From Pseudomonadota bacterium (GTDB taxonomy: Bacteria > Pseudomonadota > Alphaproteobacteria > Rickettsiales > SXRF01), in NCBI GenBank assembly GCA_963205195.1, contig CAUJHR010000010.1, positions 1-64,000 of the forward strand: a stretch of 64,000 nucleotides of DNA, in the 5' to 3' direction. The position numbers were made by a program, and so were the translations under genes. The notes below the pieces were generated by a model, which had not been told where the DNA came from, did no database searches, and saw only the letters and a list, made by a program, of their open reading frames with translations. Shown here piece by piece: positions 1 through 64,000 of the stretch. Within the stretch, counting starts at the first letter, position 1. Every line of letters starts with the position of its first letter.

Positions 1-1
1 T

Positions 2-148
2 GTGCCATTAGTTGTGCGCTTGGAAGGCACCAACGTGGAGCTTGGCAAAAAAATGCTGGCTTCTTCCGGACTAGCCATAACCCCTGCCGATAATCTTGCC
101 GACGCTGCAGAAAAGATCGTCGCCGCTGTTAAAAAGAAAGCTGCTTAA
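2..148 (+). CDS. sucC: Succinyl-CoA synthetase beta subunit, C-terminal fragment (runs off left edge)
   Basis: Frame reads [48 protein letters not shown]; directly upstream of sucD. Confidence 0.9.
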
Positions 149-159
149 AGGAAACACAT

Positions 160-1044
160 ATGTCTATTTTAATAAATAAAAACACAAAAGTAATCTGTCA
201 GGGTTTCACAGGCCGCGAAGGAACTTACCACTCCGAACAGGCGGTAGCTTACGGAACCAAAATGGTTGGCGGCGTGACTCCCGGCAAAGGCGGCACCACG
301 CATATCGACCTTCCTGTTTTCGATACGGTTGAAGAAGCTGCACAGAAAACCGGTGCCAATGCTTCGGTAATTTATGTTCCGCCTAAATTCGCGGCAGATG
401 CTATTTTAGAAGCTATTGACGCAGAGCTGGAACTGGTTATCTGCATCACCGAAGGAATCCCGGTTCTTGACATGGTGAAAGTAAAACGCGCCCTTTCAGG
501 AAGCAAAACACGTCTTGTCGGGCCAAACTGCCCAGGAGTTATCACACCCGGCGAATGCAAGATCGGTATCATGCCGGGGCATATTCACAAAAAAGGTTCT
601 GTTGGTATTGTTTCGCGCTCAGGCACCCTCACCTATGAAGCAGTTGCACAAACTTCAGCAGAAGGTCTTGGCCAATCCACCTGCGTGGGTATTGGCGGCG
701 ACCCGGTTAACGGCACCAATTTTATCGACGTGCTGGAACTTTTCCTCGCTGATCCAGAAACCCAATCTATCGTGATGATCGGTGAGATCGGCGGCGACGC
801 GGAAGAGCAGGCAGCCGATTTCTTAAAACGCAGCAAAGTGAAAAAACCAGTAGTTGGCTTTATTGCTGGCCGCACAGCACCTCCGGGCAGGCGCATGGGT
901 CATGCTGGCGCGATAGTTTCCGGCGGCAAAGGCGGCGCTGAAGATAAAATTGAAGCCATGAAATCGGCGGGAATTATCGTTAGCGATTCACCTGCTAACC
1001 TTGGGCGCACAATGGCAGAACTGCTTAAGAAAAAAGCAGCTTAA
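160..1044 (+). CDS. sucD: Succinyl-CoA ligase alpha subunit
   Basis: [28 protein letters not shown]...; GPNCPG and [10 protein letters not shown] motifs. Confidence 0.98.
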
Positions 1045-1072
1045 TATTATATATTCTGGGTTAAGGGATATT

Positions 1073-3967
1073 ATGTCACAGTTTGAAAACACTACCCCCC
1101 TATTCGCTGGTAACAGCGTTTTTATTGAAGAATTATATGATCGCTACATGCAGGACCCGCAGTCGGTTGATGCAAGCTGGCGCGATTTTTTCCGCGATAC
1201 CATGAATGGCGCAGCAGCAAGTGGCATAAAAGGTGCAAGCTGGGCGAAAGTCAAATCACAGGTTATTGGCGCTGTTGAAGAAATTCCTCAAAGCGCTCAA
1301 AAAGGCGACAAGGGGAAAAAAGCCCCCGCTTCCAATATAGCAGATGTTGAAAAATTTGCCCATGATTCCATCCGCGCTATCATGATGGTGCGGGCGTACC
1401 GTGTGCGCGGCCATCTTCTTGCCAATCTCGATCCTCTGGGAATAGAAATACATGCTCCCCATTCCGAACTTGATCCGGCAAGTTACGGCTTTACCGAATC
1501 TGATATGGAACGTGAAATTTTCCTCGATGGTTCATTGGGAATCAAAAAAGCTAAGCTCAAAGAAATAGTTGCCATACTTCGCCAGACCTATTGCGGCAAT
1601 ATCGGTGTGGAATTCATGCATATACAGCATCCCGAACAGAAAGCATGGATACAAAAGCGCTTCGAGCAAGATCACGGGCGTTTTGGTTTTTCCGACGCCG
1701 AGAAAAAATCCATATGGAATACCCTCGTTGAAGTTGAAGCTTTCGAGCAGTTCGTGCAGATAAAATACACCGGGACCAAACGCTTCTCCGCGCAAGGCGG
1801 GGATGCCCTGCTTCCAGCACTTGAATCAATCATAAATACCGCTGCCAAAGAAGGCGTAAAAGAAATTGTCATCGGCATGCCGCACCGAGGCCGCATGAAC
1901 GTACTTACCACCACCATGGGCAAGCCATACGCCGAATTACTTTCAATCTTCCAGGGCAATATGGATTTCCCTGATTGGGTAACATCTTCAGGTGATGTGA
2001 AATACCATCTTGGCACATCGTCTGACCGCGAAACCCCGTATGGGAAAATCCATCTCTCGCTGCTTGCTAACCCTTCGCACCTAGAGGCAGTCAATCCAGT
2101 TGTTGTGGGCAAGGTTCGCGCAAAACAGGATATTTATGGCGATACCGAAGAGAAAAGCACCGTAATGGGGCTTATGCTACATGGCGATGCTGCATTTTCA
2201 GGACAAGGTTCTGTGCCGGAAGTGCTGGCGCTTGCTGATCTGCGCGGCTACCGCACCGGAGGCACTGTGCATGTTATAGTGAACAACCAGATCGGTTTTA
2301 CCACCAGCCCCAAATATTCGCGCTTTACCCCTTACCCAACCGATGTAGCCAAAGCGGTTCAGGCGCCTATTTTCCATGTAAATGGCGACGACCCCGAAGC
2401 AGTTTCTTATGTTTGCCGCATGGCCACAGAATTCCGTCAGGCTTTCAAGCGTGACGCAGTAGTAGATATATTCTGCTATCGTAAGTATGGCCATAATGAA
2501 TCCGACGAACCGGCATTCACCCAACCGATCATGTACCGCGAGATCGCAAAAAAACCGCTGCCTGCGAAGATTTACTCCGACAGGCTGGTTTCTGAAGGAG
2601 TGCTGACACAGGAAGGCGTTGAAGAGAAATTTGCACAGTATAAAGCATTTTTTGAATCCGAATATGAAGCCGCCAAAACCTTCAAACCTAACAAAGCTGA
2701 CTGGCTGGAAGGCCAATGGGCTGGGCTGGAAAAAGCTAAAGGCGAACATCCCGAAGGCAATACCGGGGTTGATACTGAAACACTGAAAAAGATCGGCCTG
2801 GCGCTCGCTAAAAATCCTGAGTCAATCAAAGTGAATTCAAAGATCGTACGCCAGCTTGACGCAAAAAAAGTCATGATGGAAACCGGCTCCGGACTCGACT
2901 GGTCAATGGGTGAAGCGCTTGCTTTCGGCTCCTTGCTGGCTGAAGGTTCAGGTGTGCGTTTATCCGGGCAGGATTGCGGGCGCGGAACATTCTCGCATCG
3001 CCACAGTGTGCTGGTGGATCAGGAAACCGAGGAACGCTATGTACCTCTTAATAATCTTGGCGTGCAGCAAAAACCTTACGAGGTTATCGACAGCTCGCTT
3101 TCTGAATTCGCCATACTTGGTTTTGAATATGGCTACAGCATGGGGCTTCCTAATTACCTGACCATCTGGGAAGCGCAGTTCGGCGATTTCGCCAATGGCG
3201 CACAGGTTATTATTGACCAGTTTATTTCTTCTGGCGAAGCTAAATGGCTGCGTATGTCTGGCCTTGTCATGCTGCTGCCGCATGGATACGAAGGCCAGGG
3301 CCCCGAACATAGTTCAGCGCGTCTTGAGCGTTACCTCCAGCTCTGCGCGGAAGATAACATGCAGGTAGTTAACTGCACTACCCCTGCCAACTTCTTCCAT
3401 GCGCTGCGCCGCCAACTTAAACGCAATTTCCGCAAACCGCTGATCGTTATGACTCCGAAATCATTACTGCGCCATAAGCTCGCCGTTTCCGACCTAAAGG
3501 ATTTCGGCAAAGAAGCGCATTTCCAGCGCATTATTCCTGATAATGAAAAGCTGGTAAAGGATGATAAGATACGCCGCGTCATCATAACTTCAGGCAAGGT
3601 TTATTACGACCTGTTTGAAAGCCGCCATACACAGAATATAAACGACATCGCTATCATCCGCATGGAACAGTATTATCCATTCCCTGCACGTGAACTCGCC
3701 GCGGAACTTAAACGCTATAAGAACGCCGAAGTTATATGGTGCCAGGAAGAGCCTAAAAATATGGGCGCATGGAGCTTTGTAATGCCGCGTATAGACGATG
3801 TGCTGGCTGAAACAGGCCGCAACATCCGCGTGGGCTATACAGGCCGCCCGGAAGCTGCTTCACCTGCTGTTGGTTATCTGAAAGTACATGAACGCGAGCA
3901 GAAAGCACTGGTTGAACAGGCATTGAGTATGCAGACTGGGGTACTGAAGAAACTGGCTAAGGGCTAG
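1073..3967 (+). CDS. sucA: 2-oxoglutarate dehydrogenase E1 component
   Basis: Full-length E1o; the natural start is probably MSQFENTTPLFAGNS (1073) rather than the upstream ORF start at 1001 inside sucD. Confidence 0.97.
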   Translation: MSQFENTTPLFAGNSVFIEELYDRYMQDPQSVDASWRDFFRDTMNGAAASGIKGASWAKVKSQVIGAVEEIPQSAQKGDKGKKAPASNIADVEKFAHDSIRAIMMVRAYRVRGHLLANLDPLGIEIHAPHSELDPASYGFTESDMEREIFLDGSLGIKKAKLKEIVAILRQTYCGNIGVEFMHIQHPEQKAWIQKRFEQDHGRFGFSDAEKKSIWNTLVEVEAFEQFVQIKYTGTKRFSAQGGDALLPALESIINTAAKEGVKEIVIGMPHRGRMNVLTTTMGKPYAELLSIFQGNMDFPDWVTSSGDVKYHLGTSSDRETPYGKIHLSLLANPSHLEAVNPVVVGKVRAKQDIYGDTEEKSTVMGLMLHGDAAFSGQGSVPEVLALADLRGYRTGGTVHVIVNNQIGFTTSPKYSRFTPYPTDVAKAVQAPIFHVNGDDPEAVSYVCRMATEFRQAFKRDAVVDIFCYRKYGHNESDEPAFTQPIMYREIAKKPLPAKIYSDRLVSEGVLTQEGVEEKFAQYKAFFESEYEAAKTFKPNKADWLEGQWAGLEKAKGEHPEGNTGVDTETLKKIGLALAKNPESIKVNSKIVRQLDAKKVMMETGSGLDWSMGEALAFGSLLAEGSGVRLSGQDCGRGTFSHRHSVLVDQETEERYVPLNNLGVQQKPYEVIDSSLSEFAILGFEYGYSMGLPNYLTIWEAQFGDFANGAQVIIDQFISSGEAKWLRMSGLVMLLPHGYEGQGPEHSSARLERYLQLCAEDNMQVVNCTTPANFFHALRRQLKRNFRKPLIVMTPKSLLRHKLAVSDLKDFGKEAHFQRIIPDNEKLVKDDKIRRVIITSGKVYYDLFESRHTQNINDIAIIRMEQYYPFPARELAAELKRYKNAEVIWCQEEPKNMGAWSFVMPRIDDVLAETGRNIRVGYTGRPEAASPAVGYLKVHEREQKALVEQALSMQTGVLKKLAKG

Positions 3968-3972
3968 CTAAT

Positions 3973-4476
3973 CTACCTGCTATTGCCTTTATCCTGATCC
4001 TGGTCTTTTCCAGACATTTCTTTAAATATATTCTTGCTATTTGCAACCATTAGCAATGCACCAAGCGTAATACCACTTGCCGTCAATGATTCAATATGCA
4101 CGCTTTGTTTATTAAGTTTATTGAGGTTCTGGTAATGTTTGAATATATTTTTAAATCCTAATACGGAAGCAGCTTCTTTAAGGTCAGTTCTTCCTTTTCT
4201 TCTTATTTCAGCAATTTCTTCGTTAACGTCAGGTATAAAACTTTTCTTTTCACCATCTACCCTTACAGAGGCTTTAACAATATCTGACCTGATACCATCA
4301 GCAATATCTTTAAGTGGGCCATCCTTTAATTTCTCAAAAGATTTTTCCTCGGTATTAGCATGGGCAACCGATAAACCTATAATTGCAGAAGCCGGGTAAG
4401 CGGCAATATTTAGCAATTCTCCAGGACTCCATTTCCTGGGTTTCTTAATGCCTTCTTCTTCGGTTACTACAGCCAC
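3973..4476 (-). CDS. Hypothetical protein with two hydrophobic segments; GTG start
   Basis: 167-aa ORF in a long intergenic slot; no family recognised. Confidence 0.6.
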   Translation of the reverse strand: MAVVTEEEGIKKPRKWSPGELLNIAAYPASAIIGLSVAHANTEEKSFEKLKDGPLKDIADGIRSDIVKASVRVDGEKKSFIPDVNEEIAEIRRKGRTDLKEAASVLGFKNIFKHYQNLNKLNKQSVHIESLTASGITLGALLMVANSKNIFKEMSGKDQDQDKGNSR

Positions 4477-4594
4477 AAAAAACCCGTATTTGTTTGGTTA
4501 TACAGCAATAATATTAACAATAATCCCAAAACCGTACAAGTTACAGTTCCGTGACATGGAAATCACATAATATTAATCTTAATATCCTATTGAA

Positions 4595-6187
4595 TTAGCT
4601 AAATTCCCGCGTCTTTAAAAATTCAATATCCGGGAAATCTTTCGCGATTCGGTCCAGATGCCAGGCATTAGGCGCAAGATAGGCAAGAGCACCTGAAGCA
4701 TCCTCGGCGGTATTGTATTTATTGCGCTCGGCAAATTCACGTGCCTTTTCGGGGGTTTTTGCTTTCACCCAACGGGCATTGGTATATGGCACAGCTTCAA
4801 AGCTGCCGCGCACCCCATATTCGGAAAGCAGGCGCGAGGCGATAACGTCAAATTGCAATTGACCGACCACTCCGATGATCCAAGGTGAACCATCCAACGG
4901 CTTAAATATTTGCGATGCACCCTCTTCCGCAAGTTGCTCCAGCGCTGCTTTTAGCTGCTTGGATTTAAGCGGGTCATCAAGGCGTACACGCTGGAAAAGT
5001 TCGGGCGCGAAATTGGGGATACCGCTGAAAACCAGCTGTTCGCCCTCGGTAAGTGCATCACCAATATGCAGATGGCCATGCCCAGGAATACCCAGAATAT
5101 CGCCCGGCCATGCTTCCTCAGCCAGTTCACGCTCACGGGCGAGGAACAATACCGGATTATTAAGCGCCAAAGTTTTACCGCTTCGCACATGCAAGACCTT
5201 CATCCCACGTGTATATTTCCCAGAACAGATACGTACGAAAGCTATGCGGTCTCGATGATTTTTATCCATATTCGCCTGAATTTTAAATACAAATCCGGTG
5301 AATTTAGGCTCATCTGGTGCAATTGCCCGTGGCTCAGCTTCCTGAATTCTTGGGCTGGGCGCAACTTCGCACAAAGCCTCAAGAAGTTCGCGCACGCCAA
5401 AATTATTAACAGCACTGCCGAAAAACACCGGGGTCAAATGCCCTTCCAGATAATGTTCGCGGTTAAATGCCGGATAGATAGCCTTTACCATCGCCACTTC
5501 CTCACGGAAAGTAGCAAGTTCGCCAGCCGGGATATGTTCATCCAGCGCCGGGTCATCAGCTCCGGTAAACTGCATTGCATCAGAGATTTTTGAGCCATGA
5601 CCGCTTTCAAACAGATAAAGGCTGTCCGTAACCAAATTAAAGCAGCCACGGAAACGCTCACCCATGCCAATCGGCCAGGTTATCGGGCATACATCAAGCG
5701 CCAGGGTTTTTTCTATTTCATCAAGCAGCGCAAAAGGTTCTTTCACCTCGCGGTCCATTTTATTGATGAAGGTAATAACAGGTGTATCGCGCAGGCGGCA
5801 AACCTCAAACAATTTAAGTGTCTGTTCTTCAATACCTTTTGCACCATCCAGCACCATAACCGCCGAATCAACTGCCGTAAGTGTGCGGTACGTATCCTCG
5901 GAGAAATCCTTATGGCCCGGTGTATCAAGCAAATTTATGGTGTTTTTACCATATTCAAAGGTCATTACCGAAGCGGTTACCGAAATACCGCGCTGTTGCT
6001 CGATTGCCATCCAGTCCGAACGTGCTGATTGCCCGCCCTTTTTGGCCTTTACCGCACCCGCAAGATGTATCGCGCCGCCAAAAAGCAATAATTTCTCGGT
6101 AAGCGTGGTTTTACCGGCGTCAGGATGCGAAATAATCGCGAAAGTCCGGCGGTTTATATAGGGTGCTATAGTTGCTTCATATGTCAT
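4595..6187 (-). CDS. prfC: Peptide chain release factor 3 (RF3)
   Basis: SHPDAGKTTLTEKLLLFGGAI, DTPGHKDFSEDTYRTL, NKMDR GTPase motifs; 530 aa. Confidence 0.96.
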   Translation of the reverse strand: MTYEATIAPYINRRTFAIISHPDAGKTTLTEKLLLFGGAIHLAGAVKAKKGGQSARSDWMAIEQQRGISVTASVMTFEYGKNTINLLDTPGHKDFSEDTYRTLTAVDSAVMVLDGAKGIEEQTLKLFEVCRLRDTPVITFINKMDREVKEPFALLDEIEKTLALDVCPITWPIGMGERFRGCFNLVTDSLYLFESGHGSKISDAMQFTGADDPALDEHIPAGELATFREEVAMVKAIYPAFNREHYLEGHLTPVFFGSAVNNFGVRELLEALCEVAPSPRIQEAEPRAIAPDEPKFTGFVFKIQANMDKNHRDRIAFVRICSGKYTRGMKVLHVRSGKTLALNNPVLFLARERELAEEAWPGDILGIPGHGHLHIGDALTEGEQLVFSGIPNFAPELFQRVRLDDPLKSKQLKAALEQLAEEGASQIFKPLDGSPWIIGVVGQLQFDVIASRLLSEYGVRGSFEAVPYTNARWVKAKTPEKAREFAERNKYNTAEDASGALAYLAPNAWHLDRIAKDFPDIEFLKTREFS

Positions 6188-6270
6188 AGCCCGCGTCTAT
6201 ACAGCCAGCGCAGCAAAGATTCAATAAATTAAGTTTTATCGCAGGAAATATATGCTATAATGCCCATATT

Positions 6271-6573
6271 ATGAAAAAATATTTAGTTATATCAGCATTA
6301 GCACTCACACTTTCCGGTTGCAAACCACTATGGCTAAGCTTCGTTGATCCCCCAGGGCCGCCTGAATATAAATTAGGCTGGGAAGACGGCTGTGATAGTG
6401 GTATGTCAGCAGAAGGCGGCTGGGCTGACAAAATGATGCATGGTTTCAAGAAACGCCCGGAAATGGCGGCGAACGACCAGTATAAGCAGGCATGGAATGA
6501 GGGTTTCACTTATTGCCGCTTCTCTTATGCTTCCTCCAAGGAAAAAGTTACCTTTGAAGATATTGGCTGGTAA
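6271..6573 (+). CDS. Small lipoprotein
   Basis: N-terminal signal with lipobox LTLSGC; conserved-looking W/G-rich body. Confidence 0.7.
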   Translation: MKKYLVISALALTLSGCKPLWLSFVDPPGPPEYKLGWEDGCDSGMSAEGGWADKMMHGFKKRPEMAANDQYKQAWNEGFTYCRFSYASSKEKVTFEDIGW

Positions 6574-6579
6574 TTATAG

Positions 6580-7589
<1,010 letters not shown>

Positions 7590-7590
<1 letters not shown>

Positions 7591-8696
7591 TGTTAAGCAC
7601 CGCCAAACGCATTGTCATAAAAATAGGCTCGTCGCTTATAATCGGTGACAGTAATGAAGCGCGAAAAAACTGGCTTGTATCCCTTGCCTCAGACATTGCT
7701 GAATTAAAAAAAAGCGGCAAGGAAATAATAGTTGTAACGTCGGGCGCTGTTGCATTGGGCAGGAAACCTCTGGGTTATGGACTCAGGCAACTTGTTTTGG
7801 AAGAAAAACAAGCCGCCGCTGCCTGCGGACAGATAACTCTTTTTTCCTTATGGGCAGAAACCTTGAAAACTGTTGGCCTTTCATCGGCACAGATACTGCT
7901 TACCGCCGATGACAGTATCAACCGCAAACGCTATTTGAATGCCCGCAATACGCTGGAAACTTTGCTCGAAAATCCGGCCATAGTTCCAATAATAAATGAA
8001 AACGATACTGTAGCGACTGCCGAGCTGCGCTTTGGCGATAATGACCGGCTGGCAGCGCGTGTTGCTCAAATGGCAGGCGCTGACCTGCTTATTTTATTTT
8101 CTGATATTGACGGGCTATATGACGCCGACCCACGCACAAATAAAAATGCAAAATTCCAGGAAAAAATCACCGAGATAACTCCTGATATTGAAAAAATGGC
8201 AGGCGGTGCCGGGAGCCTGGTGGGAACCGGCGGTATGGCAACAAAGATCGCGGCTGCGAAGATCGCAACCAATGCAGGCTGCAATATGATTATAGCAAAA
8301 GGGATAGATGACCACCCGCTTAAAGCTCTGGCAGATGGCGGCAGGTCAACAATATTCCTTGCGAAAGAAAATCCGCTTTCCGCACGCAAACACTGGATAG
8401 CCGGAACATTGTATTCCGCCGGAACTATAACTATCGACTCAGGCGCTGCTAAAGCATTGCATAGTGGCAAAAGCCTGCTTCCTGCTGGAGTAACTAATGT
8501 TACAGGCATGTTTGACCGTGGTGATGCAGTTATTATACAGGATAGTGAAGGCAAGCGTTTAGGGCGCGGTCTCATCTCTTATGATGCCGAGGATGCCAAG
8601 CGGATAATCGGCAAGAAAAGTGCAGAGATCGAGCAGATTTTGGGGTTCAAACGCCGTGATGTTTTGATCCACCGCGATGATATGGTATTAGAATAA
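7590..8696 (+). CDS. proB: Glutamate 5-kinase (with PUA domain)
   Basis: KRIVIKIGSSLI..., GTGGMATKIAAAKIA; overlaps obgE stop as TAATG. Confidence 0.96.
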
Positions 8697-9415
8697 TGCT
8701 GCGCCTTGGGGTAAATATCGACCATGTGGCAACCCTGCGTAATGCTCGCGGCGGCATTCATCCCTGCCCTGTTCGTGCAGCACTGATCGCGCAGGAAGCT
8801 GGCGCACACAGCATTACCGCCCACTTACGCGAAGACAGGCGGCATATAAAAGATATAGATATTGAACGTCTGAACAATGAAGTGCCCCTGCCGCTTAATC
8901 TTGAGATGGCAGCAACCGATGAAATGCTGGCTATAGCCCTTAAAATAAAACCACATGCTGTTTGCCTCGTTCCCGAAAAACGGGCAGAATTAACTACCGA
9001 AGGGGGGCTGGATGTTGCAGCTCATGAAGTTACCCTTAAGCCTTACATAAAAAAAATACAGGATAATGGAAGCCGTGTTTCGCTGTTCATTGATGCTAAT
9101 AAAAAACAGGTGGAAGCAGCAAAAAAATGCGGCGCACGTGCGATTGAACTTCACACTGGAACATACGCAGAGAATCCATCGCCCGACAATCTCGACGCCA
9201 TAGCACAAGCAGCCAAATATGCAAAAAGCATGGGGTTGGAAGTTCATGCAGGACACGGGTTGAATTTCGAAAACACTGGAAACATCGCAGCAATTCCTGA
9301 AATTATAGAACTTAATATCGGACATTTTTTAATTGGAGAATCCATATTTACTGGTCTTAAACCAGCCATAATACAAATGCTGGATATAATGAACAAGGCG
9401 CGAGATAGCTTATGA
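8696..9415 (+). CDS. pdxJ: Pyridoxine 5'-phosphate synthase
   Basis: LRLGVNIDHVATLRNARGG, ITAHLREDRRHI, GHGLNFENT. Confidence 0.97.
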   Translation: MLRLGVNIDHVATLRNARGGIHPCPVRAALIAQEAGAHSITAHLREDRRHIKDIDIERLNNEVPLPLNLEMAATDEMLAIALKIKPHAVCLVPEKRAELTTEGGLDVAAHEVTLKPYIKKIQDNGSRVSLFIDANKKQVEAAKKCGARAIELHTGTYAENPSPDNLDAIAQAAKYAKSMGLEVHAGHGLNFENTGNIAAIPEIIELNIGHFLIGESIFTGLKPAIIQMLDIMNKARDSL

Positions 9416-9831
9416 TACTAGGCATCGGAAATGACCTGGTAGACATCCACCGTATTGAGGATTCGCTCAAGCGCTTTGGCGAGCGTTTTGAAAAAAGGGT
9501 ATTTACCAAGAACGAACAGAATTATGCAAGGCGCAGAAAAAACGGTGATATTGAAGCAATGGCAGCGATATATGCCAAGCGTTTTGCTGCAAAAGAAGCT
9601 TGTTACAAGGCATTGGGAACACTACATAACGGTATCAGCTGGCTGGACATGGAAGTCGTAAATGATAAGAACCGCGCACCGCAAATGAAGCTTTATGGCA
9701 ATGCCCTAAAACAACTTGAAAAGATTACCCCTCCAGGCAGCGAGGCTAAAATTCTTTTAACTATGGCCGATGAATATCCATACGCGCAAGCCTATGTAGT
9801 AATAGATTCAATTCCGCTTAATATAAGGTAG
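9412..9831 (+). CDS. acpS: Holo-[acyl-carrier-protein] synthase
   Basis: MILGIGNDLVDIHRIE..., RFAAKEACYKALG. Confidence 0.94.
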   Translation: MILGIGNDLVDIHRIEDSLKRFGERFEKRVFTKNEQNYARRRKNGDIEAMAAIYAKRFAAKEACYKALGTLHNGISWLDMEVVNDKNRAPQMKLYGNALKQLEKITPPGSEAKILLTMADEYPYAQAYVVIDSIPLNIR

Positions 9832-9833
9832 CT

Positions 9834-10592
9834 ATGACAATTGATAATGCAAACAAACCTATTGTTATCACCCGCCCGCTTGGTGACGAAATAATACTGC
9901 GCGACGAGCTTCTGGAGCGCGGCTATCAGGTTATACATGAACCTCTTACTGATATTTTCCTGCGCCATGACCTTCGCCTGAATGTAGAACACGCCCTGCT
10001 TAACGATCCCGATGCCATAATAATAACCAGCAAGCATGGGGTACAGGCTCTGGCTTTGCTTACTGACCTGCGTGATATGTTCCTTCTTTGCGTAGGAGAA
10101 GCAACTGCTAATATTGCAATCCAGCTTGGCTTTGACCGTGTAAGCGTTACCGGGGAAACAGTTGAGCACCTCGTAGATTATATACTCGATTGCTATGATG
10201 AAGATTCGCGTTTCTTGTATATATCCGGCGAACATATAACCACTGACTTAAGCGAAGAGCTCAGTGTGCGCGGTATGGAAGTGGAACGTATCGCCGCTTA
10301 TGAAGCTATCGCCAGCGAAGCACTTTCCGATACGCTGGTAGAGCAGATAAGGCGCGGACAAATCGGAAGCCTTACATTTTTCTCCGTCCGCACAGCCGAT
10401 ATTTTCCTGAAGCTTGCCGAAAAAAGCGATATTTTAGATTCAATTAAAAAAATGGAGGCTTTCTGCTTAAGCGAAGCTATCGCCCATAGCCTTGAAAAAG
10501 GTACTTGGAAGGCGATTTACTGTTCAAGAAAGCCAACGCTTGCATCTATGGTGAGTTGCATAGATAATGTATACAGAAATATTAAGGATTAA
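9834..10592 (+). CDS. hemD: Uroporphyrinogen-III synthase
   Basis: ITRP start motif, TSKHGVQAL, HemD-like fold; followed by mitofilin/hemY as in Alphaproteobacteria. Confidence 0.8.
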   Translation: MTIDNANKPIVITRPLGDEIILRDELLERGYQVIHEPLTDIFLRHDLRLNVEHALLNDPDAIIITSKHGVQALALLTDLRDMFLLCVGEATANIAIQLGFDRVSVTGETVEHLVDYILDCYDEDSRFLYISGEHITTDLSEELSVRGMEVERIAAYEAIASEALSDTLVEQIRRGQIGSLTFFSVRTADIFLKLAEKSDILDSIKKMEAFCLSEAIAHSLEKGTWKAIYCSRKPTLASMVSCIDNVYRNIKD

Positions 10593-10594
10593 AC

Positions 10595-11533
10595 ATGTCC
10601 GGCGAACAAGAAATTAATTCTGAAAAGGAAGGCAAAACACAGCCCAACTTTTTTGCTCAATTTAAAAAGCCTACCATAGCGCTTATCATAATTATGGTTT
10701 TCATATCATTTGCCAAATTATATACTCCCATTAAACAGCAAAAAAAACATGATATAGAAACAGGTGCTACCGAAACATTGCCTGAGAAGGCAATTGCAAA
10801 CCAGCAACAGAATTATACCCCAGGCAATTCTGGCATAGAATCCACAGTACCTGCTGAAAATCTTTCGGTAATTACGCAACCATCTATAGAAACGGCGCGT
10901 AATGATAAGCGTTTAATTGCGCTTGAAGATAAGATTTCAAAAATGCAGGCAGAGCATGAAACGGAAATAACTGACCTTAAAGCAAAATTTGATTCAAAAA
11001 CCCAAGCATCACAAAACAAAGTGGCATCGCTGCTTTCTGCATTAATCGTTTTTGGCCAGCTAAAAGACGCGATCAATAGCGGCAAGCCATATGAAAGCGA
11101 ACTAAACCAGCTAGTAAATTTAACAGCCTCGGATACAAACACACAGGAAATTTTATCATCCATAAAGAATCATTCCGAAAACGGAATAATAATTCCAGCA
11201 CTACTTAAAGAAAAATTTTTACCGCTTATAAGGCAAGCACTATTTAGTAAAGATGAAAGCAGCTACAAAAATATACTGCATAGATTCATTACTATACGTA
11301 AAACCGGACAGCAGACCGGTGATGATGATGAATCCATAATTGCCCGCGCAGAATTCAAGCTAGTCCAAGATGACTTAAAAGGTGCGGCAGATGAGTTAAC
11401 CAGTCTAACACCACAATCCCAAGCTGTATTTTCTGAATGGGCACAAAATGCAAATGACTGGCTGTCCACACAGGATAAACTCAGCAAACTGCAATTGCAG
11501 CTTACCAAAACCGAAATCACGCAAAAGCCATGA
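10595..11533 (+). CDS. Mitofilin/Mic60-like inner-membrane protein
   Basis: N-terminal TM, coiled coil, C-terminal mitofilin-like helices; position between hemD and hemY. Confidence 0.7.
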   Translation: MSGEQEINSEKEGKTQPNFFAQFKKPTIALIIIMVFISFAKLYTPIKQQKKHDIETGATETLPEKAIANQQQNYTPGNSGIESTVPAENLSVITQPSIETARNDKRLIALEDKISKMQAEHETEITDLKAKFDSKTQASQNKVASLLSALIVFGQLKDAINSGKPYESELNQLVNLTASDTNTQEILSSIKNHSENGIIIPALLKEKFLPLIRQALFSKDESSYKNILHRFITIRKTGQQTGDDDESIIARAEFKLVQDDLKGAADELTSLTPQSQAVFSEWAQNANDWLSTQDKLSKLQLQLTKTEITQKP

Positions 11534-12519
11534 TAAATTTGCTGTTATTCCTGTTTTTTATCGCCTGTGTAAGCATTGCTGCCACGCTCGTAGTTGAAAA
11601 TCCGGGTATTGTTAAAATGCACTGGTTTGATTACCAAGTTGAAACCAGTGTGGCATTTATTATATTTGCGATATTAATCAGCGCGGTATTGATAGTACTG
11701 CTAACTCTTATTATAAGGTTGATTTTCAATGCTCCGTCCAGGTTCATGGAAAGGCGTAATGTCAGGCAGCTTAAGTCAGGCATTACAGAGCTTACTTACA
11801 GTATCTCCGCCCTTGCTTCTTCTAATATTGACGCTGCCGACACACATATCCGCAAGGTCGAGAAACTACTTGGCAATACGCCGCTTACAATTCTGCTCTC
11901 GGCACAAATAGCAAAAACCAAAGGCGATGAAGCAAAGACCCAGAAATTACTGGAACAATTACTGGAATACAAGGAAACAGAGTACCTGGCGGCACGCTCA
12001 TTAAGCGATAGCGCCAACAAGCAGGACAACTTGCCAAAAGCTTTGGTTATGGCTAAAAAAGCCCATTCCATAGATCCTAAAAACGCTGCATCAGCCCTTG
12101 CGGTTATAAGCTTGCAAACACGGCTTGGGCATTGGGATGAGGCAATTTCAAATATTCATAGCCTGAAAATTCCGCGCCGTGAAAAGAACCGTATTCGCGC
12201 CTTTATATCGCTTGAGCGCGGTAAATCACTTATAGAAAATAGCCGCGATGAAGAAGCGCTATCCCTTACAAAAAATATTCTTTCTACTTTGCCAAAATTT
12301 CCTCCGGCACTTGATTTTTGCGCCGAGGTTTATGAAAGGAACCAGCAGGCAACCAAGGCTAAAAAGCTGCGTGTAAAACTTGGACAATTGCAACAGGGCA
12401 AATGGCTATGCAAATCATGTGGACATACACAGGATAGCTGGAAACTGCATTGCGAATCATGTATGGAAATGGATAGCCTTGGGCAGCCGGAAAATAGCAT
12501 AAATAACGTAAGCAATTAG
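11530..12519 (+). CDS. hemY: HemY-type TPR membrane protein with C-terminal zinc-ribbon
   Basis: HemY N-terminal two-TM region, TPR helices, WLCKSCGHTQDSWKLHCESCMEMDSLGQ. Confidence 0.8.
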   Translation: MINLLLFLFFIACVSIAATLVVENPGIVKMHWFDYQVETSVAFIIFAILISAVLIVLLTLIIRLIFNAPSRFMERRNVRQLKSGITELTYSISALASSNIDAADTHIRKVEKLLGNTPLTILLSAQIAKTKGDEAKTQKLLEQLLEYKETEYLAARSLSDSANKQDNLPKALVMAKKAHSIDPKNAASALAVISLQTRLGHWDEAISNIHSLKIPRREKNRIRAFISLERGKSLIENSRDEEALSLTKNILSTLPKFPPALDFCAEVYERNQQATKAKKLRVKLGQLQQGKWLCKSCGHTQDSWKLHCESCMEMDSLGQPENSINNVSN

Positions 12520-12628
12520 AGCGTTTTGCTTTAGTTCTGCATTAGGCAGGCGAGGCAAAGTGTACAAAACAAAGAGTACATGAGCCGAAGCCTAACAACG
12601 TGCAGGGCTAAATGAAAACGCTCTAATT
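12514..12628. repeat. 115-bp imperfect palindromic element with 14-bp perfect terminal inverted repeats
   Basis: AATTAGAGCGTTTT (12514-12527) / AAAACGCTCTAATT (12615-12628); internal arm matches TTTAGnnCTGCA and TTAGGC. Confidence 0.9.
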
Positions 12629-13429
12629 TTTTTTGTAAGGATAGCAATATTCAGCGCTTGGGAATCTGCGCGCTCTCACTTCTTTGGCGTATTCAGAAAC
12701 CGCCTTTTTTGTTATGCCTGCGACATCAGCATAACGCTTCACAAAACTTGGTATATATTCGCCTCCCGCCCCCAACATATCATCGATCACCAAAACCTGG
12801 CCATCACAAGCAGGGGATGCTCCAATACCAATGGTCGGTATAGATAATTGCGCTGTTATATCTTTTGCCACTGCCTCTACAACACCTTCAATAACTATTG
12901 CAAAAGCGCCAGCCAGCTCAATAGCCTTGGCATCTTCCAATAAGGACTGTGCATCTTTTTCGTTTTTGCCCTGAGTGCGATACCCGCCCATTGCATTCAC
13001 ACTTTGCGGCTTAAGCCCTATATGGCCCATAACCGGTATTCCGCGCTCCACAAGGAATTTAACTGTTGGAGCCATTTCCACCCCTCCTTCCAATTTAACA
13101 GCGCCGCAACCTGTTGCAGCAATTATGGAAGTAGAAGTTTCACACGCCTGGGCCGGCGAAGCTTGAAAGCTTCCAAATGGCAGATCAATAACAACCAGTG
13201 CTTTTTTTGTGCTGCAAACTACTGCCTTACCATGCGCTATCATCATGGGCACTGTTACGGCCAGTGTATTTTCCATTCCGTAAACCACCATTCCCAGTGA
13301 ATCTCCAACCAGCAGTATATCAACATATTCATCAAGCAGGCGCGCATTGGATGCAGTATAAGCAGTCAGCACCACTAAAGGCTCTTTACCTTTATGTGCC
13401 ATAATGTCATGGATGTTTAAGCGTTTCAT
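12623..13429 (-). CDS. panB: 3-methyl-2-oxobutanoate hydroxymethyltransferase
   Basis: LTAYTASNARLLDEYVDILLVGDSLGMVVYG, GYRTQGK, GIGASPACDGQ. Confidence 0.96.
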   Translation of the reverse strand: MKRLNIHDIMAHKGKEPLVVLTAYTASNARLLDEYVDILLVGDSLGMVVYGMENTLAVTVPMMIAHGKAVVCSTKKALVVIDLPFGSFQASPAQACETSTSIIAATGCGAVKLEGGVEMAPTVKFLVERGIPVMGHIGLKPQSVNAMGGYRTQGKNEKDAQSLLEDAKAIELAGAFAIVIEGVVEAVAKDITAQLSIPTIGIGASPACDGQVLVIDDMLGAGGEYIPSFVKRYADVAGITKKAVSEYAKEVRARRFPSAEYCYPYKKN

Positions 13430-13460
13430 GCGGCGATATTACAATAAAAATCAGGAAAAT

Positions 13461-14927
13461 CTAGTCTACATTCTTTATAATAACTTCATCATTACTCTTA
13501 ATCTCACGGGGCACTGAGAAGCGTATGGTAGTACCAACGCCAACTTCACTTGCAATTTCAAATTTTCCGCCCATAAGTTCCACGAATTTTTTTGTAAGTG
13601 GCAGCCCCAGACCTGTTCCTTCATATTTTCGGCTCATAGCGCTATCTACCTGGCCAAATGGCGACATAGCGCGGGAAATATCCTTAGGGGCAATACCAAT
13701 ACCGCTATCACGCACCTCAAACATATAATTATCAGTATTTATGTCAGCCCACGCAACAATCCGCACTTCCCCACCAGCCGGGGTGAATTTTATTGCGTTG
13801 GAAAGCAGGTTTAAGAGTATCTGTTTAAATTTTTTACTATCAGTTACAATGTTCAATATTTCTTTAGGAAGCGCCTCAACCAGAATAACCTGCGCCGCCT
13901 CAGCCCTTGGTGTAACAAGCCGTACGCAGTTATGTACAAGCTTATTTAAATTTACTTCGGAAACTTCCATTTCCAGCTTTCCAGCCTCCGCTTTAGAATA
14001 ATCGAGAATATCATTAATAAGGCTGAGCAGGTGTACGCCGGAAGAATGTATATCATTAATGTAATCTTCGAATTTTTTATGATCCATTTCGTGTGATAGA
14101 TTATTTTTAATGATTTCAGAAAAACCAATAATTGCATTAAGCGGTGTGCGAAGCTCGTGGCTGATATTAGCAAGGAATTGGGTTTTATCGCGGTTTTCCG
14201 ATTGGGCGATTGCTGCAGCTGCGGCAAGCTCCACATTGGCCTCATGCTGCTTGCTTATAATGCTTTCTGTCCTGCGCCCTATTAAAAACAATATAGCCAT
14301 ATATAACAGCAAAAAGCCTATAACATATGCGGTACCGATAAATTGCAGGCTTTGGAGATTTTCCAGCGGCATAGTCAGATCAGCAACAAGCTCGATCATG
14401 CCCTGCGATACTCCAGATCCATCTATAATAGGAACCAGTGTCTGGAGAACAATTCCGCTGCCATTATGCAACTTTGTTTCCGTTGTCTGGCTACTCATAT
14501 ATGAACCACGGAACTGGTTTTTTACAAAATTAGGGTTGGGTGATATATCCTGCCCTACAAGGGCATTCCCAGAATTCACATTGCTTGTGATAAGAAGCGT
14601 GCCAACTGAATTATATATATTGACCCGAAGAAGCGGCATTTTTTTAAAATAGCGCACAGTATCAAGCCCAAAATTCTGCACCAACTTCTGGGTTTCAGGG
14701 TTATTTCTGTCCTTTTCAGACAAGGTGGTACTGAACATGGACACAGTTTCCCTGTGTTCTTTCCAGACCGATTCTATATAGCCTTCCGCTATACTGGCAT
14801 TGTTCCTGTCGATAAGCCTTTTTATGTCATCAACCGCAACATTGCGGAACATAATCCCAGCCGCGCTGGTTATGCCGACAACGACAATAAGGCTTATCAG
14901 GGAAAATAACCGGAAATACCCAAACAT
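13461..14927 (-). CDS. Membrane sensor histidine kinase (extracytoplasmic sensor + HisKA + HATPase)
   Basis: FLANISHELRTPLNAIIGFSEII H-box; LSNAIKFTPAGG N-box; GTGLGLPLTKKFVELMGG. Confidence 0.93.
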   Translation of the reverse strand: MFGYFRLFSLISLIVVVGITSAAGIMFRNVAVDDIKRLIDRNNASIAEGYIESVWKEHRETVSMFSTTLSEKDRNNPETQKLVQNFGLDTVRYFKKMPLLRVNIYNSVGTLLITSNVNSGNALVGQDISPNPNFVKNQFRGSYMSSQTTETKLHNGSGIVLQTLVPIIDGSGVSQGMIELVADLTMPLENLQSLQFIGTAYVIGFLLLYMAILFLIGRRTESIISKQHEANVELAAAAAIAQSENRDKTQFLANISHELRTPLNAIIGFSEIIKNNLSHEMDHKKFEDYINDIHSSGVHLLSLINDILDYSKAEAGKLEMEVSEVNLNKLVHNCVRLVTPRAEAAQVILVEALPKEILNIVTDSKKFKQILLNLLSNAIKFTPAGGEVRIVAWADINTDNYMFEVRDSGIGIAPKDISRAMSPFGQVDSAMSRKYEGTGLGLPLTKKFVELMGGKFEIASEVGVGTTIRFSVPREIKSNDEVIIKNVD

Positions 14928-15153
14928 ATATTAAAACTTTTGCTGTTAAGTCATGGTAATAATACACCGGTTCCAGTTAATAAAAGATTGAAATTATAGG
15001 AAAAAATTTATAAAAATACATAAAATGCCATATTTTTAGTTATTATAGGCAAGCAGATACTTGACAGATAGCCTGCAAAAGGCTACAAGCACCATCCGTT
15101 TAAACCATATCATGGCATAATTGACTTGATATACTGATTTTTCAGGATTTTTT

Positions 15154-15288
15154 ATGAAAAGAACATACCAGCCAAGCAACATTGTACGCAAACGCCGCCA
15201 TGGGTTCCGCGCACGCATGGCAACTGTAGGTGGCCGTCGCGTCCTTAATGCCCGCCGCGCAAAAGGTCGTAAACGCTTATCCGCTTAA
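15154..15288 (+). CDS. rpmH: 50S ribosomal protein L34 (44 aa; below the ORF-track length cutoff)
   Basis: [44 protein letters not shown]. Confidence 0.98.
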
Positions 15289-15323
15289 TAAAAACCTGCT
15301 CTCTTTAGGAGCAAGTAGGTATT

Positions 15324-15701
15324 ATGGCATATGTTACGATTAAAGACCGTAAGGATTTCCTCAAAGCCACTGCTGCCGGCAAAAAATTTATCACCAATAG
15401 TTTTATATTGCAGATGATTAAACGTCAGGATAACCATCCTGCTCCTGTAAGCGAAACAAGAATTGGTTTTACGGTTACTAAAAAAATGGGTGGTGCGGTA
15501 ACGCGTAACCGTATTAAGCGCAGGCTGCGCGAAGCGTCTAAAGAATCATTATTAAAAAATGGCCTGGCTGGGCATGATTATGTGGTGATTTCACGAATAA
15601 AAGCACTGGATTGCGATTTTTGCGATTTAAAACGTGATATGGAATTTGCATTTACCAGAATTATCCATCATAAGGGCAATAATCCTAAACCAAACAATTA
15701 A
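15324..15701 (+). CDS. rnpA: Ribonuclease P protein component
   Basis: RIGFTVTKKMGGAVTRNRIKRRLREA; directly after rpmH. Confidence 0.95.
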   Translation: MAYVTIKDRKDFLKATAAGKKFITNSFILQMIKRQDNHPAPVSETRIGFTVTKKMGGAVTRNRIKRRLREASKESLLKNGLAGHDYVVISRIKALDCDFCDLKRDMEFAFTRIIHHKGNNPKPNN

Positions 15702-15711
15702 ACTGGCTTAC

Positions 15712-15954
15712 ATGTTATTATTTAGCAGATCAGCAAAATTATTTATTCGTGCCTACCAGCTTTTGCTATCACCAGTAATTGGGGTTAACTGCCGTTTCAC
15801 GCCAAGCTGTTCGCATTATGCTATGGAAGCAATAGAAAAGCATGGTGCGTATAAAGGCACAAACCTTGCATTACGCAGGCTTGCACGCTGTCACCCTTTT
15901 GCAAAATCCGGTTACGATCCGGTACCAGCTATCAACTCTAAATCCAAAGTTTGA
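15712..15954 (+). CDS. yidD: Membrane protein insertion efficiency factor YidD
   Basis: IRAYQLLLSPVIGVNCRFTPSCSHYAMEAIEKHG; start set at MLLFSRSAK. Confidence 0.93.
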   Translation: MLLFSRSAKLFIRAYQLLLSPVIGVNCRFTPSCSHYAMEAIEKHGAYKGTNLALRRLARCHPFAKSGYDPVPAINSKSKV

Positions 15955-15960
15955 GCTAAT

Positions 15961-17754
15961 ATGAAAAATTTTAATGAACCAGACTATCAACGCATAACAC
16001 TTACCATTTTCATAGCAGCTATAGTATTGCTTAGCTGGCAGGCATTATATGAATGGCCGCGCAGACAGCATCTTGCACAAGCTGTAGCAGTGCAGTCACA
16101 AAGGGCAGAAGCTATAAAAGAGAAAAAGGTTGAGGAGATAAAGGCCAAGGAAATCGATGCGGATTTTAATCCGAACCTTACCCGCGCCCAGCGGCTTGAG
16201 AATACGACCCGCGTATTAATAAAATCTGATAAACTACATGGTTCCATAGACTTAAAAGGTGCACGATTTGACGATCTTACATTGGCAAAGTATAAAGTTA
16301 CCCTAGATAAGGATAGCCCAGAGGTCATATTGCTATCCCCTAATGGCGATAATGAAGCATATTTTGCACAGGCAGGCTGGGTTGCAACCGATGGAAAAAC
16401 TAAAGTTCCTGATGGCAAGACCATCTGGAAATCTGACAAAGCCTCTATAAAGGCGAATGAAATTAGCACTCTAAGCTGGGATAATGGAGCAGGTGTAACT
16501 TTTATCCTCTCAATTGCAGTGGATAATGATTATATGTTTAATATAACCCAGCGCGTGGAAAATAATTCCGGCAGCGAAATATCAGTTGCGCCTTATGGTT
16601 ATATCAATCGCAGCCATAATGAAGGACTCCAGGGCAATGTCGTTATGCACGAAGGCCCCCTTGGTGTTGTTGAAGGTGCAATCATTGAAGTCCCATACAA
16701 AACATTGAATGAAAAAGGCAACAAAACCTATGAAAATGCAAATGGCTGGCTCGGTATAACTGATAAATACTGGCTTACCGCACTTGTTCCAGATTCACAA
16801 TTCAAAGGGACATTCAGCCATTATACAAAGAATGGGCAGGAGCGTTATCAGGCAGATTATGTAGGAAGCACCCAGACAATAAACGCAGGGTCAAGCCACG
16901 AATCAAAAATGCGGCTCTTTGCAGGTGCCAAAGAGATAAATGTTCTTGATCGTTATGCCGATGGTGATTCTTCCGGCGCCAACCCGCCAATTCCGTTATT
17001 CGACAGGGCCGTGGATTTTGGGGTATTATATTTCCTCACCAAGCCTTTATTCCTCATGCTCAACTTATTTTATGCAATGATCGGCAATTTCGGGCTGGCT
17101 ATTATGATGGTAACAATCGTAGTAAAGCTGTGCATGTTCCCGCTAGCAAGCAAATCCTATAAGGCTATGGCAAAAATGCGTATTTTACAGCCGGAAATGG
17201 TAAAGCTACGCGAAAAATATCATGATGACCATATCGCCTTGAATAAGGAGATGATGGCCCTTTATAAGCTTCATCGTGTGAACCCTGCTTCAGGATGCCT
17301 GCCCCTTCTTATCCAGATGCCGGTATTCTTTGCGCTTTACAAAGTTCTTTATGTGACGATTGAAATGCGCCATGCACCATTCTTTGGCTGGCTGCGCGAC
17401 CTTTCTGCTCCCGACTCTTCCAACATATTCACATTATTTGGGCTATATCCTTGGGAAACTCCGCACCTGCTGCATCTTGGCATACTGCCCATACTTTACT
17501 GTATAACGATGATAATCCAGCAGCGCCAGCAACCAGCCCCTCCCGATCCGGTGCAGGCAAAAATGATGAAAATAATGCCGTTCGCATTACTCTTCTTGTT
17601 TGCAAGCTTCCCGGCTGGCCTGGTTGTGTACTGGATATGGAGCAATATACTTTCCATTATGCAGCAGGAAATTATAACCTTGCGCCACGGCACGCACCGT
17701 TCACAGCGTGAGAAACAAAATGCTTTGGATAAGGCTGCTGCAAAAAAATCATGA
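15961..17754 (+). CDS. yidC: Membrane protein insertase YidC
   Basis: Long periplasmic domain, NFGLAIMMVTIVVKLCMFPLASKSYKAMAKMRILQPE. Confidence 0.97.
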   Translation: MKNFNEPDYQRITLTIFIAAIVLLSWQALYEWPRRQHLAQAVAVQSQRAEAIKEKKVEEIKAKEIDADFNPNLTRAQRLENTTRVLIKSDKLHGSIDLKGARFDDLTLAKYKVTLDKDSPEVILLSPNGDNEAYFAQAGWVATDGKTKVPDGKTIWKSDKASIKANEISTLSWDNGAGVTFILSIAVDNDYMFNITQRVENNSGSEISVAPYGYINRSHNEGLQGNVVMHEGPLGVVEGAIIEVPYKTLNEKGNKTYENANGWLGITDKYWLTALVPDSQFKGTFSHYTKNGQERYQADYVGSTQTINAGSSHESKMRLFAGAKEINVLDRYADGDSSGANPPIPLFDRAVDFGVLYFLTKPLFLMLNLFYAMIGNFGLAIMMVTIVVKLCMFPLASKSYKAMAKMRILQPEMVKLREKYHDDHIALNKEMMALYKLHRVNPASGCLPLLIQMPVFFALYKVLYVTIEMRHAPFFGWLRDLSAPDSSNIFTLFGLYPWETPHLLHLGILPILYCITMIIQQRQQPAPPDPVQAKMMKIMPFALLFLFASFPAGLVVYWIWSNILSIMQQEIITLRHGTHRSQREKQNALDKAAAKKS

Positions 17755-18371
17755 GCAATTTAAGCGAAAATGCCATACTTTTCCGTAAGCCCTGCCGCTT
17801 CATGGCCGGAGCTGCAACCATGGCTTCGCTTCCCGAATTCAGCCAGCCTGAAGTTGCTTTCATCGGACGTTCCAACGTTGGCAAATCCAGCCTTATAAAC
17901 GCACTGGTCGGGCAAAAGGCACTGGCGAAAACATCACAGAACCCAGGCCATACCAAGCAGCTTAATTTTTTCCTGCTTGATGAGAGGCTTATGCTGGTGG
18001 ATATGCCCGGTTATGGCTATGCCAAGGTTTCAAAACAGCGTAAAAGCGAATGGGACCAGTTGATTGCCAGCTACCTATGTGGTCGGCCTACTTTGCAGCG
18101 CGCCTGCCTGCTTATCGACAGCCGCAGGGGTGTAATGCCTCATGATGATGAATTCATGTCCATGCTTGATGATTCGGCAGTCAATTACCAGATCGTACTT
18201 ACTAAAACAGACACGCTTAGCGCTAAAGAATCCAGCGAAATATTGCAAAATACGCAAGATGCGCTAAAGTCACACGTTGCCGCCCATCCTATTATTATAG
18301 CAACCAGTTCTAAAGATAGGCACGGGATTGAAGAATTACAAAATGAACTGGCTCCGTTCGCATTAAAATAA
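17751..18371 (+). CDS. engB: Ribosome biogenesis GTP-binding protein YihA/YsxC (EngB)
   Basis: EVAFIGRSNVGKSSLINAL, NPGHTKQLNFF, DMPGYGYAKVSK. Confidence 0.96.
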   Translation: MSNLSENAILFRKPCRFMAGAATMASLPEFSQPEVAFIGRSNVGKSSLINALVGQKALAKTSQNPGHTKQLNFFLLDERLMLVDMPGYGYAKVSKQRKSEWDQLIASYLCGRPTLQRACLLIDSRRGVMPHDDEFMSMLDDSAVNYQIVLTKTDTLSAKESSEILQNTQDALKSHVAAHPIIIATSSKDRHGIEELQNELAPFALK

Positions 18372-18397
18372 TTGGCATTATAAATAAGGCATAAACT

Positions 18398-19309
18398 ATG
18401 AAAACAAGAACCATACAAGACCCCAGCGAATGGCTTAAAACGGTAACAACGCTTTCCGAAGCACTGCCTTATATGCGCGAATTTGCGGGCGAAACTTTCG
18501 TTATAAAATATGGCGGCCATGTAATGGGTGATGCAACTCTTTCACGCCAGTTCGCCGAGGACATTGTTCTACTAAAACAGGTTGGTATCAACCCTATAGT
18601 CGTGCATGGTGGCGGGCCGCAGATCGGTAAAATGCTTGAGCGCCTCAAGATACAGAGCTCTTTTATCGATGGGCTGCGTGTGACTGACGCTGCGGCTGTT
18701 GAAATAGTAGAAATGGTACTTTCTGGCTCTATAAACAAACAAATAGTTGCTGAAATTAATGCCGCAGGCGGCATGGCGGTTGGTATATCAGGCAAGGATG
18801 GCGGGCTTATAGAAGCTCGCAAACTTCGCCGTAGCGTGCGTGATACAGACTCTAACATTGAGAAAATACTGGATTTGGGATTTGTAGGTGAGCCAACACG
18901 CATAAACCCAACATTGCTTCAGGAATTTTCTGAATCACATATAATCCCGGTAATAGCTCCTATAGGTATTGGGGCAAGCGGAGAAACCTATAATATAAAT
19001 GCGGATACGGCTGCCGGAGCTATTGCTGCTGCCATAGGTGCATCTAAACTGATAATCCTAACCGATGTTTCCGGCGTCTTAAATAAAAACAAGGAACTTA
19101 TAAGTGAACTATCCTTCAAGGAAGTGCGGAAACTTATTAAAGACAAAACCATAAGTGGCGGCATGATACCCAAGGTTGAAACCTGCCTGCATGCTCTGGA
19201 AAATGACTGCGAAGCTGCCCATATACTTGATGGCCGTCTGCCTCACGTATTGCTGCTGGAAACCTTTACAAAATTTGGTGCAGGCACCATGATTTGCCAT
19301 GATGATTAG
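18398..19309 (+). CDS. argB: Acetylglutamate kinase
   Basis: VIKYGGHVMGD, VVHGGGPQIGKML, GGMIPKVETCLHAL. Confidence 0.96.
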   Translation: MKTRTIQDPSEWLKTVTTLSEALPYMREFAGETFVIKYGGHVMGDATLSRQFAEDIVLLKQVGINPIVVHGGGPQIGKMLERLKIQSSFIDGLRVTDAAAVEIVEMVLSGSINKQIVAEINAAGGMAVGISGKDGGLIEARKLRRSVRDTDSNIEKILDLGFVGEPTRINPTLLQEFSESHIIPVIAPIGIGASGETYNINADTAAGAIAAAIGASKLIILTDVSGVLNKNKELISELSFKEVRKLIKDKTISGGMIPKVETCLHALENDCEAAHILDGRLPHVLLLETFTKFGAGTMICHDD

Positions 19310-19362
19310 CCTTATTCTGTAAAGGCTATTGCATTTCACAGGATTACAAGTAAAACCATTGC

Positions 19363-20148
19363 ATGAATATTATATTTACATTTTTGGGTTCAGTAGGCTC
19401 TGTATTTTACTCCTTCCTAGAAGCAGTTGGCAGGCTTGCCATATTCGTTTGGGCAAGTATTAGCGGAATTTTCCGCCCGCCTTTTTACGGAAAAATGCTT
19501 CTCAAACAAATCATAGAATTGGGATATTATTCCCTTCCTGTAGTTGGCATGACCGCTATGTTCACAGGCGCGGCACTTGCATTGCAAACTTATTCTGGTT
19601 TTTCACGCTTCAATGCCGAAAGCTCAGTTGCTATCGTGGTGGTGCTGGCCATCACTCGCGAATTGGGGCCAGTTATGGCCGGGCTTATGGTTGCAGGGCG
19701 AATCGGCGCATCCTACGCTGCAGAGATCGGTACAATGCGCGTAACAGAACAGATAGACGCACTTTCCACCCTGTCTACCGATCCGCATAAATACCTCGTT
19801 CTTCCGCGCTTGCTTGCCGGCATTACCATGCTCCCGTTCCTCGTTGCTATAGGCGATATTATAGGAGTGTTCGGGGGTTATATGGTATCGATCCATAATC
19901 TCGGCTTCTCCCCCGGCCCTTACCTTAAAAGCACCTTTGAATACCTGGAAAGCAAAGACGTGGTTTCCGGGCTGATAAAAGCTTCAGTGTTTGGCTTTAT
20001 CATCACCCTTATGGGCTGTTATCATGGTTTCCATTCTAAAGGTGGGGCACAAGGTGTTGGCGCTGCCACAACGCATGCAGTTGTATCCGCCTCCATCCTG
20101 ATTTTACTTTCCAATTATGTTTTAACTGCACTGCTTTTTGGGAAATAG
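19363..20148 (+). CDS. mlaE: MlaE-family phospholipid/ABC transporter permease
   Basis: MlaE fold: GAALALQTY..., RELGPVMAGLMVAGRIGASYAAEIGTMRVTEQIDAL. Confidence 0.93.
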   Translation: MNIIFTFLGSVGSVFYSFLEAVGRLAIFVWASISGIFRPPFYGKMLLKQIIELGYYSLPVVGMTAMFTGAALALQTYSGFSRFNAESSVAIVVVLAITRELGPVMAGLMVAGRIGASYAAEIGTMRVTEQIDALSTLSTDPHKYLVLPRLLAGITMLPFLVAIGDIIGVFGGYMVSIHNLGFSPGPYLKSTFEYLESKDVVSGLIKASVFGFIITLMGCYHGFHSKGGAQGVGAATTHAVVSASILILLSNYVLTALLFGK

Positions 20149-20149
20149 A

Positions 20150-20914
20150 ATGGCTCCGAAAATTGAATTATCCGGCGTATACAAATCATTTGGCAGCAAG
20201 AAAGTGCTTGATGGTATAGATTTGGTCGTGAATGAAGGCGAATCTCTGGTGGTTATCGGCGGCTCAGGCACTGGTAAATCAGTACTTATAAAATGTATAC
20301 TTGGTATCCTTACCCCCGACAAAGGGACAATTAAAATTGATGGTGTTGATGTAGGAAAATTATCACGCGTTGAGCGCCAGAAGATTATGGGTAAATTCGG
20401 GATGCTGTTTCAAGGCGGCGCATTATTTGATAGTTTGCCTGTGTGGGAAAATATCAGCTTTTCCTTACTGCAAAATAAATCCATAAGCAAATCCGCCGCT
20501 AAAGAACTGGCTATCGAAAAATTAAAGGCAGTTGGCCTTGGCGCTGATGTTGCCAACCTATCCCCTGCCGAACTTTCCGGAGGCATGCAAAAGCGTGTTG
20601 CTCTTGCCCGCGCTATCGCCGCAAACCCGGAAATTATTTTCTTCGACGAACCAACAACCGGGCTCGATCCGATCATGGCTGATGTAATAAACCAGCTCAT
20701 AGTAAAATGCTCGAAGGATTTGGGTGCAACCACACTCACAATCACCCATGATATGGCGAGTGTCCGCCGCATAGCCCACCGCGTTACTATGATCTACAAG
20801 GGCAAGCTTATCTGGCAAGGTGACGTGCGCGAAATAGAGCGTAGTGGCAATGACTATGTAGACCAGTTCATCCATGGTCGTGCTGAAGGGCCAATAACAG
20901 CAGCTATCCGCTAG
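20150..20914 (+). CDS. mlaF: MlaF-family ABC transporter ATP-binding protein
   Basis: GGSGTGKSVLIKCILG Walker A; LSGGMQKRVALARAI signature; start set at MAPKIELSG. Confidence 0.93.
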   Translation: MAPKIELSGVYKSFGSKKVLDGIDLVVNEGESLVVIGGSGTGKSVLIKCILGILTPDKGTIKIDGVDVGKLSRVERQKIMGKFGMLFQGGALFDSLPVWENISFSLLQNKSISKSAAKELAIEKLKAVGLGADVANLSPAELSGGMQKRVALARAIAANPEIIFFDEPTTGLDPIMADVINQLIVKCSKDLGATTLTITHDMASVRRIAHRVTMIYKGKLIWQGDVREIERSGNDYVDQFIHGRAEGPITAAIR

Positions 20915-20919
20915 CCAGA

Positions 20920-21363
20920 TTACCTTTTAATCATCTCTTTAGAGTTAACCGGAGGAATACTGTTAAGTGGGGAAATGGTACCACCAGTTTTTCCTGCAGC
21001 TGCATTTGCAGATGAAACTTTCTTGCCATATGCAGTATCTTGCGGATCTTCATCAAATTCCGGGCGTGAGCCAGATTTGCTTGCAACATTTCGATTTGCC
21101 ATTTCCTGGCTGTCAATAACTCCGTCACCATTAGTATCAAGCTTGTCAAAAGCCTGTTCAACCTGCTGGATATAGGCCTTTTTGCTGAACTTTATCTGCT
21201 TTACATCACTGGGATTATCAGGATTAAATGTTACCCCATCAGTTGTTATGGCGTTAGGAACTGTTCGATTCGCCGCAGCGGGCTTTGTAGCAGTCTGGGC
21301 ATAGGCCGGGATTGCTATAAAACCAGCACATACTAAAACTACACTTGTTTTCATGATTTTCAT
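20920..21363 (-). CDS. Secreted EF-hand-domain protein
   Basis: Signal peptide; AFDKLDTNGDGVIDSQEMANRN EF-hand loop. Confidence 0.75.
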   Translation of the reverse strand: MKIMKTSVVLVCAGFIAIPAYAQTATKPAAANRTVPNAITTDGVTFNPDNPSDVKQIKFSKKAYIQQVEQAFDKLDTNGDGVIDSQEMANRNVASKSGSRPEFDEDPQDTAYGKKVSSANAAAGKTGGTISPLNSIPPVNSKEMIKR

Positions 21364-21409
21364 ACAACACCTGAAATATTAAATTATACTGGGGTTAATT
21401 TACCATTAT

Positions 21410-21766
21410 TCAGCCTAATAATCTACCAAGATTTTTTCCGCCAAGTATATGCACATGGAAATGATGCACCGTCTGAGAGGCATCGCTGCCGTGATTACTT
21501 ATAATACGGTAGCCATTTTCCACAAGACCGAGCATTTTTGCAACCTCTTGTACAGAAACGAAAAAACCTTTCATGAATTCCGGGCTGGCATTTTGTGAAA
21601 AATCATCAAAAGAGGCATATTCTCCTTTAGGGATCACCAGCACATGCACAGGGGCATCAGGCGCTATATCATGAAATGCAAATGCAAATTCAGTTTCATG
21701 GACTTTCTTGCACGGCACTTCGCCACGCAATATCTTCGCAAATATATTGTTTTTGTCGTAAGCCAT
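21410..21766 (-). CDS. HIT family protein
   Basis: TVHHFHVHILGG (H-x-H-x-H); start set at MAYDKNNIFAKILRGEVPCKKV. Confidence 0.93.
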   Translation of the reverse strand: MAYDKNNIFAKILRGEVPCKKVHETEFAFAFHDIAPDAPVHVLVIPKGEYASFDDFSQNASPEFMKGFFVSVQEVAKMLGLVENGYRIISNHGSDASQTVHHFHVHILGGKNLGRLLG

Positions 21767-21767
21767 T

Positions 21768-22088
21768 TTATTTAAGTTTCCGGCGGGCTTTTTCATCAAG
21801 CCCTGAAATTCCTTCGCGGCGCTCCAGTTCTTTCATTACTTCACTTACTTCAATCCCGCCATCAGCGAGCAGCAAAAGCCAATGGAACAATAGATCTGCG
21901 CTTTCATTGATAACTCCAGCGCGGTCTTTTTCTACTGCCGCGATTACTGTTTCCACTGCTTCTTCACCTAGTTTCTGAGCAATTTTTGCAGTGCCCTGTT
22001 TCATGCGCTTGGCTATATAAGAAGCTTCCGGGTCAGCCTTGCGCCTCTCCTGCACCACCTTGTATAATCTATCAAGTGTATCTGACAT
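21768..22088 (-). CDS. hisE: Phosphoribosyl-ATP pyrophosphatase
   Basis: KIAQKLGEEAVETVIAAVEKDRAGVINESADLLFHWLLLLAD. Confidence 0.95.
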   Translation of the reverse strand: MSDTLDRLYKVVQERRKADPEASYIAKRMKQGTAKIAQKLGEEAVETVIAAVEKDRAGVINESADLLFHWLLLLADGGIEVSEVMKELERREGISGLDEKARRKLK

Positions 22089-22090
22089 AG

Positions 22091-22849
22091 CTATATCCTT
22101 ACCGCAATGTTATCTGCCTGCATAGATTTTTTTACCTGGCCGATTGTAAAAGTTCCAAAATGGAAAACAGAAGCGGCTAGGACTGCGTCTGCCTTTCCTT
22201 CTTTCACTGCCTGTGAAAAATGCGAAAGCTCGCCAATTCCTCCAGAAGCGATAACAGGAACGCTCACCGCCTGCGAAACCGCGCTGGTAAGCTCAATGTT
22301 TATACCTTGCTTAGTACCATCTCGGTCCATGGAAGTAAGCAATATCTCCCCTGCTCCCAGGACAACCATTTTCTTCGCCCATTCTACTGCATCAATGCCG
22401 GTTGCGTTGCGCCCGCCATGCGTGAAAACCTCAAATTTACCAGCAGCAACCTGTTTCGCATCTATCGCCACAACAATACACTGTGAGCCAAATTTTGCAG
22501 CAGCTTCCCCTACAAATTCCGGGCGCTTAACCGCTTCTGTGTTGATGGAAACTTTATCTGCACCCGCCAACAGCAAATTTCTTATATCTTCAATGGTACG
22601 AACCCCGCCGCCAACAGTAAGCGGCATAAAACACTGCTCAGCAACGCGTGAGATAACATCATACAATATACCGCGATCATCACTGCTTGCTGTTATGTCA
22701 AGGAAGCATAATTCATCAGCGCCTTGCGCGTCATAAATCTTCGCCTGCTCCACCGGATCGCCAGCGTCAACAAGGCTCACGAAATTTACCCCTTTGACCA
22801 CGCGGCCATCTTTAACGTCAAGGCAGGGTATGATGCGGGTTCTTAGCAT
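22091..22849 (-). CDS. hisF: Imidazole glycerol phosphate synthase subunit HisF
   Basis: [36 protein letters not shown]. Confidence 0.98.
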
Positions 22850-23562
22850 AAAGCAAGTGCTTCCCTAGCTTTAATTGCACCATCATAAAGTGCGCGCCCG
22901 ATGATGACTCCTTCAATACCCGAATTTTCCACTGCCTTGTAGTTTTTTATATCTTCTATATTGCTTACACCGCCAGAGGCGATAACCGGAGTGGTTATTG
23001 ACTGTGCAAGCGTAACGGTTTCTTCAACATTCGCGCCCTGCATTGCCCCATCGCGGTTTATGTCAGTGTAAATAATCGCAGCCACCCCACAATCTTCGAA
23101 TTTTTTGGCAAGTTCTGCTGCCTGCATGTCAGAAACATCCGCCCAGCCGGAAACGGCAACCTTACCGCCTACCGCATCAATACCCACAGCTATCTGCCCT
23201 GGGAACAGGCGGCAGGCCTCTTTAACCAGCACCGGGTTTTTAAGCGCAGCCGTTCCTAAAATTATCCGTGAAACTCCGCATGTAAGCCATGTGTCGATCA
23301 TCTCCAGCGTACGGATCCCGCCGCCGAGTTGCACCTGCATTTTAACCCTCGCAAGTATCGCTTTAACCGCAGCAGCGTTCACCGGCTTACCTTCAAAAGC
23401 TCCGTTAAGATCAACAATATGCAGCCACGAAAATCCGTCTGCTTCAAATGCTGCAGCCTGGTCAAAAGGGGAATTTTCAAAAACGGTTGCCTTGTCCATA
23501 TCGCCGCGCAGCAGGCGCACACATTTTCCATCTTTCAAATCAATAGCAGGATATAAATTCAT
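22843..23562 (-). CDS. hisA: HisA phosphoribosylformimino isomerase
   Basis: [37 protein letters not shown]. Confidence 0.97.
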
Positions 23563-23582
23563 AATTGCTCATTTAGTCATTA

Positions 23583-24116
23583 TCAAATCAAGGAAGTTAA
23601 TGGATCAACATTCTTATAATAAAAACGCCCTGCTATCATCTGCGCGTTGACAAATTCATAGTAAGGCAGGGTTCCCCAATGCACATAGCCATGGTCTTCA
23701 TAAAGTTTTATCGCCCGGTCCTGCGTTTCGCGCACACTTAGCCGTATCACCGAAAAACCCTGTGCCCGCGCCTCACGTTCCGCTGCTTCAAGTAGCTTTT
23801 TCGCAAGCCCATGCCCACGTGCCCATGGAGCGGTAAAATGCGCTTCCATCGATACGCAAAAAGATGATGTTTCCTTGCTGATTCCAGGTTTGAGCAACTG
23901 CACACTACCCGCAAGCGTCCCATCCAGCCTGGCAACAAATAGCACGCGGTCAGGTACTACTAAAACACCTTTCCAATAAGCCTCCAGCACGTCGCTTCCC
24001 GGCGGCACCACCCAGTTGAACCCGATGCCATCACGAATAGCATCTTCAGTTGCGCTGCATAACTCATAAAGGTCTGCATGGCGAAATTCAGTAATACGTT
24101 CAACACGTGTAGCCAT
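23583..24116 (-). CDS. GNAT-family N-acetyltransferase
   Basis: HFTAPWARGHGLAKKLLEAAEREARAQGFSVIRLSV acetyl-CoA motif. Confidence 0.85.
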   Translation of the reverse strand: MATRVERITEFRHADLYELCSATEDAIRDGIGFNWVVPPGSDVLEAYWKGVLVVPDRVLFVARLDGTLAGSVQLLKPGISKETSSFCVSMEAHFTAPWARGHGLAKKLLEAAEREARAQGFSVIRLSVRETQDRAIKLYEDHGYVHWGTLPYYEFVNAQMIAGRFYYKNVDPLTSLI

Positions 24117-24730
24117 TATAGCCTCACAAAATTTTCTAAAATTTTAAGGCCGGTCTTCTGGCTTTTTTCAGGATGGAACTGAGCGCCAAAAATATTATCT
24201 TGGGCAATTATAGCAGTAACATCCACGCCATACCCAGCTGTTGCCATAACTACAGAATTATCTGCTGGCTTTGCATAATAACTATGCACGAAGTAAGCAT
24301 AATCACCATTATTTACTTCTTTAAGCAATTCCGATTTTTTTTTGATTTCTAAATTATTCCATCCCATATGTGGTATTTTAATACCAGCTTTCGGAAGCGG
24401 GATCACATCACCACCCAGCCAGCCAAGCCCCTTATGAATTCCGTTTTCGTAACCATTTTCAAAAAGCATCTGCATACCAACACAAATGCCTAAAAACCAT
24501 TTTCTATGCACACGCACCTGTTCATTTAAATTTTCAAGCATGCCAGGAAGAGCTGAAAGACCAGCCATGCAATCGCCAAAAGCACCAACTCCGGGCAGGA
24601 CTATATGGCTTGCATTTTCAAGCATGCGTGAATCATCACTTACTACCACATTGGATGCGACTGCCTCAAAAGCTTTAGCAACTGACCTTAAATTTCCCGA
24701 GCCGTAATCAATAATAACGACAGAGGCCAT
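24116..24730 (-). CDS. hisH: Imidazole glycerol phosphate synthase subunit HisH
   Basis: VIIDYGSGNLRSVAKAFE, FLGICVGMQMLFE, FGAQFHPEKSQ. Confidence 0.97.
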   Translation of the reverse strand: MASVVIIDYGSGNLRSVAKAFEAVASNVVVSDDSRMLENASHIVLPGVGAFGDCMAGLSALPGMLENLNEQVRVHRKWFLGICVGMQMLFENGYENGIHKGLGWLGGDVIPLPKAGIKIPHMGWNNLEIKKKSELLKEVNNGDYAYFVHSYYAKPADNSVVMATAGYGVDVTAIIAQDNIFGAQFHPEKSQKTGLKILENFVRL

Positions 24731-24732
24731 TT

Positions 24733-25125
24733 TTATGCTGCCGCCATACGGTCAAAATAGCGCTGCTGGGCGCGCATTTCATTATCACTTGCCACAACAT
24801 CCGACATTATATAGCCGCGTTTGGCGAGTGAGGCCCTCCTGCAATCATTCGCTTGATAACCAACAAGCAGGCTGAAAGCCAACTGGATTATAGTGAGGCT
24901 GTCACGGTCCATCCATTTTGAATGTTCCGCTACCCCAAAAAGCACAGCAAATACCCCAAGGAAAATAGCAAATCCCCATGCGCGGTGGTATAAAGCCCAT
25001 AATACGCCAAAAATGAAAGCATAAACGCTGAACCCTTCGCGCACGAATATTGCTTTTTCCACTGCATTATTATTCACCGGATTTATATGCACTGTGTATA
25101 TCTGCGGTTTGGAAAATAAGGACAT
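24733..25125 (-). CDS. DUF2628-like small membrane protein
   Basis: FVREGFSVYAFIFGVLWALYHRAWGFAIF pattern; inside his operon. Confidence 0.75.
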   Translation of the reverse strand: MSLFSKPQIYTVHINPVNNNAVEKAIFVREGFSVYAFIFGVLWALYHRAWGFAIFLGVFAVLFGVAEHSKWMDRDSLTIIQLAFSLLVGYQANDCRRASLAKRGYIMSDVVASDNEMRAQQRYFDRMAAA

Positions 25126-25271
25126 TATGAGACCTGCGAATAATCAGGATTTTTGGGATGGATGCTAGGAACAACCACCCGCAAAAACTTTAGCATACAG
25201 CCAGTATGTGAGTTTTGAGGACGGGCGTGACGACGCAGACGTTCAAAAAGACAATTATACAATGGTCTCAT
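25125..25271 (-). CDS. 48-aa ORF spanning the 149-bp element
   Basis: [52 protein letters not shown] overlap with hisB stop and TAATG overlap with DUF2628 start; not in ORF track because it is short. Confidence 0.4.
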
Positions 25272-25273
25272 AA
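25125..25273. mobile_element. 149-bp repeat-like element with perfect 10-bp terminal inverted repeats between hisB and DUF2628
   Basis: TTATGAGACC (25125-25134) / GGTCTCATAA (25264-25273); internal CATAC-AGCCA-GTATG hairpin. Confidence 0.7.
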
Positions 25274-25867
25274 GCTGCCTCCAAGAGTACCCTTAGTTGA
25301 AGGAATTTCATCAGATTTACGTGGGTCTATATCTATCGCAACCCGAAGTGCGCGTGCCAATCCCTTGTAACAGGATTCAACTATGTGGTGGTTATTCACA
25401 CCATATTCATTTTTAACGTGCAAGGTTGCGCCCGCGGCAAAGGCAAAAGCCTGGAACCATTCGCGGAATAACTCGGTATCCATATCCCCAAGTTTTGGCT
25501 TGGAAAAATCGACATTCCATACGAAATATGGCCGCCCCGATAAATCGATTGCAACATTGGTCAGGGTTTCATCCATTGGTATTGTTGCAGCTCCATAACG
25601 CACTATACCTTTGCGTTCGCCAAGAGCCTTGGCTAATGCTTCACCTATGGCAATTCCTGTATCTTCAGTCGTATGGTGGTTATCAATATGCAGGTCACCT
25701 TTAGCGGTGAGCTTCAAATCCATAAGGCTATGGCGCGAAAGCTGTTCCAGCATATGATCCAAAAACCCGATTCCGGTGGAAATTTCGTATTTCCCGGTCC
25801 CATCCAGGTTAAGCTCCACGCTTATCTGTGTTTCCTTGGTTTTACGCTCATGTTTGGCAGTACGCAT
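25268..25867 (-). CDS. hisB: Imidazoleglycerol-phosphate dehydratase
   Basis: [55 protein letters not shown]. Confidence 0.97.
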
Positions 25868-25939
25868 CTATTACTCCTGAATTAATCCGGGGGATTTTAA
25901 CAGAGTTACAGGCGATTACAAGCTCGTAAGATAAAGAAA

Positions 25940-26689
25940 CTACCAGTTTACAGGGAATTCATACTCTAAATTCACTTTTACAGTATAATCCGGTGCAGAC
26001 TTGGATATGCCAAACAAAGTACCAACGTCATATTTGAAACCTGGCGCCAATTGCCCATATATAACAGGCCCAAGACGGTGTTTTTGGTTGCTGTAAGTTT
26101 CTGGGTCACCGATTTCACCAAATTCACCATAATATTCAACCCCAGGGCTGAATTTTGGCAAATAATTATATTTTGCCATCCATTTAATTTCACCTTCAGG
26201 GTTTTTATTGCTGTTATCCCCTACCTCTTTTTCAAAGCCGATATTAAGCATAGTTGTAAATTTATTTATATTTTTAGCGGCTAGCAGGAATAATTCAACC
26301 TTGTCAGAAGATCCTTTTGGATGGGCAAACTCATAAGATGCCTGCAAACCCAGATCTGCCCAATATTCCCCCACTTCCGTCAACTGGAAGATATTTTCTA
26401 TTTCGGTAGCAGTGTATTTATATCCATTTTGAGGCTCTTTTTCCAACTCGCCATAAAGCTCAGCCTGCCATCTCGAAGTCAGCCCATAACCAATGGCAAA
26501 CTGGTGCTGGCGAAAACCGCTTTCCCCTTGCCGGGAATCCAAATCGAAACGGTTCTTGCTTTCAATCTCCATTATACCTTTTTCCACATACGGAGAATAC
26601 ACCTCAAGCGCATAGGCATTTTGCCCTAATAACAAGACAGTTGTTGATAGAAGAAGGGCTTTATTTATAGAATTATATTTTTTTTTCAT
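25940..26689 (-). CDS. Predicted outer-membrane/periplasmic beta-rich protein
   Basis: Signal peptide plus alternating amphipathic beta-strand pattern ending in ...LEYEFPVNW; overlaps and follows FTR1 gene. Confidence 0.6.
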   Translation of the reverse strand: MKKKYNSINKALLLSTTVLLLGQNAYALEVYSPYVEKGIMEIESKNRFDLDSRQGESGFRQHQFAIGYGLTSRWQAELYGELEKEPQNGYKYTATEIENIFQLTEVGEYWADLGLQASYEFAHPKGSSDKVELFLLAAKNINKFTTMLNIGFEKEVGDNSNKNPEGEIKWMAKYNYLPKFSPGVEYYGEFGEIGDPETYSNQKHRLGPVIYGQLAPGFKYDVGTLFGISKSAPDYTVKVNLEYEFPVNW

Positions 26690-27491
26690 ATTTTGCCTTA
26701 TTAGTAATTTTAATTAAGATATTTATTGATAGAAGCGAGATAATATAAAATATAACCTGTATTCCAGTTGGGCGCTCACTATAACCCAGCATTGCATGGA
26801 GTATTTTTCCCAGGACGCTGTTTTGCGTAAGCAACCAGCTGCTATCCCACATCTGCCCATAAGCCGGCAATATATCCGCAGCATTTAAAAAACCAGCGAT
26901 CTGGGCACTCATCCCGCAAGCCAGTAAGATCAGCAGCCACCCGGTTACCATGAACAGGTATTTTGACGAGAGTTTTATCAGCCCGAAATATAGCAGCGTG
27001 CCTATTAATATTGCACATCCTGCTCCGGAAATTCCGCCCGCGATGATAGAAATGACAGGATCATTCGAGGTTTTGATTATCCCTGTCATGAACAATACTA
27101 TTTCAGCGCCCTCACGCCACATGGCTATGCTCACCACAACCGCCAGCGAATAAAGCGGTATGTCGCCATCACTGACCGATTTACCTACCTGCTTCATTTT
27201 TTGCGCCAGCGCACGGCCATGCGACTGCATCCAGACTACAGTCCAGACAATCATGGCAACGGCAACGGAGAGAATTATTGCATTAAATATTTCCTGCCCT
27301 ACCCCTTCCATCGCGCCTGAGATATTTTCAGCAAAAAATGCAACTATAACAGCGCCTGCAAGACCGCCGCAAAGCCCGATACAAACCCACAGGTTACGCC
27401 CCTTAACACCTCTGGTTGCAGCAAGTATTATAGTTATAATGATAGCTATTTCTAAAAATTCGCGGAAAGCGATTATGAAAGCGGCGGGCAT
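26673..27491 (-). CDS. FTR1-family iron permease
   Basis: AFREFLEIAIII (REXXE-like), SIAMWREGAEIVLF (REGAE), multiple TM segments. Confidence 0.9.
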   Translation of the reverse strand: MPAAFIIAFREFLEIAIIITIILAATRGVKGRNLWVCIGLCGGLAGAVIVAFFAENISGAMEGVGQEIFNAIILSVAVAMIVWTVVWMQSHGRALAQKMKQVGKSVSDGDIPLYSLAVVVSIAMWREGAEIVLFMTGIIKTSNDPVISIIAGGISGAGCAILIGTLLYFGLIKLSSKYLFMVTGWLLILLACGMSAQIAGFLNAADILPAYGQMWDSSWLLTQNSVLGKILHAMLGYSERPTGIQVIFYIISLLSINILIKITNKAKYEKKI

Positions 27492-27515
27492 TACTGTTAT
27501 CTATGCTGGTGGAAA

Positions 27516-27842
27516 TTATTTTGCTATTATTTTGCCTTTTGCGGTATCTTCATGGAATTCCCCTACGAAAGGATATTCACCAGCTTTAAGCGGACCTATA
27601 AAAACCACCCCTTCTGAATTTCCTGCAATAACTTTTTCGCGTGAAAGCTCATGGCTTTCAAATTCTTCTGAAGAAGCATCCTGATTTTTAATAATCAGCT
27701 TCACTTTCTGATTTGCAGGAACTTCAAGCGAGTCTGGAGTAAATTTATGATTTTTTATTATAATCTCATAAACTTGCGTATCTGCAAAAGCAGGCAGGGA
27801 AAAGCAGGTTATTAAAGAAGCAGCGGCAATTACTTTTTTCAT
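27516..27842 (-). CDS. Secreted cupredoxin-domain protein
   Basis: Signal peptide; EIIIKNHKFTPDSLEVPANQKVKLIIKNQDASSEEFES...LKAGEYPFVGEFHED. Confidence 0.85.
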   Translation of the reverse strand: MKKVIAAASLITCFSLPAFADTQVYEIIIKNHKFTPDSLEVPANQKVKLIIKNQDASSEEFESHELSREKVIAGNSEGVVFIGPLKAGEYPFVGEFHEDTAKGKIIAK

Positions 27843-27900
27843 AAAATTCCTATTTTAATACAAATATTATCTTTAACGTTATTATGCAATTTGTAACGCA

Positions 27901-27920
27901 ACTGAGAATCATTCGCAAGA
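27901..27920 (-). promoter_or_regulatory. Candidate Fur-type box upstream of cupredoxin/FTR1 cluster
   Basis: aacTGAGAATCATTCGCAaga, about 60 bp upstream of the cupredoxin start; resembles GATAATGATAATCATTATC-type sites. Confidence 0.5.
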
Positions 27921-27976
27921 AAATAATTGCAAAATATATCCCATTGTTTTATATAATTAATACTGAATTAAGAAAA

Positions 27977-28195
27977 TTAATTACAAGTGTATAAATCATC
28001 ACTTGTGCAAGAAAGCACTGTTGGCTGGGTGTAATTACCATCATTTTCATACACATCCCGGTCACGCACTTTGGAATAATCTATATCATCCCATCCTCCG
28101 CCCTGCTTTGTACCGCTACAATTGCTGCATGTTAAAAATACGCAAAGCCCGAGCATCAAACGAAGGGAGTGAGATATACCAGTTCCAAATTTCAT
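27977..28195 (-). CDS. Small putative lipoprotein
   Basis: MKFGTGISHSLRLMLGLCVFLTCSNCSG... lipobox-like; 72 aa from internal Met. Confidence 0.55.
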   Translation of the reverse strand: MKFGTGISHSLRLMLGLCVFLTCSNCSGTKQGGGWDDIDYSKVRDRDVYENDGNYTQPTVLSCTSDDLYTCN

Positions 28196-28397
28196 ACAAA
28201 ATAACCTTTTAATACCGCCAGAGAAAACACTATATGTCATACTCCATATAAGAATTTAATACAGAAAATAAAATATTGTTTTGTCATTATTTTATAAATA
28301 CTTTCTTTACTTTTATCTGCAATGCTTACCCTAACCTTGATAAATTCCGGCTCAATTCGCAGGCTGGATTTAAAAACATAGAAATGGAGTTGTTGCA

Positions 28398-29732
28398 ATG
28401 TCCAAAATTGAATCTGCTGCTGCAAAGCAATCTGCTGCTGCCTCAAACCGAACAGTTACCTTATCTGTAGACGGAAAAAATATTTCTTTTCCTGTTTATG
28501 ATGCAACCGAAGGGCAAAGCGTATTTGATATAAGTAAGCTATATGCAGAAACCGGCATGTTTACTTTTGACCCAGGTTTTATGTCCACCGCCTCTTGCGA
28601 ATCAAAGATCACCTTTATTGATGGAGATCAGGGAATATTGCGCTACCGCGGCTATGATATAGCACCGCTTGCCGAAAAAAGCGATTATCTGGAAGTTGCT
28701 CATTTGCTATTATATGGTGAGCTGCCCAATGCTGAAGAAAAAAAATCCTTCAACCGCACTATAACTATGCACACAATGGTGCATGAACAGCTGCACTTCC
28801 TATTCCGCGGCTTCCCCCGTGCCTCACACCCTATGGCTGTTATGGCAGGCGCAGCAGCTTCACTTGCAGCATTTTACCATGATTCACTCGATGTGAACGA
28901 CCCGGCGCAGCGCGAGATCTCAGCATACAGACTGATAGCAAAAATGCCAACACTTGCTGCAATGTCTTATAAATATTCAATCGGACAGCCATTCATTTAT
29001 CCGCAGAATGACCTGGGCTTTTCTGAGAATTTCCTGCATATGATGTTCTCAACACCTTGTGAAAAATATACTGTAAACCCGGTTCTTGCCCGTGCTATGG
29101 ATAAGATACTTATCCTCCATGCCGATCATGAACAGAATGCTTCCACCTCAACAGTAAGGCTTGCCGGTTCATCAGGCGCAAATCCTTTTGCCTGTATGAG
29201 CGCTGGTATCGCATCGCTATGGGGGCCTGCTCATGGCGGCGCGAACGAGGCAGTAATTAATATGTTACGCGAAATTGGCGACGTTAGCAAAATCCCTGAT
29301 TTTATCCAGAAGGTAAAAGACAAAACCAGCGGCATAAAACTCATGGGCTTTGGCCATCGCGTTTATAAGAATTACGACCCACGTGCAACCGTGCTGCGTG
29401 AAACCTGTAAGGAAGTCCTAGCCGAACTAGGGCAAATCAACGAACCGCTGCTGAAAATAGCTGTAGAACTGGAAAAGATAGCCCTGAACGATCCTTATTT
29501 TGTTGAACGTAAACTATACCCCAACGTGGACTTCTATTCCGGCATTATTTACCGCGCAATGGGCATTCCATCTAAAATGTTCACCGTTCTCTTTGCAGTA
29601 GCGCGCACTGCGGGCTGGATAGCTCAGTGGAAAGAAATGATGGAAGATCCCAAGGCTAAAATCGGGCGTCCACGGCAGTTATTTACCGGTTCTGCACCGC
29701 GTCAGTTTGTACCTTTAGATAAGCGCAAATAA
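28398..29732 (+). CDS. gltA: Citrate synthase (type II)
   Basis: [63 protein letters not shown]. Confidence 0.98.
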
Positions 29733-29747
29733 AAACAATAGAGCCGG

Positions 29748-29807
29748 GATTAGAGATTAGAGCTTGGAAGCTCTGATAACTAATCTCCAATCCCTAATCT
29801 CTAATTA
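29748..29807. repeat. Heptameric inverted repeat array with central hairpin between gltA and mipZ
   Basis: GATTAGA x2 (29748-29761), AGAGCTT-GG-AAGCTCT (29759-29774), CTAATCT CCAATCC CTAATCT CTAATTA (29780-29807, runs into the mipZ stop). Confidence 0.85.
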
Positions 29808-30845
29808 AGATGCAAGGGCTTCCAGCTCGCGTACCGGCTCTGGAGCAGTTTTCAACGGCTCTGAAGAAACCGATGCAGGATTGGCGTTAGCAGCTTCTTT
29901 AGAAGCTTCCGCTGCCTCCTCTTTAGCTTCATCCTTTTTATTCTGCGCCTCTTCCTTGGCAGCAGCTTCTTCGTTCTGCCTGTTTATATGCTCGTCGAGC
30001 TTGGCAATACGCAGGGTTTTAAGCAGGTCACGAACTTCCTGGCGGGCGGCAACATGGGAAAGTGAAAGCCCTACCCCGCCATTCATCTCCATAATATCTA
30101 GCACGGTAAGGCCCTGCAGGAACATTTCACGGAAGATCACACGCTCAGAAAAACCCGGCGCCACTCGGAAACCAATACGGCGTGCCAGCTCTCCTGTCGC
30201 CTGCGTCATGAAGCGTTTGTTTTTAGCATCGATATTGCTCAAACGGTTTCGCATAACTATCCATTCGATTGAGCCGCCATCGCGCTTGGCACGCATAAGC
30301 TTTTGTTCCCAAACCATTTCACTATATATACTTGGCTTTATGATCTTCATGGTCTGCCCGTCAACATTGGCAAGCACATCAAGGTCTACAAAGCTGTCAT
30401 TTATAGGTGTAATAATGGTATCAGCGTGGGCATGGGCAACACGGGAAAGATAAGTATCACTGCCGGGACTATCTACTACTATAAAGTCATTGGCTTCTAC
30501 AAGACGCATAAGAGTCTTTGTAAAACGCTCCCGGTCATCTTCCTCGGCTTCCTGTACAATATTGAAAGGGCTGCGCTGCACTACAACATGCTGCGGCTGC
30601 GGAAGCGCTACGTTTTCCTTGAGAATGGTCTGGCGCCGATTCTCCAGATAGCGCGAAAGTGAGCGCTGGCGTGAATCAATATCGATAGTGCCAACCGAAA
30701 AACCAAGGCGCAGAAGCGCCACTATAAGATGCATGCAGGTTGTGGTCTTGCCTGAACCGCCCTTTTCGTTACCAAGGACAATAACATGCGCTTTTTTGGA
30801 TGGTGCCGATGCCGGTGTTGATGCATTAAATATAGGCTGCGTCAT
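29805..30845 (-). CDS. mipZ: MipZ/ParA-family division-site ATPase with Ala/Glu-rich C-terminal tail
   Basis: HVIVLGNEKGGSGKTTTCMHLIVALLRLGFSVGTIDIDSRQRSLSRYLENR. Confidence 0.88.
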   Translation of the reverse strand: MTQPIFNASTPASAPSKKAHVIVLGNEKGGSGKTTTCMHLIVALLRLGFSVGTIDIDSRQRSLSRYLENRRQTILKENVALPQPQHVVVQRSPFNIVQEAEEDDRERFTKTLMRLVEANDFIVVDSPGSDTYLSRVAHAHADTIITPINDSFVDLDVLANVDGQTMKIIKPSIYSEMVWEQKLMRAKRDGGSIEWIVMRNRLSNIDAKNKRFMTQATGELARRIGFRVAPGFSERVIFREMFLQGLTVLDIMEMNGGVGLSLSHVAARQEVRDLLKTLRIAKLDEHINRQNEEAAAKEEAQNKKDEAKEEAAEASKEAANANPASVSSEPLKTAPEPVRELEALAS

Positions 30846-30911
30846 AATATTTCCCCTCCAATGTTCTTTAATTTTTTATGAGTATAGTCGTCGCCAATTA
30901 CGACTCAAGCA

Positions 30912-31673
30912 TTATCGCACATCATGCAGAAAAAAATATGCGGTCATCAAAAATCCGATCACGCTTACCAGCGTTCGTATGTGCTGCGGCGCGACTTTCA
31001 GCGCCATGCGTGCACCTACGTAACCTCCAAATATTCCACCCGCTACCATCACAGCCGCAAGGTTCCACATAACTGCGCCTGCAAGAATAAATATCACAAC
31101 TGTTGCCATATTGATAGCGCCAGCTAGTAAAGTTTTAAGAGCATTCATCTTATGTATATCGGAAAGCCCCATTAGTTGCAGCATCGCAAGCATCAATATA
31201 CCTATGCCAGCTCCAAAATACCCTCCATAAAAAGCAATAACCAGCTGCAAGAACATTGTAACCATCGGCTGCCCTTTTGAATGTGGAAACCTTTTGTGCA
31301 GGCAGGCAATTACGTAGCGCCCAAAAGTAAATATCATAGTTGCCGCAAGTAATAGCCACGGCACAAGCTTTCTGAAAGTTATCTCCGGCGTGTATAAAAG
31401 CGTAAGCGAACCGGCAGTGCCGCCAATTATACAAATAACTAGCAGCGGAATTAACCTTTTGCGGTCAGCCGCAAGTTCATTTCGGTAACCGTAAGTGCTG
31501 GAAATAGTCCCCGGCCACAGCGCGATTGTACTCATTACATTGGCCTGTAACGGCGTAAGCCCATAAAAAATAAACACCGGAAAAGTAAGGAAAGTACCAC
31601 CCCCAGCCACCGAATTGATCGCGGCTGCTATGGCAGGAATTATAAAAAAAAGGGATATGTCCAGCAAATTCAT
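30912..31673 (-). CDS. TauE/SafE-family (DUF81) membrane permease
   Basis: AIAAAINSVAGGGTFLTFPVFIFYGLTPLQANVMSTIALWPG. Confidence 0.93.
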   Translation of the reverse strand: MNLLDISLFFIIPAIAAAINSVAGGGTFLTFPVFIFYGLTPLQANVMSTIALWPGTISSTYGYRNELAADRKRLIPLLVICIIGGTAGSLTLLYTPEITFRKLVPWLLLAATMIFTFGRYVIACLHKRFPHSKGQPMVTMFLQLVIAFYGGYFGAGIGILMLAMLQLMGLSDIHKMNALKTLLAGAINMATVVIFILAGAVMWNLAAVMVAGGIFGGYVGARMALKVAPQHIRTLVSVIGFLMTAYFFLHDVR

Positions 31674-31822
31674 TATATTAACGATTTTTATCTATTTATC
31701 TAGGGAAGCTTGCGCTTTTTATTTAAGCATGTCAAAATGGCTAAGCCTATCTTAATAGCTATATATGGTAGGTGCAAATAATTTTGATAACAAACTGATG
31801 CAATAAATAATAAATTATTTCG

Positions 31823-32278
31823 ATGAAAAAGAGAACGCTTGCAATAGCCAGTGACCATGGTGGTGTTGAATTAAAACAATCACTCACCATTTATTTGCAG
31901 GAATCCGGCACAGAGGTTGCAGACCTGGGAACAAATGGCAGTGAATCAGTAGACTACCCCGATTATGCACAAAAGCTCAGCGAATGGGTTGAAAAAAATC
32001 CTGGCAATATGGGCATACTCATCTGCGGCTCAGGAATAGGCATGAGCATCGCCGCCAACCGCAACCCTAATATTCGCGCGGCGCTGTGCCATGACGGTCT
32101 TTCGGCCAGCCTTTCACGCAGACATAACGATGCCAATGTCTTATGTTTAGGTGCAAGGCTCATAGGCATAGAAACCGCAAAAGATTGCGTGAACGAATTT
32201 TTAAACAGCGAATTTGAAGGCGGAAGACACCAGAAGCGCATAGATAAATTATCAATTTTACAAAGAGAATCCCAATGA
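31823..32278 (+). CDS. rpiB: Ribose 5-phosphate isomerase B
   Basis: [42 protein letters not shown]. Confidence 0.96.
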
Positions 32279-32319
32279 CCAGCCAAGCTACTAAACTTCA
32301 ATATAAAGAGAATGATAAA

Positions 32320-33600
32320 ATGAACAGTTTTTTTGAATCCAATTTAGCCGATGCCGACCCTGAAATTTTTTCTGCACTTGAGGAAGAGCTTAACCGCCAA
32401 CAGACGCAGATCGAACTTATCGCTTCAGAAAATATAGTAAGCAAAGCAGTTCTTAGGGCGCAAGGTTCAGTCCTTACCAATAAATATGCGGAAGGCTATC
32501 CCGGCAAACGTTATTACGGCGGCTGCGAATTCGTAGACAAGGCAGAAGAACTGGCAATAAGCCGCGCCTGCAAACTTTTTAACTGTAAATTCGCCAATGT
32601 ACAGCCAAACTCCGGCTCGCAGGCCAATCAGGGTGTATTCTTAGCACTTCTTAAACCCGGCGAGACTTTCCTTGGCATGTCGCTGGCGGCAGGCGGACAC
32701 CTAACCCATGGTGCAGCACCTAATATGTCTGGCAAATGGTTTGAGGCCGTTCAATATGGCGTGCGTAAGGAAGATGCGCTGATCGATTATGAAGAAGTTG
32801 AGCGCCTTGCCAAAGAACATAAACCTAAGCTTATAATCGCTGGCGGCTCAGCTTATTGCCGCGTTATCGACTTCGCCCGCTTCCGCAAAATTGCCGATTC
32901 AGTTGGTGCATATTTCATGGTAGATATGGCGCATTATGCCGGGCTTATAGCTGCTGGAGTTTACCCAAGCCCATTTCCGCACGCGCATGTTGCAACCACT
33001 ACCACCCATAAAACCCTGCGCGGCCCACGTGGTGGTATGATACTCACCAATGACGAGGAACTGGCAAAAAAATTTAATTCCGCGATTTTCCCCGGTGCAC
33101 AGGGCGGCCCACTAATGCACGTGATCGCAGCTAAAGCAGTTTCCTTTGGTGAAGCTCTCCAGCCATCTTTTAAAACTTATGGTAAGGCAGTGCTAGATAA
33201 TTCACGCGCCCTTGCCGAAACATTGGTTAAACGTGGTGTTGATATCGTAACCGGCGGCACTGACTGCCACCTTATGCTGGTTGACCTGCGCCCGAAAAAA
33301 GTAACCGGTAAAGCCGCCGAAGAAAGCCTGGAACGTGCCGGGCTTACCTGCAATAAAAACGCCATTCCTTTTGATCCGGAAAAACCTTTCGTTACTTCCG
33401 GCATCCGGCTTGGAACACCCGCTGGAACCACCCGTGGCTTTGGCGTTTCAGAATTTAAAAAGATCGGTGAACTTATCGGAGATGTTCTGGATGGGCTTTC
33501 AAAAGGCGGGGATAATTCCGCCACCGAAACAAAAGTCCGCTCACAAGTTGCCGAGCTATGTAAAGCATTCCCTATTTATCAAGGGTTGGATCAGAAATAA
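32320..33600 (+). CDS. glyA: Serine hydroxymethyltransferase (alternative start 32275, ATGA-overlapping rpiB)
   Basis: [49 protein letters not shown]. Confidence 0.97.
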
Positions 33601-33649
33601 TTATGCGAGTCCGATGGATAACGAAGCCAATTAGCGAAAGACAAAGAGT

Positions 33650-34108
33650 ATGAAATGTCCATTTTGCGGTCATCTGGATACACAGGTTAAGGATTCACGC
33701 CCCAGTGAAGATGGGCTTACAATTCGCCGCCGCCGTTTCTGCCCGGAATGTAATTCACGCTTTACAACTTTTGAGCGTGTTCAGCTTCGCGAACTCACAG
33801 TGCTTAAGAAAAGTGGTGAACGGCGCATGTTTGATCGTGACAAGCTGGCGCGCTCCATAGGCATAGCCCTGCGTAAACGCTCTATCCAGCCAGATCAGGT
33901 TGAGCAGCTTCTTACACGTATTACCCAGAAGCTGGAAAGTCTTGGTGAAAATGAAATACCCACTTCCCTCATTGGAAAAACTGTTATGGATGAGCTTAAA
34001 AAACTTGATAGCGTCGCCTATATCAGGTTTGCCTCTGTTTACCGGGATTTCAGCGAAGCCAAGGATTTTGAAGATATTGTAGAGGAGCTTGGAAAAACCG
34101 ATGAATAA
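33650..34108 (+). CDS. nrdR: Transcriptional repressor NrdR
   Basis: [48 protein letters not shown]. Confidence 0.98.
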
Positions 34109-34352
34109 AAAACTGCCATTACTCGCCTCTTTATTTTTACTCTCAGGCTGCGAAACCATATATAATGCTGCAGATAGCCTTGGAAGCCATATGCCAACCA
34201 TTGGCGAGCCATGCCATAACTGGCAATGCGTAACCAGTGAAGGGCAAAGACAGAGTGATATGAACAAGCGCATGGAAGAAGCCGCAAAAAATACTTCTGC
34301 ATCTAAAACGGCACAACCTCAAAATCAGCAAGCTAGTCCAGTCCAAAAATAA
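34101..34352 (+). CDS. Small lipoprotein
   Basis: [27 protein letters not shown] lipobox; overlaps nrdR 3' end. Confidence 0.65.
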
Positions 34353-34357
34353 ATCAT

Positions 34358-35359
34358 ATGATTGCGCCGGAAAGATATATGAAGGTGGCGCTGTCGCTGG
34401 CACGCAGGCAACTTGGCCGCACCCATCCTAATCCTTCAGTTGGCGCAGTCATAGTTAAGAATGGTCAGATAATAGCAAATGGCATAACCGCAAATGGGGG
34501 CAGGCCACATGCTGAAACCATAGCCCTAAATGACGCTGGTGAAAATGCAAAGGATGCTGATTTATATGTAACCCTTGAGCCATGCTCGCACCATGGCAAA
34601 ACCCCGCCTTGTATTAATGCAATTATAAGATCCGGTATTAAAGCCGTGTATATTTCTTGTAGAGATCCTAATCCTGAAGTAAATGGCGCAGGCATTGAAG
34701 CCTTAAAAAAAGCCGGCATCAAAGTTATAGAAAATGTCTGCCATAAAGAAGCCTTGGAAATCAACCGTGGTTTTTTTTCGGTGATTAAAAAAAAACGCCC
34801 CTATATAGCACTTAAAATAGCAACTTCCCTTGATGAAAAAATTACCAATCCCAAAGGCCGCTGGCTTACAGGCGAGCCTGCCCGTAACTACGGGCATCTC
34901 CTTCGTGCGCGATATGATGCCATTCTAACAGGCGCTGGAACAGTTATTGCCGATGATCCGCTTCTCACCTGCCGCCTGCCTGGGCTGGAAGGTCATTCGC
35001 CAATAAGAATCGTCCTGGATAGGGATAATAATATTCCAAAATCATCAAATATAATGAAGCAGCAGGAAATAGCGCAAACAATTATCATGAACGATAAAAC
35101 ATTAGACGAAGTTACTAGAAAATTAGCAAAAAATGGAATAACTCGACTTTTAGTAGAAGGCGGCGCGAAACTTACTTCATCTTTCCTTGAAAGTGGGTTG
35201 GCTGACCGGATTTACTGGTTCCGCGCCCCTATAATAGTTGGAGAAAATGGCCTTTCTCTATCTGCTTCCTTAAGTAAACTTGCTAATTTCAAGCAAATAG
35301 AGAATATTAAACTTGGCGAAGATAATTTGGAAATATTGGAATGTTCACGGGAATCATAA
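34358..35359 (+). CDS. ribD: Bifunctional diaminohydroxyphosphoribosylaminopyrimidine deaminase/reductase
   Basis: PHAETIAL...VTLEPCSHHGKTPPC; KIATSLDEKI. Confidence 0.96.
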   Translation: MIAPERYMKVALSLARRQLGRTHPNPSVGAVIVKNGQIIANGITANGGRPHAETIALNDAGENAKDADLYVTLEPCSHHGKTPPCINAIIRSGIKAVYISCRDPNPEVNGAGIEALKKAGIKVIENVCHKEALEINRGFFSVIKKKRPYIALKIATSLDEKITNPKGRWLTGEPARNYGHLLRARYDAILTGAGTVIADDPLLTCRLPGLEGHSPIRIVLDRDNNIPKSSNIMKQQEIAQTIIMNDKTLDEVTRKLAKNGITRLLVEGGAKLTSSFLESGLADRIYWFRAPIIVGENGLSLSASLSKLANFKQIENIKLGEDNLEILECSRES

Positions 35360-35925
35360 GTAATATAGGTACAATTACGCAAGCGCAACAATTGGCAGAT
35401 TTACGTCTTTCCATATCTTGCGGATTTCCTCCTGAAAGCATAAAGCTCGGTGATTCAATCGCTTGCAATGGCTGCTGCCTGACCGTAGTTGAAATACTAA
35501 AAAATGGCTTTGCAGTTGAGCTTTCCAAAGAAACTATTTCCCGCACCGTTCCAGGAAGCTGGGCTGCCGGTCAAAATCTTAATTTAGAAAGGCCGCTGAA
35601 GCTTGGCGACACACTGGATGGACATATGGTAAGCGGCCATGTTGACGGCCTGGCAACAATAAAATCAATTGAAGTATCAGGCGGTTCGCATATAATTACC
35701 CTTGAATCCCCACCAGAACTTGCACCTTTTATCGCACAAAAAGGCTCTGTAACCCTTGATGGAATTTCACTTACCGTAAATAAAGTTGAAAATAATCAGT
35801 TTACGGTTAATATCATTCCACATACATGGCAAAATACCACCATTAATCAACGGAAAACAGGTAGCCAGCTTAATCTGGAAATAGATATAATAGCACGCCA
35901 CATAGCCCGATTTATGAAACAGTAA
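35341..35925 (+). CDS. ribE: Riboflavin synthase alpha chain
   Basis: MFTGIISNIGTI...; SIACNGCCLTVV; DGHMVSGHVDGLATI. Confidence 0.96.
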   Translation: MFTGIISNIGTITQAQQLADLRLSISCGFPPESIKLGDSIACNGCCLTVVEILKNGFAVELSKETISRTVPGSWAAGQNLNLERPLKLGDTLDGHMVSGHVDGLATIKSIEVSGGSHIITLESPPELAPFIAQKGSVTLDGISLTVNKVENNQFTVNIIPHTWQNTTINQRKTGSQLNLEIDIIARHIARFMKQ

Positions 35926-35928
35926 AAC

Positions 35929-37035
35929 ATGCCTTATTCCAAGTTACTTTCCCCTATTGAAGATATTATCGCCGATGCACGCGATGGCAGGATGTTCATA
36001 CTGGTTGATGATGAAAACCGTGAAAACGAAGGCGACCTTGTGATACCAGCACAGTTTGCTACACCCGCCTCGATTAACTTCATGGCCAAATACGGGCGCG
36101 GACTTATCTGCCTTTCCATGACTTCAGAGCGCATAGAAGCTCTGGGCTTAAACCTTATGTCACGCGATAATAACTCAAGGCACCAGACCGCTTTTACAGT
36201 ATCAATCGAGGCTCGCGAAGGAGTTACCACCGGGATCTCAGCAGCAGACAGGGCGCATACTATTCAGGTTGCGATAGACCCATCGAAAACAGCAGCTGAT
36301 ATTGCCTCACCTGGGCATATTTTCCCGCTGGTCGCGCGTGATGGCGGGGTTCTCGTGCGCGCCGGGCATACTGAGGCAGCAGTTGATATTTCACGCCTTG
36401 CCGGACTTAACCCATCGGGCGTAATTTGTGAAATAATGAATGACGATGGAACCATGGCGCGGCTTCCCGACCTGCTGGAATTTGCAAAACATCACCAACT
36501 GAAAATAGCAACAATCGCCGACCTGATCTCTTACCGCCGCCGCTCAGAAAAACTGGTTAAGCGTGTTATAGAAAGCAATTTCAAAAGTGATTTCGGCGGT
36601 GATTTTAAAATTATTATCTATACCAGCAGCACCGAATATGCCGAACATATCGCGCTGGTAAAAGGCGATATTTCCAATGCCAAGCCAACCCTTGTACGCA
36701 TGCACTCTCTTAATCTACTGCAAGATATGCTGGGTGATAGCCATGCCGGAAATTCCAGCCACTTAAAACCGGCCATGGAATATATAAACAAGCACGGCAG
36801 CGGGGTTATAGTACTTATCCGCGAACCAATAAGAACAGCAGTTTCCGACAGCTTGCGCCTGCGCCTTGGCGAAGAGCCGCATTCACCAGCCGACCTTCGC
36901 GATTACGGCATAGGCGCTCAGATACTTCTCGACCTTGGTGTGCGCGATATGATACTGCTTTCCAACTCCAAACGCTCGATAATCGGGCTGGAAGGTTACG
37001 GGCTTACTGTTCATGATTATCAACCGCTTAATTAA
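35929..37035 (+). CDS. ribB: 3,4-dihydroxy-2-butanone-4-phosphate synthase fused to a degenerate GTP cyclohydrolase II domain (RibBX type)
   Basis: DHBPS motifs [17 protein letters not shown]-terminal RibA-like domain lacks the Cys triad but keeps [24 protein letters not shown]. Confidence 0.93.
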
Positions 37036-37044
37036 ATAGAAAAT

Positions 37045-37488
37045 ATGTCGCACATATCACCCCATATACTAATAGTTTCTGCCGATTTTTATCCCGATAT
37101 AACCAGGGAGTTACTTGCTGGAGCAAGCGCTGAACTCAAGCGCATGGATGCAACTTTTGATGAAATTAAAGTACCTGGGGCATTTGAGATTCCGGCAGCT
37201 ATCAATTTCGCCATCCAAAGCCGTAAATACCATGGTTATATTGCGCTGGGCTGCGTTATCCGCGGCGAAACAACACATTATGATTATGTCTGCTCAGAAA
37301 GCGCGCGCGGGCTTATGGATCTGGCGCTTACCCAGAACGCGGCAATCGGCTATGGGATACTGACAGTTGAGAATAAAGAACAGGCTATGGTACGCGCTAA
37401 GGTCAGCGAAGGCAACAAGGGGCGCGATGCTGTGGAAGCCTGCCTGCAATTAATTTCAATTAAAAACCGTCTGGGCATTGCCTTATGA
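37045..37488 (+). CDS. ribH: 6,7-dimethyl-8-ribityllumazine synthase
   Basis: VPGAFEIPAAINFAI; ALGCVIRGETTHYDYVC. Confidence 0.97.
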   Translation: MSHISPHILIVSADFYPDITRELLAGASAELKRMDATFDEIKVPGAFEIPAAINFAIQSRKYHGYIALGCVIRGETTHYDYVCSESARGLMDLALTQNAAIGYGILTVENKEQAMVRAKVSEGNKGRDAVEACLQLISIKNRLGIAL

Positions 37489-37979
37489 CGCAAACTTCTG
37501 AGAAAAAATCCAATCCCTCACTCCAGAAAAAATCTGCAGCGCGTATAGCAGCGGTGCAAGCCATTTATGAGCGCTTAGTTAGTGAAAAACAACCAAGTCC
37601 GGAAGCACAGATCGCTGCACTTAAAAAGCGCCTTGCAAACAACAAGGATGAACAGAAATTGACCTTGGGTGTAATGTTGGAGCCGAATTACCCGCTGGTT
37701 ACAGCAATTTTAGAAGGCACAAAAGAATGGCAGCAGGATATTGATAAGAGGATCAATTCAGCTCTTAGCAAAGACTGGACGCGTGAGCGCATGAGCCCCA
37801 TTTTAATTGCTATTTTAAACTGTGCGATTTTTGAATTGTTTTTTTACAAAGACACCAAGCACAAAATACTCATTGATGAATATACCACACTCACCAGCCG
37901 CTTTTTCGGTGAAGCTGAGATAGGATTTGTAAATGGAGTGCTTAAAAATCTTCATAACCAGTTCCATGCCGGAGATTAG
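37485..37979 (+). CDS. nusB: Transcription antitermination protein NusB
   Basis: ARIAAVQAIYE...; ILIDEYTTLTSRFFGEAEIGFVNGVL. Confidence 0.93.
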   Translation: MTQTSEKKSNPSLQKKSAARIAAVQAIYERLVSEKQPSPEAQIAALKKRLANNKDEQKLTLGVMLEPNYPLVTAILEGTKEWQQDIDKRINSALSKDWTRERMSPILIAILNCAIFELFFYKDTKHKILIDEYTTLTSRFFGEAEIGFVNGVLKNLHNQFHAGD

Positions 37980-38079
37980 AATAATTATTATTTCTTTATA
38001 TATTTAAATATTTTCCATATATTAATTTATATATATAAATATATTATTTGCTGTTAGTAAGAATTTAAATGGAAATGCT

Positions 38080-38490
38080 ATGAAAAATATAAACAAAAAA
38101 ATGGCAGGTATTGGCGCAGCTATCATTCTTTTAGTAGCAGCTACAGCGGCAATTGCTTCCTATGCAACAAAAGAATCCCTGCAAAGCAAGGAAGAGCAGG
38201 CAATGCCGCAGACTGCACCGCTACCTGCTGCCACACCGCAGCAATATAAGCAGCAAAACAAACAACCTTCCCAGAAAACAGCATCCGCCCACCCGCCTGC
38301 ACCTGCAAAACCAAGCTGTAATGACAGTAATATAATTGGTACTGTCGCTGGCGGTGCCGGAGGCGGCATAGTAGGAAGCCAGCTTGGTAAAGGTAAAGGC
38401 AAGACCGCAGCTATAATTGGTGGGGTTATTGGGGGCGCTTACCTCGGAAACCAGTATATACCAACCCAGAATGTAACATGCAGGCAATAA
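38080..38490 (+). CDS. Glycine-zipper 2TM-domain surface/lipid-associated protein
   Basis: NIIGTVAGGAGGGIVGSQLGKGKGKTAAIIGGVIGGAYLGNQ. Confidence 0.75.
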   Translation: MKNINKKMAGIGAAIILLVAATAAIASYATKESLQSKEEQAMPQTAPLPAATPQQYKQQNKQPSQKTASAHPPAPAKPSCNDSNIIGTVAGGAGGGIVGSQLGKGKGKTAAIIGGVIGGAYLGNQYIPTQNVTCRQ

Positions 38491-38518
38491 TATAAATTCT
38501 TAGCAGAGAAAGAATCAC

Positions 38519-39004
38519 ATGTTGAACATCAAAAAATTTCCAAAATTTACAGCAGCTCTTCTAGTTGCGGCAGTCTGCTATTCCCCTGCAGCTTTTGCTG
38601 ACAAAGGTGGAAAAGGTCACGGGCATGGACATGGCAAGCATGATGACCGCGATGATGATCGCGGCCATGGACATCATAGTGACCGCGTTTATATACATGA
38701 CAATGACCGCATCATAATCAAAAAATATGTGGTTAATGATTATAGGTCACATTGCCCTCCTGGGCTTGCAAAAAAGCATAATGGCTGCCTACCTCCAGGC
38801 CAAGCTAAAAAACTATATATAATTGGACAGCCTCTCCCGGAATATGTTGAATGGGAGCCAGTACCGCAGCCACTGTTAATTCAGCTCCAGCCAGTGCCTG
38901 CCGGTTATCAGTATGTGCAGGTGGATAAGGATATATTGCTTATTTCAGCAGCTTCACATCATGTTATTGATGCCATCACCCTGCTATCTGCTGTTGGCCA
39001 TTAA
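38519..39004 (+). CDS. Secreted His/Asp-rich protein (RcnB-like)
   Basis: Signal peptide; GGKGHGHGHGKHDDRDDDRGHGHHSDR; CPPGLAKKHNGCLPPGQAKK. Confidence 0.65.
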   Translation: MLNIKKFPKFTAALLVAAVCYSPAAFADKGGKGHGHGHGKHDDRDDDRGHGHHSDRVYIHDNDRIIIKKYVVNDYRSHCPPGLAKKHNGCLPPGQAKKLYIIGQPLPEYVEWEPVPQPLLIQLQPVPAGYQYVQVDKDILLISAASHHVIDAITLLSAVGH

Positions 39005-39012
39005 TAAATAAT

Positions 39013-39089
39013 TGGCGATCCCGGAGGGATTCGAACCCCCGACAACCAGCTTAGAAGGCTGATGCTCTATCCAACTGAGCTACGGGATC
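39013..39089 (-). tRNA. tRNA-Arg(TCT), CCA encoded
   Basis: Reverse complement GATCCCGTAGCTCAGTTGGATAGAGCATCAGCCTTCTAAGCTGG...GGTTCGAATCCCTCCGGGATCGCCA. Confidence 0.96.
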
Positions 39090-39212
39090 GCAAGGCTTAG
39101 CCCATTCGTGTTACGCGAGCAAACCCTTATATTCAAGGGAAATATCATTAAACCGCCTTGTATGAATATTATTATTGATAGTTAGCGCCTCCTATCCTAT
39201 AGGAATAGCCGG

Positions 39213-39292
39213 GGGCGGTTAGCTCAGTTGGCCAGCCCCGCGGCGCATGAGCAGAAATGCTTTAACCAACCTGCGCCGCAGCTAGAGATTAA
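39213..39292 (+). pseudogene. Duplicated 5' end of tRNA-Val followed by hairpin-rich unrelated sequence
   Basis: 19-nt exact copy GGGCGGTTAGCTCAGTTGG at 39213-39231, then GCGGCGCA (39240-39247)/TGCGCCGC (39272-39279) stem. Confidence 0.7.
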
Positions 39293-39369
39293 GGGCGGTT
39301 AGCTCAGTTGGTTAGAGCGCCACGTTGACATCGTGGAGGTCGATGGTTCGAGTCCATTACCGCCCACCA
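39293..39369 (+). tRNA. tRNA-Val(GAC), CCA encoded
   Basis: GGGCGGTTAGCTCAGTTGGTTAGAGCGCCACGTTGACATCGTGGAGGTCGATGGTTCGAGTCCATTACCGCCCACCA. Confidence 0.97.
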
Positions 39370-39370
39370 T

Positions 39371-39396
39371 AAAAAAAGCGCCTTTAGGCACTTTTT
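39371..39396 (+). terminator. Rho-independent terminator after tRNA-Val
   Basis: AAAAAAAGCGCC-TTTA-GGCACTTTTT hairpin with U tract. Confidence 0.75.
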
Positions 39397-39511
39397 AAAT
39401 GGTAAGCGTGACGAGAACCTTGGTTCGACAAAAATCCCCAGCCCCCTTGACACATGCTGGCATTACCCATAATATCCGCCGAATTTAACAAAAAATACCT
39501 TAGAAAATATA

Positions 39512-40711
39512 ATGAACGCCACACCAATACCCGCAAATGCCACTGCCTGCCTGCTTCTTGCAGATGGCAAGGTATTTTTTGGGGAAGCTATTGGTAAATC
39601 GGAATTTTCTATGGGTGAAATATGCTTCAATACCGGCATGGTCGGCTATCAGGAAACCCTCACTGATCCATCTTACGCCGGGCAGATAATCACCTTCACC
39701 TTTCCGCATATAGGCAATGTCGGCTGCAACCCGGATGATATTGAGGCCAACCGCGTATTCGCAAGCGGCCTGGTGCTGCGCGAGCCTATCACACAACCTT
39801 CCAATTACCGCAGCCAACAGCATTTCAATGATTGGCTGATAGAAAACAATCTAAGCGGCATCAGCGGGGTTGATACCCGCGCCCTCACCCGCCATATCCG
39901 AAAAAACGGGGCGCAGAATGCCGCAATTTTTCCTGTTTCCGCTGAAAAATATAACACCCAGTTAAAAGAAGCGCAGGATAAGCTCCGCACACATCCTTCT
40001 ATGGAAGGTCTGGATTTAGCGGGGCATGTTACCACCAAAGAGCATTATGATTGGACAAGCGGCGAATATTCATTCAAACCAGCAACGCCAAAACCGCAAA
40101 TCTACAATGTGGTAGCGATAGATTACGGTGAAAAACTTAATATCCTGCGCTGCCTTGTCGGGCGCGAATGCAAGGTTAAAGTGGTTTCCGCGCAAACCAG
40201 CGCCAAAGAAATCCTTGGATTAAAACCACACGGAATATTCCTATCCAACGGTCCCGGCGACCCGGCAGCAACTGCCCAGTATTCAACTCCGATACTCAAG
40301 GAACTTATAGATTCCGGAGTGCCTATTTTTGGCATCTGCCTTGGCCACCAATTGCTTGCACAGGCGCTTGGCGGCAAAACCGCGAAAATGCCGCAGGGAC
40401 ACCGCGGCGCCAACCACCCGGTAAAAAATTTACTTACAGGAGCAGTAGAAATAACCAGCCAGAACCATGGTTTCGCGGTACTGGCCGATAGCCTGCCGGC
40501 ACATGTCAAAGTAACTCATGTTTCCCTATTTGACGGAACAGTTGAGGGCCTGCGCGTAGAAGGCAAGCCGGTTTTCACCGTACAATACCACCCGGAATCT
40601 TCCCCCGGCCCGCATGACAGCACCTATTTGTTTGACGATTTTGTGAATATGATGAAGGATAGGATTCAGGATTCAGGATTCAGGATTCAGGGAGGAAAAA
40701 CTTCCCTATGA
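39512..40711 (+). CDS. carA: Carbamoyl-phosphate synthase small subunit
   Basis: MGEICFNTGMVGYQETLTDPSYAGQII; GICLGHQLLAQALG; YHPESSPGPHDS. Confidence 0.98.
   Translation: MNATPIPANATACLLLADGKVFFGEAIGKSEFSMGEICFNTGMVGYQETLTDPSYAGQIITFTFPHIGNVGCNPDDIEANRVFASGLVLREPITQPSNYRSQQHFNDWLIENNLSGISGVDTRALTRHIRKNGAQNAAIFPVSAEKYNTQLKEAQDKLRTHPSMEGLDLAGHVTTKEHYDWTSGEYSFKPATPKPQIYNVVAIDYGEKLNILRCLVGRECKVKVVSAQTSAKEILGLKPHGIFLSNGPGDPAATAQYSTPILKELIDSGVPIFGICLGHQLLAQALGGKTAKMPQGHRGANHPVKNLLTGAVEITSQNHGFAVLADSLPAHVKVTHVSLFDGTVEGLRVEGKPVFTVQYHPESSPGPHDSTYLFDDFVNMMKDRIQDSGFRIQGGKTSL
40661..40688. repeat. AGGATTC x4 heptamer tandem array (left flank of S23 cassette, inside carA 3' end)
   Basis: aggattcaggattcaggattcaggattc, then agggagg. 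Confidence 0.95.
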
Positions 40712-41151
40712 GTATACAAAGCTACAGGGACTTAGAAGTTTGGCAAAAATCAAGAATGTTGGTAACACAGCTTTATCAACTTACCAAAACATTCCCAAAA
40801 GAAGAGAATTATGGGCTTACCAGTCAACTGCGAAGGGCAGCGGTTTCAGTTCCATCAAATATTGCGGAAGGAAAATCGCGGCGTGCAACAAAAGATTATA
40901 TGCGCTTTTTAGATATTGCTTATGGTTCTGTGGCTGAAGTTGAAACACAGTTATTTATAGCTTGTGATTTGGGTTATACGACAGAAAAGAATGTATCTTC
41001 ATTATTGGGTGGCTATGCTGAAATAGGTAGGATGCTTAATGGATTATTATCTAGCCTGGAGCGCTGCCTGAAAACACCTGAATCCCGAATCCTGAATCCC
41101 GAATCCAAAATTGAACCCCAAACTCTGAACTCTGAACTCGCCTATGCCTAA
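40708..41151 (+). CDS. Four-helix-bundle protein (23S rRNA IVP/S23 family) inserted between carA and carB
   Basis: [77 protein letters not shown]. Confidence 0.95.
41078..41105. repeat. (CTGAATC CCGAATC)x2 heptamer array (right flank, inverted relative to left)
   Basis: ctgaatcccgaatcctgaatcccgaatc; a second heptamer AACTCTG x2 follows at 41121-41134. Confidence 0.95.
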
Positions 41152-44100
41152 ACGTACTGACATAAAATCAATTTTAATAATCGGCGCAGGGCCGATAGTG
41201 ATCGGACAGGCCTGCGAGTTTGACTATTCAGGAAGCCAGGCTTGCAAGGTTCTGCGCGCAGAAGGATATAGGGTAATATTGGTCAATTCCAACCCAGCAA
41301 CGATCATGACCGACCCTGATCTTGCCGACGCAACTTACATAGAACCCATAACCCCGGAGATGGTGGAAAAAATTATCGCCAAGGAAAAACCTGATGCGCT
41401 GTTGCCGACAATGGGCGGACAAACCGCGCTTAACTGTGCCAAGGCTCTGGCCGAATCGGGCGTGCTTAAAAAATATAATGTCGAGCTGATCGGTGCAAAA
41501 CTGGATTCAATAAATAAAGCCGAAGACCGCCAGCTATTCAATGATGCGATGAAAAAGATCGGGCTGGAAGTTCCAAAGAACGCAGTTGTAAAATCTCTCG
41601 ATGAAGCTCGCAAGGCCATGGAATATGTCGGGCTTCCAGCCATCATACGCCCGTCCTTCACCATGGGCGGCGCGGGCGGCGGTATCGCCTATAACCGCGA
41701 AGAATTCGAACAGATCATCACCAGCGGTCTTGATGCTTCCCCCATAGGCGAAGTGTTGATCGACGAATCAGTACTTGGCTGGAAAGAATTTGAGATGGAG
41801 GTGGTTCGCGACAAAGCCGATAACTGCATCATAATCTGCTCAATTGAAAACTTAGACCCAATGGGCGTGCATACCGGCGACTCTATAACCGTCGCCCCTG
41901 CGCTTACGCTCACCGATAAAGAATACCAGAATATGCGTAACGCAAGCTTTGCGGTGCTGCGCGAGATCGGTGTGGATACTGGCGGTTCCAACGTTCAGTT
42001 CGCAGTGAATCCTGTTGATGGCCGCATGATCGTGATCGAGATGAACCCGCGTGTTTCTCGCTCCTCCGCGCTTGCCTCAAAAGCTACCGGATTTCCGATT
42101 GCCAAGGTAGCGGCCAAGCTTGCTGTTGGTTATACGCTCGATGAAATATTAAATGATGTTACCAAAGTAACTCCCGCATCTTTTGAGCCGACCATAGATT
42201 ATGTGGTAGTGAAAATTCCACGTTTCACTTTTGAAAAATTCCCCGGCTCGGAACCTATACTGACCACCGCCATGAAATCGGTTGGCGAATCAATGGCGAT
42301 GGGCCGCAATTTTAAAGAAGCTTTGCAAAAAGCGCTGCGCTCTCTGGAAACCGGACTTACTGGGCTTAACGAAGTTGAAATTAAAGATGCCGATACAGCG
42401 CGCTCGGAACTCTCGCGCCCAACTCCTGACCGTTTGCTGGTTGCCGCCCAAGCCCTGCGCCTTGGCGTTACAGTTGAAGAAATTTGTTCCATTGCCAAAT
42501 ACGACCCGTGGTTCATGCGTGAGCTTTCCGAAATAGTGCAGATGGCAGAAAAATTAAAAACCGGGAATATTGAATCGCTGCTTTACCCAGCAAAGCATAT
42601 TGGGTTTTCTGACGCAAGGATAGCACAGCTTACTGCTAAGCCGATAAATGATATCCGCAAACTCCGCCATAAACTCGGCATCCATCCCGTCTATAAACGC
42701 GTCGATACATGCGCGGCTGAATTTGATTCCGACACTCCTTATATGTATTCAACCTACGAAGGCATGAATGCCGAGTGCGAATCACGCCCCACCGACAAAG
42801 AAAAAATTATCATATTGGGCGGCGGGCCTAACCGCATCGGGCAAGGCATTGAGTTTGATTATTGCTGTGTACACGCCGCTTACGCGCTGCGTGACGCTGG
42901 TTACGAAACTATCATGGTCAACTGCAACCCGGAAACCGTTTCCACCGATTACGACACTTCCGACAGGCTTTATTTCGAGCCGCTGACCGCCGAGGATGTT
43001 TTCGAGATAATCCACACCGAAAAGAAAAACGGCAAGGTAAAAGGCGTGATCGTCCAGTTCGGCGGCCAGACCCCGCTCAAGCTTGCGCGTGCGCTTGAAG
43101 CAGAGTTCGGCAAGGATATAATAATCGGCACTTCGCCAGATTCCATTGACCTCGCTGAAGACCGAGACCGCTTCCGTGAGCTGGTAGAAAAACTGGGGCT
43201 AAAACAACCCAAAAGCGGCATTGGCCGGAGTATATCAGAAGTGCTCGCCGAGTCCGATAATGTTGGTTTTCCGCTTCTGGTACGCCCTTCTTATGTGCTG
43301 GGTGGCCGTGCAATGAAAATAATTTACGACAGGACAACGCTTGAGCAATATGTCGGCGAGATAATAAAAATGTTCGGCGACGGGCCGATACTCGTCGATT
43401 CCTATTTGCAGGATGCAACCGAACTCGATGTCGATTGCCTGCGCGACAAAGATGGTAATACATTCGTAGCCGGAATCATGCAGCATATAGAAGAAGCTGG
43501 GATTCACTCCGGCGATTCAGCCTGCTCGCTGCCGGCTTATTCACTCAATGATAAAATCCTCTCTGAAATTAAAAAACAGGCTGAGTCGCTTGCCGGTGCT
43601 TTGAATGTAGTCGGACTTATGAACGTTCAGTTCGCGGTGAAGGATGGAGAAATTTACCTGATCGAAGTAAACCCCCGCGCCAGCCGCACGGTTCCTTTCG
43701 TTGCAAAATCCATCGGCGTCCCTATAGCAAAGATCGCGGCGCGTTTAATGGCTGGTGCAAGCCTGAAAGATTTTAATATAAGCCACAAAACCATTTCACA
43801 TGTCTGCGTAAAAGAAGCTGTATTCCCATTCGCGCGTTTCGCAGGTGTCGATGTAATACTTGGTCCGGAAATGAAATCAACCGGCGAAGCAATGGGTATA
43901 GATTCCGATTTCCCGCGTGCGTTTGCCAAGTCGCAACTCTCGGCTGGCAGCACCATCCCTAAAGGCGGCACTGTTTTCGTATCGGTCAAAGAATCCGACA
44001 AGGCTTCCGTAACCCCTGCGATACGCGAACTTGCAGGGCTTGGCTTTTCTATAATCGCCACCCGCGGGACAGCGCGCTATTTAAATGAAAATGGAATAAA

Positions 44101-44368
44101 AGTTGAAGTAGTAAACAAGGTCCGCGAAGGCAGGCCGCATATTGTTGACATGCTTAAAGACGGAAAGATCGCGCTGGTTTTAAATACCACCGAGGGCGGC
44201 CAGTCAGTTGCCGATTCGTTTTCCATCCGCCGCACTTCCTTGCTTGGAAAAATTCCTTACTACACCACCATTGCCGGGGCAAAAGCCATAGCCAGCGCCA
44301 TATCCTCCATTAATAATGGGGGGGGGCTTGACGTACGTTCAATACAATCGTACTTTAGCAATAATTAA
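41144..44368 (+). CDS. carB: Carbamoyl-phosphate synthase large subunit
   Basis: Two ATP-grasp halves; [36 protein letters not shown]. Confidence 0.99.
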
Positions 44369-44391
44369 TTCAGAATAACAAGGCACGACAA

Positions 44392-44422
44392 AAGGCTCGC
44401 TTTAGCCTTAGGTTATTTTTTT
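44392..44422 (+). terminator. Putative terminator after carB
   Basis: AAGGCT-CGCTTT-AGCCTT followed by aggttaTTTTTTT. Confidence 0.5.
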
Positions 44423-44445
44423 GCTGCGACACAGAGGAGAAGACA

Positions 44446-44919
44446 ATGGAAAAATTCCCTATAACCACCGCAGGATATGCGCGCCTGGAAGCAGAACTAA
44501 AGCAACGCAAATCGGTTGACCGCCCTGCTATAATCGAGGCGATTTCCGAAGCCCGCGCCCATGGCGACCTGAAAGAAAATGCTGAATACCACGCAGCGAA
44601 AGAAAAACAGAGCTTCATTGAAGGCCGCATCAAAGAGCTGGAAGCCGTAATTTCCCGCGCTGATGTTATTGATGTAAAATCACTTGCCTGCGACACAGTA
44701 AAATTCGGCGCCACCGTAAAACTGGTTGATGAAGACAGCGAGGAAGAAAGTAAATACCAGATCGTCGGAGAACATGAAGCCGATATAAACCAGCGCCTTA
44801 TTTCAATAACCGCCCCTATAGCCCGCGCACTGATCGGCAAGAAAAAAGGTGATTCAATTGAGGTCAAAACCCCAAAAGGAGGCCGCAATTACGAGATACT
44901 GGAAATTAAATACGTTTGA
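44446..44919 (+). CDS. greA: Transcription elongation factor GreA
   Basis: [50 protein letters not shown]. Confidence 0.97.
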
Positions 44920-44933
44920 TATTTTATTTCCTT

Positions 44934-45009
44934 GTCATTCCCGCGCAGGCGGGAATCTCTCTATAGTTTACCCCAAGAATTAATAGGGATTCCTGCTTTC
45001 GCAGGAATG
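44934..45009. repeat. Intergenic double-hairpin repeat (GTCATTCCCGCGCAGGCGGGAATC ... GATTCCTGCTTTCGCAGGAATG)
   Basis: ATTCCCGC/GCGGGAAT (44937-44956) and ATTCCTGC/GCAGGAAT (44989-45008). Confidence 0.85.
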
Positions 45010-45016
45010 GCAAACT

Positions 45017-45334
45017 CTAAAGCTCGTTTATCTTTGCAGCTACTATAAAATCATTCTTGTGCAATCCGCCTACATCATGGGTCATTAGGCGCACCTTCAC
45101 ATAACCCCAGCCAAAATTAATATCGGGGTGGTGGTTTTCCTCCTGCGCGATTTTGGCTATTTTACCCGCAAGGGCAAATGCATTGTCAAAATCAGGGAAT
45201 GTAAATTTACGGAATATAGCAGTGCCGCCATGCGCGAGCGCCCAGCCTGGAACCTGCCCTAACATTGACTTGGCATCCTTTTCATTTATGGCTTCACCAT
45301 TTTTTGTGGATGAGCATTTTTGTTTTGCGAGCAT
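45017..45334 (-). CDS. phhB: 4a-hydroxytetrahydrobiopterin dehydratase
   Basis: FRKFTFPDFDNAFALAGKIAKIAQEENHHPDINFGWGYVKVRLMTHDVGGLHKNDF. Confidence 0.93.
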   Translation of the reverse strand: MLAKQKCSSTKNGEAINEKDAKSMLGQVPGWALAHGGTAIFRKFTFPDFDNAFALAGKIAKIAQEENHHPDINFGWGYVKVRLMTHDVGGLHKNDFIVAAKINEL

Positions 45335-45472
45335 ACTATTTCCCTGATTGGCATTAGAATTGCATTAAATTTGTTATCCACTTTATATCAATAAAAAATA
45401 GATGGATATAAGAGAAAAAATAAGTTACATTCCTTCAAACTAGGTAATATTTACCCATAAGGCATAAAATTC

Positions 45473-45883
45473 ATGAATTTTGAGAACATACCATTATTTA
45501 GCGTAATGAAATCCAAGATGGGTTATATGTCCGAGCGCCAAAGCGTCCTTGCCCAGAATATTGCTAATGCAGACACACCGGGCTACCAGGCACTTGATGT
45601 AGAAGCCCCGAATTTTAAAAAATCACTTATGCACTCAAGCCAGCAATTACAGATGCGCGCAACTGACAGCAAACATTTCAGCGGCGCCAGAACTTCCGCT
45701 TCCGCCACCCGCATAATACACCGCGATTCAACTTATGAACGCAACCCAAGTGGCAATAATGTTGCCATAGAAGAGGAAATGTCAAAAGTTGCTGCAAACC
45801 AGGCTGAATACCAGAAGGTTCTAAACCTGTACCGGAAATCGGTTGATATGTTCAAAACCGCTATCGGCAAAACTAACGGATAA
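45473..45883 (+). CDS. flgB: Flagellar basal-body rod protein FlgB
   Basis: MGYMSERQSVLAQNIANADTPGYQALD; EEEMSKVAANQAEYQ. Confidence 0.93.
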   Translation: MNFENIPLFSVMKSKMGYMSERQSVLAQNIANADTPGYQALDVEAPNFKKSLMHSSQQLQMRATDSKHFSGARTSASATRIIHRDSTYERNPSGNNVAIEEEMSKVAANQAEYQKVLNLYRKSVDMFKTAIGKTNG

Positions 45884-45895
45884 TAGGAATATATT

Positions 45896-46303
45896 ATGCA
45901 AATATCAGATTCACTTTCAATTTCTGCAGCAGGCATGAAAGCACAGGGTGACCGCCTGCGCGTTGTTTCCGAAAATATTGCTAATGCTGACTCAACCGGG
46001 AAAACACCTGGGGAAGCCCCTTATCGCCGCAAGCTGGTTCTTTTCCAAAATAGCCTTGATAAGGAATTAGGCATCAATACTGTAAAAGTTTCAGCACGTA
46101 CGCATGACATGTCAGAATTCCGCAAAAAATATGATCCCAATCATCCAGCTGCCGACGTACAGGGTTATGTACTTTATCCCAATGTTAACAGCATAGTGGA
46201 AATGATGGATATGCGCGAAGCGCGGCGCGGCTATGAAGCCAACCTTAATATGGTAGAAGTATCAAAATCTATGTTGTCGCGCACTATTGATTTGCTAAGG
46301 TAA
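45896..46303 (+). CDS. flgC: Flagellar basal-body rod protein FlgC
   Basis: SISAAGMKAQGDRLRVVSENIANADSTG; EMMDMREARRGYEANLN. Confidence 0.96.
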   Translation: MQISDSLSISAAGMKAQGDRLRVVSENIANADSTGKTPGEAPYRRKLVLFQNSLDKELGINTVKVSARTHDMSEFRKKYDPNHPAADVQGYVLYPNVNSIVEMMDMREARRGYEANLNMVEVSKSMLSRTIDLLR

Positions 46304-46340
46304 AAATTATATAATAAGCGCCTAAGCTAAAGGGTAAATT

Positions 46341-46658
46341 ATGAGTATCGACGCATTATCAGCCGCAAATGCCTATCGCAGCCAGCTAAAGCTGCAAAGC
46401 GATATTACGGATGCTCCGGTTCAGGAAGAAGCAAACAAATCCTCTTTTTCCAATTTAGTCAAAGAAGGCCTGGAAAGCGCAATTGGCGCTCAGAGCAAAA
46501 GCGAATCCATGAAAATGGATTCCCTTACCACCGGGAAAGTTGACCTTGCCGATTTAGTTACTGCAGTTACCAATGCTGAGCTGTCCCTAAATACGGTTAT
46601 AGCTGTGCGCGATAAAGTCATCGGCGCGTATCAGGACATAATCCGCATGCCAATGTAA
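46341..46658 (+). CDS. fliE: Flagellar hook-basal body protein FliE
   Basis: FSNLVKEGLESA...VDLADLVTAVTNAELSLNTVIAVRDKVIGAYQDIIRMPM. Confidence 0.93.
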   Translation: MSIDALSAANAYRSQLKLQSDITDAPVQEEANKSSFSNLVKEGLESAIGAQSKSESMKMDSLTTGKVDLADLVTAVTNAELSLNTVIAVRDKVIGAYQDIIRMPM

Positions 46659-46661
46659 TAT

Positions 46662-46694
46662 AAAAAGCATACTGAGCGAAGCGAAGGGCTTTTT
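46662..46694. repeat. REP-like hairpin between fliE and fliQ containing ACTGAGCGAAGCGAAG
   Basis: AAAAAGC (46662-46668) / GCTTTTT (46688-46694). Confidence 0.55.
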
Positions 46695-46706
46695 AGGATA
46701 AGGTTT

Positions 46707-46973
46707 ATGGAAACAGCTGAAGTATTGGAAGTAATGCGTGATGCTATATATGTGCTTATACTTATATCAGCGCCTATGATGATAGTTGCGCTGATAGTAG
46801 GCCTTATAATAGCAATTATACAGGCATTGACACAAATTCAGGAAGCAACCCTTACATTTGTTCCCAAAGTTCTTGCCATGCTGGTCGTATTGGTTTTGAC
46901 ACTGCCTTACATGGTCGACCAGCTTACCAGCCTGAATAATCGTTTATATGACCGTATAGTCCATATCGAATGA
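46707..46973 (+). CDS. fliQ: Flagellar export protein FliQ
   Basis: LILISAPMMIVALIVGLIIAIIQALTQIQEATLTFVPKVLAMLVVL. Confidence 0.95.
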   Translation: METAEVLEVMRDAIYVLILISAPMMIVALIVGLIIAIIQALTQIQEATLTFVPKVLAMLVVLVLTLPYMVDQLTSLNNRLYDRIVHIE

Positions 46974-47825
46974 TTATTTTGAAGCCATAAGCTCGTAAGC
47001 CTGAGCTAAGCGGCAGAAGGTTGCGACATCCAGCACCTCTGCGCGCAATGTGCCATCAATAACTGCTTTTTCCAGCAATTCCTCAACCGGTACGCCTAAC
47101 TGCTTTAATGCCGAACGCAACATCTTTCTCCTTTGCCCGAAAGCAGCAGCCACTACTTTTTCCAAAGCCTCTTTGGAAACCGGGAATAATGGTTTTTCCC
47201 TTGGGGTAATCGTTATGACAGCGGAATGAACTTTAGGAGGCGGAGAAAATGCGCCTGGCGGTAGTTGGAAATCATAGCGGCATTCGCATAAAAATTGGCT
47301 CATTACCGAAAGCCTGCCATACTCACTGGTATCGGGTGCTGCAATAATTCGTTGCGCCACTTCATCTTGGAACATCAATGTTAGTGAGCTATAGGCCGCC
47401 CTCCCATGCACAGCAATGTCATCCAGCCAGTTAAGCAGCATCAAAGTCCCGACATTATAAGGCAGGTTGGCAACTATCCTGCGCGGTGCGGGAACCTGCT
47501 CAAGCAAATTCACCTTAAGCGCATCCGCCTGCAGGATTTTAAGCCTGCCATCCCCATAAGCAGATGATAATTCCTGCATGATAGAGATACAGCGTTCATC
47601 TTTTTCTACAACGGTTAAGCTTTTTGCACCATTATTGAGCAAGGAACGGGTAAGGCCTCCTGGCCCCGGACCAACTTCAATAATATTGTGATTTTTCAAA
47701 TCACCAGCATAAAGAGCTATCTTATCAGTAATCCCGCTATCCAATAGGAAATGCTGCCCCAATGACTTGCGGGTAAATAAGCCGTGTTGAGTAATCACAT
47801 CTTTAAGGGCTGGCAGATTTGGCAT
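46974..47825 (-). CDS. rsmA: 16S rRNA (adenine1518/1519-N6) dimethyltransferase
   Basis: KSLGQHFLLDSGITDKI; VEVGPGPGGLTRSLL; VANLPYNVGT. Confidence 0.96.
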   Translation of the reverse strand: MPNLPALKDVITQHGLFTRKSLGQHFLLDSGITDKIALYAGDLKNHNIIEVGPGPGGLTRSLLNNGAKSLTVVEKDERCISIMQELSSAYGDGRLKILQADALKVNLLEQVPAPRRIVANLPYNVGTLMLLNWLDDIAVHGRAAYSSLTLMFQDEVAQRIIAAPDTSEYGRLSVMSQFLCECRYDFQLPPGAFSPPPKVHSAVITITPREKPLFPVSKEALEKVVAAAFGQRRKMLRSALKQLGVPVEELLEKAVIDGTLRAEVLDVATFCRLAQAYELMASK

Positions 47826-47946
47826 ATTAATAGTTATTATACAATATATTATGAAATATCAAATGTTACAAATTCACTTTAATAAATATTTAACAATATT
47901 ATTGTCCTGCTTATGTTAAACTATAGCCATATTAAAGGAATTTCCT

Positions 47947-48855
47947 ATGGTTGATAGTAAAAAAGCTCCCTTCATACCTGATGAAAAGCAACAGTTAGTG
48001 ATCGAGTCTGCAAGGAAATGGGCCATAGCTGTGTTTGCCCACGATGAATTTATTAAAGAAAATCCTGATATATCAAAAAAAGAAGTTCGTGATCTGACTT
48101 TAAAAAATAAAAATCCGCTGAAGGAAGCAGCAGACGCAAAAATTCCCAACAGCGTAATATACCAAACATTGAATGACACAAATCAAGCCCTTAAATCTGG
48201 AGAATTACGCACGGAAGTTGAAGAATTAAAAGCTTCCTATCTCAATCAAGTAACTCCCAAACAATATCCAGCCGTCTTAGCAGCAAAAGAGAAAGATGCC
48301 TCCCCTCTGCCTGATAAAGAATCTAAAGCCGATTATAAAACTACTCCAAATACAGCTAAAGTTGAAACTCCACTAAATCCCGAAGAAAAGGAAGCAATTG
48401 AAAAAGTAAAAGCCTTTGCCAAGGAATATGAATTAAGATATGCCGCCGTCACAGGCCTGACAAAGGATAATCCTGCGCTGGTTCAAGCAAATCCGAACAA
48501 AATAATGGAATATATGGCAATTCCAAATCCTATCGATGCACTTGATCCTCGCAACCCATTGGCAGGCAAGCTTAAAAAAGCTTATAATGAGGCAATAGAG
48601 AATACGAAGGGGGAAATCGAAGGAGGCAGGCATGACAAAACAATAGAAAATATGAAAAAAAATTTATTGGATAGTTTCACTCCTAAATTACAAAAATCTG
48701 AAATCGAAGGCGTCAATTTACCTGATCATGTTAAAGGAGCAGCTCGCGAAGAAGGCCTTAAATTGTTGAGCAATCTCAGGGAATCGGGAGTAAATCCAGA
48801 AGCAGCGGATATTAGGCAGCAAACTGCAAACAGGAGCAATTTAGGGTTAGGTTAG
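47947..48855 (+). CDS. Hypothetical charged soluble protein with apparent internal duplication
   Basis: 302 aa, good start context; no family recognised. Confidence 0.7.
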   Translation: MVDSKKAPFIPDEKQQLVIESARKWAIAVFAHDEFIKENPDISKKEVRDLTLKNKNPLKEAADAKIPNSVIYQTLNDTNQALKSGELRTEVEELKASYLNQVTPKQYPAVLAAKEKDASPLPDKESKADYKTTPNTAKVETPLNPEEKEAIEKVKAFAKEYELRYAAVTGLTKDNPALVQANPNKIMEYMAIPNPIDALDPRNPLAGKLKKAYNEAIENTKGEIEGGRHDKTIENMKKNLLDSFTPKLQKSEIEGVNLPDHVKGAAREEGLKLLSNLRESGVNPEAADIRQQTANRSNLGLG

Positions 48856-48922
48856 ATCCTTATTTAAGTTGCCATTATCAGCCGGAGCTATAGAGTAAAT
48901 CCACAACTGTGGAAGAATCTGC

Positions 48923-49858
48923 ATGGATAAAGCATTATTAGTCGTATCTGCGCTTTTGATCAGCGCTGCGTTCGGTGGCCGCTGGAGCTTTATATCGAGT
49001 TACCTGGAATCTAAAAATATCCCTGATCCCTGGCAATTAGCAACAAAATCCCTGCGCGATACTGAAAGAAAGTTAAACAGGCCAACCCTTAAACCCGCCG
49101 AGCAGAACTTCCGCGGTACCATACTTACCATGCTGGCACTTGCGGTAAGCTTGATATTTGGTCTTCTGTTCAGCATTATATTCAACCATTTTATTTTCGC
49201 ACTTGTTTTACTGGTCTTATCCCTACCAGCAGGAAACAGCTGGCATAAAGCCAACACTATAAAAAAGCAGCTTCAGATTGGTAATCTTCCTGCTGCCCGC
49301 GCCCAATTGGACAAAACCCCGTTCCTCTACCATGCGGTTATGGATGCCGGTTCGCTGGCACGCTCAGCAATAGAATATCTGTCCGTGCAGTTTTCCGAGA
49401 AGATTTTATCACTGATATTCTGGTTCATGCTGCTTGGAGTGCCTGGATTATTCGCAAGCCTTGCCATAAATATTTTGCAGGAGACACTATCAGGGCCTGA
49501 GAATAAACCATTTGGGAAAACCGCACGCGACATACAGCTTTTCGTAAATTATATACCTGCAAGGATCGCAGCGATTTTATGGGTCTTAACAGTATATTTC
49601 CTGCCTAGCGGCAATGGCTATTCTCTGGCAAATAAAATCTCAAAAGACATGCCGTCAGCACCTCCCAACTATTTAGCCGTCCTTTGCGCCGCATATGCTT
49701 TAAATCTGACACTGGGCGGAAGGACTTCTCCTTACGTGAGCGATAAATGGGTAGGAAGCGGGAAAATAGAAGCAGGAACTGCTGACATAACCCGCGCCCA
49801 GTTCATTTTTACACTTCAATGTTTATTTATTTTTGTCGGGCTTGGCTTTTTTATTTAG
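48923..49858 (+). CDS. Divergent CobD/CbiB-like membrane protein
   Basis: ARSAIEYLSVQFSEKILSLIFWFMLLGVPGLFASLAINIL...FGKTARDIQLFVNYIPARIAAILW; multi-TM. Confidence 0.65.
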   Translation: MDKALLVVSALLISAAFGGRWSFISSYLESKNIPDPWQLATKSLRDTERKLNRPTLKPAEQNFRGTILTMLALAVSLIFGLLFSIIFNHFIFALVLLVLSLPAGNSWHKANTIKKQLQIGNLPAARAQLDKTPFLYHAVMDAGSLARSAIEYLSVQFSEKILSLIFWFMLLGVPGLFASLAINILQETLSGPENKPFGKTARDIQLFVNYIPARIAAILWVLTVYFLPSGNGYSLANKISKDMPSAPPNYLAVLCAAYALNLTLGGRTSPYVSDKWVGSGKIEAGTADITRAQFIFTLQCLFIFVGLGFFI

Positions 49859-50944
49859 CATTTCTATCATATGTGTATTTTTATCCGCAGAGCCCTTTAA
49901 ATTTTTCTTAACTGACCCGCACAGGAATTTATCATGAATATCAAGAGTTGATTTCTTCCCAATATTTGCCCAATTTTCCTTAAGCCATTTATCCGCTGCC
50001 TCATAACCAATCTTGTGAAGGTGCTGGAAAAAATCCCAGTCGGCATTCATCTTGCTTGAAGCATTCAGCGATTTCATTTCCTCCGGCGAATAAATAAGGT
50101 GCATACGCATATCTTTATATTCCTTATCCGAAAGCTTCCCCGTATGGATAAGTTTTGAAACAAAACTTATAGCACGCATTTCCGCAGTCAGGCTTGAATT
50201 GAAAGTTATTTCATTCAGCCGGTTGATTATCTCGCTTGCGCTTCTTGGCATAACTTCCTTATGCAGCGGGTTTATCTGCACCAACACCACGTCTTCACTG
50301 CCACAGTTATAAATCAGCGGCCAGATCGCTGGGTTACCCATATAACCGCCATCCCAATATTCCTCGCCGTCGATCACTACCGCCTTGAACAGAAACGGTA
50401 TGCAGGTAGAAGCCATTAGCACATCGACAGTTATTTCATCACAGTGGAAAACCCGTGCTTGTCCGCTTCCAACATGGGTGGCAGAAATATATAATTTTAT
50501 CTTGCTGCAGGCAGACAGTGCATCAGTATCCAGAACCTCCTCGATTATCTGGCGCATAGGATTATAATCGAGTGGATTTAATTCATATGGCGAAAAAACC
50601 CGGCTTAAGAGGTCAAAAAAATGATAGCTCGGCGACAGGTCCATGTTCCATCCGGTAAGCATCCTCTCTATAGGGTTTTTATGCAACGGGCTGTATAAGG
50701 CTGCATCGCTTATGCGCCTCCAGAAATCCGCAAGCATGGCTTGCGCCCCTTTATTTCCGCCTTGCATATAACCATTGACCAGCATAGCGGCATTCATAGC
50801 CCCAGCGCTGGTTCCGCTTATACCTTCAATTATCAGTTTATCTTCTTCCAAAATACGGTCAAGCACACCCCAGGTGTAAGCGCCATGAGCGCCTCCTCCC
50901 TGCAGTGCTAAATTTATTTTTTTAGTATTAATTACAGCGGCCAT
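49823..50944 (-). CDS. Patatin-like phospholipase
   Basis: LALQGGGAHGAYTWGVLDRIL; IEGISGTSAGAMNAA; WDGGYMGNPAIWPLI (DGG). Confidence 0.95.
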   Translation of the reverse strand: MAAVINTKKINLALQGGGAHGAYTWGVLDRILEEDKLIIEGISGTSAGAMNAAMLVNGYMQGGNKGAQAMLADFWRRISDAALYSPLHKNPIERMLTGWNMDLSPSYHFFDLLSRVFSPYELNPLDYNPMRQIIEEVLDTDALSACSKIKLYISATHVGSGQARVFHCDEITVDVLMASTCIPFLFKAVVIDGEEYWDGGYMGNPAIWPLIYNCGSEDVVLVQINPLHKEVMPRSASEIINRLNEITFNSSLTAEMRAISFVSKLIHTGKLSDKEYKDMRMHLIYSPEEMKSLNASSKMNADWDFFQHLHKIGYEAADKWLKENWANIGKKSTLDIHDKFLCGSVKKNLKGSADKNTHMIEMLNKKAKPDKNK

Positions 50945-50952
50945 GGTGCTTC

Positions 50953-52356
50953 CTAATCATTATTTCCCATATGAAACCTGATGCATACCTTAAGACCTGG
51001 GTTATTATTGCTAAGTATAACCTCCGCATTATGTATATTAGCAATAGCATTTACAAGGCTCAATCCCAGCCCATTGCCCTTAGTATGCCTGCTTTGCTCA
51101 AGGCGGAAGAATTTTTCAAATACCTTATCCATATAATTATCGGGGATGCCAACTCCATTATCGGCGATTATCACATCAATAATTCCCGGCGCCTGCTCAC
51201 ATGAAATTTCAACGCGCCCCCCCTTGGGTGTGAATTTGATAGCATTATCTATGATATTGGTGAATGCCTGCGTAAGGAGGTTTTTCTCACCATATACAAT
51301 TATCCCGGAATCTATTTTATTAACCAGTACTATATCTTTTTCAGCGGCGTATGGCTCATAAAATTCCACCATATGTTCAACTATTTTATAAAGGTCACAA
51401 GGCTGGAAATCGCGGAATTCAGTATTTGCCTCAAGCTCGGAAATTTTTAATATTGAATTGAATGTACCGATCAATTCGTGCATGTCGGCAATATTTTTTT
51501 CAAGCAGGTTGCGGGCAGGGTTTTCTTCATCAATATTACGAAGCCCGGCATCCAACCGGTTTATAATGCGGTTAAGCGGGCTTCTCAGGTCATGTGCAAT
51601 ATTATTGGCAAACTGGCCAAGCGATTTAAGCAGCATTTCAATTTTATCCAGCATATTATTCAGGTTGGAGGATAGATCATCAAACTCATCGCCACCCTTG
51701 GTAAAAGGTATGCGGGTACTTAGTTCCCCGTGCATAATATTATAAGCAGAACGGTTTATTACATTTATACGGTTCATAACACTGCGGGTAATAACCAGAG
51801 CACCTATAAACGCCATTATCATGGTAACGATCAGGCTCGCCCAGAATGTCTGCAATATTATCTGCTCGATCTTTTCACTGTTCTGCATGGTTTTCCCAAC
51901 CAGCAAAGTGCGCCATTTCGATAACGGAATAGTTATGGCCTTAACCTGCACCTTTTTCTGGTCGTAAGGCGCTCCTTCAATATGAAAATTTATCCAGCTG
52001 CCGTTCTTTTCAAATCCAGATTCCACTACAGCATTAGTTGGCCATTCATTCAAATTGCCAGCCAGCTTTTCATTTTTATTATTAATCAGAATGTATATCT
52101 CGGTGCTGTCATCATCAGCACTTATTAATTCCTTTATGCGCGCTTCCACCCCGGCTGACCCGCTTTGGTGGTACTCATTGGCAAGATAGCTATATTGCAT
52201 CTTGACTGCATCGCTTACCTGTGCCTGCACATAGCCCATGGCAAAAGTATAAATAAAGCCAAAAAGTATGACAACCGAAAGGCTGAACAACCCGACATAA
52301 ACCGAAGCAAGGCGGAAGGTAAAAGTTTCAAGTATACGCGAGAATTTTGATTCCAT
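50953..52356 (-). CDS. Membrane sensor histidine kinase with HAMP
   Basis: FANNIAHDLRSPLNRIINRLDAGL H-box; NIIDNAIKFTPKGGRVEI; HTKGNGLGLSLVNAIANIH. Confidence 0.93.
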   Translation of the reverse strand: MESKFSRILETFTFRLASVYVGLFSLSVVILFGFIYTFAMGYVQAQVSDAVKMQYSYLANEYHQSGSAGVEARIKELISADDDSTEIYILINNKNEKLAGNLNEWPTNAVVESGFEKNGSWINFHIEGAPYDQKKVQVKAITIPLSKWRTLLVGKTMQNSEKIEQIILQTFWASLIVTMIMAFIGALVITRSVMNRINVINRSAYNIMHGELSTRIPFTKGGDEFDDLSSNLNNMLDKIEMLLKSLGQFANNIAHDLRSPLNRIINRLDAGLRNIDEENPARNLLEKNIADMHELIGTFNSILKISELEANTEFRDFQPCDLYKIVEHMVEFYEPYAAEKDIVLVNKIDSGIIVYGEKNLLTQAFTNIIDNAIKFTPKGGRVEISCEQAPGIIDVIIADNGVGIPDNYMDKVFEKFFRLEQSRHTKGNGLGLSLVNAIANIHNAEVILSNNNPGLKVCIRFHMGNND

Positions 52357-52409
52357 AACCCGGCATATATAGCAGTTTTAAGCAACAAATGCCAAATATT
52401 TAGAAGCGG

Positions 52410-53546
52410 TTAGAATTGCTGTTTTCCTGGCATATCAAGAGGCGGCAGCGAGAAATTGCTTTTAGGCCCACCGAGCGCCTTTCCCATTTCATATTGTTTT
52501 ATGATAAGGCGTAAGTTAGCCGGATTATCCGATTCCGCAAGGGCTACTTCTTCGGTAATTATCCCACTTGTATACAAAACGAACAGGGCCTGCTCGAAAG
52601 TCTGCATTCCCTGTACATTACCTTTTTCTATATGCTCACGGATTTCCTTTACCCGGCCATCGGCGATCAATTCGCGTATAACACCGCTATTAAGCATTAT
52701 TTCAACCGCAATACTGCGTTCTTTCTGCTTATTGACTACGAGGCGCTGGGATAAAATAGCCTTTAAATTAAGCGACAGGTTTAAAAGTATTTGCTTATGC
52801 TTTTCTTCAGGGAAGAAATTAATTACGCGTTCTATGGCTTGGTTAGCGTTATTGGCATGCAATGTTGCGATACATAAATGCCCGGTTTCGGAGAATACAA
52901 TAGCATGCTCCATAGTTTCGCGGTCACGTATCTCACCTATCACGATAACATCAGGTGATTGGCGCAAGGTGTTTTTAAGGGCAATGCCGAAAGAATAAGT
53001 ATCAATACCCACATCGCGCTGCATGAATATACAATTTCCATGCTCATGTATAAATTCAACAGGGTCTTCAATCGTAACTATATGCCCAGATCCATGCATA
53101 TTCCTGTGACCAAGCATAGCCGCAAGTGATGTCGATTTACCAGATCCCGTAGCACCAACTACCAATATAAGCCCGCGCTTTTCAAGAGCAAGTTCGCCAT
53201 AGATTGTAGGAAGGCTAAGCTGGTCTATCTTTGGTATGTCAGTGCTGATGCGCCGCAATACAATCCCGGTCTGTTTACGCTGGCGAAATACATTCATACG
53301 AAAACGGGCTTCATTCCATATAATCGCGGTGTTATATTCAAGCGTAGATTCGAATTCTAAAATAGCGTCTTCAGCCAACAGCTCTTTTAATATATTTTCA
53401 ATATCCTGCTGGGTCAGTATTTCATTACCAATTTTTTTTATATCATTGGCAAAGCGGAAATTGGGTTGCGTACCTACCGTAAGGTAGCAATCAGAAGCTC
53501 CGGCTTTTACGAATTGGTCTAATGTTTCATGTAAATTAAAAACCAT
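52410..53546 (-). CDS. pilU: PilT/PilU-family twitching ATPase (PilU-like)
   Basis: VVGATGSGKSTSLAAMLGHRN; IGEIRDRETMEHAIVFSETGHLCIATLHANNANQAIERVINFFP. Confidence 0.87.
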   Translation of the reverse strand: MVFNLHETLDQFVKAGASDCYLTVGTQPNFRFANDIKKIGNEILTQQDIENILKELLAEDAILEFESTLEYNTAIIWNEARFRMNVFRQRKQTGIVLRRISTDIPKIDQLSLPTIYGELALEKRGLILVVGATGSGKSTSLAAMLGHRNMHGSGHIVTIEDPVEFIHEHGNCIFMQRDVGIDTYSFGIALKNTLRQSPDVIVIGEIRDRETMEHAIVFSETGHLCIATLHANNANQAIERVINFFPEEKHKQILLNLSLNLKAILSQRLVVNKQKERSIAVEIMLNSGVIRELIADGRVKEIREHIEKGNVQGMQTFEQALFVLYTSGIITEEVALAESDNPANLRLIIKQYEMGKALGGPKSNFSLPPLDMPGKQQF

Positions 53547-54658
53547 TAGAACCCGCTTTTATGAGTAGTTTTAGCCTGCGCGTGCTCACCGGCTTTTATA
53601 GCTTTTTCCATCAGGTTTTCTGATTCGTCGGAAGTACTGGTGCTAAGCGCTGAACGGGCGGTTTCTTCGGAAATGAGATTCTGGTTCAAAAGGCCAAAAA
53701 TGCAGTCTTTCATAGTGGTCATACCAAGCTTAGACCCCATCTGGATAAGAGAATAAAGCTGGGCTATGCGTGATTCACGTATAAGGTTACGCACAGCAGG
53801 TGTACCAAGCATTATTTCATGTGCTGGCATCCTGCCGCCATCTTTGCTTTTAAGTAGCGTCTGGGTAACAACTGCTTCCAGGGAAATTGAAAGCATAGCC
53901 CTCACCATTTCCTTATCTGCAGCCGGGAATACGTCGATAATACGGTCTATTGTTTTAGGTGCGGAATTAGTATGCAGGGTTCCCATAACCAAGTGCCCGG
54001 TTTCCGCTGCGGTAAGCGCCAGCTGGATTGTTTCCATGTCGCGAAGCTCACCTACAAGTATAACATCCGGGTCTTCGCGCAGGGCGCTTCTAAGCGCCTT
54101 GGCAAAAGAGCGGGTATTTTTACCCACCTCACGCTGGTTAATTAAGGATTTTTTCGAAACATGGATAAATTCCACTGGATCTTCAATAGTAATGATATGT
54201 TTGGAATCGTTACTATTTATATGGTTTATCATCGCGGCCAGAGTTGTTGATTTACCAGAGCCTGTAGGCCCGGTAACAAGTATAAGCCCCTTATGCAGGC
54301 CGCATAATTTCTTAAGTATTTCCGGCGCATTCAATTCTTCTAAACTCAATACACGATTTGGGATATTACGCAGGACGGCAGCAGCACCATTCAAAGTATT
54401 GAATGCATTAACGCGGAAACGTAAATCCTTGCCAAAGGAAATAGCAAAATCTATATCCAGCTCACGCTCATATTCAGCACGCTGCTGTTCGGTCATAATT
54501 GAATAGAGCATTTGCTTTATATCATCACCCGATAGCGCATCACCTTTATAAGTGACCATATCACCATTGATACGCAATATAGGAGGGTTACCCGAAGATA
54601 AATGTAAATCCGATGCTTTATTTTTCTGGGTAAAAACTAATAAATCAGTTATTTCCAC
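53546..54658 (-). CDS. pilT: Type IV pilus retraction ATPase PilT; GTG start
   Basis: VTGPTGSGKSTTLAAMINHIN; LVGELRDMETIQLALTAAETGHLVMGTLHTNSAPKTIDRIIDVFP. Confidence 0.93.
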   Translation of the reverse strand: MEITDLLVFTQKNKASDLHLSSGNPPILRINGDMVTYKGDALSGDDIKQMLYSIMTEQQRAEYERELDIDFAISFGKDLRFRVNAFNTLNGAAAVLRNIPNRVLSLEELNAPEILKKLCGLHKGLILVTGPTGSGKSTTLAAMINHINSNDSKHIITIEDPVEFIHVSKKSLINQREVGKNTRSFAKALRSALREDPDVILVGELRDMETIQLALTAAETGHLVMGTLHTNSAPKTIDRIIDVFPAADKEMVRAMLSISLEAVVTQTLLKSKDGGRMPAHEIMLGTPAVRNLIRESRIAQLYSLIQMGSKLGMTTMKDCIFGLLNQNLISEETARSALSTSTSDESENLMEKAIKAGEHAQAKTTHKSGF

Positions 54659-54699
54659 TATTTGCCTCCAAATGACTAAAAGCCATTTATGGTTATGGC

Positions 54700-56457
54700 C
54701 TAGGGTCTATTAGAGCTAATAAAGGTTAATCTTTGCTGAATATTGTCTATATTTCCTGGAATTTTCTCACCACGCTGCACAGCCTCTATCAATTGCCGGT
54801 AAAGTTTTGCGGCTTCATCATAATTCTTCTGTTTATCCAACATGATAGCAAGATTATAACGATAGGTTAAATTTTCCGGGGCAAGGGAAACGGCACGGAA
54901 CATTTTACCGATTGCCTTATCCTCATCCCCTAATTTTGAGTAAATAACAGCAATCTGGGCTGGAATTGTGCTTAAGCCCGGATTTTTTTCTTCCAGCTTT
55001 TCAAGCTCTCCCAGTGCCTCACGCGGGGCTTCATCCGCAAGCAATACAAGAAAATTATTAAACCCATCCTGATGGTTAGGGTCAATAGAAAGCAATTTGC
55101 TATATAGCGGACGTGCTTTTTCAAATTGGCGGGCGCGGTGGTATAATGTAGCCAGCCCGAATAGCGCCTGGGTATTATTCGGCGCATTATCAAGAATTGT
55201 TTTATAGGTATCGATAGCGGCTTCGCTCTGCCCGGAATTTATCGCGTCATAAGCGCGTTCAAGCTCATAATCAATATTCACTTTAGAGTTTTTATTTTCG
55301 ACTTTAACCCCAAGCGCATCATTTTGAATACCAGCAGCAGGCAATTCATCGGCCTTGAATAAATCCTGCATATCACGCGCATGATTTACCTTAAGGGCTT
55401 TAGGGGAAGGCTTGTCTTTTGGCGGGGAAAGCTTTGAGCCGACTTTTTCCAATAATTCTTTGCTTTCAGGTGCAAGAGCGGCTGGTGGTTCGCCAGAAAT
55501 TTCCTCTTTTGCAAGCTTTGGAAGCGGATCTGCTTTTTTTGTTATTTTCTTTTGTGGCTTCTTTTCAGTTTTTTTCTCGGATTTTTTGCTTTTATCTTCC
55601 GCAGGTATATCTTTGGTTGCTTCAACTACTGCCTTTATCGCGGCATCATTTTCAGTTGCGGATGCAGCAGGCGCTACCTGTACAACATCTTTGGGAGGCG
55701 AAGGAGGCGTAATATCCTTATTTTCTGAAGGAGGCGCAGCAATAGGTGCAGGCGGGCTAACAGCATCCAATGGCTTAAGCTTATCATTTTTAGTTTCAAT
55801 TTTTGTTGGGGCATTTTCTGGCGGCAATACAATAAGCGGCACATTGCCTATCTGCGGATTATCACCTCCAGCCGCTGGCTCAAGCTGGGCATAGGCAATC
55901 CCATCAACCGCTGCTGGCTTGGGGGAAATATATGCCCACATTTTACTTAAAAGTGATTTATTCTGCTCCTTAATTGCAACAGGATATTTGACTTTATGCA
56001 CCAGGTTTTTTTGTGACTCTACCTGATTGTAAATATCATTATCAGCCATTTGCGCTTCAAGCCTGCGAACCACCCCATCTTTCATGCCATTTTTAATTTC
56101 GATCTCATTAACAAATCTGACATTGCCGTCGGCTTCTAAAACAGCAACATCACCACGCGCATTAAGTGTTTCCTTCAGCTGGTCATATTCGATCACATCT
56201 GCTTTTATTATTACGTCATCTTGCTGGATTTCAACATTACCACGCGCCGTTAAGATAAACTCATCCGGGTTATATTCCAGCCTGTCAGTTTTAAAGTAAT
56301 TAACTAGGGCAGCAGCGCTTGGAACATAGACTTTCAAAGGTGTTTTTGGTGGCTGGTCAAGCGCACAACTTTCGTGAGAAAAAGTGACAACGATACTACC
56401 GCAGATTAAAAATAAACCCCACAGCTTGTGGTCTATATGCGGTCTTCTATACATCAT
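54700..56457 (-). CDS. OstA/LptA-like N-terminal domain plus Pro/Lys-rich linker plus TPR repeats
   Basis: YNPDEFILTARGNVEIQQDDVIIKADVIEYDQLKETLNARGDVAVLEADGNVRF; TPR helices from about aa 400. Confidence 0.75.
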   Translation of the reverse strand: MMYRRPHIDHKLWGLFLICGSIVVTFSHESCALDQPPKTPLKVYVPSAAALVNYFKTDRLEYNPDEFILTARGNVEIQQDDVIIKADVIEYDQLKETLNARGDVAVLEADGNVRFVNEIEIKNGMKDGVVRRLEAQMADNDIYNQVESQKNLVHKVKYPVAIKEQNKSLLSKMWAYISPKPAAVDGIAYAQLEPAAGGDNPQIGNVPLIVLPPENAPTKIETKNDKLKPLDAVSPPAPIAAPPSENKDITPPSPPKDVVQVAPAASATENDAAIKAVVEATKDIPAEDKSKKSEKKTEKKPQKKITKKADPLPKLAKEEISGEPPAALAPESKELLEKVGSKLSPPKDKPSPKALKVNHARDMQDLFKADELPAAGIQNDALGVKVENKNSKVNIDYELERAYDAINSGQSEAAIDTYKTILDNAPNNTQALFGLATLYHRARQFEKARPLYSKLLSIDPNHQDGFNNFLVLLADEAPREALGELEKLEEKNPGLSTIPAQIAVIYSKLGDEDKAIGKMFRAVSLAPENLTYRYNLAIMLDKQKNYDEAAKLYRQLIEAVQRGEKIPGNIDNIQQRLTFISSNRP

Positions 56458-56630
56458 ACAGTTCTATTTTTAGAAAAATTATAATACATAACTATATCAT
56501 CTACACGATGATTGCACCAAAAAAAACAATTTAATTTAGCAATTTTCACAATGGTTTTTATGCTGGCATATAAATTGCTCCTAAACAGGAAGAGACGAAA
56601 TTATTTGAAAATAAATTTAGGGACTTGGCA

Positions 56631-56984
56631 ATGCGCGCATATATATTTGTAACTTTATTTACTTTATTCATAACTAATGCAGCCTCAGCCAGTGAAGCTG
56701 CTTATGCGCCGGTCAGGAAATTCATACCATTGCGCCAGCCTTCAATAAACCAGCATTCACGCCAACCATTAATAATTCCTGAAGCAAAATTTTTTCCGCT
56801 TAACCAGGCGCGCTATCCTGCGCCTCTCACCCAGTCAGCAAAAAATGAGACCTTGCCAGTCAAATCCCAAGAACCAGCTCAGACTTTGCAGCAATCCGGC
56901 ACCAAACCCGATATGACACCTAAGCAGGCACAACAGATATTATCGCTTTTTACTCAAAACCAGAATGAAGCGTCCAATAATTAA
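56631..56984 (+). CDS. Secreted hypothetical protein, Pro/Gln-rich
   Basis: MRAYIFVTLFTLFITNAASA signal peptide; ATG at 56631 (ORF-track start 56625 is TTG). Confidence 0.6.
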   Translation: MRAYIFVTLFTLFITNAASASEAAYAPVRKFIPLRQPSINQHSRQPLIIPEAKFFPLNQARYPAPLTQSAKNETLPVKSQEPAQTLQQSGTKPDMTPKQAQQILSLFTQNQNEASNN

Positions 56985-57026
56985 AAACTGGTAGCAATAA
57001 CAGTAAATATATGGTTAGCATCTATT

Positions 57027-58094
57027 ATGCCTGACTTATTTACTATAATTCGCCCACTTCTTCATGCACTTCCCCCAGAATTAGCGCATCAAGCAAGCCT
57101 TAAAGCATTAAAATGCGGATTCTTGCCCGCAAATAAGCCCGCTACAAGCCCTATACTTAGCCAGAATATATTGGGCTTGGAATTCAAAACGCCTCTTGGA
57201 ATTGCTGCGGGGTTTGATAAAAATGCGGAAGTGGTAAATCCTTTGCTTATGCAAGGTTTTTCTTTCATAGAAGCCGGAACTGTTACCCCTCTTCCTCAGG
57301 CTGGTAATGATAAGCCCCGTATTTTCCGATTGACTGAAGACAATTCGATCATTAATCGCCTTGGGTTCAATAATCATGGGCTTGATATTTTTGTTAAAAA
57401 TTTTTCTAAGCATAATAAAAAATTTGGCATAGCAGGAGCTAATATTGGAAAGAACAGGGATACAGAAGATGCAGCTGTAGATTATGTGAAAGGATTGACT
57501 GCCATTTATCCATATGCCGATTACATAACCATAAATATCTCATCACCAAATACAAAAGGGCTTCGCGACCTGCAAAAGCGCGCATCTCTCTCCCCCCTTC
57601 TCGCAGAGATATCTAAAGCGCGGGAGCAAGCAATAAATACCTACAATAAAAAAATCCCTATATTTTTAAAAATATCACCAGACATTGATGGAAAAGAATG
57701 TGAGAATATAGCAGAAGCCATAATTTCAAACGGCGTTGATGGGTTGATAATAAGTAATACAACTATTTCTCGCCCCGAATTCTTAAAATCTGCCAGGCGC
57801 AGTGAAACAGGTGGATTAAGTGGTCCCCCGTTATTCGCATCGTCTACCAAAACGTTAGCTAATATGTATAAAATAACTAAAGGGAAAATACCGATTATTG
57901 GTGTCGGTGGCATAGCCTCACCCGAAGATGCATACATTAAAATCCGGGCAGGCGCATCGCTAATCCAGATGTATACAGCGCTTGTTTACCAAGGATTAGG
58001 GCTTGTACGCTCTATTAATGATAAATTGCCTATCATGCTGGAACGTGACGGCTTTAAAAATATCAGCGAAGCAATAGGCAGCGATATTAATTGA
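57027..58094 (+). CDS. pyrD: Dihydroorotate dehydrogenase (quinone), class 2
   Basis: LGIAAGFDKNAEVVNPLLMQGFSFIEAGTVTPLPQAGNDKPRIFRL. Confidence 0.97.
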   Translation: MPDLFTIIRPLLHALPPELAHQASLKALKCGFLPANKPATSPILSQNILGLEFKTPLGIAAGFDKNAEVVNPLLMQGFSFIEAGTVTPLPQAGNDKPRIFRLTEDNSIINRLGFNNHGLDIFVKNFSKHNKKFGIAGANIGKNRDTEDAAVDYVKGLTAIYPYADYITINISSPNTKGLRDLQKRASLSPLLAEISKAREQAINTYNKKIPIFLKISPDIDGKECENIAEAIISNGVDGLIISNTTISRPEFLKSARRSETGGLSGPPLFASSTKTLANMYKITKGKIPIIGVGGIASPEDAYIKIRAGASLIQMYTALVYQGLGLVRSINDKLPIMLERDGFKNISEAIGSDIN

Positions 58095-58620
58095 TTTCTA
58101 TATCTTTGCGGTACTCGCAGGATATAACTGTAATATCATAAACAGGATGTTCCAGGCTGGAAAGTCCGGGGCTGGAAGAAAGCATCCAGCCTAAGAATAT
58201 CTGCCTTGGAGCTTCACCGGAGCGGATTTCCCGTATTTCTAAAAGCGCTGCATTTTCCGGACGTTCATCAGGAGATGATTTCCAGCATTTACGCACTATT
58301 ATTTCAAGATTTTCGAAATTTGATAATGTACCAAGCGGCGCCTCAAAAGTAGAAACCCGGCCAATAACTTTGTTCAGTCCCTGCAGTATAGCTACGTTGC
58401 TTTCAATTTGCTTTTCATCATCTGGCTGCTGCTTTTCCTTCTTCACCTTTTCCTGTTTTTGTAATTTAGGAGAGGCATCCGCAGGTGTTTTTTCATCAGG
58501 GACAGATTCATCGTCACCAGACTCACTGGCTGGTATATCCATGGTCTGGGCTTTAACAGAAATATCAATGGAGGGTAAAGCACCCATAAAAAGCAATAAT
58601 AAAGCAAAGTGCTTTTTCAT
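58087..58620 (-). CDS. DUF2155-domain protein
   Basis: ILQGLNKVIGRVSTFEAPLGTLSNFENLEIIVRKCWKSSPDERPENAALLEI; start set at MKKHFALLLLF. Confidence 0.85.
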   Translation of the reverse strand: MKKHFALLLLFMGALPSIDISVKAQTMDIPASESGDDESVPDEKTPADASPKLQKQEKVKKEKQQPDDEKQIESNVAILQGLNKVIGRVSTFEAPLGTLSNFENLEIIVRKCWKSSPDERPENAALLEIREIRSGEAPRQIFLGWMLSSSPGLSSLEHPVYDITVISCEYRKDIEIN

Positions 58621-58624
58621 TGCA

Positions 58625-59116
58625 TCACGGTGTAGCGGTAGCTGGCGCAGGAGCTGCCGATTTGTTTTTATCGACACCACCGCCGCTGAACATGAATTTA
58701 CCAATCATTTCTTCAAGGTTTACTGCTGATTGGGTAAATGAAATCTTATCACCGCCAGCAAGCATTTTTTCTTCGCCACCGGGTGTGATCTGTATATATT
58801 TTTCACCCAGCAAACCGCTGCTTACAACAGATGCCGAGGAATCTTTTGGGATCTGGGTTGCATTTCTTATCTGCATGGAAATTACAGCTTCATAGCTGTT
58901 TGGATCAAGCTTAAGGTTGCTCACTGTCCCGACTTTTATTCCGCCAATACGCACATCACTGCCCAGTGCGATACCAGAAGCGTTGGAGAAATTAGCATTT
59001 ACAGTATAGCCTTCTTCAATACGCATGCCGCTACCATTATAGGCAAATGCCAAAAACACGCCAGCAACTAGTAAAATCACGGCCCCAGTAATGGTTTCTA
59101 TAATATTTTTCTGCAT
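58625..59116 (-). CDS. mlaD: MlaD-family (MCE domain) phospholipid transport substrate-binding protein
   Basis: GYTVNANFSNASGIALGSDVRIGGIKVGTVSNLKLDPNSYEAVISMQI. Confidence 0.92.
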   Translation of the reverse strand: MQKNIIETITGAVILLVAGVFLAFAYNGSGMRIEEGYTVNANFSNASGIALGSDVRIGGIKVGTVSNLKLDPNSYEAVISMQIRNATQIPKDSSASVVSSGLLGEKYIQITPGGEEKMLAGGDKISFTQSAVNLEEMIGKFMFSGGGVDKNKSAAPAPATATP

Positions 59117-59125
59117 AATTTTTCC

Positions 59126-59482
59126 TTATTTAGGTACCCACGCTTCATAAGCAGCAGTAGATTTAGCATGTATACCCTCTGCCTGCAATGAGCCAGTTTG
59201 AGTGAAAGCATTTTTTGTACCTGTGAGGTTTGGAAGATGTGGCTTCTGCCATTCATAAGGCCTGGTATTATTTTCCGCGGGTGATTTATTAGTTGAATAA
59301 TGAAGCCATCCAAACCATTTTGCAGGGACCTTGCTTGGCTCAGCCATTCCTTTATATATCACCCAACGTTTTGCGATCCCATGTTTAGTATCTTTTTTTT
59401 CAGTGTAGTAGCGGTTGCCGAATTCATCTTCGCCAACCAGTTTACCATTAAAATAAGTATAAAGACGGGTAGTTATAGTCAT
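59126..59482 (-). CDS. NDUFA12/B17.2-like complex I accessory protein
   Basis: LVGEDEFGNRYYTEKKDTKHGIAKRWVIYKGMAEPSKVPAKWFGWLHYSTNKSP. Confidence 0.92.
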   Translation of the reverse strand: MTITTRLYTYFNGKLVGEDEFGNRYYTEKKDTKHGIAKRWVIYKGMAEPSKVPAKWFGWLHYSTNKSPAENNTRPYEWQKPHLPNLTGTKNAFTQTGSLQAEGIHAKSTAAYEAWVPK

Positions 59483-59483
59483 A

Positions 59484-61961
59484 TCAATAATCCAGGAAAC
59501 TTCTTAGCTTACGTGAACGTGAAGGGTGTTTGAGCTTACGCAACGCCTTCGCCTCAATCTGGCGGATACGTTCGCGGGTTACCGAAAATTGCTGCCCTAC
59601 TTCCTCAAGAGTATGGTCGGTATTCATTCCGATACCGAAACGCATACGTAAAACACGCTCTTCTCGCGGTGTAAGCGAAGCAAGTATACGGGTAGTGGTT
59701 TCACGCAAGTTTGATTGTATAGCGGCATCAAGCGGTAATACTGCATTTTTATCTTCAATAAAATCACCAAGGTGCGAATCCTCCTCATCACCGATTGGTG
59801 TTTCCAGCGAAACCGGTTCCTTGGCGATCTTCATAACTTTACGCACCTTATCAAGCGGCATAACAAGACGCTCAGCAAGCTCTTCAGGTGTTGGCTCACG
59901 CCCGATTTCATGCAGCATCTGTCTTGAGGTACGTACGATTTTATTTATGGTTTCGATCATATGCACCGGTATACGGATCGTACGTGCCTGGTCTGCTATA
60001 GAACGAGTTATAGCCTGGCGTATCCACCATGTTGCATAGGTAGAGAATTTATAACCGCGGCGATATTCAAATTTATCCACCGCTTTCATAAGACCGATAT
60101 TTCCTTCCTGTATAAGATCAAGGAATTGCAGGCCGCGGTTGGTATATTTTTTAGCAATGGAAATAACAAGACGCAAATTAGCTTCTATCATTTCTTTTTT
60201 AGCGCGGTTAGTTTCGCGCTCACCTTTTTGAACGGCCATAATCATGCGCTTGAATTCACCAATATCAAGCCCGGCAGAACCGGCAATTTTGGCAATTTCA
60301 CCGCGTATTTCATCAATTTCAGCGGCATCCTTGCTTACGAATTCTTTCCAGCCTTTATCAGTGCGCTTGCTTATTGTATCCAGCCAGTCCGGCGAAAGTT
60401 CATTTCCTATATAGCTTTCAAGGAATAATTTACGGTTTACCTTGCGGTGTTCTGCAAGACGCAGCAAACGCCCTTCAAGGGTCATAAGCTGCTTGTTAAT
60501 ATCATACAATTTCAGGATAAGGCTTTCAACGCGCAGGATGGTAAAACGCACACCCAGCATAAGCTCCACTAATTCGCGATGAAGCTTCTGGTAATTCTTT
60601 TCATCTTCCTTGCTATATTTACCATCGCCAAAGGATTTATTCATGCGCTTTTCCTGAAGCACGCGCATCTTTTTGCTTATCTTCGCAAACTGGTCGAGGG
60701 TTTCAAGTATTTGCGGTTTAAGCGCACTTTCCATCGCAAGCAGGGAAACGGAGCCATCATCTTCTTCCTCATCACCTTCGTCAGAACCGTGCGTTTCTTC
60801 TAATTCTTCGCCATCATCTTCTTCTATTTCTTCTTCATCCTCTTCTTCATCATCCCTAGCTGATATCTTAGAAGAAACTGCAGGCATGCTGGGAACAACG
60901 CTTCCTGTATATTCACCGCTTTCATTGCCGGCGCCATAAGTAGCATCAAGATCGATAATATCACGCAGTAAAATTGTCCCTGCATCAAGCTCATCACGCC
61001 ATGAGAGGATTTCCTTCATAACCATTGGGCATTCGCAAAGTGCGCTGATTACAACTTCTCGCCCGGATTCTATGCGCTTAGCAATTTCTATTTCACCTTC
61101 GCGTGAAAGCAGCTCAACATTCCCCATTTCGCGCAGATACATGCGTACCGGATCATCCGACCTGCCGACATTTTCTATTTCTTCCGAAGCTTCAGCGCCT
61201 TCTGCACGGTCAGCCGGGTCAGTTGCAGGGTCTTCTTCAACTACATTAATATCCGCCTGCGCCAGCGCGCTGATAGCGCCATCAATTGCTTCCGGTGAAA
61301 ATTCGTCAGAGGGCAAAACCGCATTAAGCTCGTCATAGGTTATGAATCCACGCGCCTTACCCATAGATAATAATTTGCGTACTATAGCCTGCTGCAAATC
61401 TTCTTTGCTTACTGGTTTAATTTCCTTGGCCTTGGATTCTTTCACTTTAACTTCTTTGGACTTAGAATCTTTTTCAATTTTATTTTTACTCATCGTGGAT
61501 GCGGGCTTCTTTTCAGCTGGTGATTTAGTAGATATTATAACTTCTGTATGGCGTTGCAGTGTTTTTATAGCTTTGTTTTTTTTGTTCTCTGCTGCTTTTA
61601 AAGACACCTTGCCCTTAGGTGCAGCAGGCAATGTTTTTTTAGCAGCAGCAGACTTTAATAAAGGTTTTACCGCAGGTTTCAAGGCTTTTCCTTTATTATT
61701 TGCAACATTATTTTTTGAAGGAAGTTTTTTTACTGCCATTTTTTTAATAACAGTTTTTTTAGATGCGGATTTATTTACAACTTGCTGCTTGCTTTTTGGT
61801 TTGCCCTTTGCTCTAATTCCTGATGTAGGCTTTGCAGATTTTTTCTGTGCAGTTTTCCCTATCATTTTTACAGGCTTCCCGGGAGCAGTTTTTTTTGCTA
61901 CCGGTTTTTTAATGGCAGGTTTTTTTACTGCAGTATTTTTTTTTGCTGTATTTTTGCTCAT
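59484..61961 (-). CDS. rpoD: RNA polymerase sigma factor RpoD with Lys/Ala/Pro-rich N-terminal extension
   Basis: [56 protein letters not shown]; start at [20 protein letters not shown]. Confidence 0.97.
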
Positions 61962-62323
61962 ATTTGTTTCATTGCCTTTTTTTTCTTTCGCATCCAACCA
62001 CAACCACCACATAACATCTCCTGCGCGAACTGTAGGGTTAGCGAAATCTAAGATTATGGGAACATTTAAAACACATGTATAACAATTATTGGGATATTTT
62101 CCAGCGCGCCACCTAAACAGCCTAGAGATAAGGCTTTTTTTAAAAAATTCAATAGTTTTCTCAAAATTTCACCATTTTCATTAAATATTTAAGCATAAAA
62201 TATTCAAAATTAATTTAAAAAATTAATAAAATCTTATATTATTATTGAAATAGTATATTTAAGCTATAATAGCTGTTAGCTACCAAGATAGCTGTTTAAC
62301 AACTTGTTTTAAAGGAAAATACA

Positions 62324-62497
62324 ATGAAATCACTAGCAAATTTTTTTAGTTCCGAAGATGGCGCAACCGCCATTGAATACGCACTGATCGCCGCCTTAGT
62401 TTCAATTGTTGCAATCCTAGCTATGGGCAGCGTAGGGAACAACGTAAAAAACTCTTTTAGCAAGGTTTCAAGCTCACTTTCTTCTGCTAACCGTTAA
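62324..62497 (+). CDS. Flp/Fap-type pilin (57 aa, below ORF-track cutoff)
   Basis: MKSLANFFSSEDGATAIEYALIAALVSIVAILAMGSVGNNVKNSFSKVSSSLSSANR*. Confidence 0.93.
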   Translation: MKSLANFFSSEDGATAIEYALIAALVSIVAILAMGSVGNNVKNSFSKVSSSLSSANR

Positions 62498-62515
62498 TAA
62501 TAGCAGGCTCCCAGA

Positions 62516-64000
62516 TTAAGCGACTTCAGTTTCGTCATTAGCAAAGTTACGCTGGGAGCGTGCCTGCTTAACGGCATTTTGCAGCTCGATCATTCTCTTA
62601 TAGCTATCTTCATCCATTGATGAACTGATACATTCCTGCAGCTCTTTAAATTCATATTCCAGATGCGCTATTTCATAAGCGGAAATAGCTTCATTCCATA
62701 GCAGCAAAGCATCATTTTCATTCATTGTTTCCTTGTACGGGAATTTAATATTATCGCCCAGGATCTGAATTGCCTGGCTGTCGCCCAACTGCTCATTTAT
62801 GTATGCTATGAATAATTCGCGGTTATCAATATCGCAGTTATGGGCTGCAAGAAGCAATATATTACGTAATACACTCATATAATGTGACTTTATATCAAGC
62901 CGTGATAGGGTTTCTTCTATATTGCTTTTATGCAGTAATTTTGGAAATTGTATAAGCACATTAAGAAGCCTTGCTGCCACAATTTCCAATGCTGCCGAAT
63001 GATGCTGCGCTATCATATGTTCAATATGCGGCGAACGTGTGGTTGCCTGGGCAGCAGGTTGCTGTTGGCGCCCCGCCGGTTTTCCAATTTGCTTTTTATC
63101 GTAAATTTTAGGGCCGGCGGCTGGAAGCGACCATAACTGCTTACGGAAGTGGTTAAGGTAATGCTGCCTAACTGTGTCATCACTGATTTTTGCCGCAAGC
63201 TTCTGGCAGGCGTCATCAAGCCCTGCCCTGCCCTCAGGCAAATCCAACCTATACTGGATAACCAGCGTATCCCATAAAACCTGCGAAAGCCTGCGCGAAG
63301 CAAGGAGTATCTTCTCAAAACTTGCCTTGCCATGCTTCTGTATATAAGTATCGGGGTCTTCCCCCAATGGGAGTACTGCATAGCGCAATGAATAATTTGG
63401 CTTAATATGGGGCAGTGCGATTTCCGCAGCCCTCAACATAGCACGCTTTCCTGCATTATCGGCATCAAGGCATAATACCGGCTCTTTTGCAACCTGCCAT
63501 AAAAGGCGTAAATGTTCAGGCGTTATCGCTGTACCCAAAGTAGCTACGCTATAGGTGACGCCAGCCTGTGCGCTCATTATAACATCCATGTAACCTTCCA
63601 TGACGACTATCATATTACCGTCACGCGCAGGGCGTTTTGCCTGGTCCAGGTTAAAGAGCATTTCGCCTTTTTTAAACAATGGTGTTTCCGGCGAATTCAA
63701 ATATTTAGGCATGTTTTTATTGCCATCGTTACTTGCCAGCAACCGTCCGCCGAACGCCACCACTTTGCCTGAAACATTGCGTATGGGGAACATCACCCTG
63801 CCACGGAATCTGTCATAAGCAGCTCCATTTTCAGCAACAAAAATTAACCCAGCTTCTGCCTGCATAGCCTGCGTAAAACCAGACTTCGTCAAATACTGGT
63901 TAAGCAAAGAACGTTCTTCCGGCGCATAGCCAACCCTGAACTGGCGGATAGTTTCAGGGTGCAATCCGCGCTTTTCAATATAATCCTTGGCAAGCATCCC
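62516..64000 (-). CDS. dnaG: DNA primase, C-terminal part (5' end beyond right edge)
   Basis: FRGRVMFPIRNVSGKVVAFGGRLL (TOPRIM region), VVMEGYMDVIMSAQAGVTYSVATLGTAIT. Confidence 0.96.
   Translation of the reverse strand, partial: GMLAKDYIEKRGLHPETIRQFRVGYAPEERSLLNQYLTKSGFTQAMQAEAGLIFVAENGAAYDRFRGRVMFPIRNVSGKVVAFGGRLLASNDGNKNMPKYLNSPETPLFKKGEMLFNLDQAKRPARDGNMIVVMEGYMDVIMSAQAGVTYSVATLGTAITPEHLRLLWQVAKEPVLCLDADNAGKRAMLRAAEIALPHIKPNYSLRYAVLPLGEDPDTYIQKHGKASFEKILLASRRLSQVLWDTLVIQYRLDLPEGRAGLDDACQKLAAKISDDTVRQHYLNHFRKQLWSLPAAGPKIYDKKQIGKPAGRQQQPAAQATTRSPHIEHMIAQHHSAALEIVAARLLNVLIQFPKLLHKSNIEETLSRLDIKSHYMSVLRNILLLAAHNCDIDNRELFIAYINEQLGDSQAIQILGDNIKFPYKETMNENDALLLWNEAISAYEIAHLEYEFKELQECISSSMDEDSYKRMIELQNAVKQARSQRNFANDETEVA

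Follow-up and report, generated by a model that had tools for sequence, protein, structure and literature searches.

In the window, i.e., the whole 64,000-nucleotide stretch of DNA analyzed here, the citrate synthase gene gltA (28398-29732, + strand) and the gene for a MipZ-like ParA-family ATPase, mipZ (29805-30845, − strand), are convergent. Between them lies an element of 63 bp (29746-29808, not assigned to a strand) that consists of nine 7-base steps with the unit GRGATTA. Its left arm, GGGATTA GAGATTA GAGCTTG (29746-29766, + strand), contributes the 17-mer GGGATTAGAGATTAGAG, which is repeated exactly at position 162661 of contig C16. The orientation of the array flips between GAGCTTG and the following step, GAAGCTC, in the turning point AGAGCTT-GG-AAGCTCT (29759-29774, no strand), which the first-pass annotation had described as a central hairpin. 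Next comes the step TGATAAC (29774-29780, no strand), which remains unpaired in the RNA folds and forms a bulge of exactly one heptamer, and then the right arm, TAATCTC CAATCCC TAATCTC TAATTAA (29781-29808, − strand). The array is thus as first read; however, the element is slightly longer than quoted at that time, and the bases GATAA (29775-29779) had been omitted. With these bases included, the entire element keeps its 7-base register. As also noticed in the first reading, the last unit runs into mipZ, whose stop codon (29805-29807, − strand) is within the final step. The C-terminal sequence ELEALAS of MipZ is identical across the four species of the genus and, therefore, the array adjoins mipZ without altering the gene.

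Several lines of evidence support the presence of a heptamer array with a central hairpin between gltA and mipZ. First, a Markov chain gives chance probabilities for the 7-base period of 3.5e-5 (left arm) and 1.5e-5 (right arm), i.e., on the order of 1e-5 per arm. Second, allowing up to three mismatches, GATTAGAGATTAGAG matches the window seven times compared to 1.35 expected; six of these seven matches are within the element, and none of 100 shuffles reached seven. Third, the RNA fold of the element has a z of −3.8 on the + strand and −4.2 on the − strand (approximately −4), and no shuffle folds equally well. An Rfam scan of the window gave no family match for the element above the gathering score and returned two tRNAs only.

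The window also contains a palindromic repeat of another kind (CATTCCCGCGCAGGCGGGAATC ... GGGATTCCTGCTTTCGCAGGAATG; 44935-45020). A similar palindrome is located beside murE and matches many places in two congeners. At 39217-39366, a truncated tRNA-like stretch (GGGCGGTTAGCTCAGTTGG) directly precedes an intact tRNA with a like beginning.

The S23 locus in carAB

A gene for an S23/IVP four-helix-bundle protein (40708-41151, + strand; PF05635, E 1.7e-41; TIGR02436, E 1.5e-38) is located between carA and carB. Four copies of AGGATTC (40660-40692, + strand) form the left arm of this locus and overlap the end of the carA open reading frame, while the right arm has the unit GAATCCY (41078-41107, − strand); a second, outer right array has the unit AACTCTG (41121-41139, − strand). 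The likeness of the element at mipZ to the carAB arrays, proposed from the first reading, is therefore borne out by the arms that surround the S23 open reading frame, and the S23-bearing form has the identical body plan, converging 7-base arrays, here on either side of the S23/IVP gene. The S23 element as a whole (40600-41151) is embedded in the carAB operon. The C-terminal tail of the CarA open reading frame is encoded by the left arm and that of S23 by the right arm; in addition, the S23 open reading frame extends over the start of carB. S23 is distantly related to Avd (E 4e-9, although the score does not reach the cut-off that the Avd model sets).

Altogether, three S23/IVP genes (PF05635) are present in the genome, and one of them is frame-broken. 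This frame-broken gene (C16, 8590-9033, outside the window) still lies between GATGACA arms, and its locus is possibly an intermediate towards gene-less arrays.

A genome-wide family of inverted heptamer arrays

Among the 1,882,860 bases (1.88 Mb, 24 contigs) of the genome, we found 28 strict period-7 arrays, while every other period from 5 to 15 had 0 to 9 arrays each and two shuffled genomes had none. An inverted partner within 300 bp that scored above 99% of the background was present for 12 of the 24 arrays tested, and a direct partner for one of the 24. Thus, the genome-wide search for inverted 7-bp-period arrays, which the first-pass annotation had proposed as a check, returned a family in which approximately half of the arrays tested are inverted-paired. 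The gap between paired arms is about 12 to 170 bp, and the purine-rich unit is on the left arm with its complement on the right. The element at mipZ, with its two converging period-7 arms, has this organization.

Many arrays are intragenic with the reading frame kept, including those in polA, pheT, murB, murD, murE, ileS, leuS, gltB, thiC, recO, aroE, an RNase R-like gene, and others (host genes were named from our reading of the translations). Examples, all outside the window, are the in-frame arms in ileS (C16, 54305-54435), leuS (C16, 212099-212303), polA (C4, 28674-28782), murE (C6, 12389-12580), and thiC (C20, 53076-53107). Compared to three congeners, the intragenic arrays are insertions or replacements in variable loops. 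Native sequence is kept between the two arms in ileS and leuS, and in gltB and recO the congeners carry arrays of differing units at one and the same place. Because the arrays stay in frame and congeners carry other units at these sites, it is unlikely that coding arrays are sequencing errors. The peptides encoded by intragenic arms resemble PESRILNPE and RIQDSGFGIRDSG. Three GATTAGA units contain stop codons in both strands, while three GGGATTC units contain none in either. Accordingly, the GRGATTA subfamily is at gene ends and the GGGATTC arrays are within genes, and the array at mipZ could not survive within a gene as GGGATTC arrays do.

Gene-less arrays share units with resident S23 arms

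Outside the S23 loci, the genome has 30 gene-less arms with an exact period over at least 17 bp. Their commonest units are AGGATTC (6), GGGATTC (5), GAGTCAT (2), and GGATGAC (2), and all four are units, or one-transition variants of units, of the arms of the three resident S23 genes. Unit sharing was scored by counting exact runs; counts with one mismatch were too noisy, with foreign units at up to 32 loci. Units are shared in the same way in distant genomes such as G175 and G160, where AGTAGGC occurs both around S23 and in gene-less arrays. In some genomes, a single unit dominates with inverted pairs, i.e., GATTAGG in G061 and AGTAGGC in G175 and G160.

The unit of the element at mipZ is also common to other loci. 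Besides the 17-mer on C16, its kin comprise a pair at 93871-93977 and an arm at 17408, both on C7. Both C7 arrays run from GAGATTA into GAGCTTAGG, and the left arm of the element at mipZ runs into GAGCTTGG. The inner unit GAGCTTR recurs in these two related arrays, which identifies the central "hairpin" of the element as an inner unit of the GRGATTA subfamily.

The unit GRGATTA is one base away from GGGATTC of the S23 locus in carAB; the exact unit was absent from the arms of all three S23 genes in the genome. We estimate that a likeness to within one base arises by chance at a rate of several percent and, being weak alone, it is not what we base the link of the element to S23 on. This link rests on mixed arms in the genus: arms on contig C65 of G002 alternate GAGATTC and GGGATTA, and S23 arms of G005 (L148) hold GGGATTA and GGGATTC together. 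The proposed comparison with the arms of S23-bearing loci thus gave related and mixed arms in the genus, but the exact unit in no resident S23 arm.

Arm-matched arrays are a general feature of S23 loci

At 32 S23 loci from this genome and its relatives, we found 41 period-7 arrays in 100 kb, compared to 0 to 5 for other periods from 5 to 12. In a scan of GTDB genomes, we sampled 80 S23 (TIGR02436) loci across many phyla. Here, 73 period-7 arrays were in the 27.5 kb adjoining the gene versus 26 in 189 kb farther off. Because the 26 arrays in the far control still exceed other periods, the arrays are not confined to S23 loci. At 49 of 75 S23 loci, the downstream arm that best matched the upstream arm, among those of all loci, was the one of the same locus, and the alignment to the own arm was above the 95th percentile at 63 of the 75; by contrast, none of 70 control windows displaced by ~600 bp was above the 99th percentile. 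Together, own-arm matching and the displaced control support that S23 loci in general have inverted, arm-matched arrays with a locus-private unit. In 40 of 45 cases the upstream arm is rich in G, and the median distances of the arms from the matched S23 region are 34 and 24 bp.

Arrays and S23 also co-occur among genomes. In 106 relatives, p was 7e-5 for RGGATTC and 0.003 for GATTAGR, and in 150 genomes of the phylum it was 4e-5 for an RGT-type pattern, all without correction for kinship. A reversed-pattern control for GATTAGR is uninformative because GATTAG is the same when read backwards. The association has an exception: in G002, which is 98% complete, no S23 was detected and arrays are present at approximately equal density. 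The first-pass annotation had named conservation of the sequence as an ordinary terminator in relatives lacking S23 as grounds for refutation; the arrays of G002 go halfway towards this, but what it shares is no ordinary terminator.

Discussion

Here, we describe a 63-bp inverted heptamer array between gltA and mipZ as, probably, a solo, gene-less member of the family that forms the arms of S23 genes and that was spread by copying. The first-pass annotation had suggested a non-autonomous or decayed form of the S23-associated repeat. The dispersed arrays, the matched S23 arms, and the shared units support the part of this suggestion that concerns a gene-less relative, but do not extend to descent from an S23-bearing copy or to movement by S23.

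The strongest competing explanation is that the arrays are born locally by replication slippage in 7-base steps, that inverted partners arise via quasi-palindrome correction, and that S23 merely tolerates the arrays or hitchhikes with them. Heptamers are the most abundant of the 5- to 11-nt repeats in most genomes according to work that, as cited in PMC4679880, proposes polymerase slippage. Unit numbers do vary, the bulge in the fold equals one unit, and arrays are present in a congener in which S23 was not detected. However, local slippage predicts unrelated units at unrelated loci, while such loci share units and these are the units of resident S23 arms; moreover, S23 arms match their own partner only. 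We, therefore, consider slippage as the sole origin of the arrays rather unlikely.

A second explanation is that the element ends transcription of mipZ, or of both genes, as an intrinsic terminator. A hairpin with a z of about −4 between convergent genes and, on the mipZ-sense strand, a U-rich stretch (UUGUUUUUAUUU) 3′ of the stem fit this idea. However, this stretch is outside the terminator consensus, a consensus scan of the element detected no terminator on either strand, and the + strand, i.e., the gltA-sense strand, has no U-tract 3′ of the hairpin. The bidirectional terminator considered in the first reading is, therefore, ruled out for gltA. Sister arrays are located in the middle of genes, and no array follows mipZ in G001 and G003. 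In G001, the spacer after mipZ has a foreign, unrelated gene, and G003 has a different neighbor gene. G002 likewise has a different neighbor gene, and a degenerate heptamer array, CTAATCC CTAGTGC CTAAATC CTAATGC, is located there at the corresponding mipZ boundary; none of the three genomes provides a clean empty site for the element. Altogether, termination as the explanation of the element is improbable. Locally, the element is at most a 3′-end hairpin for mipZ, which may, as a modest and secondary effect, terminate or protect the mipZ transcript.

It is more improbable still that the arrays are binding sites or RNA elements of a global regulator, as annotated for the heptamer elements of Geobacter metallireducens, which has 49 four-heptamer elements and paired opposite-strand repeats listed as putative regulatory (PMC2700814), because a sequence-specific regulator needs a constant site while the units vary among loci and at the orthologous gltB and recO sites of congeners, and many arrays are within essential coding regions.

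Returning to a gene-less member of the S23-arm family, several known systems share some of its features. Based on analogy, the system whose working most resembles that of the heptamer/S23 arrays is REPIN-RAYT (Bertels and Rainey 2011, PMC3116915), which in outline also comprises gene-less inverted pairs and a gene flanked by them; however, its defining test failed here. The partner is the four-helix-bundle protein S23, the repeat unit varies by locus, and the genome has no match to the Y1 transposase family (PF01797), which rules out REP/RAYT proper. Like the Rickettsia palindromic elements (PMC10969869), the arrays are small and palindromic and reside in frame in unrelated essential genes of an alphaproteobacterium-like host. 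However, the Rickettsia elements are ~150 bp long and form conserved families with a conserved peptide, whereas the heptamer arrays have no fixed sequence and their two arms can bracket native sequence. The element at mipZ is itself intergenic, and it is sister arrays with other units that are in frame in genes.

Heptamer repeats have been described in several other bacteria. The GGGNATC repeats of Xanthomonas and Nostoc (Rehm et al. 2015, PMC4692102) are likewise dispersed tandem heptamers, have nearly the same unit, and form 70 to 75 converging inverted pairs per Xanthomonas genome. They were interpreted as G-quadruplexes that are under-represented in coding regions, without a tie to mobile elements or S23; by contrast, arrays here are common within genes, and the element at mipZ lacks regular runs of three G. 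Xanthomonas campestris encodes an S23 homolog, XCC0516 (PDB 2gsc). In G. metallireducens (PMC2700814), dispersed tandem heptamers also include classes of repeats that are paired across opposite strands with variable spacing, and some are intragenic; they were read as regulatory sites and no link to S23 was made. The TAACTGA repeats of the Beggiatoaceae (PMC4679880) are dispersed tandem heptamers as well, but have one fixed unit, almost always as a direct array, and again the link to S23 was not made. In the 23S rRNA intervening sequence of Coxiella (PMC4990558), the S23 gene resides within complementary arms, and tandem GACAGAT copies are located just before the open reading frame. This sequence is in the 23S rRNA gene and is excised by RNase III; arm-matched arrays or gene-less copies were not reported. 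The heptamers of Xanthomonas/Nostoc, Geobacter, Beggiatoaceae, and Coxiella are published pieces of one phenomenon. Apart from a remark on Coxiella, no paper that we found in the open-access literature joins S23 to heptamer arms.

How might such arrays spread? In the mechanism that we propose, arm sequence would first be copied into new sites; we infer copying since slippage alone can hardly place the same unit in unrelated genes. Subsequently, the number of units per arm would drift via slippage, 7 bases at a time. Fold-back templating during replication would then produce the second, inverted arm and keep it matched, in line with gaps of about 10 to 170 bp and with arms that bracket native coding sequence. 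Finally, the Avd relative S23 may recognize the arms once folded, in DNA or RNA, and act in trans to spread or maintain them, similar to the role of RAYT for REPINs.

We put forward only tentatively that S23/IVP plays the active part in a widespread system by which inverted heptamer arrays are written and maintained, also in frame in essential genes. By analogy, and with the same reserve, such an S23-centered system could work like REPIN-RAYT, although without a known transposase or reverse transcriptase. The genome has no match to the reverse transcriptase family PF00078, and RNA-templated spread through a resident reverse transcriptase was, therefore, rejected. S23 has no known catalytic activity. 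With neither a reverse transcriptase nor a Y1 transposase found in the genome, the chemistry, if S23 is involved, would come from host replication and repair or from a novel activity.

The element in the window is, by itself, a minor and ordinary member of its family, and the interest rests in the association with S23. The S23/IVP proteins (TIGR02436) form a common family that is poorly understood outside 23S rRNA intervening sequences, and heptamers have been reported as over-represented without agreement on the cause. Our observations connect the two: in many phyla, S23 genes lie within inverted, locus-specific, arm-matched arrays, and solo arrays and the resident S23 arms have units in common. 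This suggests that S23 and the dispersed arrays belong to a single system. If S23 is the spreading agent, this would be a novel type of small repeat system through which peptides are inserted into, for example, IleS, LeuS, PolA, and MurE, and it would account both for the role of S23 outside rRNA and for the old excess of heptamers in bacteria.
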